Shown: in pieces, positions 1-64,000 of the stretch | Layout of the letters: the number at the start of each line of letters is the position of its first letter | How positions within the stretch are numbered: the first letter of the stretch is position 1 | Translations under genes and position numbers: made by a program | DNA from: Escallonia rubra | Taxonomy: Eukaryota > Streptophyta > Magnoliopsida > Escalloniales > Escalloniaceae | Reading direction: 5' to 3' | Length of the DNA: 64,000 bases | NCBI GenBank assembly: GCA_033065855.1 | Contig: JAVXUO010002275.1 | Coordinates: 248,001-312,000 of the forward strand | The notes under the pieces: generated by a model | Database searches by the model: none | What the model was told of the DNA's origin: nothing | What the model saw: the letters and a program-made list of their open reading frames with translations, nothing else

Positions 1-2450
1 CCTCCCCCTCCTTATAGATTCTCATGGATTCCCTTTTTAATGCTTCAACTTCTGTCTTGTCTTCTTCAATTTTCTTAGCTAGGTCAAGACATACCTTCTC
101 CAGTAACTCTCTAGTTCTTCTTTCTTTCTTATAATCTTGATTGCATTCCTTGGCGGTCAACTTGGCATTAGCCAGATCATTGAGCAGCTTGGAGTTGAGA
201 ATTTCCATCTTCTGGCAACTCCTTCTCTCTCTGCTTAACTCATGCTTTAAGTCGTCAATTATTGCACGTAATTTCTGGTGTTCTCTACTCATCAATGAGA
301 TCCTTTCTTCACCAAGGTCCCTCAAGAAATGTTTGACTTTCTTCTTTGAGGATTGCTGCTCCAATTCAAGATTCTCAATACGGGCTCGAGCCTGCACTAT
401 CTCAGCTTGCAAAGCAGAAACAACTGAGACAGAAGCAACCTGTTGATTTTGAAGAAGCTTCGCGTGGTTGAAAAAGCTGTAAATCCCAGTTGATATTTTT
501 GAGTACCCAGAGTCCCATTTTGTTGCTCCCTCCAACGAATACTCTGCCAATTTCAATGGATAGTGGTTCTACAAAGGGAGTTAAACATCAAGATAACGAA
601 ATAGTATGAGAAAAACAACATATGCGTTGGTTTGGGAGCATAATTTTGACCGCAAACCTTGAAGGGAGGATATAACTACTACTCCCTCTATTCTAGAAAC
701 AGTCCTACTTAGAAAGTCCGGAAACATTTTAACTTCCCAAGTTTATCTTGTACCAACTGAGAAGGGACCTAAGGGAATTATGATTATATGTTTATTTTTG
801 ACAAGTGACAATTCATTTAATGAACGTCCAAAAGGGAGCAACTCGCTTACATGCAAAGTATACTCTTGAAAAATAAAAAGCCAACCCTCAATGGACCACT
901 GTCCCAACAAATACTACCCTCCGACTCTTTCAACATAGCATCGTATTTGATTGACATTTGAGCCTTCTCTCTCACATTTACTCAACGATCCCCACCTAGG
1001 TTTTTCAGATCCGCAAGCAGTCAGACCTTGAGGGCTTCACCTTTCTTCCATGGATTGCTTGCACCAGAATCTCCAAAATCCAGCAGCCTAGGGAACCCAA
1101 GATCCACCCACCCCCACCCCCCTACAAGAACCTCAGTAGTGATTAACCAAGTTTTCTACTCGCTTTAGAGACGTTTTTGTGGTATAGATAGATGTGGCAC
1201 ATGACTCAAACTTTGGAAAGTAGAGAGTACTTGTGCTGCAAGCTCAAAATGTCAGATCAGGTCGGTGTGATATTTGGTAGGCCAGCCTCAATTCAAGACA
1301 TTTTTTCAAGGAACTTGAGCTACATTTGGAAAGAGGGCTCTGAACAGGCCTCCGTTTCAGCACCATAATCTCTGCGACTACAACAGGAGGGAAGCATGCG
1401 TTACAAAACAAAGAAAGAAAAATCTCAAATTTTCGAGACAGAAACGCGGATTCAAGAATTAGACAAGATCATAGCCTGTCAACTCAAAGCATTGTCTAGA
1501 TCGACACTTAGAGGCTTCATAATACGGATCACCTCTCATCAGCCACTGTTGAATAAAACAGAGAAACTTTAGCCTTTCTGAATGCTTTCTTCTTTTTTAT
1601 CACTTTCCCATGCATAAAAAGGCCAGGAAGGGTAAATGAAAATAAGATTAGTTTAAGGCCCCTTAGTATAATTGTACCGTGATCTCTCAGCAACTGAACA
1701 AACATAAGCAAACTAAACCAGTAATAGGTCATAATGCTTTTTAAGTATCAATTACTCCCACAGCTTCATAAATTTTTTCGCCTTTTTTACTAGAACTGAA
1801 TTTGAGCACATTAACTTCAACTTCAATCTTAAATTTTGCCTTAGTTTGACTTGCCAAACTATGTTTATTTGATTCGTAAATACCAAACTCCATTCCGTTG
1901 GAAGTTCTCTTTTGACCTTTTCTCGAGATCATAGGATAGATTTTCAAATTGGACTTAAATTCCAATTGTAGATTAAGTACGCAGCATTTGACAAGTCAAG
2001 TTAAAGAAACAACAAAAGGGCAACGTTTATATGTACTAAATCAATCCTAAAAATTCGTAAAAAGCCAAAACGAGGATAAATAGTTCTCCAGAAACTCATG
2101 AAAAGTCAAAGCGGATAAAGATTATGACACCAATTGAGCATTATACACAAAATTAATCTAACACGTACCCCCAATCCTAACCGATCAAACAGTTGGCAAT
2201 GTGGACTTGTACCACCACCACCAGTAGCCGCCGCCGCCGCCAGCTGCCACCGCATGGCAGCGAGTTTCCTTGCCGAGGCCGGAGCTAACGCTCCGCCAAA
2301 CTTCCAAGGCAGGAGAGGGGTGGGAAGGCCGCCGTCGGCCCTCCCCGGAGCTTTAGACCCCCTCTGCCGACTTCCGGCCCCTGTCAACACCCGCTTTCCA
2401 GTCATCTGGCGGTGCAGCTTCCGCGATTGCGTCCCATCCGAAATGCTCAT
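1..2450 (-). CDS. Coiled-coil protein of the At1g50660/At5g41620 (USO1-like) family, 5' part
   Basis: Three coding exons read on the minus strand: 2450-2213, 1121-1027 and 568 to beyond the left edge. The splice phases agree (exon 1 ends in phase 1, exon 2 in phase 0). Exon 1 starts at an ATG giving MSISDGTQSRK and contains the family signature APASARKLAAMRWQL, preceded by a basic, glycine-rich stretch. Exon 2 encodes a short FPRLLDFGDSG segment. Exon 3 opens with a short non-helical part and becomes a long charged coiled coil (VSALQAEIVQARARIENLE, then SREHQKLRAIIDDLKHELSRE and KERRTRELLEKVCLDLAKKI). This matches plant proteins described as USO1-like or BRANCHLESS TRICHOME relatives, whose biochemical role is poorly known. 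The C-terminal half lies outside the window. The family call is from remembered sequence similarity; the exon 1 to exon 2 join is the weakest point. Confidence 0.75.
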
Positions 2451-2512
2451 CTTGAACGACGTAGTTTGGCACCCATTGCAGGCTTGCAGCTTCACTGAGT
2501 ATATGTATAGCT

Positions 2513-2546
2513 TCAGAGAGAGAGAGAGGTGTGTGTGTGTGTGTGA
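2513..2546. repeat. (GA)n/(GT)n microsatellite
   Basis: A run of AG dinucleotides passes directly into a run of GT dinucleotides. It lies about 65 bp upstream of the start codon of the coiled-coil gene on the minus strand, so it probably falls in that gene's 5' leader or core promoter as a CT/AC-rich tract. Confidence 0.8.
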
Positions 2547-2646
2547 GTGAAGTTCAGGGGCTTTAAACACATTTTCAACCGGGCAACAAATTTAATAGGA
2601 GAAAAACCTGCTACTCTTTGAATTATGGTCATGTCGTGTAATTACA

Positions 2647-2866
2647 CCACCAAACGCGTACTAAACGCGAAAGTTAGCCGATAAGTGATTGTCCTAACTT
2701 AATCAAATGTCTCACTTTTGAGCCCTGAGAATGCGACTGCATTAAAACTTGGTAGGGAGAGTTTCGCCGCTCATGTGGTCCTGTCCGGCTCGAACTCGCC
2801 GGATTAGTCGACTCCCAGTGTGGTGTCTAGATATCGAGTGGTCTAACAAAAAAAATAAAATTGTCA
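2647..2866 (+). mobile_element. tRNA-derived SINE, copy 1
   Basis: About 70-80% similar by eye to the SINE in the first intron of the kinase gene (14337-14525). It shares the block GAGCCCTGRGAATGC, the block CTTGGTAGGGAGAG and the block CATGTGGTCCT. It ends in an A-rich tail (about 2847-2860). A 10-bp direct repeat TGTAATTACA flanks it (2637-2646 and 2867-2876), as expected for LINE-assisted insertion. The Pol III A box region is degraded in this copy, so it looks old. Confidence 0.72.
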
Positions 2867-2876
2867 TGTAATTACA

Positions 2877-5802
2877 ATAAAAACCTTATATGTTGTCGCA
2901 GTATTTTCTTTTGTTGTTTACACTTTGGTTCCATTTATATTACGGTTTTAATTTTGTGTTCTATTCATCAATTGACAGGTTAAGTCTAATTTTTGAACAT
3001 TCATCGATCTCTCGAGAATAAAGTCATAACTTTCATCATTTCAACCACAGGTATTACCCCATAAGCGGTTGACACGTGGAGACCAATTCTTGATCTTGCC
3101 CATCTCCACCTTCCACATGCCACCACCGACCACCAACACCACCAAATCGAGATTTTGCCACCACCACTGTACACAGCAGGCTATGTACAATGTTCCTCTG
3201 TCGAGCGTATTGGATCGATCGCGGTAGAGCTATAGAGCTAGTGCCACGTACTATGGTGGCTTTTTGGTTTGATGCATCTGGAAAAAGGCAGTGATCGTGG
3301 TTGCGTTGGCAAGGAAGGGGGGTTGAGAGAAATGAGATTTTTGTGCCTGCGGTGGACTAAGAGTAGGAAGTTACATTTTTGTCTAGATGTTAAGGAAATT
3401 TTGATTTTGGCCATCAAATACTAAATGAGGCACAAAATTGCGCAAATAAAAGTGAACAAAACCAAAATTAAAGCAATAAGGCGAAATGTTCACCTATTCT
3501 CTAAGTATAAGATTTTATGCGCAAATGACCCTTACAAAATTTATGAATGTGAACCATTTTTGTGATTCAAAATTTCATGTCAATTTTCTTTTTATTGGGC
3601 CTAAGTGTTTGACTAGCCTTCGTGATGTAGTACGTGACTTGCTTTTCACGAACACGACCATTAAAAAATTACAGAGGGTGACAAGTTTCTTTTACACGTG
3701 TCACAGAACTGATAATCGAAATCGCTTCTTTTTTTCATATTTTCTGGAATAAAATTGAACGGAAGATTAAGTCGATATCGTTGGCGGATGGTCGGTACGG
3801 GATGCTTCTATTTGGACACATTCAAGATGTACAACGTTTCTCTCACTTATGATGTGCAAAAGGGTCTGGCGAATCATTTCACATAATACAACGATCTCTA
3901 TATCCCACATGATACAACGATCTCTAGATCTCTATATGCAGAATTACATTTTACTTTACGAGATGGCTGGCCTTGCCAACACATCCAAGATTATTGACAT
4001 CTATTTGTTGATCCTACTTAATAACATGTTAACCAGAAATTCAGTTAACAGTAGCAAAGATTGACCCTTATCTTTTTAGTTCAATGTTTTTTTTTATCTC
4101 AGAGAATATGTGTATTTTATTTATTTTTTTCTCTAAACGATACTAGAAGAGAAAAACTACGCCACTTTGGATTTGAAAGTTAAAATGGCCAACCTTGGAG
4201 TAAAAGCTCGTAGACTTATTTCGTCGGATATTTTCTCGTTAAAAGGGTCACGTGTTACATGTGGTTAGTTCTATTGATTTTTTTTTTTACTAACGACACT
4301 TTGGTGCAGCAAGATATAATTCTACCTTGTGCATGAATCAACTACGCAAAAAGTGTCCTAAAAAAAAAATTAATGAAGTGATACTAAAAGTTCCTGTTAA
4401 TTTGTTCACAACTTGGCATTTATACTCGAAGCAAAAATCTAGTTTGAAGAGGGTGCCCTTTCACAATGGAAAGAAATCTTCCAAACTATGCCCTCCTCAA
4501 AATAATAGTGTTAGATATGACGTATAACGGTTGAGTGAGATTTAACGAAATAGAAGGGTTTTTTGGACAACAGGAGGTCAAGGGATACACTATTTCAAGT
4601 TGGTTATACTCTACGGACGCCGAACTAACTTCGACCATATTATGCATTGAATTGGTGGTCGGACCTTCAATGAAACGTGGGTCGAAACACGGTTACTTGA
4701 TTTATGACTCCTTATTTGAACTTGAAATGGGTTGCTCAACCGAAAAAAAAGAGAGGAAAGGTTGCTCATCTAAATCTCATAAACACTGACATTTCAATGA
4801 GTAGATATCAAGAATTTAATTCACAGTTGCAAGAGACTGAAATTAGCGACGGTTCAGAACTCATTTCAATCACTACTTGGAAAATCAAGTACGAACTATG
4901 TTCAATGCACTAGGTAGCTAGAGTCTTTATTTTTGTACAATGTTGGCCAAGTTAGGTCCAAAATTTTAAAGCTCATGTCTCCCCAGGATTTGGCCAAGTA
5001 ACTTGCGTTCACGCGATGTAAGTGTTTGAAAGGTTCAACTAATTCGTGGTGATTCAATACGATCACTGTACTTGCATCTCATAAACGATAGTCGTGAAAC
5101 CATCGTGGCACCTGGCCTCGTCACGCTTGTCAGAGAAAACTTAGGTGTGGCCAGAATGAAAGAGAGCAACAATTAAGACGTCCATGAACCATCTGCAAAA
5201 TGACATCTCAACAGGTGGATCATGATAAATTCATGTAAAAAGGTTTGGACCAGCTGTTTTTCAGGCATTTATTTCAATCATAGTATGGAAATACAATGCC
5301 TAATGCACTAACTAGCTAGTCCATTGATGTGTGTTGATTTTGGCCAGGTTAGGTCTGAAATTTTAAGGCTCATGTGTTCACCTGAAGTATTTGATTTCCA
5401 CATGCATAAGTTGTTAATGACGACTTCGATTAGTTGCATGGTCCTAAACTATTAAATGACCAATATTATGTAACTAACATGCGTAATGTTTCGCATTACA
5501 ATTTTCGTTCACAGTTTCACGAGCTTGTTAGCTACAGATGCACCTGAGGTGTCTGGAAACCAGATGGTCGACTTGTTTCTCATGATATAGTATCATTGTT
5601 GCACCTACGCGATTGTGTCACGTAGAAGACCATCAAGTGGCCACCGCGAGCTACATCCCTCCCCTCAAATGTCAGATGCATCATAGAAAAGAATAAAAAA
5701 GAAGAGTATCTCCCTCTGTTAGTTTACGTCTAGTTTCTTTACATAATGCAAAAAAATGAAAATAAACAAGCTTATTAAAAGCAAAATACCAAGTGCGCCC
5801 CC
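2877..5802. other. Gene-free stretch with a diverged internal duplication
   Basis: No reading frame here has codon or protein features of a gene. Several short open frames (for example 3486-3752, 4327-4527 and 4535-4789) are low-complexity and unlike any family I know. Two blocks resemble each other in direct orientation: about 4864-5000 and 5271-5390. Both contain a TTTCAATCA...TGGAAA stretch, then AATGCACTA...TAGCTAG, then a GGCCA-GTTAGGTC-AAATTTTAA-GCTCATGT series. This suggests an old duplication or two relics of one repeat. An ACACGTGG G-box-like motif lies near 3072. Confidence 0.5.
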
Positions 5803-6207
5803 TCAGCTTATTAGAGAGAAATTGACATGGCCATTAAGCCATTGCAGACCAATTGTTTGTCCTTCTTTGAGGCCTCTATCCTTGACCAATTTTCTTGTCT
5901 TACCTAGAAAGTAATTAGCTCCAGCTATGAGTATCATATCATAAGATTTGTGTGTACTGCCATCCACAACAACAACAGGCACACTCTCTTCTGCAGTTCT
6001 CAAGCCCTCCTGTTGATGAGGAGTTAAGTAAGGGAGAATATGAATTTCAACTTGTTCCCTCAGCAGAAGAATCCCACTGGTATTACCTACATCACTTTTT
6101 TTGAGAGTTTTAGTCAACAAGCCAGATCCAGTCCCAGCCTGTGCCCTGTTGCTGCTGCCGCCTTTTTCTCCCAGGAAATCGTAGTAAATTGGTGTACGGT
6201 TGGCCAT
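5803..6207 (-). CDS. Short B3-domain protein
   Basis: Single-exon frame of 134 aa. The start chosen is the ATG at 6207 (MANRTPIYYDF); the frame stays open further upstream, but there it runs through a 42-bp tandem duplication and has no ATG. Residues about 30-134 fit a plant B3 DNA-binding fold: LTKTLKKSDVGNTSGILLL (the usual 'L-x-K-S-D-V-x' opening), EIHILPYL, then VVVVDGSTHKSYDMIL, NYFLGKTRKLVKDRGLKEGQ and IGLQWLNGHVNFSL. B3 proteins bind DNA in the nucleus; this one resembles the small one-domain B3/DUF313-like group with no other domain. The family usually has more N-terminal sequence, so this may be a short gene or a relic of a longer one. The domain call is firm; whether it is expressed is not known. 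Confidence 0.68.
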   Translation of the reverse strand: MANRTPIYYDFLGEKGGSSNRAQAGTGSGLLTKTLKKSDVGNTSGILLLREQVEIHILPYLTPHQQEGLRTAEESVPVVVVDGSTHKSYDMILIAGANYFLGKTRKLVKDRGLKEGQTIGLQWLNGHVNFSLIS

Positions 6208-6291
6208 CGGGGCTCTCGGGTTCACAGTTGAGACGTGACAGCGAACAACCGGGGCTCTCAGGTTCACAGTTGAGACGTGACAGCAAACAAC
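6208..6291. repeat. Two-copy 42-bp tandem duplication upstream of the B3 frame
   Basis: Two adjacent units of 42 bp (6208-6249 and 6250-6291) differ at only about three positions. Each contains GGTTCACAGTTGAGACGTG. They begin immediately next to the B3 start codon, so the duplication affects only the leader region of that gene. Confidence 0.85.
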
Positions 6292-6840
6292 CAACAACGT
6301 CGGACAGAGATGTCATCTATATACATGTTCATAGGTGCATTCATCTCGCATTCAAAACCTGTATTGTGTTTTTTCATGCTTAATGTCGCTAATTATGTGG
6401 GGAAGAATATTGCTTCGCCATGCGCCTTACGCTCAGAAGACCCTCCTTAATTTGGATTATTGTGATATAATGACAATCAATGCATACGATTTACTTTACT
6501 TCTTCATCAACACATGCAAGAATTCATCAATGAAAGAGAATATCAACTTGAAAGAGTACATATCTTTTGTCACTGCAATGCCCATCTTACTATCTGTATT
6601 GAATCCATCATCATACACAGTACCATCTTTGGGGTTGGAGGTGGTGGGGTTTTGGGGGGGTTGATTGGGGTGATCTATCCAACAAAGCCAATTCAAAACT
6701 ACAAGCCATCACTACAAAAAAGAAGGGAAAAAAAATTACAGCAGGTGTATAAGAATTCACAAACAAACGAGAGTTCCAACCCAATTTTCCAATAATGCCA
6801 CAGCAATTTGACTTTTAAAATGAGAAAAATGCAACTGAAT

Positions 6841-9800
6841 TCACTCCTGCTTTTCCAGCTCCCCCATTCTCTCTATAATTGCCTGCAGGTTGAAACGATA
6901 TACACGTTAGTGCCAATTTTATCCAATGGGTTACACATATATGTATAAAAAGTCTTTCATACAGCGTGGCGTCCTTATTTCTGCATCTTAATTTAGGATG
7001 AAATGTAATTAAGGCTGTGAACCAGACAGTACTAATCTGGCAGCACCCACTTGACTACAGGTTGTGCCACTGCTTAGTTGTGAACTAGAATTTGACAATA
7101 TTGAATGCATGGCTATTATTCTATAGAGACACGGAGAAATTTGAATATTCAGGTCATAGAGGCATAAATTAAAAGAATTCTATATCAGTACCTTTTTGCT
7201 TGTTTCTTGGAGTTCCCCAGCAAGAATAAACTCATCCAGTATCAGATACACCTTTTTCAAAAGAAAAGTAATAAGTGTAAGCAATTTAACAACAAAATAA
7301 ACATGAATTTCCATAAAGAAGTAGAAGACCGTAAAGCACACAGCACACACCACCAAAGTCCAAACTGAGCAGACCATAGTAATTTTGCTGATATAGTTAA
7401 TGTAAATGCGATGAGTAGAAAAAGGCTTGTAGGATTATTTGTGGTCCCTTTTAAACTTGAGCGTAATTAATTTACATAAACTTGAAGTCAGTTTCCACGA
7501 TATTGTCAAGGTGGTATTGCTATCTCGAAGATGGCCACTACCAAAAGATGGAGAAGGTTTGTTTGAGCGCAGTCCATATATGCAGATAATCATCCTACCG
7601 CCGACAAAGTTTGGTTAGATTCTATACTCTCGAATGTACTTACCAAAAGAAAAAAAGTCTATGCTCTCCAATTTGGAGAACTCTTTTACTTTCCTCATCT
7701 CTCTCTATAAATATCCCCCCTTTGGCTCGATTTTCTTTTCTCCTTTTCTGATAAGTCCCCTTTGCCAATCTTCACAATGATTAGCTTGCTGAAAAAATCC
7801 CCATCACAGCTGATAATTTTATTTTTATTTTTGATCCATACCACATAAAAGTAAATTGTTGCTCATCCTCCCCGACCTGCCCCCGTGGTCAGTATCATCC
7901 AGCTGAAAACCTCCTATGGACTATCTAAACCAGAAATGAGGTCAATTCTTTTTAACCGATCCAGGAGCTTACCAGCCAACCAAACTGGTCCAATTGAAAC
8001 CCAAAATACAGTAAATCGCATGCAGTTATGGGAGAATGACAAAACTATAACCAAACCATCCCAAATATAGATGTTATATTTCAGTTCAAGCAAAATAAAT
8101 GTAGACATATAAAAAGTCCGTGTAGACATCTGCACCACCCAATATAGACCAGCACAAAAGTTTTCGAGAGTAAACAAGTCAAAAGAATGAAAAGAAGGAA
8201 AAAGCAAGCGGTCAAGAGGGATGCCGCATGAAACTGAAAAGCCCATGATGGATGCAACAAAAAAGGAGCAAGAACAGATACAAGTCAGAAAGCAAGCACA
8301 GAGCAGGAAGGTGTCATACCTTGTGAAAGTTAAACACCAAATCTAACTCGCACACATTGCTGAAAAAGTGATCCAGTATCTCCACAAATAAGTGAATGCA
8401 CTCTAAATATGCTAGCTCGTTATCTGTTATATCAACACATAATGAGAAAAATAGTCCAGCATATCGCCTGTATATGACCTTGTGGGTTCGAAACTGCAAA
8501 AGAAATCATTGAGAAGAAAATATCACTTAAGAGAGAGGGTAATAGAAATCATGATAAACTACCAAGAGAAAAGGGGAAACCACTTGGCTAGAAGTGCAAA
8601 CTAGGCCAAGAACAAGAACTAATAACTGTGCTTTCCCTCTTGACAAATGAAGGTGACTACAAGGAATAATCACCAAAAAAGACGATCTGAAAGCCTAATA
8701 TCAGGAAGAAAGCAGGTAATCAACCCTATTCAGGCAATTCATCAAAGGCACTGACTTGGATTATACATAAGCACGGAACAAAAATGATAAAGACCCTGAA
8801 AACTATGTCTTAGACACATTACATCCTTCACTGTCATGTTATGTATCTCATCGATGATGTTAGAATACGAGGCATGTATCATTTCTTTGATAAAGCACTG
8901 TCTTGCCCTTTGTCTAAAAAATTATTTTGACAAACATTCAAATAACTTAGGAACACATTCGTGAACATTGTTTTTCACAAATAATTGAGAGCTTAATTAT
9001 GTTATAAGTGTACAAAAGCACAAAAGATTCATACGGGTGACACATGTATATTAGAGACCAAGGCTTGTTGAACTGATAATCTGGGTAGAGCCAAAGAATA
9101 ATAAAAAACTGAAAATACGAAGGAAACAAATGACTTCAGCTAAAATATCAAATAAGGGTAAGAATAATGGAGTTACACATTGCCAAATGTTAAATTGTCG
9201 ATATAGTAATAGAACCATCCTCCCCTTAAGAAGTAACCGTAAGGAACTCCTTGAGGTTTCTAACTGGTAGAATTAAACAAACAGTCAAGCCATCACCATT
9301 ATGGGTTCAAATTCCCTAAACCGAAATTACTTAGAATCACAAAAAAGGTCCTTTTTATCTCAAAGCATCGCTTAAATGGACACACCATCTGTCCCTAAAA
9401 GGCTATTATTTTGTTGCAAATGCCTAAATTAATATCTTGATAATACGAATATATAATACTCCACTTAAGCAGTAAGCCTACAGTTGAAAACTACAGTCAA
9501 CAACCACCAACAGAGGGTCATTTAATGAGCTAAATAACATGAACTCATAAAAAGGCTCTTAAGTTCAAGAAAATGCCTAAACAAACCCATCATATCGTCG
9601 CTATAAGGTCAATATGTTGTCACGAATGGCTAAATCAATTGCTCTAATTTGAGGTGTAGTTACTATTTGAGTTCAATTTGATGTATAGATGTTTAAATTC
9701 TATCCTACCAATTCCCAAAAAGTTGCAGGAAAAAATTGTGAAACGAGAAAGTGAAAACTACCCACCTCCACGAAGTTAGTGAACTTGGGATCTCTGTTGA

Positions 9801-10114
9801 CAACCAACCGATGTACCTACGGACAGTACAAATAAAACCATTATTCAGAAACGCAAAACCAATTTGAAGAAAAACAACAAGAATTTCATTATTTTTCTGA
9901 ATATATTTTACCTCGTATTCAACCTTGTGTTTCTCGGATTCCTCCAGGGGAATGTAGTATTTGGCGAGACGGGTTTTTCCCTGCCTGTTTTGTAGTAGTA
10001 TGAACCGGATCTGCCATTGAACAATGAGAAAACAGAGACAAATTTATAATGGAGAATGAGAAAATCAAACTGTTAAACTGCTAAATTGGGAAGTGGGTAT
10101 AGTGAAATTACCAT
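6841..10114 (-). CDS. AP2S: AP-2 complex subunit sigma
   Basis: Six coding exons give exactly 142 aa, the normal length of the family: 10114-10112, 10010-9912, 9816-9766, 8493-8320, 7251-7192 and 6882-6841. All introns are GT-AG and all fall in phase 0. The first coding exon is just the ATG; the intron starts on the next base. The protein reads [92 protein letters not shown] and a final [12 protein letters not shown]. This is the longin-type small chain of the AP-2 clathrin adaptor. It acts at the plasma membrane in endocytosis and packs against the alpha subunit to read dileucine cargo signals. Nothing is missing or altered compared with the very conserved eukaryotic family. Confidence 0.97.
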
Positions 10115-13019
10115 ATTGGCGAGTAGGGTTGAGCTCGAGATGGGTTAGAAGGTGCAGATTTGTATGGGATTTGGGATTTCAATGATGCTTTTTGTTCAAT
10201 TTTGCATTGCAGAAAGGTCAGAAGTAAGGTGCTGAGATTTAAGGGCGCGTTTGGCTAGCTTCCCAGAGTACTTCCGTGATATGTTCTCCCCGGAATAAGA
10301 CGGATGCTATAGTAATAGATTTTGTCACTAAAACCAGCATTTATCATTTTGTTTAGCGATTAATAAGTTTTTTCTTTTGAAATATATATATATTTTTTGG
10401 CTGCAACCCCGATAGAAACAAGAGTTTACCGTCAGTCATTTAATCCCCTACGTGGCGGACTGTAGGAGTTGTAGGCTCTTCCTTGCAAGAAGCATAAGTT
10501 TCAAGCGTAAGATTTTTAGCCGCAGTACTACGGGAGATCCTCATTCCGGATTAGAGTCCCCTAGAGTAACTTGGTAATTCCATCTATGGAGATTGGACTT
10601 GCTAAAAAAATTCAGGCCTGCGATATGATGCAAAAATTCGTGGTCAGGCCAACTTTTTTTGTTGTTTGAAGTTCGAGGCTCCATCACTATGGCTTAAATA
10701 AAACGTCTCATATTTCTCAATGATGAAATTTGATAATCTTGCTTTCACCTAAAGCTTTTTTTTAGTAATTGTAGAGGATTTTGGTCATTGAAAATAGTAC
10801 GTAATTTTAATAATTTTAACCAGACCTCCATAGCTTTCAATGTTATTGTGAAAACATTTAAAATGTATTTAGTGTGCCATAACACCTTCAAAAGGTGCTG
10901 ATGTTTCAAGTGAAAGTGGTTGGCTAACGAATTCGCTTCTTTCCTATTACTATTGCGGTCACACAATCATGTGTTGGAGAAGTGTTGTTGTAATACTTAC
11001 GTTCAAAAAAAAAAAACCACACACACACACACACAAATGATATTTATACGGCTTATCGCATGGATCCATATGTAGAACTTATCCTAATAAGACTTTCGTT
11101 CTATTTAGGATGGCTCGTTTAGTTAATTGAGAGTCTTTGATGCTGTCAACAGTTGAAATCATAATGCAAAGACATAAGGTTAATTGTAAAACTTTTTAAA
11201 TTCTCTCACTATGTATGTAATAAAAACGTTTAGAACCAAAAAATAGAACAAGAGCTTTAGAAAACTTCTTTTTCCTTGTTTTGGTCCAAATTTGATGGAT
11301 CGTATTAGAGGTGCAACTTCAGTGAGTCGAATCGAGTTTTTATCCGCCCCAAGTAATCTCATGTGCTTTTAAACCCAACCCACTTTAAGCTAAGAAGTAG
11401 TTAATTGATTGGGTTGGGTTAGGTTGATTGAGTATATTTTTGTTTGAATAAGTTGATGAGAATCCAGTAAGATTCTTTTTTTATTGTAAAGAAAAAATAA
11501 TGTGGCGGTGGACGGTTGACAACGATGGAGGCTGGCGATGGCTACCGTGGCAACCACGGTCTGTGGTGGCAACCGGAGGTGGTGACTAGAGAAAGCCAAC
11601 GACTGGTTATCGCCAGCAGGGTAGTGGCAGTGGGGCTAGCAGCTAGCCACTAACGATGACAAGTAATGGCAACACCGGCGACTAGCTGTAGGTGCTTGGA
11701 GTTGGTAGCTATCAGCAGGAGAGTAGGTTGTTGGCAGTAGAGGTGGCATGCTGGCAACCGATGGAAGTGGCAACGACGAGTCCCTTGAGGTGGTTAACAA
11801 CGGTGGGGTGGCTTTGCCGATGCTATAGTAAGATGCATGGAGGTCGTCTTTAACTACTAATTCTATAGTAATTTATTATTCATAAGTAGGCGGTGGCGGT
11901 CGGCTAAACATAACCCCAATCAGTCATACCCCATTTTGCAACTAAGTGGGTTAGGTTGAGTATAGCCAACATTTTCTGATCGGTTAAACTCGTAAAACCC
12001 AACCCAACTTGCACCTCTTGTTATATAGATATATATAGTGGAAACTTATAACAGTAATCCCCTCAAAAACCACAAATAACCACGAAAAAGATTGTTACAA
12101 GAATATAAATTAGTCAATCTTCCCCGTACTTGAAAAATTTAGGATAAACTAATGCAAACTATGTAGCAAAAATAAGCATGGCTTTTGCTAAAAAATTGGA
12201 CAACTGAAAGACTTAAGTGATACAATAGCAGACACTGATTCAAAAGGGGTGCATGACTCAACGCTGTCTCATGACAGTAGACTATCAAAAAAAGTGATTT
12301 GTCACTAATACAAATATAAGCTACCCTGATTTTCAGTTGCTAATAGTAGCCTAAGCTAGTTAAAAATGAATCATATATTGATAGTGAACAAATGGAGTTA
12401 TTTGAGACGAAGGATTGGACGATGATACGATGGCCGGAAATTATGCACACATTGAAATGCATCCTTATATTTTTGTTTTGATTATTATTTTAAGATAGAC
12501 ATACATTTCCATTATAAACCTGACTCATTGCTTGTTTGACTATCCCCAATACTTCAATTTATTTTGCTTGACTCAGTGCTTGTTTGACTATCCCCAATAC
12601 TTCAATTTATTTGGCCTCAATGTGAACCAAACAGAGCCTACCAAGCAAGACTCTCCGCGTCAGTTGAAATTTATTTACTATATATGAACCCAGGAAAAGA
12701 AAAAGGGGATTTAGATTTAGAAGTCAACAACCATGTTCCATGTTTCTAAAAAATCTGATCTAAATGTGCACTGTGTGACTCGCTTTGGTATTTGAGCCTC
12801 ATTCACTTGATTCTGGTTTGGGATTGCACAAAATCAGAATTAAACTCGTGATCTTGTCCACTTCTACTCTCCAGTTCTGATCCACAATTCGTTCTCTTGA
12901 TTTACAATTTTCTTCTTAAACAAACCCAAAAGCCGCAATTTTTTAACCTGGATTTCACCAAGAAACTCCATACTGTATCTCAAAATCTGGGTTTTTACTG
13001 AGAAAGAACGCTACAAAGC
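10115..13019. other. Intergenic region between AP2S and the CDPK gene
   Basis: No gene was recognised. The interval probably holds the AP2S 5' leader next to 10115 and the kinase promoter and leader next to 13019. It also contains an (AC)n tract near 11017-11036, a GTGGC/GGCAAC-rich patch at about 11500-11800 that gives spurious frames, and a 48-bp tandem duplication at 12521-12616. Confidence 0.6.
12521..12616. repeat. 48-bp tandem duplication upstream of the CDPK
   Basis: The unit beginning TGACTCATTGCTTGTTTGAC is followed directly at 12569 by a nearly identical copy beginning TGACTCAGTGCTTG. It lies about 400-500 bp before the kinase start codon, inside the likely promoter, and each copy carries a TGACTCA/TGACTCAG bZIP-like core. 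Confidence 0.85.
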
Positions 13020-16000
13020 ATGGGTGGTTGTTTCAGCAAGAAGGTTTCATACCCAGATGCCAATGGGTATAGACCAGACAGAGGTGCCACTGCTGGGCAT
13101 CATCAGAGTTACCCACACCCTGTTGCTCCCCAAAGCTATCAAAAGCCATCAACCCAGTACAACCAACCCCAGCAAGAAAGGTACAACTATCCACAGCCGC
13201 AGGTACAACACCCACCTATCCCATCTCCAATAAAGCCTGCAATTCAAAACCCTAGGCCAGTTCACAGGGGAGATGCCAATACCATATTGGGCAAGCCATT
13301 TGAAGACATTAAAGCAAAGTACACTCTTGGGAAAGAATTGGGTAGGGGTCAGTTTGGTGTCACTTATCTTTGTACTGAGAATTCAACTGGCAATCTTTAT
13401 GCTTGCAAGTCAATATTGAAAAGAAAGCTTGTTAGTAAGAATGATAAGGAGGATATAAAGAGGGAGATTCAGATTATGCAACATTTGAGTGGGCAGCCTA
13501 ATATTGTCGAGTTTAAGGGCTCTTATGAGGATAGGCAATCAGTGCACCTTGTGATGGAGCTTTGCGCTGGTGGGGAGCTATTTGATAGGATTATTGCTCA
13601 GGGTCATTATTCAGAGAGAGCTGCCGCGACCATTTGTAGGCAAATCGTGAGAGTTGTTCATGTGTGCCATTTTATGGGTGTGGTACATCGCGATCTGAAG
13701 CCGGAAAATTTCTTGCTTTCAAGCAAGGGCGAAGGAGCAACGCTGAAGGCAACTGATTTTGGGCTGTCTGTCTACATAGAAGAAGGTGAATTTCTTAGTA
13801 TGTCGACTATGCAAATTCAAATCATTGATGTTAAGCGTAGAAAGTTGTGACTTGTGTGTTTCATTTCATGCTTTCTGTATAGTGGGATACATTTCACAAG
13901 AATCTGAATCATGCACGAAATATTTAATTTTTCAGTCACATATGCATTATGCAATGTGAATATAATTAAGAGCATGAGGAGCCAAAGGCTTAGTTGTTGA
14001 TGATTGGTTACACAGAAGCTCTCGTACTAGAATGAAGAACTTGGAAATGATTAAAATGGTCAGAGAAAAGGTCTCACCCACTTCTTTCTAATTTCCATGT
14101 GCTGAGGACTCATCCTTGTAATTAAGTACTCCATATTCCAGCTCAACTTTATTAATCCAGACTCTTATGGTAAAATTTTCGTTGAGAGAACACGTTATAA
14201 AATCATTTGGACACCCTTTCCCTTCATGATTATCATCTTAAAAGGTGAAAAACAAGAGACCCCAAACAATAATACAATAAATTGAAGCTGCCTTTGACAT
14301 CCAGTGCTTAATGTCTTAAGGTAACAGAGAGGGTGGACCACCAAGCGCGTAGGTCAGCTGGTAAGGGGGTGTCCTAGCTTAACCAGAGGTCTTGGTTTCG
14401 AGCCCTGGGAATGCAGCTGCGCTAAATCTTGGTAGGGAGAGCTTTGTCGCCCATGTGGTCCTACCCGGCTCGAAGGTGTGAAAAACCTAATCACACTTTT
14501 AATTTGAACCAACAAAAAAAAAAAAAACAGAGAGGGTGGGAGAGAGAAGGCCTTTATCCATCGAAGATCTAATAGCCTAAAATGATCTAACTCTTTTCTA
14601 GGAATTCATTTAAATGGCACTTTTTTTCTGGAAATTTGTGTCTGTTTGCGCCTTTGAATCCTTGTTGAGTTCCTTAGAAAAACGTGTAGACTCTTATCTC
14701 GTCTTATCTTAGCTTATCTATCTGAATAAAATCATCATGTTTTCCCTAATAAACACTTACATACACCCCGGTTCTTGATGTTTGGGAATATAGCTTCCCT
14801 GCGAATTATTGACAGTAATGTCATCATCACGTGTTTTTTCAGCACAAAGGCGTAATTGGACAATTAAGTAATATTGCATTTTTTCTGCACACAGGCGTAA
14901 GTGGACATTTAGGTGATCTTGCATTGGTTTGGATGTCGTCCTATATGAAATAACTTTTTTAAAGCTTTCTGTTTGTCTCTAACTCTTCCATTAATGGATA
15001 ATGAAGTGAATCAGATTATACATTCCCCAAAACGAATAGAATAAATGAATGCGAATGAGAAAACAAAGCCATGTAGTCCAAACTGCAATTCTGCAATAAA
15101 GGCATTGTTTAGGTTAAAATGTTCCACACAAGTCCGCCTATAAACTTTATTGCGAATCATAACAGTTGTTCTTTTACCAATACTTTCATTAAGCTTGTAG
15201 CGGAAGCAGCAATCACATGCATTTTGTAGTGCCTCATTGATGTATGCAGGTAGGAACTTAAGCAGAGTTATTTAAGGCTGTCCTACGATCAGGGATGGTG
15301 GGCTAGGGCTTAGGTTTTACTGGCTGACTTGGGGCTGTTTTAGGGTGCCATGAACAATCCCCTGAGAACAGCTTCAAACTAAATAACAGAACAGAATAAT
15401 GAAGGATAGCAAAACCTTAGCCTTCTAGGACTCCCATCTAGGAGAAAATCAAGGGAGTCTCACATGAAGGCAAATCTGCTTCAGAAAATCTTATTCATCA
15501 ACTCTCACTATGCTTCCTTACATGTATAAAGGTTCCTGTATTCTGGAAACTTATGGATAACCTAAAGCTAATACAAATAAGAATTGAACTTCTAATGAAA
15601 GCTGATATCTAGAAGGACCAGATTCCCCTGACGCTAAAACTACCAGACTACTCTGATTGATATAAGCTTGTACATTTAGGTCCATGTAGGTGTTTTCTCT
15701 TTTTCTTCCGTTCCATGAATATGCTCTATCTCTAAGTGTCTGATCCCTATCATGATGTCTTTTTCGCTGGAGAGTACTGTCTTAAGCTCTGAGCATTTCA
15801 AAAATGTTGTAAGACATGAATCACATTATAGGTCCTTAACTGACTGAGATCTTTGATCCCACAAATGTTGATTACTGTATCACCCGATAACCAGGCAATC
15901 ATGAGACACCATGCTCAATAGGAAAGAGATGCATCTAGTACTATGTCCTTTAGAGCAAACTGAATCAGGACGACAAGATCCTAGTCTGGATTACCCATAT

Positions 16001-19000
16001 TCTCACTACCGCAAGGACCCTGAGTCAATGTCCCAGCATTCATGCATCTTGCCAGAGTTGATTATCTACAATAATTTTTCCATCTCCTCAATTTGTGCTG
16101 AAGATCAGCTGCAATTTCACAGACCGTTGAAGCTTGGTCATTCTCCTAGGTGTGAAGGCTATTTGGTTTCTTTCCTGCCACAAGTAATAGAAAATGGTAG
16201 CAAACACTGATATCTTACTCTTATGGCACCAGAGCCTTTGAAGGAGTGAGTTTCCTATCTGATAGCGACCATTTGACGAAGCAGCGGTTATTACCTTGTT
16301 TCTGTGACTTGCTTGTTAGTCATTAAAGGGCATTTATCTTCACTATTTCATGACCTTCTATGCCCCCTCCATTTCTCTTTGCCTACTTGCTTGCATTATC
16401 ACAAAGACCTTAAGGTGCTGACTTTTGATAATCTATTGTCAGGAAAGGTGTACCGTGATATAGTTGGTAGTGCCTACTATGTAGCTCCTGAAGTACTGCG
16501 GCGTAGTTATGGAAAAGAAATAGATATTTGGAGTGCAGGAGTTATTTTGTATATTCTACTCAGTGGAGTGCCTCCATTTTGGGCTGGTAAGGACAAGAAT
16601 TCATTTGCCTTAGTGGTGTATTACTTTGTTTTAATGAGTTCCTATTATCTGCCGCTTTGGATGAGGAATAAGATATATTACTATTCTGCTGCAGAAACTG
16701 AGAAGGGAATATTTGATGCCATCCTGCAAGGAGAACTTGACTTTGAAAGTCAACCATGGCCGTCGATATCAAGCAGTGCAAAAGACCTTGTTCGAAAGAT
16801 GCTGACGCTGAACCCCAAAACGAGAATTACTTCCGCGCAAGTTCTTGGTATTCCATTCTTTCAACATTTAGTACACCTTTATATGATCTTTCTAGCTGTT
16901 ACAGTGTAGTATCTTGGTAGTTTCGGAGGGTCATGCATTATTTTGGCAACTGTTACTGAAAATGTACGCATCCTCGGCAGTTCTTAGATTTTTTTGCACC
17001 TACCAAAAGATATATTTTCTTTATTAACTGGTATGAAAATAAGTATATAGATACCTTTCTCATGCAGTAAATTTTGTCACATATGCACTGATTAATGAAC
17101 TTTATGAAAATGAGAGTGTGGCAATTGTTGATTAGTACAAGTCGCTGTTGAATGGGAAACGTATGCATTTATTGGAAGGAACAAGTGGCAATAATGGGAC
17201 AAAATGAGCAGATATCATCTAAGATGAGTTGTTTATCAGCATGAAGGCTAAGAAAATGGTCTGTACCAACAGCAATGTGATTCAGGTGGAAGGTGCTACT
17301 CTGACAAAGACTTCTATTTAGTAATGAGCATGGTCGAGGTTGTAAAAGGAAACCCCTTTTAGATCAGCATGTTGTCCTGTAATTTATGTTGAAACTATTG
17401 TTGTGAGTAGCACATCAAACGACACATGGCTCCCATGGCGCCTGAGTGTATGCCAAATTTTAAATAGATGTAAAATCTGATATACTTTGGTATCCCTAAT
17501 TTGTTTGTCCAACTTTTCGATGTAGTCTCTTTAGCAAGTCGAATGTATCTTTACTATTTAGGTTCAGTTTCCTGCATTTATCAGCGTGTGCACCCAGAGC
17601 AAGCAGACAGCTCTCTGGCATCTCTTCCACTTCTGAACTGCTGCCCACCATCTTCCTCCCATCTCTCATGGTGTTTTATTACATTTCATGAGTGATCTTG
17701 ACATTCTAGATCTCTCGTGATCCTTCAGAATACTCTGTCAGCTTAGCTCTTTAATATTCCTGGTGCTGTCGGTCTCTGTGAATATCAACCCAAGCTAATC
17801 TTCACTATATCTCTTTTAAACTGAATCTGTAATTGTTTTGGATATCCAGTTTTAGATGGTTCAGATCTGTGCTTAGATGCTTGAGATAAGTTTAATGCAA
17901 ACTGAATGTTCTTGAAGATTCTCTCGGGTAGATCAAATATTCCTTTGGGTTAAATGTTCTTAAAATTTCACTTAAGTAGGTTAAATATGTGTCCCTGCTA
18001 TTCTTAACATTCTTCATGCTTTTTGTGTGAAGAACACCCATGGCTTAGAGAAGGCGGAGAAGCATCAGACAGGCCAATTGATAGTGCAGTGCTCTCCAGA
18101 ATGAAGCAATTCAGAGCAATGAACAAGCTCAAGAAACTTGCATTGAAAGTAAGCTGCTTTAGCATTTCATTATCATAAAATAAGCACATACGAAATCCTG
18201 TTGTTTGCGAAGCTGTGACAAATAGTGGCACAATCACCTAAAGTCGGTACGGAAGATTGATCTGCTTGGCAAAGCGGAGCTTTTCAGTTTGCTTTCCCAT
18301 TGTGGCCGGCCTTCTTCAAAGTCTGCCTCCTCTCTTTTGTACACTAGTTTACTCCCTCCGGCCCCTGAATATTGATCAGTTTGACTTGCACAGAATTTAA
18401 GGAGTTTGGCCACTTTTTTTTTTTTTTCCATATTTACCCTTTTCCTTGAAGACTTCTGATGGACCCAGACTTTATTCATTCAAGCCTCAAAGAATTACTT
18501 CTGTCTTTGCTGCAACTTATTCTCTCTTCTTGATCTTCATGTGGTTTTTCATTTTTCATCATGAAGTCCCACTTTCGCTTCATCCATGAAGACAGAATAA
18601 GTTCATCTACCCAAAGATTGAGACCATTGTCCTCATTGTGTATATAAACCCCTTTATGGGGATCTGATGCAATATATGGCTTTTCCCTGAGTTCCTGCCA
18701 GAAAGGTTGGTAACCGTCAGAACCATCAATCATTATGACCATCTGTAATCAAACCCCAGTTCAGTTCCAAGAAAAAAAGGGAAAAAGTGATCAAAACTCA
18801 AAACCAGAGACGACGTACACCACTATGCTAGGCGATCGCATGGTCGACCGCCTTGACACATAGTCGTACGACTCATGCCTAGCCAAATGCCCACTAGACA
18901 TAAACACCTACCCTTTCTCGACCGATAGTCGTATGACTTACACCTAATCAGACGCATTAGCCAAATGCCCTGTTATGCATAATCAAACGCCTATCTTCGC

Positions 19001-20764
19001 ATAGTCGTATGGATCAATGCCTGGTCGAGCTCCTTGGTGCGTATTTGTACAAAACTGTGGCCTATCATTGTAATCTGATATTTTTCAGATCAAGTGGTTT
19101 TATGGGGTGGTGGTGGTGGTTGTGTTTGACTATTGGCAGTGGCCAATCTGGTAGCCCAGAGGAAGCATGGGTTGTAGGCAATCGGGACAGTGGGATGGGT
19201 TGTTGGGTAATTGGGAGATCTGTGATTCATTGGGACTGTGTGTGAGGTCGTGTTGAAAGGGAGGATGTGGTGGTGATCAGAGAGAGAGAAGCACTAATGG
19301 TGTCAACTGTCATGGGGTGGTGTGGATGGGTCAACAGAGAATGAGAACAAGAAGAGTGGCGGTGACACGTCTTTGACCAGAAAAGGAAAACCAAAAGGAT
19401 GCGTTAATCAGCCAAACACAAGGGTAAACATGAAAGAGTGAAAAACATTTATAAAGGAAAGTGAGCAATATCTTTCGGACAGCCAAAGAAGGAAATCTGA
19501 GCAATGTCTTTGGGACAGAGGGAGTTTTTGGCAACAGGCTTGTCTGTAGCTATATGCCAAGATATTTAATATGGTCGTTCTTCTATCTTACATGACCCGT
19601 TCCTAATGCTCTTGGTGCATCTTGAACTTCCCCAGGTGATTGCAGAAAGTCTATCCCAGGAAGAAATCAAAGGTCTCAAACAAATGTTTACAAACATGGA
19701 CACGGACCAGAGTGGTACAATCACCTATGAAGAACTGAAGACCGGACTGGCTCGGCTGGGGTCGAGGCTGTCTGAAGCTGAAGTCAAGCAACTCATGGAA
19801 GCTGTAAGTTTTCGTGGATCCATCGATAGTGTGATCTATAGATGTTCTTATTTATGCTCTGAATTTACTTCAAGCTTCTTCCTTAGGAACAATGATATAC
19901 TATTGATTGTTCCAGGCTGATGTGGATGGCAGTGGAACAATTGACTATATCGAATTCATTACAGCAACAATGCACAGGCACAAACTCGAAAGAGATGAAC
20001 ATCTCTATAAAGCATTCCTTCATTTCGACAAGGATAATAGTGGGTGAGTTTGTGATTCCACAGCTGTCGTTTTAATGTCAATTGCCTGAATTTCTTGTAT
20101 CTATTCATCATTATCAACGCAAAACATAACCTGAACATCTGATGTGAAAGGAGTATCCAACCTTTTTGTTTTTCATCTGCAGTTATTTTGCGCCATATTG
20201 TGCCAATATAGTTGGGGTAAAATTTTGTGATTCTTTTTTTTGGTTTTGGTCCATCGGGTGTGTGATCTACACCATGGTGGTAGACCTCCTCCTCCCTTAC
20301 CCCTAATTTGTGGCCCCCCATGAGACTTGAACTTGTGGCCTTGCATAGGAAAGGGAAAGGCGAGCTCACCCTGGTCTCTCTAGTTCTTTTTCTATATCCT
20401 TTTTTGACGTGTGGGTGAAATTTTTCTTCTTCATTAAACTCATACCTAGGTTATTGATGTACTTGGCATTTAGCTACTCTGATTGTTGTCGATCTCATAA
20501 CAGCTTTATAACAAAAGATGAGTTGGAAATTGCTATGAAGGAGGGTGGGATGGAAGATGATGCCACTGTCAAGGAAATCATTTCGGAAGTGGATACAGAT
20601 AATGTATGTGGTATTAAGTTCAGACTTTAGATGTTCAAAACATTTTTCATGCAACCAAGCTGTAATATTAGTTCTTTTGTACATCATAGGATGGGAAAAT
20701 CGACTATGAGGAGTTCTGCGCAATGATGAGAAGTGGAATGCAACAGCCAGGAAAGCTCTTTTAA
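13020..20764 (+). CDS. CPK: Calcium-dependent protein kinase, group II type (CPK9/21/29/33-like)
   Basis: Eight exons give 549 aa: 13020-13785, 16443-16586, 16695-16847, 18033-18148, 19636-19803, 19916-20043, 20504-20603 and 20690-20764. Every phase matches. MGGCFSKK carries Gly2 (myristoylation) and Cys4 (palmitoylation), so membrane targeting is expected. A Q/P-rich variable region runs to about 95. The kinase domain (about 101-358) has loop GRGQFG at 108-113, K130, HRDLKPEN with D225, and DFG at 246-248; all catalytic residues are present. The autoinhibitory junction is about 365-395 ([18 protein letters not shown]). Four complete EF-hand loops follow (415-426, 451-462, 487-498, 522-533). 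The enzyme phosphorylates Ser/Thr targets when Ca2+ frees the junction. Intron 1 (2.66 kb) holds a SINE, intron 4 a transposon-like insert and intron 6 another SINE. The subgroup is judged from remembered sequences; the CDPK call itself is secure. Confidence 0.97.
14337..14525 (+). mobile_element. tRNA-derived SINE in CDPK intron 1
   Basis: The left part resembles a tRNA gene: GTAGGTCAGCTGGTAAGG is an A-box-like stretch and GGTTTCGAGCCC a B-box-like stretch. A non-tRNA body follows and then an A tail of about 14 bases. A perfect 14-bp target duplication AACAGAGAGGGTGG flanks it (14323-14336 and 14526-14539). The clean duplication and intact promoter boxes suggest a fairly recent insertion. 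It belongs to the same family as the copy at 2647-2866. Confidence 0.88.
18476..18742 (-). pseudogene. Exon-like open segment inside the intronic insert, unrecognised
   Basis: An 88-codon minus-strand frame starts with [18 protein letters not shown] and includes [19 protein letters not shown] and a lysine/glutamate-rich tail. It is preceded by a plausible splice acceptor (TTACAG just upstream of the ATG). Composition and codon use look like a protein exon rather than random intron, but I cannot name a family. It may be a host gene fragment carried by the element or an old nested gene relic. There is no evidence of a complete gene on this strand. Confidence 0.3.
18820..19020. repeat. Degenerate tandem repeat with ATAGTCGTAYGA core
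   Basis: The motif ATAGTCGTACGACTCATGCC recurs three times in altered form (near 18860, 18925 and 18997). Shared spacers such as AGCCAAATGCCC lie between the copies. The core is partly palindromic (TCGTACGA). It lies within the intronic insert of the kinase gene. Confidence 0.55.
20231..20385 (-). mobile_element. SINE-like element in CDPK intron 6
   Basis: Read on the minus strand, there is an A-box-like GGTGAGCTCGCC stretch, then CCACAAGTTCAAGTCTC resembling a B box, then a body ending in an A-rich tail (ACCAAAACCAAAAAAAAG). Short flanking repeats of the type RTTCTTTTT sit at both ends. It belongs to a different SINE family from the two copies at 2647 and 14337. Confidence 0.55.
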
Positions 20765-23745
20765 CACTGACGCGGTACACTTTACCAAAAGGAAGTGTTT
20801 GATCACATGGCTTTTGCTCAAGTGACGTAGAGGGGTCAAGCATGATGAAGGCATTTCCCCTGGGGGTATGGGGTATGCCATAGCTTTGTTCTGGCATTTA
20901 TCGAATATCCTCTTGCTCTCACTACTTTGAAGGAGTGGGCAGTTTAGTTTGAACTACAACGAGGCATGTAATTTGGATTCGCTTTGAGTTGAGCGCCAAA
21001 GTTTGTGTATATGTAATTTTGAACGATATTTAGCCCGCAATGTTACTCCCACGGTTTTGATATGATTATTATTGCATTTCTAATCCAACAAACCCTTCAC
21101 GAGATGTATGTGAATGTTCTACAGATGAGCCCAGCAGCATATTTTCTTCATTTATGTCAATGATTTGGTCGAGCCTAGTATTGTGTTGCTCGTGTTCATT
21201 TCGACTAGTTCTTGCGAGTTCAAAGCAAAACTTGGTTTTGACTCGTTTTTCTCGTATTTGTCGAACAAGCTTGAGCCAGACTCGCTGGTAAAATTCAAGC
21301 GAAGTTGAGTACCTTAATCTAAAGAGTTCTTGAGGTAGCCCCTAACTCTTGCTTTGAGTACTCGGGCTTGATTCTACGGCATGTTTTCACTGATGACCAG
21401 TTTTTCAAGGAATAGTATTGTTGGGTCTTCATGCAGAACCAGTAGTGCAAAACGAGTATCGCTGTTGTAACAATAACTTCGCAAAAACTTTTCCGTACCA
21501 GGTAATGGCAAACTTATATAGAGATTTGAAATGGATTCTCGTTTAGAACGAGAACGAAACGAAAGACGAAATCTTCAAGATTTTTTCTTTTTTTAGTTAT
21601 TGATTGTACTTGATCAATGGTCTAGTTTAAAATTGGAAGGAAGGTATCCAAGGTCTCGTCCCATATTCCCCTGACACAACTTGCATCAGGGACAACTCTT
21701 GAAGTTGCCATTGCACGTGAGCTTATTTTCTATGGTCTTTGTACGTACGACCGACCTAAAGCAATTTTCTTCCTTTTAACAACCATCACTAAGCACACAC
21801 AGTATTATATTGCTCTGCACGTGTGCACTCTGTAACTTTGTTCCTGGGAAAGGGGTAATGGACTCATATGTCAATAAAGACACCAGCTTTCAGCCTCTCT
21901 CTTGTGTAATCATTACTGCCTCTGGCCTCTGATTTGGCAAAGAAAACTTTGGGTAAAAAGCATTAGCATTATAAACACATGGAATATAAGCAGAAAAAAA
22001 TTACTTTTACTTTTGGCTATGCTTTTGTACACTTTTTTTTGTCGCTGTAAATGTACCTCGAGAACAAGTTTTAACTTTTTAATGAGATGTGAACGGGTGA
22101 ATCGGTATATTAGGCAGTGGAAATGGCTCCTCCCTGCAATTAAACCGCTTTCAGCAGAAGTCAAGCTCTCCATATGGCCTATGAAGTACACCGCGAACGC
22201 AGAATTATTTTACTGGAAAAATATCGTTTAAGTGCTTTTAGGAGAAGTTAAGCTCCCCGAATAGTGAAAGGAAATACACTTCAAATTTAGAGTCAGTTTT
22301 ACGAGTAACCCTTAAGTTAAAAGCTCTAAACACGCCGTTTTTGGCTGAGTATTCCACCTCGATTGGAATGACAGGGGGATCGGATGATAGCACGAGGTGA
22401 GACTAGGACACGGGGTAGATGTTATTTATGGACTTTTTGTTGGAGTGGATGGGATGTGCACTTAAAATGCTATCAAAACTACTAGGGGTCCAATATCACA
22501 TATATGACTTTGAATTAGGAGGCACTGGCCATCACAGATCTACCATTACTTTGATTATGATTTCTGAGAGCAAGTATGACCTGTTTTCATCATGTTCAAA
22601 ACATAAGAAATGGATTAGGTTAAAGGGAAACCATTTCACAACACCTAATGTTTTGTCCTCAAAGAGATGGTTTATGGTTCCATTTGGGTGCTTGTACCAT
22701 GTTTAATACAAGCACTAGCGTTGGATACTCCTAAGTCCCAATATTTTGAGCACTGGGGCAGCATTCCCACTATTCTCATTTACAGTAATGCCTTCTTTAT
22801 TTATTCAATGTCGCCAGTCATGCTTGTTAAACTTTGTTTAACCTGTCAAGATTAGTTAATCATGATTGAAAATGTTGCCATTATTTTCTGTTCGGTTTTG
22901 TTTCATAGTAATTTTCCATTTTTGGAATTCACTTCTCAAGAAGAAACAGAGCAGAAGAAGGGGAGTTTCAATGAGAAGTCACAAAATGGAAATCACTTCA
23001 TCCACAGTTAGACAGATACTACCAACAAGAAAAGGCATACGAAAAGGCTATATCAAACTTGGACCTTTCTCTTGAAATGTCTCTCAGTTTTCCACCTCCC
23101 TTTTGGGCAATGGCTACAAGGCAAACACTAGATGGTGAAGTCACAGTTACATGAAGTAACTAATCCTAGCATGCTTGTTGCGAGTTTTTTTCTTTTTGGC
23201 AATAAATGAAGCGTATATGACTATATGAGTATCAGTCAGACAGTGCCTTATATTTGAGTGGGGTCAGAGAGTGAGTGCCTCGTCAATGGAAAATGACATG
23301 GTGCTAACATGTCATAAATGTGGACAATCAATGCGAGTTTGTCATTCAATTTTAAGATGAGACGGTCTTGCAAAGTTTTTGCACTTTGATGCTTTTTTTT
23401 ATCACCAACTCTCACTCTCCATAGGACATCTTTCTCCCTCACTCCTTGAATTGACTTGCATTGCATTCAAATCAACCCCTCAGATTCTGCTTCGATTAAC
23501 TCAATCATCTCATGCCTTTTATATCAGTAATAATCAACTTTCCTACTGTTCAAGTACTTTAAAGTTTAAACTTGCCCACCTCCTACATATAGGTCTTCAC
23601 TGTTTTGTCACTTGATCACCCACCCATGCCCTTTTTCTACATAATAATTTGATTTTCTCTGAACAAACTCTCAACTTGGAAACATTTCTTTAGGTCTGGT
23701 CTGGTGGGTATTGATCATTCTTGGGTTTCGAGTATTTCATTTGCT
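20765..23745. other. Intergenic region between CDPK and the recombinase-like gene
   Basis: This holds the kinase 3' untranslated region, probably a few hundred bases, and then AT-rich DNA without a recognisable gene. The open frames here (21902-22231, 22419-22706 and 22667-22855) are short and unlike known proteins. The last few hundred bases before 23746 are pyrimidine-rich and probably hold the promoter and leader of the next gene. Confidence 0.55.
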
Positions 23746-26700
23746 ATGGTGGAGCTAAAGTCTTGTGCAAGCTTGGTGAATGCTTCTGCATTATGTGGTA
23801 TAGAGCAAGAAGTGAAAGGTGGAGAAATGAGTGCCAACGCTGTTGTTGCAGAAATGTCAGCAGAGTTAGAAAAGGAAAGGCAGAAGAATGCAGTGCTTAA
23901 GGAAAGGATATCTCTTCTTGAAGCTCAAATACAAGACTTCATTATGCTCTCAAATGGACAAGTATGATTCACCACTTCATATTTCGGTTCTTTCCCTTGT
24001 TCACTTGTTTCTTTTTTGTATATTTGCTTTCTGTTGAACATCCACTGAAGGTTGTATTGTATTCTTATCTGCTTTCAATCAATATTTACACCAGAAAAGT
24101 GGTGCATTTTGACTGTTAAGAGGTTATCTTTTCCTTTGCTTTTAAACAAGACCAGAGAAAACTAGATGAAATGGACAGTCTGAAATTAAGTGGCATTTTT
24201 TTTCTTAAATTTTGGAAGTTAATAGATTGAAGAAATCTAGTAGATTATATCTTGAAGCTTTCGCTTGCACACACGCTATCATGCATTTGAAAACACAGTT
24301 GGAACCTTATGGTTTATTTCCGTAGTGGATTGAAAAGGAAAGATGCGATACTGTAAGTATCTACATCAGATTAGAAACAAATTTGGAACAAAATTATCAT
24401 AGAGCCAATAGTAAAGATGCATTATAACATGCTGAATCTGTTTATGTTTCCGTCTCTACATTCCGTTGAGGATGGGTGACATTTTTCTACATTGCAATGT
24501 TGATCACATTTTCTATGCTGAAATTTTAGATTGGAGTAAAAATTTATCATGACATACAACAGTAGAGGTTGATTGCATGAGGTGTTTCTCTCAATGAGGG
24601 AGACAAAATTTTGAATGGCACAGATCACCAACTTTTATATTCTGCATGATAGGAAAGTAAAGTGATCATATTAATCACCAGGAAGGGATATCACTTATTC
24701 TCCATATGGTTCTCACTTAACTGTGTGCTCAGCTCCATTTCAAAGATTTGATAAAGAGTAACCATTGTACTCAGTTTGACAGCGGATAATTTATCAGATT
24801 TGTTTTCTTTTCTTTGTATCTGGGCAACTTTAAGTTTGTTTTGAGCCTGTTATAACATACGTAGATTACTTTCAGTTGAGTCTAAATATATGCATTCATC
24901 TGCTGTACTCTCTTGTTATAAAATTGCTTGAAATCTAGTCTTTTGACATTTGAAGTAGGCTAAAAATATTGATTATTCACGCTATCATACTATTCATGTC
25001 TTATGAACATCCACTGTTTCAGGGTAATTGTTCGAGTGGAAGGGAAAGAAGCTTCAAGAAGTTCAAGAGACAAAAGGTAAAACGCAGTAGTGAGGAAATT
25101 GAAGCACAGAAACTGGCCTCAGAAACACAATGCATGCGGCCCAAAGATGCAAACCGCCTAATCAACTGGATGAGCACATATGACACTCGGTTATTTCATT
25201 TTAGAGATGGAGATTCTGCTGCCAATTGTGATGATACATATGATACTGACAATTGCCATGATACATATGATACTGACAATTGCCATGATGAATACTTCGA
25301 TGGGAATGAGATCAACGTTGACCATACAGAAACAGAAAATGGGAACAAAGAAGAAGCTGCTAGTGAAATAAAAGAGCTCCTAGAAGGTGTTCGGAAGGAA
25401 ATAGATGTGTCATGCAAGGCCGTTTCCTCTGGGGATCAGGTTGACTCAGCATTTCTACATGTAAACCAAGGCTCGAAAGAAGATATAAATGAACTGAACA
25501 AACACGATACGGGGGAACTTAAAGCTAATGGAGAATACCAGGCATTAACAAAGATCTTGTCAATGCAGAAAAAGCCCCCAAAGGTGGCCTTTTGTCCCAA
25601 GGAAGTTAAGAAAATTATTAACCTGGAAGAGCTTTTACAGGAAAATGCTCAGTCACACACCATTAGGAAAATCATAGTTTTTGCTTCTCTTGGTATCAGG
25701 CATGGCTGTGAAGATATGTATGAGTTGGACTTTAATCACTTTAGCATTGTAAAGAAGGGAGAGCCCTATGTATCTTCATCAGATCCTGGGGTAAGCTACT
25801 TAATTTACCAACTTCTTGCTTCCATAGTCATTATAGTATTGTACAGCAAAGTTGCTAGATAATTTTGTAGCCATTATCATATATAGGGGTGCTTTTCTTT
25901 TCTTCCTTTAGGGCTTTAGAAGTTCACCCCTAAGCTTATATCCTAGAGATTTTTTTGAATCATACCCTTGTTGGATTCAGTGAACCGAGTCTAGAGCTCT
26001 GCTGGTTCCTTCCTAGAAGGCTTCTCCTCCAAGATGTGAAATGCAATGTAAAACACAGTTAACTCATTTTATTTTCGTCAGATGTCACATGTTCCTTGCA
26101 CTGTATTACAAGTTCCCCCTAACAACTGCATTGTCAAGCTGCAAAAGTTTCAAAACTTAGTTCTTGATCCAAAAAGTTGATTTCGTATCAGGAGCATGTT
26201 TTATATGAGAATCCCGGAGTACAGAGGAAGGTCTTCTATCCCAATCGACAGAACCAAACATTATGTCCTCTTCGTATACTTGAACAGGAGAGAGCTATGC
26301 GGCCATCTGATACTAGCTGCCCATCATGCTTATTTTTGTGCATCAAATACGGAGGAAGGACTCGAAACCTTCCCCAAAATGAGTAAGTTGATCTGCAATT
26401 CCATAATATCATTTATCTGCTTGATCATTTGCATGGAAAGACTTTTGTTCGTCATCTAACTACCCCAAGATTGCGCCTCCTGCACTGGACCGCCATCTAT
26501 GTTGTTCAATATTAACCTATAAAACGAGAATCTGGGGGATTGTATCAGTTAAATAAGACCCAAGCCGATGCAGAATTCTGAATCTTGCTGCAGTTTTCCA
26601 CTTCCATTATGACAGAAAGTATTTGTGATCTTCCTTTCAGATATGTCAGGCAGCGAATGGGAAGAAACAAGCTAAAGTCCTTTGGGCCAGTTATTTGTCG

Positions 26701-28458
26701 GATGGCGCTGCTAGTCCACACTCGCGGCGGAAGCTTCTTCTTCAAGGCCTTGGGTATCACGCTTTTGTTCATGGCTGGTTTTCCAGATGACCTCGTGCAA
26801 AAGGAAACTAAATACAGGAACTTGGACATCCTTCAAAAGTACTACAGGTACACTAGATTCTAGTTGGGGTGTGTTACTAATGAAGTAGGTGGTAGGATAG
26901 TTTTTTATTGCCAGGATCAACGTGAAATAATTCACCAAAAGGCGATAGGGTGATTGATCTTAAAGTAGTATCCTGTAATTAGCATACTCATATTCTCTTA
27001 AGCTTAAGCCGTGTTCAGAATGGAATAGATCAGTGGTATCAGAATTTTGTGGTTAATTTGCATCATAATGTGAATGAACAATGTTATTTCTTCAATAAGA
27101 ATATTTAGGAATGACATGTAGGTTCCAAGATTAGAGCTGTCTGCCATTGAGGTCAACTTCCTTGTTGCTTGTTTTTAATCAAAAGGTGTCTTCTGAGAGC
27201 TCTAAATTCTTTCGTCATACTGAACAAGCTTTTCAATTCACAACATTCTTTGTGCAGGACAGATGCGGATGCTGAGGGGGAGGAATTGTTTTTTACACAG
27301 CCAATGCCTTGTGATACTGTAAGATCACATGCCCATCATACATTTTGTTGTCTTGATCTATCGTTGTTTCAGGCTTTTCGTGCAAACGATAGACTTAAAA
27401 AAACTCTATTGCCAAGTTTAGTACAACCGTGATTAGGAATCAATTGGTTACGGCTCTATGAACAAGTGCTCCAAAATTTCTACTCACTGATACGGGCACT
27501 TATTAAGTGAGTCAGCCAATGAACCGACTCTGGGACGAGTTTTCGAATTTCTTGAACCTTGTTGCAACTTAGGTCCTATAGATTTGAAGGACATTATCTT
27601 TTTCCAAATGCACAGGGCATGTGATGTCTAACAAAATACTCCCCTTCATTACTACTACCGCCTACTTCAACACCATATACCCTGCCTACTTCAAGCCCTA
27701 GCAGCATATCTTGTATTCTGGTGATGCTACGGATTAGGCATATACACTATTTTTTGGTAATGATGGCATAATAGCACTTATTGTCTTTGTTTGAGCATTT
27801 GCTGTATCTATAAGATGACACAAGTGCAACTTATTTATTTTTCTTTCAGAATGCTTGTCCTGGTTTTCCACAGTTAGCTGGAAAGAAGACCTTAATAAAA
27901 TCAAAAGGCAAGAAACACCCAAGTTCAGTCAGTAAGCTTCACAATCCACAGAAAGTCTCAACTGTGGAATCAGCCCCTTCAACCTTTGCACCTCCTACAC
28001 AATTTGGGCTAATGGGGTATACCTCCATCCAAACACATGCAATGACAGCGTTCCAGTCGATGCCATCTCAGACTCCAGCAGACTCTCCACCCGCACTTTC
28101 AAATCCTTCGATCAAAAGTGCTGCTCCTAAGCATAACCACCATAACAGTTACTCATATCCAGTTCCTCCACCACATCCAGCAAATTCTTTTATGCCCATG
28201 ATGTATTGGTCTTCCCCTAATGTATTCCCTCCTTGCACTTATTCACCTTCATATGGTTACCCAACTTTTCCTCCTGCTGGCAACTACATTCCTATCCATC
28301 CACTGCCTTTCTACTGCCACACCTCATGCAATTCTTTAGTCCCAAAACCGGTACTAGGCAGCGGCAGAAGTTATGCAGCCTCAGCCCAAACTGATGGCGA
28401 TTCTAACAGCAGTTCAAATACTACACATCCTTATGAGGACCAAACAAAGCTAATTTGA
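23746..28458 (+). CDS. Plant protein with a degenerate tyrosine-recombinase-like (Crypton-like) core
   Basis: Six exons give 683 aa: 23746-23961, 25023-25790, 26192-26382, 26641-26847, 27258-27318 and 27850-28458. All borders are GT-AG and in phase. Residues about 35-68 form a coiled coil. A basic segment (about 78-95) and an acidic, repeat-bearing region follow. Residues about 285-461 look like a tyrosine-recombinase catalytic domain of the Crypton/DUF3504 kind: FASLGIRHGCEDMYEL (R298 at the Arg I place), RKVFYPN...CPLRILEQ...RPSD, then YVRQRMGRNKL, then LGITLLFMAGFPDDLV and a closing LDILQKYYR (Y459/Y460). The usual H-x-x-R box appears altered (F-F-F-K at 424-427, or HTR at 418-420), so DNA cutting is doubtful. 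The tail (about 482-683) is Pro/Ser/Tyr-rich and disordered. A nuclear DNA-binding role is a guess. Gene structure is secure; the fold call is inference. Confidence 0.72.
25231..25284 (+). repeat. In-frame 27-bp tandem repeat in exon 2 of the recombinase-like gene
   Basis: Two perfect or near-perfect 27-bp units (25231-25257 and 25258-25284) encode a nine-residue acidic unit, DTYDTDNCH, twice in a row. The repeat keeps the frame, so the copy number could vary without breaking the protein. Confidence 0.9.
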
Positions 28459-29873
28459 TGAACCAGCTACACATCAGGTATTATGTGTAAGATCATTCCT
28501 GGAAATTGGTACTTGTAGAATGGGTGCAGTTTACTGCCCCTTCGTGCCTCATTTGCTGTAACAGGTCGTACTCAATAAACTTAATGCTATCTTGTGTGCC
28601 AATTTTGTGGGGACGTGGTCCTGGATAGCACTTGTACATTATGAAGGCAACAAAGTGGTCCTGTAATCACAAATGAACGTGTTTCTTTTCCCGTGTCTAC
28701 TACTCGATCAAGTATAGAAGACTAGTCTTGGGCATGAGTGGCTAGTGCCCCCCACTGGTTGAGACTTCTGTCCTTCCAAAGCTCATTGATCAGTCTTCTG
28801 GTGTGATGAATCCAGATCCAGTAACTGCAATGAGTGGTGGAAGAAGAAGAAGTTTGCTCATTATTTTGTCAAATGAATTCCAAGTCCTTTTCCAATGGTA
28901 AAAAGCTGAACTCAATTTAGTCCTGATAACTTTAAAGCATTGTTTATTTGAATTATGAAAGAACTGACAAGCAACTAGATGAGATGACTTATTTGTAGTT
29001 TCAGATCTGTATTATAACTAGATGAGATGACTCATTCTTGACAAAAGGAAGATGATTTCATACACCCAATCAACTTTAGAACTAGGCCATCAAAAACCAC
29101 CATATTTTTGGGTTAAGCACGATATTCATCGTGTTATTCAATCTTTAACAACTTGAGCTTTTACATCAAGGGGTAGCGTGGGTTTGACAAGGTACTCTCA
29201 CAACTTGAGCTTTTAGATCAAGGAGTAACGTGGGTTGACAAGGTACCAAATTCAATGAAAGTGAACTCATCTGTCCCTCCCCATTTTTTTGTTGTTGTTG
29301 TTTTTGTTAGGCATTCAATCCCTTTCTCAGGAATTCATTACATTTACCAGTCACTAAATATCATCACATAATTAAGGACATAAATAAGGATAAAGTCATG
29401 TCTGCTTATGTTAGGGAATCTTATCCTCTGGGCCTGACTTTGCTTTTATATGATTTCTCTAACTTTGAGAGCCATAGCCTGCTTTTTCTTGAGTCATTGA
29501 ATTTGTTTTCTTATGAGAATGGGTCTTCATTGGATTCCAAATCTAAACCAGTAGCCATCACCGTGACATTAAATTACACAGAGCATTGTGTGCATGAATC
29601 ATGAACAATAAAAAGTCATCATTACAATTCATGCATCATACACCATCACCACCTTCAATCCACACATACATACATCCATTCGTCCCAACATCAACCCCAA
29701 ATCCTTACAACAGAAGGCACTAAAAGCAGTTCAAGCATGGTCTCCTCCATCTCCATGCCACTCATTAAAACAACCACAGCTTTAAAGTTTGAAACATAAC
29801 CCCCACCATGAGACCCCCCCCCCCCCATTTTATTATGCAACTCACCCTTGTTTCATCACAGTGCAAGAGCCCC
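28459..29873. other. Convergent intergenic region with short repeats
   Basis: This is the 3' region shared by two convergent genes. The 3' end of the upstream plus-strand gene includes an AATAAA-like signal (CAATAAAC near 28574). A direct repeat of about 54 bp occupies 29148-29250; each copy has CAACTTGAGCTTTTA, then ATCAAGG, then AACGTGGG or AGCGTGGG, then TTGACAAGGTAC. A run of 13 C lies at 29814-29826. No gene seen. Confidence 0.6.
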
Positions 29874-32037
29874 TCAGTTGTGCTTGTTTGCAAGATTGCA
29901 CTGCATTCTGATCTCACCCTTGGTGCCAGTGAGAGGGTTGTTCTCAGTTAGAATGGTGATGGCTCTTCCAAACTCCTTGAAGAAGTAGGGTTGGCTCTTG
30001 GCCATTTTCTTCACATAGGGCTTGGTTCTCTTGTCTGTGGCTAGCTGATGGTCCACCATCAACAAGCCCTTGTTGTCCAATATGTTCCTGTAGTAGTTAT
30101 TGTCTAGCACCATGGGTGTGCCTCTGTCATTCCTCACATACTGCACAGCCTTGGGGTCGGGGATCTGGTCTGGGCACTTGTGGAGCATGTGGTCAATGTG
30201 GTCAGGGTTGAAGGCAGGGTCAACCTCTGGGTACAATCGGTGAACCAACTTCACACAGTGGGTTCGACCAACACTGTGAGAACCTATCAAGTACAAAACA
30301 AAAAATTCATAAGGCAATAACAGATCCGGAGTAAAAAGCCTACTGACTAGTGATTGTGAATTCCCAATTCTTGACTGAATAGAATTGAGCCTGATTTTGT
30401 TAACCATTCGACTCGAAAAAGGAACAACATTATCCTTACAACCTTTGTAACCAATGTTTTGTTTGGTTCAACAAATATTCGTTGCAAAGGTTGTAAGGAC
30501 ACGTTACAAAAATAACTTTTTAATTTCATCCGTTGATTGCACCAAGAGATCCTTATGACCGTAGGATTGAATACGTTTCAATGAATATTATTCTACATTT
30601 ACGGGGTTATGTATGTATGTGCCTGCGTGTGTCGGTGAGAGCGCATGGATGGGGATAGATAGGGTGTATACCTAGCAAGGCAACGACTCCGGGGGTATCG
30701 ATACCCATGGCTCCAAACCTCTCGAGGACAACAGTCATGCTCTCGTTGTGGTCAGGGAGGTATTCCTCCAGAATATCTGCTCTGCTCTTCCTACCATCTC
30801 TCCTTCCAGTTTTGAGAGGGATGTAAGGTCCTCCCAACTGCAAACAAATTCCCAATCAATACTTGACAATATTGATATGCTACCAAATCAAGTAAGCTTG
30901 ATTCATTGCATAAAAACGGAGGTAAAAACAAACTTGTGTAACAACCCTTTTGGGATCTTGTCTTCCTTTCTCAATGGGGGTGGGGTGGGGTGGCGTGGGT
31001 GGGTGGGTGGTTGGTTTAACAGTAACATGCTTTGTTTAGGAAAGTGGGTCTTATAGAATTTCAAAGCACATGGCAGATGAAAGTGAAACTCATCTTTTAT
31101 CCAAGTGAATGAAAAGCGATTTAAGTACAGTTTATGCAGATCTAGTGTATCTGTTGTCAGATATGTGCTGATTTCACCTAAAATAGTATTCACATGGTAG
31201 ATCTCTTAATGAATATACTTGAGAAGATAATAAGAAAATCCTAAGATGGAAAGTTGAACAAAGAAGTGAAAGAAAATTAAAGTTACCGCAACAATGCCAT
31301 CTCTGCCGGACAGCACAAGGATATCAGCACAGGAAACAACTCCAGGGCACTCTCTCTCCACAGCTTCTTTGATGGTCTCAAGGTATCTGAAGTTCCTCAT
31401 TCCAAAGCTCCTGTCTGTCTCCTTCTCAGACAAGGACCTCCTTGTTGAGTCCAGTAGAAGTGAAGCATCACACGACTACACCCAAAAACCACACACAAAC
31501 AGTCCATATCAGTACAAAATGGGGCAACCATTACACAAGACTCTGGCCGGTGCAAGATCTGAAAGGTTATATGTACGCAACCTTACTCAGCTAACATATT
31601 GAGTTTGCATTAGTTCGTAAAAGCCCAGTCCACGAGACTCCCGCAACCAGAAGTCAATAAGGAAGATGAAATGTGCAAATTTTAGTTGTTTCTTGTTTCG
31701 TCTTAGGCCAACAGGTCACAATGGAGCAACCTTATCCTCACACTCACACACACACGCACACGCACACTGGAAAAATATGGGCAAGTGAGGTTGTGGAACA
31801 AACCTGAACAGCACAGTCATGGAAGATGTTCCTCAGCCATGAGAATGCAGTGTTCTTGTGGCGCTTGTAGAGAAGCTTGACCTGTTCCTTGACAATGTCC
31901 TCAGCCTGAGGGCATGAGTCCTTGTAAAAGTTCATAACAAGGCCAGGATCCTCCTCATTTTCTGCAAAAGCTGCAGGGGTGAGGGCAAGAGCAGAGATGG
32001 AAAAGAGGGCAAAGAAGAAGAGAGCTTTGGAACCCAT
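29874..32037 (-). CDS. PRX42: Class III peroxidase, peroxidase 42 type
   Basis: Four exons give 332 aa: 32037-31804, 31475-31287, 30837-30672 and 30283-29874, with consistent phases. This is the classical four-exon layout of plant secreted peroxidases. Start MGSKALFFF opens a signal peptide of about 25 residues ending near PAAFA. The distal haem pocket WLRNIFHDC carries R69 and H73, with SCDASLLLDSTRR after it. The proximal side is LLGSHSVGRTHC with H199. Other marks are RECPGVVSCADILVLSGRDG and RNDRGTPMVLDNNYYRNILD. The sequence matches Arabidopsis PRX42/PRXR1 very closely, including NPLTGTKGEIRMQCN at the C-terminus. It uses H2O2 to oxidise phenolics in the cell wall or apoplast. A CA-rich microsatellite (about 31738-31767) sits in intron 1. 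No defects seen. Confidence 0.96.
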
Positions 32038-34179
32038 GATCTCTCTCACCAAAGGGGCACTGAGTTTTGCATCAGTGGGCATGTTCTTAAATAAAGCAGA
32101 AGGAGCTAAATTTTCACATAAAATAATGAATACCTTATCTTCCATTGAATAGCTTTGGAGGTATGAGACCTACTTTCTGCTTTTTCCTTACCAATTTACC
32201 AGTTCAGCATTCACCACTAGGGTCTAGTTGGGAGACCCATTTTTTCTGATTAATAAGTGACAAAAACTTCAAATTAATTAGTGATGAATTAATGCGATAC
32301 GAGAGATTTTTCTATTTCTCTCGGTCTAGAGAGTCCGTCTCCGCTCACAAACTTTAAGAGTCGATAAAACAACGTGACACATTTTTAAGAGTGGATATTT
32401 TTTATTAACGGTACGTATTGCGGTATAATACCTTGATCTGTCAAAAGTAAATTTTATTAATAAATTTAGGAATCTTTTTGATTTCTTTGAAAATCAATAT
32501 TCTCACTAGAAAACAAAGCGTATTATTAACATTATTCATGTAAGAAAAGACGGAAATAAATATCGAAGTAATATTTAATTTTGTTCCCTATTTCGGTATT
32601 TAAGTGCTAATCTCTCTTATCTCTATATATAGAGGGTCACAAAACCTAGACATATCTCTAGCCGTCCAAAAGATTGGAATGAGATCCAACGTTGATGCTT
32701 TCGTCTCAAAATTAACAATTAGGCTGACTTTTTTTTGTTTCTTGATCACTGTGAAAAGCCGGCTGCTGGCTATATAAACTAAGATGATTTCAATGTAGAA
32801 AAACTGCAGTATCTTCTAGTTTTCCATTTTTTGGGGTTCTACTAAAAATAGAAAGAATCTTTAGAACAAAATTCTTAATCTAGTAAAAGGCACCGCTGAT
32901 AAGTTTTACCGACCAAACATGTCTTAAAAAATGTCTCTTCAAGTTTTGACAAAAGAAGACAAAAACGTTTGTAAAAACATCAAAACGTGACCAAATTTGT
33001 CGCGACACTCCCCGACCATATTGCCACAAGATGCACTTCAAGAGGACCATATGCAAAAGAAAGAAGCAGCTCTTTCGGCCGTTGGATGGGATTGGCGGGT
33101 GCTCCGATCCGCGTATCTCATCCAATGTATTAGTGTTTATGAGCTCACGGAGAGCATCATAGCAAGTCATGTGACAATTTTACGCAAGTTAGCGTGAAAG
33201 AGAAGCATTCAAGGATTTTTTTTATCATATGGTATCATAGTGCATCGCTATACGAGTCCTATTACATTTGCTCGCTTCTTCAATCTAACGGTACTGCATC
33301 CACCAGTTCAGTGATTTGAAGTCGTTGAATATGTTCAGTTGTACTTGTGTTCTTTTGTCAAACTATTTGCAATTCGCGGACAATTAAGAATATTTTTTTT
33401 CTACTTTTAGCGACATAAAAAAAGCATTACCTACAAAATCAATGAAGCGTTACTTATTAATATATAGTAAAAAAACAGCAGATTTGATTGGATCCATTCA
33501 AAGCTGTTCGTCCAAGTCCACTGGGAGACTGTATAAAACAATACATGGAGATAATATATTAAATTTTCAGAATGAGATCCCTAGGGAAACCATGCCTTAA
33601 TTTCACCCATTTTGCACGCAAACTGCACTATAGATGTACGAGTCATTGACGTATGATAAGTAGATAAATCAAATTATTTAAATCAGATTATTCAAATACA
33701 CAAATGGCAAGAATGGTTGACAAAAGTAAAAAAATATGCTACTTTTAGTAATTTCTCTTTTTGTTTCACATCTTTTGCAATCTTCGGGGAAGTGAGTCAT
33801 ATGTAACGCAAACAAGTGCTACCAAAAAGTAAAATTAGCAAGAACAATTGTGCATAAGATATTAGAGTTTTTATTAAGTTATCTGTTGGACCTCAGTCGA
33901 TCATGATTACCAATAAATTGTGTACCCAATTCTTATTAAAGCTTACGTTGTATTGGAGGCATAACTGAGCTAACGTTGTTCCTTCCTTCTCTCTCTCACA
34001 TTTTAAGGGATAAATTTACTCTAGTAGAACGTGCAAGTATTGCATAATCGAGCATTACTTGACCAAATCATATAATACCGTTGGAGTACAGATTGTTGGT
34101 GTGATGAATCGAACATATAAATGCAAAAAAAATTATGTTACAAAATATTTTAACATCTCCAATGATCGAAACCATTATA

Positions 34180-34488
34180 CTCCCTTTGTCCCTACTTAAT
34201 TGATCATATTTTCTTTTTGGAATGTCTAAAAAAATTGGCCACTTTTCAAATTAAGAATGATTATACATGTATTTTTTCATTTTTACCCATCTTAGACTTT
34301 TTGTATTCCAATTTTCTCTCTACATTTAATACCTCCACCAACCAATTTTTCTCTCTCTCACGACTCACTTTCTTTCATCGCTCTCTCTTTCTATCTGTTA
34401 AGTAGAATGAGAAATTCATAAAATATAACTCATATCTTAAATAAGCATGCAGCTCAAAAGTGTTCAAATAAAAAAGAGACGGAGGGAC
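34180..34488. mobile_element. Stowaway-type MITE
   Basis: The ends CTCCCTTTGTCCC and GAGACGGAGGGAC are inverted copies of the Stowaway/mariner consensus (CTCCCTCCGTCCC). A TA dinucleotide borders each side (34178-34179 and 34489-34490), which is the expected TA target duplication. At 309 bp it is a normal MITE size with no coding capacity. It would have been moved by a mariner transposase encoded elsewhere. Confidence 0.8.
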
Positions 34489-35655
34489 TATTTTACACAG
34501 TTATGAACGATCGAAATTAATAATTTATATTTAACGGTCGTAGATGATCGGAAGCTGATAATAATTCTAAATGATCGGTAGAGATAATGAATGCATATTG
34601 CTTTTAATGTGGGGTAGCCTTTGAACTTTTCAAATGTTTTAATGGCTTTCTTCAAGCTTCTTCTAATGAAAGATGGGTAGCTCTTTATGGAAGGAGTATA
34701 ATAAATCATCATTATAGAGACAGAGAAGCACATATCACTGTCATTGATGGACACCTGCCTCCTGCCTTTGTGAAAGGCATCCACGTGTACAATCTAATTA
34801 CCCCATAGAGTAATTACTTACTACTCATGAAGAAATAAAGCATATCTAAAGTGGCTTTTGACCAGGTTTTGGCCAATAATTTGATCCTAACTCAGCTAGT
34901 ACAAATAATTATCGTTAAATATTATTAGAGGCTTTTTTGTAAATATTTGTAATGTTTATTTTTAATAGTATTTTTTAGTTATTTAAAAATGTTATTGAAA
35001 GGTACGGACTAATTATCAAAGAGGGAGATTCTCACCCGTAAGATTAACTTAAGCCATCTAATTGGCCTCTCTCTTAACTTATTTTAGCCTTGTTTGATTC
35101 CACTCTTCTATAAAACAAAGAACGACTCACCCCACAAACAAAAAGCCAAAACAAAAAAATCAAAGGAAAAAAAGAAAGTTTTTTCTTTTTTTTCTTTTTG
35201 CAAACAGACAATATCGGGTATCTTTTTAATATTCTCACCTAAACTTCAGCTGTACATTTAGAGATAACTTTATAATTTTATTAATTTTTTATGTAGATGA
35301 AAATATATATGTCTCATTATAATGTATGTTGAACTGAGCAAGCGACACTTGCAAGTATTTCTTTATATGAGAATTTTTAGCGACACTTGACGCAAGATAG
35401 AACGACGAGAAGGAAAATTTTTTGCTTAAAAAGGAAAAATGGGAAAAAAGAGGAAGACAAATACCCATTATTAATTTATTATAGGTAGGGGTACGATTGA
35501 GACGTCAAATGAGCCAGAGTGAGTAGACGCCAAGCTAATAGGAGCTGGACCACTCAAGCCATCGGCTCAAAGGTAACCACCGACGGCTTCTCTGGGTCCC
35601 ACATAATCCATCCCCCCACGCCAGCTCACGGAATCGAGCTGAACCCGGGCCCACT

Positions 35656-35685
35656 CACGTGCACTCACTCACGTAGGCACACGTG
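35656..35685. promoter_or_regulatory. G-box / ABRE-like cluster
   Basis: Two CACGTG hexamers (35656-35661 and 35680-35685) with an additional CACGTA between them lie in 30 bp. The second has the strong ACACGTGTC context bound by bZIP/ABF and bHLH factors. The surrounding 240 bp are clearly richer in G+C than the flanks. The nearest starts are about 3.6 kb away (peroxidase, minus) and far downstream, so no target gene can be assigned. Confidence 0.4.
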
Positions 35686-36736
35686 TCAATGATGCATGAC
35701 TCGGGTTCATCGACTCACCGGTAAATATTTAACAAGAAAATGTGATTTTCATTTCATCCCTTTTTGTCGCTAATTTTTTTTAATGATAATTTTGGTGACA
35801 AACAAGGAAGAATTAGCATTTAGAGAGTGAATATGAATATAACTTCTCCTTATAAAAGCAATGGTTAACATTATTAGGGAAGTTATTGCGGGAGGTATTT
35901 ACAAAATTTATATAACTCGTTTTGTACTAAAATTGAAACTGAAACTACTCGATTATGGGCCCATTCTATCGTTGTTGGAACGCAAATCTATCCGTGGGTA
36001 GAAATACAAGTACCACATACGAGATTATATAGTCTCTATGACTCCAAAAACTCACAAGTTCTTCTGACCATCTGTCAGAGAAAAAAGAGCAAACATGTCT
36101 TATTTAGAATTCTCAAGAAATTCGTCAACCTTAAAGGTTTTCTATGATACAAAACTTTGTACGTACATAGATCTTATAGTTGGTACGTACGCCCGCTAAG
36201 AACCATCGTCTTATAGAATTTTTGTACAAATTTTCAATTGACATTGTTTTGTTAAATTCATAAAGCAACTAACGGATAAATTTGACATATTTCGCAGAAA
36301 AACGGTAAGCACTGATGATTTTTTGTCAAAGCAATGCCCGTTTTTGAGTAATTATTTTGCAATCTGACTTTAACAATAGACCTAGCAAACGAAGGAAAAA
36401 AAAAACTATAACACCAAATTGATCAACCTACTCATTTTGGGCTCCAGACTATGAAAAACTGCAGGTGGGAGATGACTGATGAGTAATTGAGAGGACTGTA
36501 TATCATCCACCAGACAAGCTCTACTTGACAAATATATTCATTCATTTAAGAAAAAGATTACATGTCACTCACATGCTTATTCCCTAGCATGTGGCATGAT
36601 CAGAAGTTGCTCAGAGTAACCAAAAAAAAGAAAAAAAAATGTCTAGGGAGACTCACAAGATTGGAGTATGTGATAGACTAATGTACTTATACCCACACAC
36701 CACACACACATATAGTACTTGTAATATTTAGTAACT

Positions 36737-37095
36737 TCAAATATGAAGTCTGGGGCAAGCAATTGCCAAATAGCCATATGCAGTGTCATTATCAGTCCAG
36801 CTCTTTGATATTTCAAAATCAAGGCCAAGTGTAGGCATTACCTTTGAGGAGCAATGAATGATGTCCATGGTACTATTTTGACTTGGTATGCGACAGGTTG
36901 CATCTTGTATAGGTCCATTATTGTCTCCAAAGAGAGGAAGCCACACCAACCCAATCCTCTTGGATGGCTTCCATATAATGTCCATTTGTGACAGAAGAAC
37001 ATGACCCACTTCAACTCATTTGTCCTCGAGGAATCATAATTTTTGAAAGTTATGTGACAGTTTTTGGATTTTGGACTCGACATCAAAGGTAACAA
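36737..37095 (-). other. Unassigned open stretch on the minus strand
   Basis: Two overlapping frames of 85 and 90 codons cover this interval. The longer has segments such as MGHVLLSQMDIIWKPSKRI and SWTDNDTAYGYLAIACPRL. Its base composition is more gene-like than the flanks, and an internal AAGGTAATG could be a splice donor. I recognise no family. It lies 1.2 kb beyond the stop codon of the TYW2/3/4 gene and may be a relic exon. Confidence 0.2.
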
Positions 37096-37584
37096 TCTCC
37101 TTTTCTTCGGGGAACATTAGGTGATTCCCGGAAGATTAGTTCCGATCATGTAGAGCCGTTGAATATACCGTTAAATATTCATATGTTCTTCCTTAACATA
37201 TGAATATTCATAACCTTCATTTTGCTGATGGCTTACAGATGGGAAGTGTTCAGATAACTATTTCAACACCCTGTATCTTCTTATGAAAATAGAATTGCAT
37301 TAATAATAATTGAAAAAAAAAAAACCAACCAAATACCCATTATAATGGTGAGTACAAAGATCTTCACTGAAAATGATAGGATATGGTCCAAATACCTGTC
37401 GTGCTCTACGTCTTGATGATCTGTGAATCCTTGTTGCTTATGCTAAAACTTTCCGAGTCCCTCCTCATGGCATCGTAGTTGAGAAAGATAAACTGAACAA
37501 GTACAGTCGTCCCCTGTTGGAATGTACGACTAGACCTATATTCAGGTTATCTGCCAAAAAACTACGACAAAAGAAAATAACGAA

Positions 37585-37900
37585 GGCGCCGTACGCTTAC
37601 AGTATTCGTTTTCTGTTTTTAGTAATGATGATGAAAAAGATTCTTTTTTTGCGTACTTTTACCATTTTCTGTTTTCGTTTTGGATAAAATTACTCAAATA
37701 ATAACAAAAAACTGAAAACACCTGAAAGGTGTTCTCAGCTTTTTTCACTCAAACTTAATCCAATATAAGAAAAAATAGCTAATTTTTTTTTGGTGAAAAT
37801 GATAAAAGTACAAGAACGGATTTTCAAACTGAATATGAAAATCATGAAAATGAAAACAGAAAATAAAAACAGAAAACAAATATTGTAAGCGTACGGTGCC
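37585..37900. mobile_element. Foldback MITE with about 36-bp terminal inverted repeats
   Basis: The left end starts GGCGCCGTACGCTTACAGTA and the right end is the inverse of GGCACCGTACGCTTACAATA. Similarity continues through TTTTCTGTTTTT on both sides, so the inverted repeats span roughly 36 bp with few mismatches. GAA stands just outside each end and may be a 3-bp target duplication. There is no coding capacity. The superfamily is unclear, as the ends fit neither Stowaway nor a typical hAT. Confidence 0.7.
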
Positions 37901-38275
37901 GAAATTCACCGAGGATACTCTCTCTTTTACAAAAAGTCGTAAGTCTATGCCACATTGCCAAAGGCTTCTTGCATGTGCATGCTCGTTTCCAATTTGACAC
38001 CAAAATACAGAAATAAACAGAACAATCTGCCCTGCCGCCCCCATAGAGAGAGGGGGAGAGAAGAGTCGGCACCAAAATTTTCCCAGGACTAAAGTCAATG
38101 CCCACGAATTACACCAGTACATAATTGACTCAGGGCCACCAGAGTGTTCCATGGATGGGGAGATCTCGGGATCGACAATCAAAGGCCAAGCGGAAGCCGA
38201 ACTTGTGACAATTAATCAAAATGCTCTTCCTGGAACGTTGCTTCTATCATGAATCAACCTAATCCGTCTCAGTTG

Positions 38276-41200
38276 CTAGCCCTCTATCTGTCTGCATCTA
38301 ACATCTGCAACGAGATGGCGAATATGTGGGGCATACCATTTCACCCTCTCCACATGTTCTACCAAAACCTCCCAATTATAACCTGCAAATAGACCAAAAC
38401 TTCGATGATGTCGAGCAAATGTGTACTCGTGTAGTTAAAAATGGATACAACATGATATGAGCATTAGTTGACGACATGATACCTTCAGATCTAGCAATAT
38501 CACTGATAGATTTTGAAACATGATCCCTCCACGAACCCTCCACTGAGTCCTTCACATTATCGTGCACGTGCAATACCCCACCTTTACTCCTGCATTATTA
38601 TAAAAATGCCACAAAAAAGTTAAAAGGTAGAAGAAAAAGAAAACAACATACGTGAAAGCAACATCGAAATCCAGATCAAACTCAACGAAGGACTCTTTGA
38701 TTCTGGACCATGAAGCATTCAATACGAATAACCATGTTCAGATATTATAATATAGCTGTGACTAGGGGTGCGTGAATCCTGAGAAAGATGTCAACTTCTT
38801 AGATTTAGCCAACCAAACCCATCTCTAGGATATACAATCACGACTCTCTCAAGAAATGACAAGGTAAACCAATGTGATCATGACATTATTGGTGCTTGCG
38901 ATGGGCCGGATGCGACTTCCCTCAGTCGGTTTGTGTGGCATAGCCATACAGTAACCAATTTTAACAGCCAGCTCTGGGAAGGTCTACACGTGTGCAAACT
39001 TATCCCCAAGTAATGAAAAGTTGATTTGTCTCCCCGAGCCCAGGGAGAACTAGGTAATAATGGAGCAACCTTACCCTTTGTGGTATCAATATTTTACCAT
39101 TGGACTCCTGGTAATGTGGTTATATGTTGCAGACACTAACTAGTCCATCATCATAACAAAGCATTTAATAGACAGAGTAATCTAGTAACTCTAGTGGTAC
39201 ACTCCAAGAAAAGATAGACAGAACACCTTAATGCCCTTACAGCAGTAACCCAACTACCCTCACTCGTTGGCAGGAGACCAAGGCAGACTCGATCAGCAAC
39301 TCCCTATAAGAAAACAAGGAAATCACTGATAAGACATCTTTGAGAAGAAACCTGCATATTGTCTTTCAAACTATGACTTCACAAGATAAACACACGTCTG
39401 CATCACTGGTACATCATATCATTCATGTCTCGGTCATTACAATAGTATTATGTCAACACAAGGGAAGGCTCGGAATGTTTTAAACAAGGAAAGACGTGTA
39501 AGATCATTTTAAAACAAGTATGCCAAGTTGATAAAATCCGAAACTTATGTCTTTAGTTCTCAGTTCTACTTTTCGTGATTTCAGTAATCAAGGCAGCTGA
39601 TCAGAACTAGATCATCAAGGTGGCTTATTAGAACTAGATCATAATGCAGTGCATATGGTCAGGCATTTACAGCCGATTCCAGTCATCTCAAATATATAAA
39701 TTGCTGTAGACAGTGATAATATATATATCGATAAAGTCAGAGTTCCTACTTTAGGAGCTGTAACTCGATTATCCCCTTCGAGTATGATGCAGTGGTCAGC
39801 AACAGAGTTTGCATGAAGGTTACGTTGGAGTGCCTCAACAGCATGCGAATTCCACTCACAAGCATACACTAGTTTCGCGTTGGCCCTGATCCACATTAAC
39901 AACAAATAATGTTGCAAAAGAAAGCACAAATGCGGGATTCGCATGAAAGGACTCTCTAGGTGGTAGAGCGAATACTTAAAGGGCATTGACAGGTATTCCC
40001 AGCCAAAAGTCTATCCACCCAATCTACAAAACAATATGCTTATATAATAGGCAAACTTGCAAGAAACAAAAGCTGTGATTACATAATGTCAAAAGCAAGG
40101 AATTGGCTTCACTGCCCTTTTCCTAGATTTGATCACGTGATGGCCTGCCATCCTTAATGGGCTCGGTAAAATTAAAAACCCATAAATTATATTTGATCAA
40201 TAAGAAAGTATCATAATGACAGCACAAGTTCAAAATAACTAAAACCTAAGTTATAACATAATTAGATTGTATAATCACAGAATACCTGACAAGGAATGGC
40301 AACACAAAATATCCAATGCCAGCAAACAAGTCCACTATAACCTCATCTCTACAGTCAAGACGAGCCATCCGAAGCTTCTCAGAAAGATTGCCCCAGGAGA
40401 ACATGCACTTGGTAGTATCAAAAGAATAGAGAATCCCATTTTCACGATGATCAACCCAGCCATTATCTCCAACAAGAATCTCCAAAGTACTGTCCCTCAT
40501 TCCAGTAGGTTTGATTCGGCCCTAAAGTTACCAGCATACTCAATTCACAAAAGACAAATATTACTCGTGACATGATATTAGTGCAATCTTCCTTTGAATA
40601 AATTTCCAAAGATCTTCTATATAATTGCTAAGTAGCATTCAACTGTTGTTTGTGATGCCTGCTTATTTCTATATATATATATATATTTGTTCCCAACCTA
40701 TCTTGGTCCGACCCAATGGCCCGCTAGGAGTCCCGCTCCGCGCAAACACGTCGACAGATGCAACAGTCAATTTTTCAACGCATCAAACCGGTCAACGCAC
40801 GCACACTCAAGTCACGTGCGTTTTTCGCTCCGCGCGCGACTTAGGCACGATTCGATTTCACGTTGACGTCACTCACGCTAGCGCGATCGTCACGCCAAGA
40901 CCACCCGATCACCTTTTCATAAAAAACATCGACCGACGGTGCAGTTGGAGCAACGGGGCAAATGGCCTTAGCCAACCCCAGGGGGTCGGCCTCGGCCTTC
41001 CTCATGCCTAGGGGGTCGGCCTCGGCCTTCCCCATGCCTAGGGGGTCGGCCTCGGTCTCCAGGAGGGGTTGGCCTCGGCCATTTTCCCCCGGTGGTTCAC
41101 CCCTTCGCGCAAACCCCTTTTCGCACCTTTTTCGTTTCGTATTCTTCGTACGTGACCTTGGCACCTTGTTCGCTACGTGGGTACGATTCTTGGCAACACA

Positions 41201-44200
41201 CTCGTCATAACGCAACTTCCGAATTCGTCATTGCTTATCAAAACACCTACCGACGGCGCGCCCGAAGTTCGCAAAAGGAGAAGTTACCTTGGGCTCCTCC
41301 ATGGGAGTTGGCCATTTGGCTTTGCCAACAGGGGGTCGGCCTCGGCCTTCCCCCCATTTTTGGCCTATGGCCTCTCCCACTGCGCGCACTTATTTTCTCG
41401 AATCTTTGCACCTCCGCGATGTTTACGGACGTTCGTCGCCCATGACCGCGCACCGCTCTCGCGATGCCTGTTGCCCAAAGTCACGCGCTACCACCGAATG
41501 ACCCATCGATGACGACCGTATACCATCACTCCCAACTTTGTCATTACTACATGTTGCATTCATTACCTTGTTATGACCGGTACACTCAGCTCACATCCTG
41601 TCTTCGGGACACCCGACGCGCGCCCGTGCGCCGTCTCCGCGCCCGGGCGCCATCCTCATGATACGTGCCCCCGACACCAAGTATTGCTCCGCGACGTTCG
41701 TCGTCGCACCACTTTCATAACACGTGCCCCGGCACCAAGTATTGTCTCTGCGACGTTCGTCGCCGCGCTCGTGCGCCACTTCCATGATATGTGCCCACGG
41801 CACCAGGTATTGTCTCCGCGCCCGTGCGCCACTCTCAAAACATGTGCCCCGGCACCAGGTATTGTCTCGTGCTGTAGGCACCGCGCCCATGCGCCACAAT
41901 CATGTTACATGCTTCCGGGATGGGCTCACAACCTTATAGCCATCGCCGTCTCAATCACAAGGGGGCTTCGGCCCTCGTACCGGGATGAGCTCACAACCTT
42001 ATAGCCATCGCCGTCTCAATCACAAGGGGGCTTCGGCCCTCGTACCGGGATGGGCTCACAACCTTATAGCCATCGCCGTCACAGTCACAGGGGGCTCCGG
42101 CACGAGGACCCCTCGCCACAGACTCCGAGCACTGAGCTGCGACTATGTCCACTCATGTTACTGTTGATCGTCGACACCACCAGGGCAATGACCCCCGGGT
42201 CACTCCGGGACGGGAGAAGGTCCTCGGAGGGCATCGCGCCTAGTCCGCCTGGCAGCTGGCTACAGGGGCAACCCTCACCGCTGTCAGGTTCTCTGCGCGT
42301 CTCTTGACGCATCTTGTGGGATTCAATAACGGCTTGGATCGGTGGCCGGGGCAACGGGCTTACTCTGATCATGTCGTCATGGTGTGGTCAGTCTTCTCAG
42401 ACAGGTAGAGCGACGCTGTGCGAGGCAGGCAACGCGAATTTGGGAACCGGCAGTCCAACGGAAAACTGGTATTTTGGGACCCCCTGGTGACGTGTCACTC
42501 CCAGGGGACGACATGTGGCACTTTATGACATAAGCACACCGTTTCCTATAAATAGGGGACTTTACAACTCAAAAAAGGACTTCTTCTTCATTCTCACAAA
42601 ATCACTTTCTCACTCTAGAATTTGAGAGCTGTTGGATTCTAGAGAGAGAAACACAAAATTGGACCGTAACATTGGACCCCGACTTGGACTGTCGACTGCC
42701 GGCCCTGTTCGTCTCAGCCTTGTCTTCGCAGCACTGCCACTCCTCACGGCCTGTCTGGGAAGCCTTGCTCTCTGCCCTTACTCCGCCCTCACTGTCTCTC
42801 ACTTTGCATACTTGGAAGCTGACTCGGACTACAGCCTTTGTGGCACCTCCACGTAAGCACGAACCCACATTCCTTGGCATCATTTTGGCGACTCCGCTGG
42901 GGAGGTGAGCATCGTATTGCAGTCTGCCTATCTTCCACACTCAGTCTCCATGCCTAGACAACAAAGAGTTACAAGGGCTACCAGCCAAGGCCTTATCCAT
43001 ACCGTGCAAGAAGAGGACCACTCGGGTGAACAAGAGGGGACTAGTGCTGTACGTCTCCAAGACCATCCCGCACCTGACGTGCAGGTTGCAGTCAATGCGG
43101 CCATCCAGCAGTTCACTCCCACTATAGCCAGCATACAGGACTCACAAGCTTCTCTCATGACCGCCATAATGGAAATGCAGAAATCTATACAGGCGATGGC
43201 CTCACAGCAAATTGTTCCACCGGTCCAGCCTATAGGACCTGGATCGTCCCCCAGGCCCTAGTGTCACGACCACCGCCGCCTCAACCATCCAGACCCCTGG
43301 CGGTAGGACTCGCGACATCTTCCCCGCCCGTAGCTGACACACTGCGTCCCGTGATGCCACCACACAGACTATAACCGGATCTTGGGCCAGTATTGCAACA
43401 AGTCCCCCCTACTGTTGCGCCTCAACATGTACCAGCCAGGAGCTCTTCCGAGACTCACGAATCCATTGAGATGGAGCCTAACCCCTACTCGACGGAGCAA
43501 CATCAAACGACCGGCCAAGTGGTGGATATGTCTCGTCCGCCCACCCATACCACCCTGCACCTGCCCGCATCAACACCTGCCATGTATCGTCCTTCCACTG
43601 CTCCTGCCCACCAAGTCACACCGTCAGGGGACTCCGGGGCTCGCGGAGCACCGGCCAGCCATCAACCTTTAGTCGGCCAGGAAGAGCCGCTCTCCCACTA
43701 TGTTTCCAAGACCGACTTCGATGCACTTCTTCGCCGGCTGTCACAGTATTCTGCACCCGACTCATCAGACCGATTGACAGGCCACGCGTCGTATGCTAAT
43801 GAGATAGCCATCATACCATATCCACTCAAGTACAAGCAACCCACTTTTGTGCTCTTTAACGGACGTGAAGGCAACGCCCGTGAGCACTTAACCAGATTCG
43901 CCGGTTCGTTGGAGCAATATGGACCAGGCGATAGTTTGAAGCTGAGGGAGTTTCACAAGTCCCTCACAGGCTTGGCGTATACTTGGTACCATCAGATCCC
44001 TGCGGGGACGGTCCATTCATGGAATGAGATGGTCCAACTCTTCTTGGACAAATTCCACTATGAAGCTTAACGCGTCACCATAGTGGACATCGCCGGCATT
44101 CGCCAGGCCCCCGGTGAAGACTTGACCAAATATGTGCACCGTTTTCATCTTAAGTGTCTCGAATGTACAGATTTCAGTAAAGATGAGACATTGGTGCCCA

Positions 44201-47200
44201 TATGCATCAAGAACATGAATGACGTCTATCGGGTGCACCTCAAGAACTTGCAGTTGAAATCATGGGGACACCTCAAGGAAACGGCGCGGCGTACTTACGA
44301 GACAGTCGGGCCCGTCAAACCATGGAGGCCTCGCCCGCAGAATGCACTGCTGGCCTCAGCAGACACATCCAACACTCAGCGCAACAGCACCAGCAACATT
44401 AATAATTACACTGGCTTTAAGCGTCAGTTCCCGGATGGGGACCAACGCTCCGACAAACGGCGACAACTGGAGACTCCGCCTGCCTTTCCATGTGATTTGA
44501 ATACGGTGAAAGAGCTCTTGACAGAATGGGTTGCTAATGACAACTTCCAACTGTCACCTGTGCGGATCCCCATCACAGACGAAGAAAGAACCAGGCTCAA
44601 CTATGCCCCTTCCACCAGGCCCTTGGCCATCCTCTCAAGAACTGCAATGCATTGCGAGCTATCTTTGCAATAAAGATCGCGTCAGGCGACCTACAGCTGC
44701 GAAAGAACCACGATGTGCGGAAGCACCCGTACCCAAATCATGGCAACAACAACCGCGAGCATCAGGTGCTCATGGTTGCTACCGACCACATCGAGTCTCT
44801 CGTCCCCGAAGCTTCTGCGGAAATCTCGCCTATGGTCACAACTTGTGTACCTCCTGCCCCCCAGCCCACTTCCTCTGCTGGCCAAATGACGAAGATCAAA
44901 GGCTTCTTTGACGAAATGGGGTTTTCACCCGCGGCACAGACTTATCTCTCGGACTGTTTGATCGAGGTCACCACGGGCCCGAATGCTTCGCCGCCCAGGC
45001 CGAACTCAGACATATCCCTTCCACCGTATTCATTTTTTCGGACGAGGACTCACCACCAATTGAGCACCATAACCGGCCGCTGTACCTTGAGTGCACTGTT
45101 AACGGCACCAGCTTCCGCCGCGCCTTGGTAGACTGCGGCGCCTCGATCAACATCATCCCTCTCATCACTTTGCAGCAGGCCGATATACCACCAAGGAGGA
45201 TCATCCGTGACCCCATCAAAATTACTGGCTTCGGGCAGGGCCCCCAGTCCACCCTTGGTCACATCACTGTCGACCTCATGGTCGGAACTGTCCGTCGTGA
45301 CACTACTTTTCACGTGATAGACAGCGAGTCTTCCTTCCACCTCCTGCTTGGGCGACCTTGGATTCATATCAACAAGGCTGTTCCCTCGACGTACCACCAG
45401 TGTGTGAAACTGGTGCTTGGTCCTACGGGACATGAGGTAGCAGTAACCATCCCCGCGACCAAGGCCCCTTTTGAATGTGCCGAGTCTTACTTCGCCGAGG
45501 CCTCCTTCTTCACTGAGCTTGCTGCAGATGGTGAGCATGCTACTCACATCCATTCCACCAAACTACCAGATTGGGATGAGCTGTGTGGGAACAAGCCCCC
45601 CAATTCCAAGTCCAAGAAAAGCAACAGAAACAAAGCATCAACCTCGACAGCGCCATCTGCTGTCCCGACCAATTCCTCGCCTTCATCCCCCAAGTCCAAG
45701 AAACACAAGTTTGAAGCCACCTTCCAACGCGTCATCAAAGACGAAAGAGTGATCTACCAGTTATGACGGTGTCCGGGGGGTCCGCCGCCTAACCCCCTCG
45801 ACCCCGACCTACCCACGAAGACAGAGTGGTGTTGTACGGCCGAGCATTGCCCGCCAGACCCTGAGCTTACCCCGGGCGCTGCCCCACTCTGCTATGAAGA
45901 CGAGACGCGTGCCTTAGCCGTCTGTACGTCAACATGCACTCTTCATACGGGACTCCTCCCTGGATGCATTTGCGGGACATCAGTTCACGGTTGGACAGCA
46001 GAGCAAACTTGACAGAGCTTAAGGTATCCCTGCTAGTCGCCTTCTTTCCGGGGTGGCTTCCGGTGTTGTGCGGTCTCTCTCCGCACCATAGTTGGGCCTG
46101 GTTCTTTCTTCGTCTGTGATGGGGATCCGCACAGGTGGCAGTTGGAAGTTGTCATTAGCAACCCATTCTGTCAAGAGCTCTTTCACCGTATTCAAATCAC
46201 ATGGAAAGGCAGGCGGAGTCTCCAGTTGTCGCCGTTTGTCGGAGCGTTGGTCCCCATCCGGGAACTGACGCTTAAAGCCAGTGTAATTATTGATGTTGCT
46301 GGTGCTGGTGCTGTTGCTGTTGCGCTGAGTGTCGGATGTGTCTGCTGAGGTCAGCAGTGCATTCTGCGGGCGAGGCCTCCATGGTTTGACGGGCCCGACT
46401 GTCTCGTAAGTACGCCGCGCCGTTTCCTTGAGGTGTCCCCATGATTTCAACTGCAAGTTCTTGAGGTGCACCCGATAGACGTCATTCATGTTCTTGATGC
46501 ATATGGGCACCAATGTCTCATCTTTACTGAAATCTGTACATTCGAGACACTTAAGATGAAAACGGTGCACATATTTGGTCAAGTCTTCGCCGGGGGCCTG
46601 GCGAATGCCGGCGATGTCCACTATGGTGACGCGTTAAGCTTCATAGTGGAATTTGTCCAAGAAGAGTTGGACCATCTCATTCCATGAATGGACCGTCCCC
46701 GCAGGGATCTGATGGTACCAAGTATACGCCAAGCCTGTGAGGGACTTGTGAAACTCCCTCAGCTTCAAACTATCGCCTGGTCCATATTGCTCCAACGAAC
46801 CGGCGAATCTGGTTAAGTGCTCACGGGCGTTGCCTTCACGTCCGTTAAAGAGCACAAAAGTGGGTTGCTTGTACTTGAGTGGATATGGTATGATGGCTAT
46901 CTCATTAGCATACGGCGCGTGGCCTGTCAATCGGTCTGATGAGTCGGGTGCAGAATACTGTGACAGCCGGCGAAGAAGTGCATCGAAGTCGGCCTTGGAA
47001 ACATAGTGGGAGAGCGGCTCTTCCTGGCCGACTAAAGGTTGATGGCTGGCCGGTGCTCTGCGAGCCCCGGAGTCCCCTGACGGTGTGACTTGGTGGGCAG
47101 GAGCAGTGGAAGGACGATACATGGCAGGTGTTGATGCGGGCAGGTGCAGGGTGGTATGGGTGGGCGGACGAGACATATCCACCACTTGGCCGGTCGTTTG

Positions 47201-50200
47201 ATGTTGCTCCGTCGAGTAGGGGTTAGGCTCCATCTCAATGGATTCGTGAGTCTCGGAAGAGCTCCTGGCTGGTACATGTTGAGGCGCAACAGTAGGGGGG
47301 ACTTGTTGCAATACTGGCCCAAGATCCGGTTATAGTCTGTGTGGTGGCATCACGGGACGCAGTGTGTCAGCTACGGGCGGGGAAGATGTCGCGAGTCCTA
47401 CCGCCAGGGGTCTGGATGGTCGAGGCGGCGGTGGTCGTGACACTAGGGCCTGGGCGACGTCTGGGGGACGATCCAGGTCCTATAGGCTGGACCGGAGGAA
47501 CAATTTGCTGTGAGGCCATCGCCTGTATAGATTTCTGCATTTCCATTATGGCGGTCATGAGAGAAGCTTGTGAGTCCTGTATGCTGGCTATAGTGGGAGT
47601 GAACTGCTGGATGGCCGCATTGACTGCAACCTGCACGTCAGGTGCGGGATGGTCTTGGAGACGTACAGCACTAGTCCCCTCTTGTTCACCCGAGTGGTCC
47701 TCTTCTTGCACGGTATGGATAAGGCCTTGGCTGGTAGCCCTCGTAACTCTTTGTTGTCTAGGCATGGAGACTGAGTGTGGAAGATAGGCAGACTGCAATA
47801 CGATGCTCACCTCCCCAGCGGAGTCGCCAAAATGATGCCAAGGAATGTGGGTTCGTGCTTACGTGGAGGTGCCACAAAGGCTGTAGTCCGAGTCAGCTTC
47901 CAAGTATGCAAAGTGAGAGACAGTGAGGGCGGAGTAAGGGCAGAGAGCAAGGCTTCCCAGACAGGCCGTGAGGAGTGGCAGTGCTGCGAAGACAAGGCTG
48001 AGACGAATAGGGCCGGCAGTCGACAGTCCAAGTCGGGGTCCAATGTTACGGTCCAATTTTGTGTTTCTCTCTCTAGAATCCAACAGCTCTCAAATTCTAG
48101 AGTGAGAAAGTGATTTTGTGAGAATGAAGAAGAAGTCACTTTTTTGAGTTGTAAAGTCCCCTATTTATAGGAAACGGTGTGCTTATGTCATAAAGTGCCA
48201 CATGTCGTCCCCTGGGAGTGACACATCACCAGGGGGTCCCAAAATACCAGTTCTCCGTTGGACTGCCGGTTCCCAAATTCGCGTTGCCTGCCTCGCACAG
48301 CGTCGCTCTACCTGTCTGAGAAGACTGACCACACCATGACGACATGATCAGAGTAAGCCCGTTGCCCCGGCCACCGATCCAAGCCCTTATTGAATCCCAC
48401 AAGATGCGTCAAGAGACGCGCAGAGAACCTGACAGCGGTGGGGGTTGCCCCTGTAGCCAGCTGCCAGGCGGACTAGGCGCGATGCCCTCTGAGGACCTTC
48501 TCCCGTCCCGGAGTGACCCGGGGGTCATTGCCCTGGTGGTGTCGACGATCAACAGTAACATGAGTGGACATAGTCGCAGCTCAGTGCTCGGAGTCTGTGG
48601 CGAGGGGTCCTCGTGCCGGAGCCCCCTGTGACTGTGACGACGATGGCTATAAGGTTGTGAGCCCATCTCGGTACGAGGGCCGAAGCCCCCTTGTGATTGA
48701 GACGGCGATGGCTATAAGGTTGTGAGCCCATCCCGGAAGCATGTAACATGATTGTGGCGCATTGGTGCGGTACCTACAGCACGAGACAATACCTGGTGCC
48801 GGGGCACATGTTTTGAGAGTGGCGCACGGGCGCGGCGACGAATGTCGCGGAGACAATACCTGGTGCCGTGGGCACATATCATGGAAGTGGTGCACGAGCG
48901 CGGCGACGAACGTCGCAGAGACAATACTTGGTGCTGGGGCACGTGTTATGAAAGTGGTGCGACGACGAACGTCGCGGAGCAATACTTGGTGCCGGGGGCA
49001 CGTATCATGAGGATGGCGCCCGGGCGCGGCGACGAACGTCGCGGAGACGGCGCACGGGCGCGCGTCGGGTGTCCCGAAGACAGGATGTGAGCTGAGTGTA
49101 CCTGTCATAACAAGGTAATGAATGCAACATGTAGTAGTGACAAAGTTGGGAGTGATGGTATACGGTCGTCGTCGATGGGTCATTCGGTGGTAGCGCGCGA
49201 CTTTGGGCGACGGGCATCGCGAGAGCGGTGCACGGTCATGGGCGACGGACGTTCGTACGACGTCGCGGGGTTGACGTACGAACGTCCGTAAACATCGCGG
49301 AGGTGCAAAGATTTGAGAAAATAAGTGCGCGCGGTGGGAGAGGCCATATGCCAAAAATGGGGGGAAGGCCAAGGCCAAGGCCCCTAGGAGGCCGAGGCCG
49401 ACCTCCTGGGGAGGCTGAGGCCGACCCTAGGTGGCCAAAGCCAAATGGCCAACTCCCATGAAGGAGCCCAAGGCAACTTCTCCTTTTGCGAACTTCGGGC
49501 GCGCCGTCGGTAGGTGTTTTGATAAGCAATGATGAATCCGGAAGTTGCGTTATGACGAGCGTGTTGCCAAGAATCGTACCCATGTAGCGAACAAGGTGCC
49601 AAGGTCACATACGAAGAATACGAAACGAAAAAGGTGCAAAAAGGGGTTTGCGCGAAGGGGTGAACCACTGGGGGAAAATGGCCGAGGCCAACCCCTCCTG
49701 GAGGCCGAGGCCGACCCCCTAGGCATGGGGAAGGCCGAGGCCGACCCCCTGGGGTTGGCCAAGGCCAAATGGCCAACTTCCATTTTCGGAGCCCAAGGCC
49801 ACTTTTCCTTTTGCGAACTTCGGGCGCGCCGTCGGTAGGTGTTTTGATAAGCAATGACGAATCCAGCAGTTGCGTTATGACGAACATGTTGTCAAGAATC
49901 GTACCCACGTAGCGAACGAGGTGCCAAGGTCACGTACGAAGAATACGAAACGAAAAAGGTGCGGAAAGGGGTTTGTGCGAAGGGGTGAACCACCGGGGGG
50001 AATGGCCGAGGCCAACCCCTCCTGGAGGCCGAGGCCGACCCCCTAGGCATGGGGAAGGCTGAGGCCGACCCCCTGGGGTTGGCCAAGGCCATTTGCCCCT
50101 TGGCCCCGTTGCTCCAACTGCGCCGTCGGTCGATGTTTTTGATGAAAAGGTGATCGGGTGGTCTTGGCGTGACGATCGCGCTAGCGTGAGTGACGTCAAC

Positions 50201-53200
50201 GTGAAATCGAATCGTGCCTAAGTCGCGCACAAGGCGCACGGAGCGAAAAACGCACGTGACTTGAGCTGCGCGCGTTGACCGGTTCGATGCGTTGAAAAAT
50301 TGACTGTTGCATCTGTCGACGTGTTTGCGCGGAGCAGGACCCCTAGCGGGCCATTGGGTCGGACCAAGATAGGTTGGGAACAATATTTTTTTGATAAGTA
50401 GCTTTATATTATTGAGCAAAAAGGCATATAACTACTAGTGATCTCTACTTCTTTCTATATCTGCTGGTCAAGTCCAGAAATAACAGAAAGTACAAAACAG
50501 CTAGTAGCTTAGTATATTTTTGAAATGATTACTCTCACAATTCTTGCCATTATCTGATATGCTACCTTTATGTCCACATGTGCTCTTTTTCTCATTCTCT
50601 AAGGTATGATATTAGCACACTGGTAAAACTTCACTTCCACATAATTTATATTTTTTTAACAATGAATATCAAAACCTAACCATGATGGGGACAAAGAACC
50701 TCTGACGAGCGATAAGAGCTGTGTTTGGAAAAATGAAAAGAAAAACAAAATCCAAACGAAATATTTGAACAAACTATGCAGCCCTCAGGTGTACGCAAAT
50801 TTAAGAACACTAAAAGAGAGGTAAAATTCGCAATGTTGTAAATCTCATGTTAAAAGTACTATCTGCATATATGCAGTGCATTATTGTGTTCCACCATTAG
50901 AAGCTAGATAATACATAGAGGTAGAAGTTACCAAATTTAGACGAAGAGTAATGTTTCGAAGCTAAGAAAGAAAAAAAAGCAGTTCCATGTATATAACTTA
51001 CTTGCCGAGCCAGGCGACGTGTACCCAGTGATTTTGCAATAGTAGGCCAAAGCTCCTCCGCCATTGAGTCCCACACTGGATCCTGGAAAGATGTCACTGG
51101 AAGCACAACAACATCGCCTAGTCGCTCCCATCTGAAATGGAAAAAACAAAAAAAAGTTAGTGTGAATTGTGATGCATTACTGGTGAAAACTGTATATTAT
51201 AGGACCATACAAGCACCGACACTTAGTGTTTGCTCCTAAAAGCTTTAAAGTACACAAAAACTAGAGTTGCAATGTCAATTGTGCTGACAACAAAGAAACA
51301 AAATATAGAACACCAACCTTGTCGGCAGCTCCTCTAATATCTTTGCAGGCAGAGCTTGATGATTTATTAAAGATGCTACAGCTTCATTCATCACTTTCAA
51401 AGGAGATGTTGGAGTTTTTCGGACTTTGACTACCTCGTCGGCAAGTTTAGTAGCACCACATGCCATTAGAAAATTCAAAGCTGTTGAACAGGACATATCC
51501 TTTAATAATAGCCCCTCTCTGTTATATGGTGGGTTGAGGTTGCCCACCTCTTTGAATGCCAAGCGATGCTGCTTACTTTGATATACAGCACAAAAATTTT
51601 CCGTGACAGGAAAATATATGTGTGTGCCATTTTCCCCGGAGTAGACCTTTCTCCTGAGATCTAACCATCCAAACCTTTTCAATACGTCTTTTCCTTGCTT
51701 AGCGAATTTTCTTTCAAGTTGTAGAACAGAAGGCGAAGCATCCATCTGATGCTCAACATTGACACTGAGTCCGTCAATCTCAAGATCCAAGTCGGGACAT
51801 CCAGTTGATGAAGGTTCAATTTTGTTCTGTGGATAATCTGGGCATTTGTTCTTTGGCTCCGTGGCCCCATCCTCTTGGTATATAACATGATTTTCTTTAA
51901 TCCTGGTAGGCACAAAACAATTTGCTAAAGACATTAATGCAAGCAAGTTAACTTTTACTGGTTCACTGAACTTAGTTCCAAATGCATAGCAAGCTGCCCC
52001 ACCACCAATCACTACGAGATCATCACCAATGGCACATGCTGTGCTACGGACAAATAGGTCTTCGCCATTGGTATCCATGACGACATTCTTCCATACATGG
52101 GAGTGAAGATCAAGTAATGATAACTGCTGGTGACTTTGTCTGACAGGGCATCCCCCAAATATGCCAATATAATTCTTATAAACAAACATTAAGTGCGAAA
52201 ACCTTGCATATGGAATTCTTCCAGACATCATTTCCTTCTTCCACAAACATGTTTGAACATCGTAACTATACAGGTCACCTAGTGCTTTCTCCCCGTCGTA
52301 TCCTCCAAACATAAATATCTGAGACCCATATGCAACCAAGGAGTGGGAATGACGGGGACACGGCCATTCCCCTTGCATGTATATCTCCTTCCACTCCAAA
52401 TTGCGTGTGTCAAGGACGAAGAGCGATGAAGAAATTTCATCATTGAGAATTCCACCAAAGACATAAACCTTTGACCCTACAACAGCTGCTGCATGCCGAT
52501 GCCTGTAAAAGTATAATCATAAAAACGATCACGAAAAATTTACAAAAGAACGCATGAGGAAATATAGGGACATCAACACAGAGATATCTACTAAACCCTC
52601 GCAAATCACGAGCTTAACATATGGTCTCTTCTGCATACCTGAACAATAACGGTCATGCAGTGAAAAGACGGTAACCTCAACTAAAACTAGTGACTAGTTA
52701 CAAAAGCAGCAAAGTTTCATATTCCAATCTTTAAGAGAACTTGGACATTACAAAATGAGCAAGACAGCAAAATGTGCAAAACAACTATACAAGCAGCCAA
52801 AGCAGGTATATACAAAAGACATCACCTAGGAGGAAATTTAACGCCAGTACACTGTAGCAGCCTCCATTCCTTCTGTGCTAAATCAAGGACCCAGATGTCA
52901 TTCAAAATAGTGATGGGATCAGCCCTGCCTCCAATAACAAACATGAGGTCTCCTATTACAGAAGACGTGTGGCCCAAGCGTGGAGATGGAGTCCCCTGAA
53001 CAACAACCGCTTCTAATTTACCACACACTGGATCAAGTAACAGGGCATCATTTCTCCGAGAATGCCTTCCCATACCTCCAAAACCACCAAAAACGAGAAT
53101 CTTTTCGTGCTTTGGTTTACCCCATGTACATGCAGAGTGACCCCAGAGGTAAAGCCTCTCAAGAGGTTCACCAACAATCACAATCTGGTTAACGGGTAAG

Positions 53201-54553
53201 CTGATATCAGGAACACCTAGTGACCCTGTCAATGATTAAAGATTCAAACTTGCTGTCACACAAAAGGAAAAGTGACCTGCAAGCAGAGACGTAGTAGCAT
53301 GTAAGAGTACTGCAAACAAGCATCCAGATCAATACAATGAAGCTCAATATGCCTTTAACAATCGTAGCATAAATCCCAAATGGCCTGGCTCTTTGAATTT
53401 TAATTGTTCTTTCATATGCATAGTACCTAAGATCGCAAACAAGTATCCTTAAGTCATAAGAGTATTATATAAATATAGCAAAGTTCTGCTAGGCACTTTA
53501 TCAACATTTATCACATTAGCACATGGGTCATATAAAATTGCATGGAACGTCGAACAAAACACACAGGCAAAATCAAGCTGACAACTACAATTTAAGAGCT
53601 TAAAACCAATGTTCTTGCAAAATACATGTTTATAACCTTCGGTTTTGCTACACCCGCTACAAACACTAATAATAACTAGACAGCATTACACTCATTATCA
53701 CGTCTTTAAAAACTAGGGTTGAAAACAAAATACCAGAATGGCTGTCAACATCATCATCATCTGTCCTTTGAGAATCTTGCCAATCTTTAGAGTTCTGAAC
53801 CTCAACACAAACTGAACCGTTGAACTTCTGATCCACCTCCTTGTCCACCAACTCAAATTGACTACTTTCCGCCGAATTTCCCGGTTCTTGAAATCCATTC
53901 CTCAATAATGCAGCAAAAAACTGATCAGTTCTCCGCTTATTCGCCTCCATTTTCTCATTAGCAATGCCAACAAGGTACTCAACATACTCACTCGACACCA
54001 TTATCCTACCACTATGTCCCAACGGCACCTCCATTCTAATCGAACACCGAATGGCAACGATGACACGCTTGCCCACACTAGTAATCCCACTCTCCCTAAA
54101 CCCACAAGCAATAGCCAAAGCCACCAAATATTGACCCGACAAAACATCTTTACACTCCACAGCAATGATCAACGGCTCAAATCTGAACACAAGCTCATCC
54201 GCGGGCTGACTTGGATGAGCTGACTGAGTCGACTCCGCTGGTGGCTGAGCTGACTCGGCGGGCGGAAAGAGGAGGGACAGGAGCGCGGCGGGGTCAGCTG
54301 GGGAGTGGGTTATGAAGACCCATTTGCCTCCTTTGGCCTTTTTTTTGGTGACGGTGGCGGTGGCGGTGACGGTGGGGGTTGAGAGGACGGAGATGCGGCC
54401 GGAGCAGGAGCTGGTGGTGAAGAAAGAAGGGTGGCGGTTGAGGGTTTTGAGGAGGGGGATGATCGGCTCGTCTAGTGTGCCTTTGGGTGACTTGTCTGGG
54501 TCCGGCGACCCTATTGATGCCAGTGCGGCCGCCTTCCTCTTCTCGAACTCCAT
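38276..54553 (-). CDS. TYW2/3/4: tRNA wybutosine-synthesizing protein 2/3/4 (TYW3-Kelch-TYW2 fusion)
   Basis: Nine exons give 1065 aa: 54553-53734, 53225-52826, 52502-51318, 51131-51002, 40521-40286, 39885-39750, 39303-39227, 38589-38483 and 38382-38276; all phases agree. The N-terminal TYW3 methyltransferase part (about 1-225) opens MEFEKRKAAALASIGSPD and has the HPSFFTTSSCSGRISV motif. A Kelch-repeat part follows (about 295-560; units such as ILVFGGFGGMGRHSRRNDAL and QIFMFGGYDGEKALGDLYSY), equivalent to the TYW4 propeller. The C-terminal half is TYW2, an aminocarboxypropyl transferase with a class I SAM fold: VDLFAGIGYFVLPFLV at about 908-923, then LVYACEWN and LEGDNRVTAPK. The protein makes the modified G37 next to the tRNA-Phe anticodon. 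It matches Arabidopsis At4g04670 throughout. Intron 4 (40522-51001) is 10.5 kb because of an LTR element; coding sequence is intact. Confidence 0.97.
40688..42882 (+). repeat. Left LTR of the palindromic element
   Basis: About 2.2 kb, running from TG to CA (CCTTGGCATCA), directly before the primer-binding site. It holds three kinds of short tandem repeats: three perfect-length 30-bp units rich in GGGGTCGGCCTCGGCC (from 40981), four units of about 55-65 bp with GGCACCAAGTATTGTCTC (about 41656-41900), and units of about 65 bp with GGGCTCACAACCTTATAGCC (about 41916-42110). A TATA box (TATAAATA near 42547) marks the likely promoter in U3. G+C content is much higher than in the host intron. Confidence 0.85.
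42886..42903 (+). other. Primer-binding site, left copy
   Basis: TGGCGACTCCGCTGGGGA follows the LTR end by three bases. It starts with TGG, complementary to the CCA tail of a tRNA, as LTR elements need for first-strand priming. The priming tRNA was not identified with certainty. Confidence 0.75.
42950..44673 (+). pseudogene. gag region, left copy
   Basis: Protein-level similarity to plant Ty3/gypsy gag is clear: a proline-rich N-terminal part beginning MPRQQRVTRATSQG, then the capsid-like retrotransposon gag domain with PTFVLFNGREGNAREHLTRF, AYTWYHQIPAGTVHSWNEM and KYVHRFHLKCLECTDF. The region is a fossil spread over more than one frame with a few interruptions. The part up to 44605 has an inverted counterpart in the right arm. 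Confidence 0.8.
44606..46086 (+). other. Loop of the palindrome, with a retropepsin-like region
   Basis: This single-copy spacer continues the left half-element. At about 45120-45480 it contains an aspartic-protease-like stretch (VDCGASINIIPL with the D-x-G type active-site motif, then HLLLGRPWIHINKAVPSTY), typical of plant Ty3/gypsy elements. A lysine/serine-rich tail follows to about 45766. The last 300 bp before the right arm show no recognised domain. No polymerase region was found. Confidence 0.7.
46087..47765 (-). pseudogene. gag region, right (inverted) copy
   Basis: This is the same gag sequence as 42950-44605, on the opposite strand and nearly identical at protein level (for example the EEPLSHYVSK and WYHQIPAGTVHSW segments). 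It is a fossil with a few interruptions. Similarity to the left arm stops abruptly at 46087, which defines the edge of the loop. Confidence 0.8.
47812..47829 (-). other. Primer-binding site, right copy
   Basis: This is the exact inverse of the left primer-binding site, TGGCGACTCCGCTGGGGA on the minus strand. It stands three bases from the right LTR, confirming that the right arm is a full inverted LTR-PBS-gag half-element. Confidence 0.75.
47833..50382 (-). repeat. Right LTR of the palindromic element, inverted
   Basis: About 2.55 kb, the inverse of the left LTR. It is some 350 bp longer, mainly because a segment of about 330 bp is present twice in tandem (landmark CGAACTTCGGGCGCGCCGTC near 49491 and again near 49818). 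It also has GGCCGAGGCCGACCCC-type minisatellite units between them. The TATA region is conserved (near 48170 on the minus strand). The two LTRs are otherwise very similar. Confidence 0.82.
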
Positions 54554-56647
54554 TGTTGCTCTCACCTTAAGCAGAAAAGGGTTTTGGGTTCTGACTTCGA
54601 TTAAGGTTGAAGAAAAGAAGCATAATTAGCAAAACCTTTTAGCGACAAAAGATAACTAACAAAACTACCGGGTTTTTGCTCATAATTACTTGCATCCAAC
54701 TCGTTCGTGATCGGTTAGTAAGATACGTATCAAAATATGACCCAAAATAGGTTGTTAAATCAAGATGTTTAGTTCGATAAATAAATAATTAGATCGAGAT
54801 AAACAAAATAAGTTTGATCGCATAATTAAAAGCTTGAATAAGTTAAATGAACATAACGAGAAACGAATAAGTCAAGATTAAGTCAAATTTGAACAGACTT
54901 AGGTTTTAGTTTGGTTTGGCTCGACTCATTTTCTCTTCGTAATGCGATTTGAATTCTTTATTTAATCTTTCACCGATGTTGCTTTTTTGACAAGATCGTT
55001 ATTTTAAACATTCAGTAAAATATACTATCAAATAAATCTCAAATTATACTGAATTTTTTAGAAATTTTTTCATCTTAAAGTTCTCTATCACCATCACGCC
55101 CGTTTATCCATTAACACAAAAACATCGACTATAGATGTTAAAGAACCTTATACAATTTGTAAACAGACCATACTCTACTTTTGTCGCTAAAATGCAAGTT
55201 AGGGAAAATGTAGTGCTAAATCCGAAGTAATACCCCCATTTATAATCTAAATAAAATCGGGCTAATTAAAGCAAAAATATTTTTGGATATGTTACCGAAC
55301 AGCCTACAATTCTTTTTCTTACCCCGCACCACCTCGACACCGTCGGCCAGAATTACCGATCGCCACCGTCGCCACCATCACATCACCACCATATCACCGT
55401 ATATCCTCATTCCGCCACCTACCCACCACAAATCCCCGAAAATTGCGGACTCCAACACCTTCTATCTCGCCGGAACCCTAAATCTCGCCTTCATTTCGAG
55501 GTACGTGCTCCACAATTCGTCTATGATTCCTCAAATTGCCTATGGGTTACCCGGGTATATATGAATGTTTTTGTTTTTTTTACTTTAGAGGCAGCCCACC
55601 CACTTAGTTTTAGGGTTCCTCTTTCTCCATAACGTCTGTCATCTCCTCCTCCGCTCCTCTCTTGACTCTCTCTATCTGTCACTCGCTCGCCGGATTGCTG
55701 ATGGTTCCTTCTTTTTCATCTCTGCCGCCGAGCGCCGGGACATCGCCAAGGGTCGCAACCACTTTTTACCACTTCAAGTCCACACGACGGCAGCTCCAAG
55801 TCCACCGTCCGTCTCCGCTCCGCCGTAGCTCCATTTCCGCCGTCCACCATTGCTCCACAATCTAATTTCCCACCTTCAGTCCGTCACTGCTACACCACCG
55901 TATGCTTTTACCGTCACCGCAGACCGCAGTAATTACTTCGGCCATCTCATGACCGACGGTGACATCACTGAGGTTGGACTGAGGAGAAAGACGGGCCTCT
56001 AGTTCCTGACTTCCTGCTTTTTTATTTGGTATACATACTATATTCTATTATAGTTGTTTCTTTAATAAATTTTCAAAATTAAAGTTTTTGTGTTGTTGGT
56101 ATAGCTGATTGAAGAGAGAAACTGTGGATTGAGAAATATGAGGGTTGTTACTGGAGTTTGAGAAGAGAAAACATGGGGTAAAAACTGGAAATTGTAATAT
56201 CTTTTGCTATATATTTTAGTTTAGTAAACTGTAAGGGAATACAGTGATCGAATGGTACGTATATTATCTGGATGTGTTTTCCTCTCTTGTCAATCCAAAA
56301 GATACTGCATGTACTTGATTCTTGTGATACCAAAACTGTGAAAATAAAATTTAGCATTTGCAGTTTTATTTTCAATTTGGTTGGCAAGTCTATTTTCGAT
56401 TTAGTTTGCAAGCAATAATTTCAAGTAATTTTGATATGAAGGTAATTTCAAGTAACTTGGTTTGTTTTCCAGAGCTAAGGAATATGTTTTCCCCGTATAA
56501 GAAGGTATAAGGACGATGGCTGAGTGACAAATAAGAGGAAAAAAGGCAATGTCTGAGTGGCTTCTAGTGGATGTTCGACCCTTTTGCCACACCAAATGCT
56601 GTTAGCATTTTCACGCATCAACTTTTATTACGTATCCTATTTCCAGT
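54554..56647. promoter_or_regulatory. Divergent promoter region and 5' leader of the GON-4-like gene
   Basis: The TYW2/3/4 gene (minus) and the GON-4-like gene (plus) start 2.1 kb apart and diverge. The CG- and CA-rich stretch from about 55300 to 55500 (many CACC and GCCGG units, then CCGGAACCCTAAATCTCGCC) looks like a 5' untranslated exon. It ends in a good donor, CGAG/GTACGTG at 55501. A matching acceptor, TATTTCCAG, ends at 56646, immediately before the ATG at 56648. So a leader intron of about 1.15 kb is likely. Part of 55600-55990 is also pyrimidine-rich, but I see no gene there. Confidence 0.5.
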
Positions 56648-59600
56648 ATGGCTTCTGCTGCTGCTGCACTATCCAGTGAAGTTGGGTGTCTCAATCATCA
56701 AAATGCCCTCTCACCTGGTGGAGAATTATCTAAAGACAGTGAATGTCCTTCAGAACACGAGGATGACGAGGAACTGGAAGACGACGAGGAAGAGGACCTA
56801 GATTTCAACCCTTTTTTGAAAGAATCTCCTTCACTGGAAGCTTCTTCAAGCCTGAGCTCTGAAAATGGGCCGGATGCTGATGTTGCTTACAGTGGTGGCA
56901 ACAATTGCGCAGCCATGGTCAGTACCTCGTTGTCAAACTCACCCAATCAGGTCCAAGACAATTTTGTTGGAGATTCTGAATATGGTGCCGGAATTCTGAT
57001 GCAAGCTAGAGCATGTAAGACAGATTCTCAAATTCCTTTACCGGAGGTTTTGATCTCTCAACCTGAAACTGAAACCTTTACTGAGAAAAATAATGGCTCA
57101 AGCAGCGGACCAGATGTTGTTAATGATGTTATAGTCGGAGAATTTTGCAACACTGCACATTCTAAGAAGCCCATCATGGATAGCGATGATGAGGATGCTA
57201 TTTGCAGGCGTACTAGAGCCCGTTATTCACTTGCCAGTTTCACGCTTGATGAACTCGAGACTTTTCTTCAAGAGACAGATGACGATGATGACATCCAAAA
57301 TGCTGATGATGAAGAAGAGTACAGAAAATTTCTTGCCGCTGTTTTACGTGGCGGAGATGATGACCCTCAGGCTGTACAAGAAACTGAAGTTATTGATGAC
57401 GAAGATGAAGACAATGATGCAGACTTTGAGTTGGAAATTGAAGAGGCACTGGAGAGTGATGTTGATGAAAATATAAGGGTTGAGACCCAAGAACATGAGG
57501 TAGCTGGTCGACGACCCGAGACAAGGCAAAATAAGCGCCAAAAAACTTATGCCCCTCGCAAGAAAAAGCTTTCTGGAGAATCTAATAGGCCATTGCGGCC
57601 ACTCTTACCAAATGCACCTTTCGGAGCTTTTCCTAGGAATAAGTTGATGCTTGACAGGGCTCCATGTTTACCTTCCTCGGCACACAATAGCTTTGTAAAT
57701 GGATTTACTGCACATCAGATAGGCCAGTTGCATTGTTTACTTCACGAGCATGCACAACTGCTTATTCAGGTGTTTTCTCTTTGTGTCCTCGAGCCTTCTC
57801 GGGATCATATTGCATCTCAAGTGCAGGGGTTGATTTCAGAGATGGTTCACAAACGCGATCAAGTATTGGCATGGAGAAGGATACCACATCCCAGTTTGTG
57901 CTTTTGCCCTCCGTATATACATCCATCAGTCCCAGATGAACTTTCAAGTAATTTGCCATCACAGGCGAACTTTGGGTCTTCTTCTGCACTTAATGCACAG
58001 GGGTTGATTTCTAGTGGGCAGGTGAATCCCTTTCAAACTACGGAGGGCTCTTTCTGGGTGCCTTTTGTAAGCGGTCCTGTGCTATCTGTTCTAGATGTTG
58101 CTCCGCTTGCCTTAGTTGGAAGCTATATGGATGATGTTTCTACTGGTATGTCATTTAGAAGCGATAGATTTAACATACTTGGTTACCATTATTTTCTTTC
58201 AACTTTTATCTTTACTATTTGCGTGGACTTGATGTCAGCTGTCCGAGAGTATTGCCGGCGACGTGTAGAAGATACTTGTAATTCTCCCTATGAAAAGGAA
58301 CCCCTGTTCCCTCTTCTACGTTATCAGTCTATATCGGAAAATAATGGTGAAGTTTCAAAAGGAATACTTTCCCCAGCTTCCATACTGGTGCCTTCTTCTT
58401 CAGCAGGCAATCAAACATCTAGAAAGACAATGGCTGGCGCACTTGTTGAAAGAACCAAGAGCCAATCTGTTGCTCCAGTGCCGAAAATTATTGCCAAGTT
58501 AGCTCAAAGGTTTTTACCACTATTTAATCCAGCCCTGTATCCGCATAAACCACCGCCGTCTCAGGTGGCGAATCGTGTTCTTTTCACCGATGCAGAGGAT
58601 GAGTAAGTTGCATGCTTTCGTAACTGTTATTTTGTAGTTGCTGGGTAACCATGTTGCTAAATGGGATGGTTGTTGATTCCAACCATTCTGTTGTACTCCT
58701 TGATTTGCTGCCGAATATTTTCTTGCCAAAGGGTTGTGTTACAGCTATACATTTTTAGTTTTCTAAGCATTTTAGCTATTCTTCCAACATTCCTGTTATT
58801 GGCTGTGAAAATTCATGAAAGATGTGGAGTAGGAGTTGATGTGTTTTAGAGCGTAACATACATATTCTATTTTGAAGTGTTGCACTCTGAAATTGATTGT
58901 TCTAAACAAATCTCAGTTGCATTAATGGCAGAAAAGCAGACACTATCTGTAGCAAAAGGAAGTGTCTTGAGAAGTGTATAAAAGACTTTACAGACTGAGG
59001 TTTATACTTCTCGGTCCAGAAGAACTAGAACGCTCAATACTTCGAGTATTCTGGTGGTGTAGGACGCTAGTGCCATATAGGAAGCAACAGCCTTATCCTA
59101 TATTGGAAGGGGACGGGATAGTAGTCTTTGAGGCCAATTCAATCTCGAGGACCAGGGCTTGTTGAGTTGAACAGAGTAACTTGTTAGTTTTGATAGCGTA
59201 TGATTTTTGCGGTCCCAGCATAAAGACCAACCTTGGCCATAATTCTACAAATAGGGGTACATAACTAATCTAAGGAGCAAGGGTCTCTGACCTCCATGTC
59301 CTCCCTTCTTCTTCCTTCTAAATTTTCTTCTTACCCTCTTTGAATTTGGTTGGAAGGAAAAAGTGTTAGGAAGGACCCTTCATAACTTATATATTCGTAT
59401 TTATATGCTGTGAAATCATACACCTAACACAGATGCTTTGCCCAAACGTAACTCTTATTGGAAGCATAGTTGGAATTAGAAAAATGATACTTTCTAGCGG
59501 TTCTACTTATCAAATGAATTTTTCTGTTGATCTCCTTAGCTGTCACCACCCATACTTCTTTTACTTGCTTCCATGGCCTTGGGTTTTGTTGATTCTTTCA

Positions 59601-62600
59601 TATACTGCTTTTTCAAGAATTATTCTTTTTTAATTTTGGATAGTATTGCAGGCTGCTAGCAAGGGGGTTGATGGATTATAATACTGACTGGAAAGCTATC
59701 CAAGAATGCTTTCTTCCTTGCAAAACTAAGCATCAGGTATTTTTATTTTTACCACACACCCACTGTTCTCTATTGAGATGGAGTCTGAGCTTGATTCATT
59801 TAAGTACTAGTTTGTTTGCTGTTTTTCTCATTATTGTTTAGTTTTGTTAGCAGACTTATGAACTGCTTTCTCTACTTTTTCTTTTCCCTTTTCAAAAATT
59901 TTATTTGCTGCTGAGGTTTTTTGGTCTAAACTTAATACATACCATTTGATCTCTCACATTGGTCATTTATATCTTAGTACATAAAGATATCATACTATAG
60001 CTCTGGGCCTAGGAGTCAAAAGATGATGCTGCCCTTAGCTCATGATAGCCCGACAATCTACGTGTATGAAGTTTCAGTGTACAGACTTGTTGGAGTGAGA
60101 AGGGGGTTAGGGTTTTTTTTTTTGTGGGGGGGGGTGATTTCATCTATCCTTGTTATCTGACCTAATCTAGCATCGGGATCTCTGATTTACCTTAAATTTT
60201 TTTGTAAACAGTTCCTTTTTGTTCTTCTTGTTGTGGTTTATTTGATGTACATTCATATGTTTCAGATATTTGTCAGGCAGAAAAACCGATCATCTTCTAA
60301 AGCTCCGGAAAACCCTATAAAGGTATGCAAATGCCCATTTTAGAATAAATGTCATCCTTATTCTTCTGCTGTATTTGATTGCTTTCTCTTTCTCTCTCCT
60401 TCCTTTTGCAACTTAAACTAAAACAAGGTGCCAGAGTTTCATTTTAGTTGCCATCTTCTAAGGAGCACCATTAACTTGATTGTGCTAGCCTGTCTAGTGG
60501 CTCGTACTAAGTATGAAATGCCTTTTGAGCGGCCTCTGAATGGTCTGAAGAAGTACCTGAGGTTAATTGGATTCTAATACTGCCACTCAATTAATTGGGT
60601 TTTTTTATTCCTGAGGTGTGGCTAGATAAGAAAAATCATCGTGAAAATGCCGAATACAAAGAATATAGCTGTGCATAGTTCTACTTGACTCGGTCAAGTG
60701 GTCTTCCTCTCCAATTCCTCTCGTTCCACAGACCAGAATAGGCATAAAGGCAACCCACTTGTTCCTGCTCACCCTGCAACCCATTCTTGAGTGCAAGAGC
60801 TATTTTACAGCTTGAAGCAAGGATAACAAGAGGCCCCAGCTCTTAATATCACGCATATAGCTGCACTTAATGACCTATAGTGTTCTAAGCTCCCTTGCCA
60901 GTATCACCAATGTTTATATGTTGCACATGATGGCTTACAAGCACATTGCATGTATTCATTGATAAGTTTCTATATGAGCTCTCTACTCTCCATTTGTGAA
61001 GTTAAAGGAGTTTATATGATGCAGGCTGTTCGAAGGATGAAAAGTTCTCCCTTGACTGCAGAAGAGAAGACGCGTATCGAAGAGGTAAGTTTATGCTGGC
61101 TTTCTTAGGACTATTTTGTTTTCTTTTTAAAAACCTATCACCTGATCGCAGCTGCCTCATTTGAATGACCTATTCTTTTAGGGATTAAAGGTTTTGAAAT
61201 TTGACTGGATGGCCATATGGAAATTTATCGTCCCTCATAGAGATCCAGCCTTGTTACCACGGCAGTGGCGCATTGCTACTGGAACTCAGAAATCTTATAA
61301 AGGGGATGCTGATAAAAAGGAGAAGCGCCGGTTATATGCATCAAAACAAAGAAAGTGCAATCCTGTAGCTTTGGCAAGATGGCAAACATCTGATAAAGAG
61401 GTAATACTTACTTTTGAAAGTTTAGAAAACTTTCTGTACTTTAACGAGTTCTCATGCTACTAGAATGTATTATGCAGTGATATGCAGATAATACTTTAAC
61501 CATCTGAATGCCTCCTAGTGCCCTGCTCACAAGTGACTGGAGGGGTGCTCTGCACTATGCGTGTCTCCTTTTACTCATTCCTTCTTTTTCGTTTTTCAAA
61601 GTATCACCTTGCTTGACCTGTTGACACCACAACAAAGTTTTTCCTGAGGCTGTAAAGAATGTGACCTTTGCTTAGCCTTAGTTGGTGTGGGGCTTGAGCA
61701 TGGCATGTGAGTAAACTTAGGTTTGTCTTGTCTCTTAATATGTTTCTGGACTATAATAGTGTTGCTCAGAAGCTGGACTTAAAGACCCTGTAACTTGTGT
61801 TTCCACCTTCGATTACCATCGTTAACGTTTGCGAAGAATCCTACTCCTCACCCTCAGAAAGAAAAGGGCAAAACCGGAGATGAAAATTAAAGAGAGTAGA
61901 ATCACATGTTTATTCTTTTTATGAATAATAATTGATTATGTGTACTTGCATACTCTTGCATGACCCCTGCATGCCTTTTATTCTATGTTTGTATGGGCTG
62001 TGCTCCTTTCCAAAGACAATAGTTAAGCTTCTTATAAATTTATTGATTGCAGGTCTTTAGTACAAATAATGCTGGCGGAAACAACAGTGGAGATGATTGT
62101 ATTGATAATGAAGACGAGGCTTATGTTCATGAGGCATTTTTGGCAGATTGGAGGCCAGGTAACTCCAGTGTCTCTTCTGAACCTCCTGTCTCGAGGTTTG
62201 CAGGAAAAAATCCACCTGGTCTGTTATTGTCAGAAGAGGGTTCTCTTGTCAGGAAACAAATAAATAGTTGTGGGTCAGGAGAGACTGAATGTGAAACTGG
62301 TCACACGTTTCCAGCTTCTTTGGAGCATTCCCAGCCTCCGCATACTTCTTCCCACTTTGCAAGTGCTCAACAGAATCAAGCTACTTCTGATGCGAGTTTG
62401 AGGCCATCCAAATCCCTAATCTGTTTGCCGCCATATCGAGCTCGTAGAACCAACAAAGCCCGCTTAGTGAAATTAGCTCCAGACCTACCCCCTTTAAATC
62501 TTCCACCATCCGTCCGTGTGATGTCACAATCAGCCTTTAAAAGCTTACAAGGTGGAGCATCTACAAAATCTGCTGGCACTGATGTTGGCTTTGGTCTTGC

Positions 62601-63627
62601 CAAAGGAAATAATTTTCCGAAACCTCCTTCTGTTGCCAAGTTAGGAACCAGTAATCCAATAATAGCTGGACAGGATAACCATAACCCAGTGAAGAGCAGT
62701 ACAACTCATTTCCATCCACAAGATTCTGGAGCTCCTAAATACAGAAGTGTGGTAGCAGAAAAGGACGAGTCAGATCTTCAAATGCATCCTTTATTGTTCC
62801 AGGCCCCTGAAGATGGACAATTGCCATATTACCCATTGAACTGCAGTACCAGTGCTTCTAGTTCTTTTAATTTCTTTTCAAGAAACCAACCCCAACTGAA
62901 TCTCAGTCTCTTTCATAATCCTCAACAAGCAAACCACACAGTTAATTTCCTGGAAAAGTCCCTGGTGTACAAGGAAAAGGGTTCATCATCTTTGGGTATT
63001 GACTTCCATCCGCTTCTGCAAAGAAGTGTCGATATAAATAGTGGCTTAACGACTGCAAACTCAGCTGCCCTGTTATCTGCTGATTCAGAAGTATTACGGG
63101 CCAAACGCGCTCAACATCAGAATTCATTTCAGGCCGTCCAGACAAAAAAGCATGTTAATAGCAGTCCAGTGGCTAGCTCCAATACAAAGACTAATGATCT
63201 GGACCTGGACATCCATTTAAGCTTTACATCCAGGAAAAGGAAAGCTGGTGAAAGCAGAGATGTGACCGGACACAATATGATCAGCTCAACTGTTAGTCCC
63301 CAGGATTTTGGAACCAGGGATACTCAAAATACTACAAACTCATCATATCATCGTGGTGGATGTACCTCAACAGCTTCTACTCAGGAAGGAATGAGCAACA
63401 GGCTTGATTCAGGTGCTCATGCAGTGGGTATATTTAGCAATGATGTCAATAGAAACAGTGCCAATGATACAAGGGACCAGTCTCTTCCAGACATTGTGAT
63501 GGAGCAGGAAGAGTTGAGTGACTCAGAGGAAGAATTTGGCGAACATGTGGAGTTCGAGTGTGAGGAGATGACGGATTCTGAAGCAGAGGGATCCGACATT
63601 GAGAGGGTTGGCAACCTGCAAAATGAG
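56648..63627 (+). CDS. GON-4-like nuclear protein with SANT/Myb-like domain, 5' part
   Basis: Seven exons lie in the window (56648-58145, 58239-58602, 59652-59736, 60266-60322, 61025-61084, 61182-61400, 62053-63627), encoding 1286 residues; the gene continues past the right edge. All phases agree. Residues 35-280 contain strongly acidic blocks (EDDEELEDDEEEDLDFNPF and later D/E runs), followed by a basic KRQKTYAPRKKK nuclear-localisation-like stretch. The HAQLLIQVFSLCVLEPSR...MVHKRDQVLAWRR block is typical of the plant family. Residues about 618-760 form the conserved GON4 core: DWKAIQECFLP, IFVRQKNRSSSKAPENPIK, FDWMAIWKFIVPHRDP, LLPRQWRIATGTQKSYK and LYASKQRK. Animal GON4L is a chromatin-linked repressor partner; a similar nuclear role here is inferred. 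Another acidic patch ends exon 7. Confidence 0.9.
58146..58238 (+). other. 93-bp intron without stop codons (possible exitron)
   Basis: This interval has a donor (ACTG/GTATGTC) and an acceptor (GATGTCAG/CTG), and splicing it restores the conserved SYMDDVST-AVREYCRRRVED junction. Its length is divisible by three and it contains no in-frame stop, so an unspliced mRNA would add 31 mostly hydrophobic residues after about residue 499 and stay in frame. Confidence 0.7.
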
Positions 63628-64000
63628 GTACTTTTCCTGCTTATCTCTGCTAGCATTGGAATGCGAGTCATACTGCATTGTTGCCGAGAGCTGATAATAT
63701 TGTGGTCCAAATGTTTGATTCCTACTTCTTGAGTGCGTGGAATGTTTATACTTATATCAAACTCTCTTTATTCACAGTCCTTCCTCCCCCTTTTATTGTC
63801 GATACTAATAGGCTAATTTTTTTGTATACGATTTTTTTCCTAAGACCAATTTGTTTACAACAGTGTTCAACCCCTTATATTCCATGGGGGAATATAAACA
63901 TGATGTTTTAGTCATTCGATGGAACTCAAGTACCTTTAAAAAATCTTGACATTCTACTTCCACTCTTCTCTATATTCCTACCCTGACTTTTACCAGATTT

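Follow-up and report, generated by a model that had tools for sequence, protein, structure and literature searches.

Inverted 5' halves of a Tat/Ogre-like retrotransposon with two outward U3 ends in an intron of Escallonia rubra, and their possible origin from one integrated cDNA

How can an LTR retrotransposon insertion come to present its U3 terminus to the host on both sides? The question is raised by a block of 9,695 bp at positions 40688-50382 of a 64,000-nucleotide stretch of Escallonia rubra DNA (contig JAVXUO010002275.1, 248,001 to 312,000, forward strand; the whole stretch is called the window, and positions refer to it). The U3 terminus of one LTR forms both ends of the block. An ordinary insertion has U3 at one end and U5 at the other, whereas in this block both outer edges are U3, and both adjoin host DNA rather than a PPT.

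Anatomy of the block and its host site

The inverted arms occupy 40688-44605 and 46087-50382, and each contains an LTR, a primer-binding site and gag. The palindrome is genuine; chance is unable to yield arms of about 4 kb. The features of the locus are as follows.

40522-51001, minus strand: host intron GT...AG of a TYW2/3/4-like gene, holding the whole insert, placed from splice sites and lengths
40683-40687: left ATATT, putative copy of a 5-bp target-site duplication, read in the sequence
40688-42882, plus strand: left LTR, TG...CA, 2,195 bp, U3 terminus outward, ends checked against other copies
42883-44605, plus strand: left arm, 5' untranslated part and gag, with a premature stop at 44068-44070 common to the right arm
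42886-42903, plus strand: left primer-binding site, TGGCGACTCCGCTGGGGA, read in the sequence
44606-45902, plus strand: loop part 1, end of gag and aspartic protease
45901-46068, plus strand: loop part 2, 168 bp of an antisense ORF with a weak plant mobile domain match
46071-46090, plus strand: loop part 3, 20-bp templated insert, an exact reverse-orientation match to L011 6197-6216 of copy C995
46087-47832, minus strand: right arm, gag and 5' untranslated part, with a premature stop at 46634-46636
47812-47829, minus strand: right primer-binding site, read in the sequence
47833-50382, minus strand: right LTR, 2,550 bp, U3 terminus outward
50383-50387: right ATATT, putative copy of a 5-bp target-site duplication, read in the sequence

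A preliminary description of the locus had reported the same LTR terminus facing outward at both ends in opposite orientation, with a primer-binding site and gag on both inner sides, and this arrangement was confirmed: the left LTR runs from 40688 and the right one to 50382, with both primer-binding sites, and gag in each arm, inside them. Two of its adjectives had to be dropped. The U3 ends, called "identical", are 97% alike over 117 bp, and the supposedly "whole" retroelement has no pol, PPT or 3' LTR within 40688-50382, so the block is two 5' halves and not a complete element. The unequal lengths of the two LTRs are mostly due to tandem-repeat copy number. The complement of the left primer-binding site is present 540 times in the genome at 17 of 18 bases, and the reversed control 0 times. 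Gag of the left arm matched Pfam Retrotrans_gag at 21 bits, under the cut-off of 24.1.

Open frames flanking the insert matched Pfam TYW2_N_2, TRM5-TYW2_MTfase, TYW3 and kelch, and the host intron minus the insert and one ATATT is 780 bp long. When the joined host exons were aligned with PH0793, there was no gap at the junction itself; this contiguity favours a single insertion and makes a chimeric contig less likely. The two flanks differ from each other and each is single-copy. A genome search for paralogous flanks that might serve as an empty site returned this locus only.

The single ATATT repeat that had been noted around the block is present on both sides, with the correct spacing for a target duplication, and the chance of such a match is between about 0.22% (117 of the 54,305 positions elsewhere in the window) and 0.55% (the 1 kb to each side of the insert). 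As a control within the retrotransposon family, three of the four testable copies had 5-bp target duplications. In one of these three, C2317, GGTTT is repeated two bases outside an LTR end that is degraded; the single miss in the four tests was C1481, an apparent solo LTR without a matching 5-mer. ATATT is a weak 5-mer and the flank is AT-rich.

Family, loop and relationship of the arms

On its sequence features, the family is Tat/Ogre-like Ty3/gypsy. The domains of copy C995 lie on one strand in the order RVT_1, RVT_3, then H2C2 and rve, placing RVT_3 between RT and integrase. Downstream of integrase are two antisense open frames that matched the plant mobile domain, one at 48.8 bits (above the cut-off of 34.9) and the other, which holds the 168-bp loop segment, at 28.8 bits (below it). 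The protease domain scan covered the window copy only, where the loop protease scored above the cut-off for Pfam Asp_protease_2. Neumann et al. 2019 (PMC6317226) describe for the Tat/Ogre lineage an RNase H-like domain between RT and INT, long LTRs, 5-bp target duplications and a mobile domain ORF, the last as an extra ORF in 57% of Ogre elements, and the present family resembles the lineage in each of these; unlike the elements described there, the window copy keeps only 168 + 20 bp past the protease. It is the mobile domain, and that feature only, that points to Ogre rather than Retand.

The first part of the loop is the normal continuation of the left half, and all 39 of the other copies that were scored follow it from 44450 as far as 45898-45903, where they diverge. 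At this junction, where CG is common to both sides, the window sequence passes into the 168-bp segment, whose source in ordinary copies lies about 6 kb further downstream. The 20-bp insert is preceded by 2 bases without a source, and its final 4 bases, CATA, are common to gag. Both inserted pieces derive from the retrotransposon's own 3' region, and the outer junctions share 2 and 4 bases. No other match spanned the loop junctions among the 40 scored for each of two genome searches. A 100% match to a portion of the 168-bp segment lies at locus C1174; this locus was rejected as the parent because it has 12 ungapped differences in 166 bases, more than C995 (8).

Alignment bore out the palindromic arms of the preliminary description, which differ by 62 substitutions in 3,852 aligned columns and by about a dozen indels. 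For the outer LTR, the arms are mutually the best match among the candidates scored (40 of 2,296); in gag they are 98% alike, against at most 93% for the others scored (40 of 4,032 candidates). The gag arms have 12 differences in 1,646 columns and differ by at least 4.6% from each of 27 other copies (29 less L041 and L043, left out for length). The premature gag stop is present in both arms and absent at that position in the 27 copies.

Divergence between the arms is uneven, at 3.3% in the outer U3 and 0.72% from 42110 inward. The divergence between the arms in the outer U3 (3.4%) is only a little below that separating the right arm from copy C995 (3.8%), and derived changes there number 20 in the left arm and 7 in the right (p 0.019). 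Five arm differences at 41325-41332, judged misaligned, were excluded from the outer-U3 rate and from the 31:22 and 20:7 counts; these counts, like the denominators 945 and 2,496, are manual entries taken from the table of arm differences. Because of this unevenness, the inner likeness may be due in part to later gene conversion, or the U3s may have come from different templates, and arm similarity is weaker evidence than it appears because the inner arms look homogenised relative to the outer U3. Faster mutation of the outer U3 was rejected as the sole cause, since the C995 branch shows no extra length there, with 17 private sites over about 0.84 kb of outer sequence and 65 over about 2.5 kb of inner sequence, and since the sister LTRs of the C2987 element are 5-10% apart in each 200-column stretch across their first 2 kb, with the lowest divergence at the outer end. 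CpG frequency is 96.5 per kb in the outer U3 and 53-54 per kb from 42110 inward.

Origin of the insert

A single insertion, by integrase, of a template-switched U3-to-U3 cDNA of the Tat/Ogre-like element is a moderately probable origin. During second-strand synthesis, the growing plus strand (U3-R-U5-PBS-gag-protease) would have left its template once past the protease and continued for 168 bp on the opposite strand of the 3' region of the element. Copying would then have flipped orientation for 20 bp inside that region, and the next switch would have led onto a plus-sense strand at the end of gag, which would have been copied back to its 5' end. The product would be a head-to-head molecule with a U3 terminus at each end, inserted once by integrase into the intron with duplication of ATATT. 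We infer both the part of reverse transcriptase in these switches and the use of two U3 ends by integrase. The single integration of a palindromic, looped cDNA proposed in the preliminary description is the best-supported reading, given the U3 termini, the matching 5-mer, the one intron and the templated scars, once the words "whole" and "identical" are removed from it. A plain self-primed hairpin of one plus strand was rejected as insufficient for the loop, because the pieces in it whose source lies about 6 kb downstream are present in two orientations.

Templated filler arises in host end-joining too. The U3-to-U3 molecule, still integrated once, could have been made by polymerase-theta-like joining, with templated filler, of two broken sister cDNAs, and junctions sharing 0-4 bp with short templated inserts from the same element are also traces of error-prone end-joining. 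The data separate this route poorly from reverse-transcription switching. It is nonetheless unlikely: it requires two cDNAs, each keeping U3 and losing its 3' part, whereas plus-strand growth from the 5' LTR provides an intermediate of that kind in any case. Inversion after insertion, earlier held to be the main alternative, is a poor one because it supplies no second 5' half ending exactly at a U3 terminus. A better rival than inversion is a pair of ordinary convergent insertions in one intron, followed by a deletion with filler that took both 3' halves and everything between them, by gene conversion between the arms, and with ATATT matching by chance. With about 1,600 U3 termini per strand in the genome, some pairs are bound to lie close together, and the uneven divergence agrees with conversion as the filler does with plant break repair. 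We consider this sequence of events quite improbable, as it needs two hits in an intron of about 0.8 kb, a 5-mer coincidence of 0.2-0.55%, and two copies that are mutually closest among those scored; moreover, among 100 listed exact U3 termini (of 3,282 matches) the window pair alone converges within 20 kb. Plus-then-minus pairs among these 100 lay on three contigs, C966 (9.7 kb), C1003 (26 kb) and C1016 (57 kb). The last two were not apt as convergent controls because their right edges adjoin PPT-like sequence, which marks ordinary 3' LTRs.

That one ordinary insertion was rearranged in place, by inverted duplication, fold-back replication or inversion, is very improbable. Fold-back events yield inverted arms and short spacers, but they would copy the left flank to the right side; chromosome fold-back was set aside because the right flank is no inverted left flank, the two being different and each single-copy. 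Rearrangement in place also leaves the exact U3 end and the same 5-mer unexplained. Palindromes are hard to assemble, yet a false fold or chimeric contig is scarcely credible for arms separated by 62 substitutions and about a dozen indels, for different single-copy flanks that are two parts of one intron, and for loop junctions spanned by no other scored match.

Comparison with known systems and a possible silencing role

A switched cDNA integrated once would resemble the complex insertions of Sabot and Schulman 2007 (PMC1950507), in which malformed template-switched cDNA was inserted once, and which were identified from one 5-bp duplication at the flanks and from the relatedness of the outer LTRs. 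By that yardstick, the window block has a matching 5-mer and outer LTRs that are mutually the best scored match but that, in the outer U3, stand only a little closer to each other than C995 does. The published insertions have three LTRs and two complete cores, with the switch between R regions, whereas the window block has two inverted LTRs, 5' halves head to head and two U3 ends, with no pol, no 3' LTR and templated scraps in its loop; a word count for that paper gives 0 uses of "inverted". Retroviral autointegration, as presented in PMC3148978, is likewise an aberrant fate of cDNA, one able to rearrange segments. It was set aside as the origin because its products there are circles, in contrast to a linear insert with two U3 termini and a matching 5-mer. 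Among the titles and abstract openings that searches of open-licence papers listed, none was recognised as describing a palindromic LTR insertion that runs from U3 to U3. The block has the look of a rare accident, not of a novel type of element. If it was integrated once, a pair of U3 ends can serve integrase as substrate in a plant, and switching between strands inside the particle is able to give a stable palindrome whose junctions record the order of the switches.

U3-to-U3 inserts are candidate triggers of transposon silencing. Mu killer is reportedly an inverted duplication of MuDR, and the window block is similarly a natural inverted transposon copy with the potential for hairpin RNA; Mu killer, however, concerns a DNA transposon, and a silencing role of the window block is only putative. 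It is doubtful that the palindrome actively silences the family to which it belongs, as a naturally formed retrotransposon equivalent of Mu killer that arose in one faulty transposition. Each arm retains an LTR of full length with an inward-directed TATA-like box (about 42548). If the silencer reading were true, inward transcription would give RNA with a stem of about 2 kb (R-U5-gag), which could be diced into small RNAs against a family that has roughly 1,600 U3 termini per strand. The intronic site could also let host transcription read through the palindrome, making hairpins. Head-to-head or tail-to-tail copies are raised as a possible source of LTR hairpins in PMC11624286, and the window locus is a concrete place for testing that idea.

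The palindromic block and its family

Self-comparison of the window (C966:248001-312000 of the 566-Mb assembly) resolved a block made of two inverted 5' halves of an LTR retrotransposon.

Parts of the palindrome (window positions)
40688-50382, palindromic block of two inverted arms
40688-44605, left arm, inverted relative to the right arm
40688-42882, left LTR, U3 terminus outward
45901-46068, loop segment, 168 bp from an antisense open frame
46087-50382, right arm, inverted relative to the left arm
47833-50382, right LTR, U3 terminus outward

The preliminary description had proposed the same LTR terminus in opposite orientation at both outer ends, a primer-binding site and gag inward of both LTRs, and one bounding 5-bp repeat, and all of this was borne out. 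The U3 edges lie at 40688 and 50382, and ATATT adjoins the block at its left and right ends. From outside to inside, each arm reads LTR from its U3 terminus, 3 bases, primer-binding site (putatively fitting tRNA-Arg) and gag. Both edges of the block are U3, whereas ordinary insertions pair a U3 edge with a U5 edge. No PPT was found beside either U3 edge of the block, so both are outer edges; the 3' LTR of ordinary copies adjoins a PPT (loci L012 and L018). The LTRs contain minisatellite-like units of 65 bp, about 325 bp and about 30 bp (40964-42109 and 48622-50107), whose copy number varies between the arms and between family copies.

The family copy on contig C995 has the domain order RT, RVT_3 RNase H domain, integrase, followed downstream by two antisense open frames matching the plant mobile domain, one above the Pfam cut-off and one below. 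According to PMC6317226, Ogre and Retand are distinguished by an extra RNase H domain lying between RH and INT, and 57% of Ogre elements carry the plant mobile domain. The gag match of the window copy is weak and below cut-off; an aspartic protease is also present. Genome-wide, U3 termini of the family with at most two mismatches numbered 1,602 forward and 1,680 reverse, versus 4 and 3 for a reversed-pattern control. Three of the four family copies tested had a target duplication.

Family copies tested (by contig)
C2987, full copy spanning about 21 kb, target duplication GTATT
C140, LTR, GGGGG at both sides
C2317, LTR, GGTTT, two bases past a degraded end
C1481, apparent solo LTR, without a matching target duplication

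At G000:C1003:190777-191349, two facing U3 termini of the family are separated by about 0.54 kb, and PPT-like sequence adjoins the left one.

The host intron

The sequences flanking the insert were single-copy in a genome search. The host gene (39639-54625, minus strand) resembles a plant TYW2/3/4 fusion, with TYW3, kelch and TYW2 domain matches, and by its domains looks like a wybutosine-synthesis gene. The minus-strand open frames right of the insert account for the TYW3, kelch-repeat and TYW2 N-terminal domain matches. Left of it, the frames hit the TRM5/TYW2 methyltransferase domain, one exceeding the cut-off and one falling slightly short. A single intron (40522-51001; GT and AG at its borders) holds the entire insert and measures 780 bp once the insert and one ATATT are subtracted. 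No exon seems to be missing around the insert, because the protein from the two joined neighbouring exons aligned to PH0793 ungapped at the junction itself, with small gaps on either side. The single intron and ungapped junction argue against a chimeric contig and limit any host deletion to the intron. Beside the gene, a 666-codon open frame rich in acidic residues occupies 56606-58606 on the plus strand.

Divergence between the arms

Across 1,646 gag columns the two arms show 12 differences, whereas the closest among 27 other copies is 4.6-4.8% away. Both arms carry a premature gag stop, found at that position in none of the 27. Probably the parent element was defective beforehand and received help in trans; inter-arm conversion could also have spread the stop. 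The 62 arm substitutions comprised 36 left-derived, 22 right-derived and 4 unclear, and removal of a misaligned cluster of five left 31 against 22 (p 0.27), as expected for two arms of equal age. C-to-T or G-to-A accounted for 25 of the 31 left-derived changes. The left arm was the shorter in 10 of the 12 indels counted in the arm alignment.

Differences were concentrated in the outer 0.95 kb (31 of 945 columns, versus 18 of 2,496 in 42110-44605; Fisher p 1.4e-7). At the rice rate of 1.3e-8 substitutions per site per year, the outer divergence corresponds roughly to 1.3 million years, a figure that is only indicative. Changes polarised with C995 and other copies numbered 5 common to the arms, 11 left-only, 6 right-only and 17 C995-only in the outer part, versus 39, 5, 5 and 65 in the inner part, indicating that the arms split deeper in the outer part. 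This means that the inner arms were homogenised once the arms had split, or that each U3 had its own template; in both cases inner-arm identity alone is no proof of a single event. The outer part still groups the arms as sisters (5 changes in common, versus 1 and 1 for the alternatives), but by a narrow margin. In the outer U3, C995 lies unusually near the right arm (3.8%, versus 6-7% in R-U5 or gag), and this patchiness suggests recombination among family members.

The loop and the origin of the palindrome

All 39 other scored copies matched the left half up to 45898-45903, where the sequences diverge (31 junction rows). The source of the 168-bp loop segment lies about 6 kb further downstream in ordinary copies. 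Two sourceless bases follow it, then 20 bp, then antisense gag. The 20-bp piece has an exact opposite-orientation match in C995, about 400 bp from the 168-bp source and just beyond the end of the antisense open frame; C140 carries it with one mismatch. Bases common to both sides are CG at the first loop junction and CATA at the last. In two genome searches with 40 scored matches apiece, no other locus spanned the loop junctions. These features are the signature of a polymerase changing template strand within the element itself.

Palindromic retroviral DNA is the subject of an older literature. In the open-licence literature searched by title and abstract start, no U3-to-U3 palindromic LTR insertion was recognised, and the available parts of PMC6317226, PMC11963269, PMC5651808, PMC3187697, PMC3148978 and PMC12312487 describe none. 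Template switching is known to yield complex insertions, diagnosed by a single target duplication and by the resemblance of their outer LTRs (Sabot and Schulman, PMC1950507); those have three LTRs, whereas the palindrome has two. In PMC11624286, head-to-head copies are suggested as a potential origin of hairpins for silencing.

A single integration of the palindrome is probable, since it explains the two outer U3 edges, the matching 5-mer, the one intron and the mutually closest arms together. Two convergent insertions would need two hits within a small intron, the closest relatives as the pair, a later deletion with filler, and a chance 5-mer match, the probability of matching ATATT flanks being about 0.2-0.55%. 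As for how the singly integrated U3-to-U3 molecule arose, switching during reverse transcription is somewhat favoured, and end-joining of cDNAs is unlikely.
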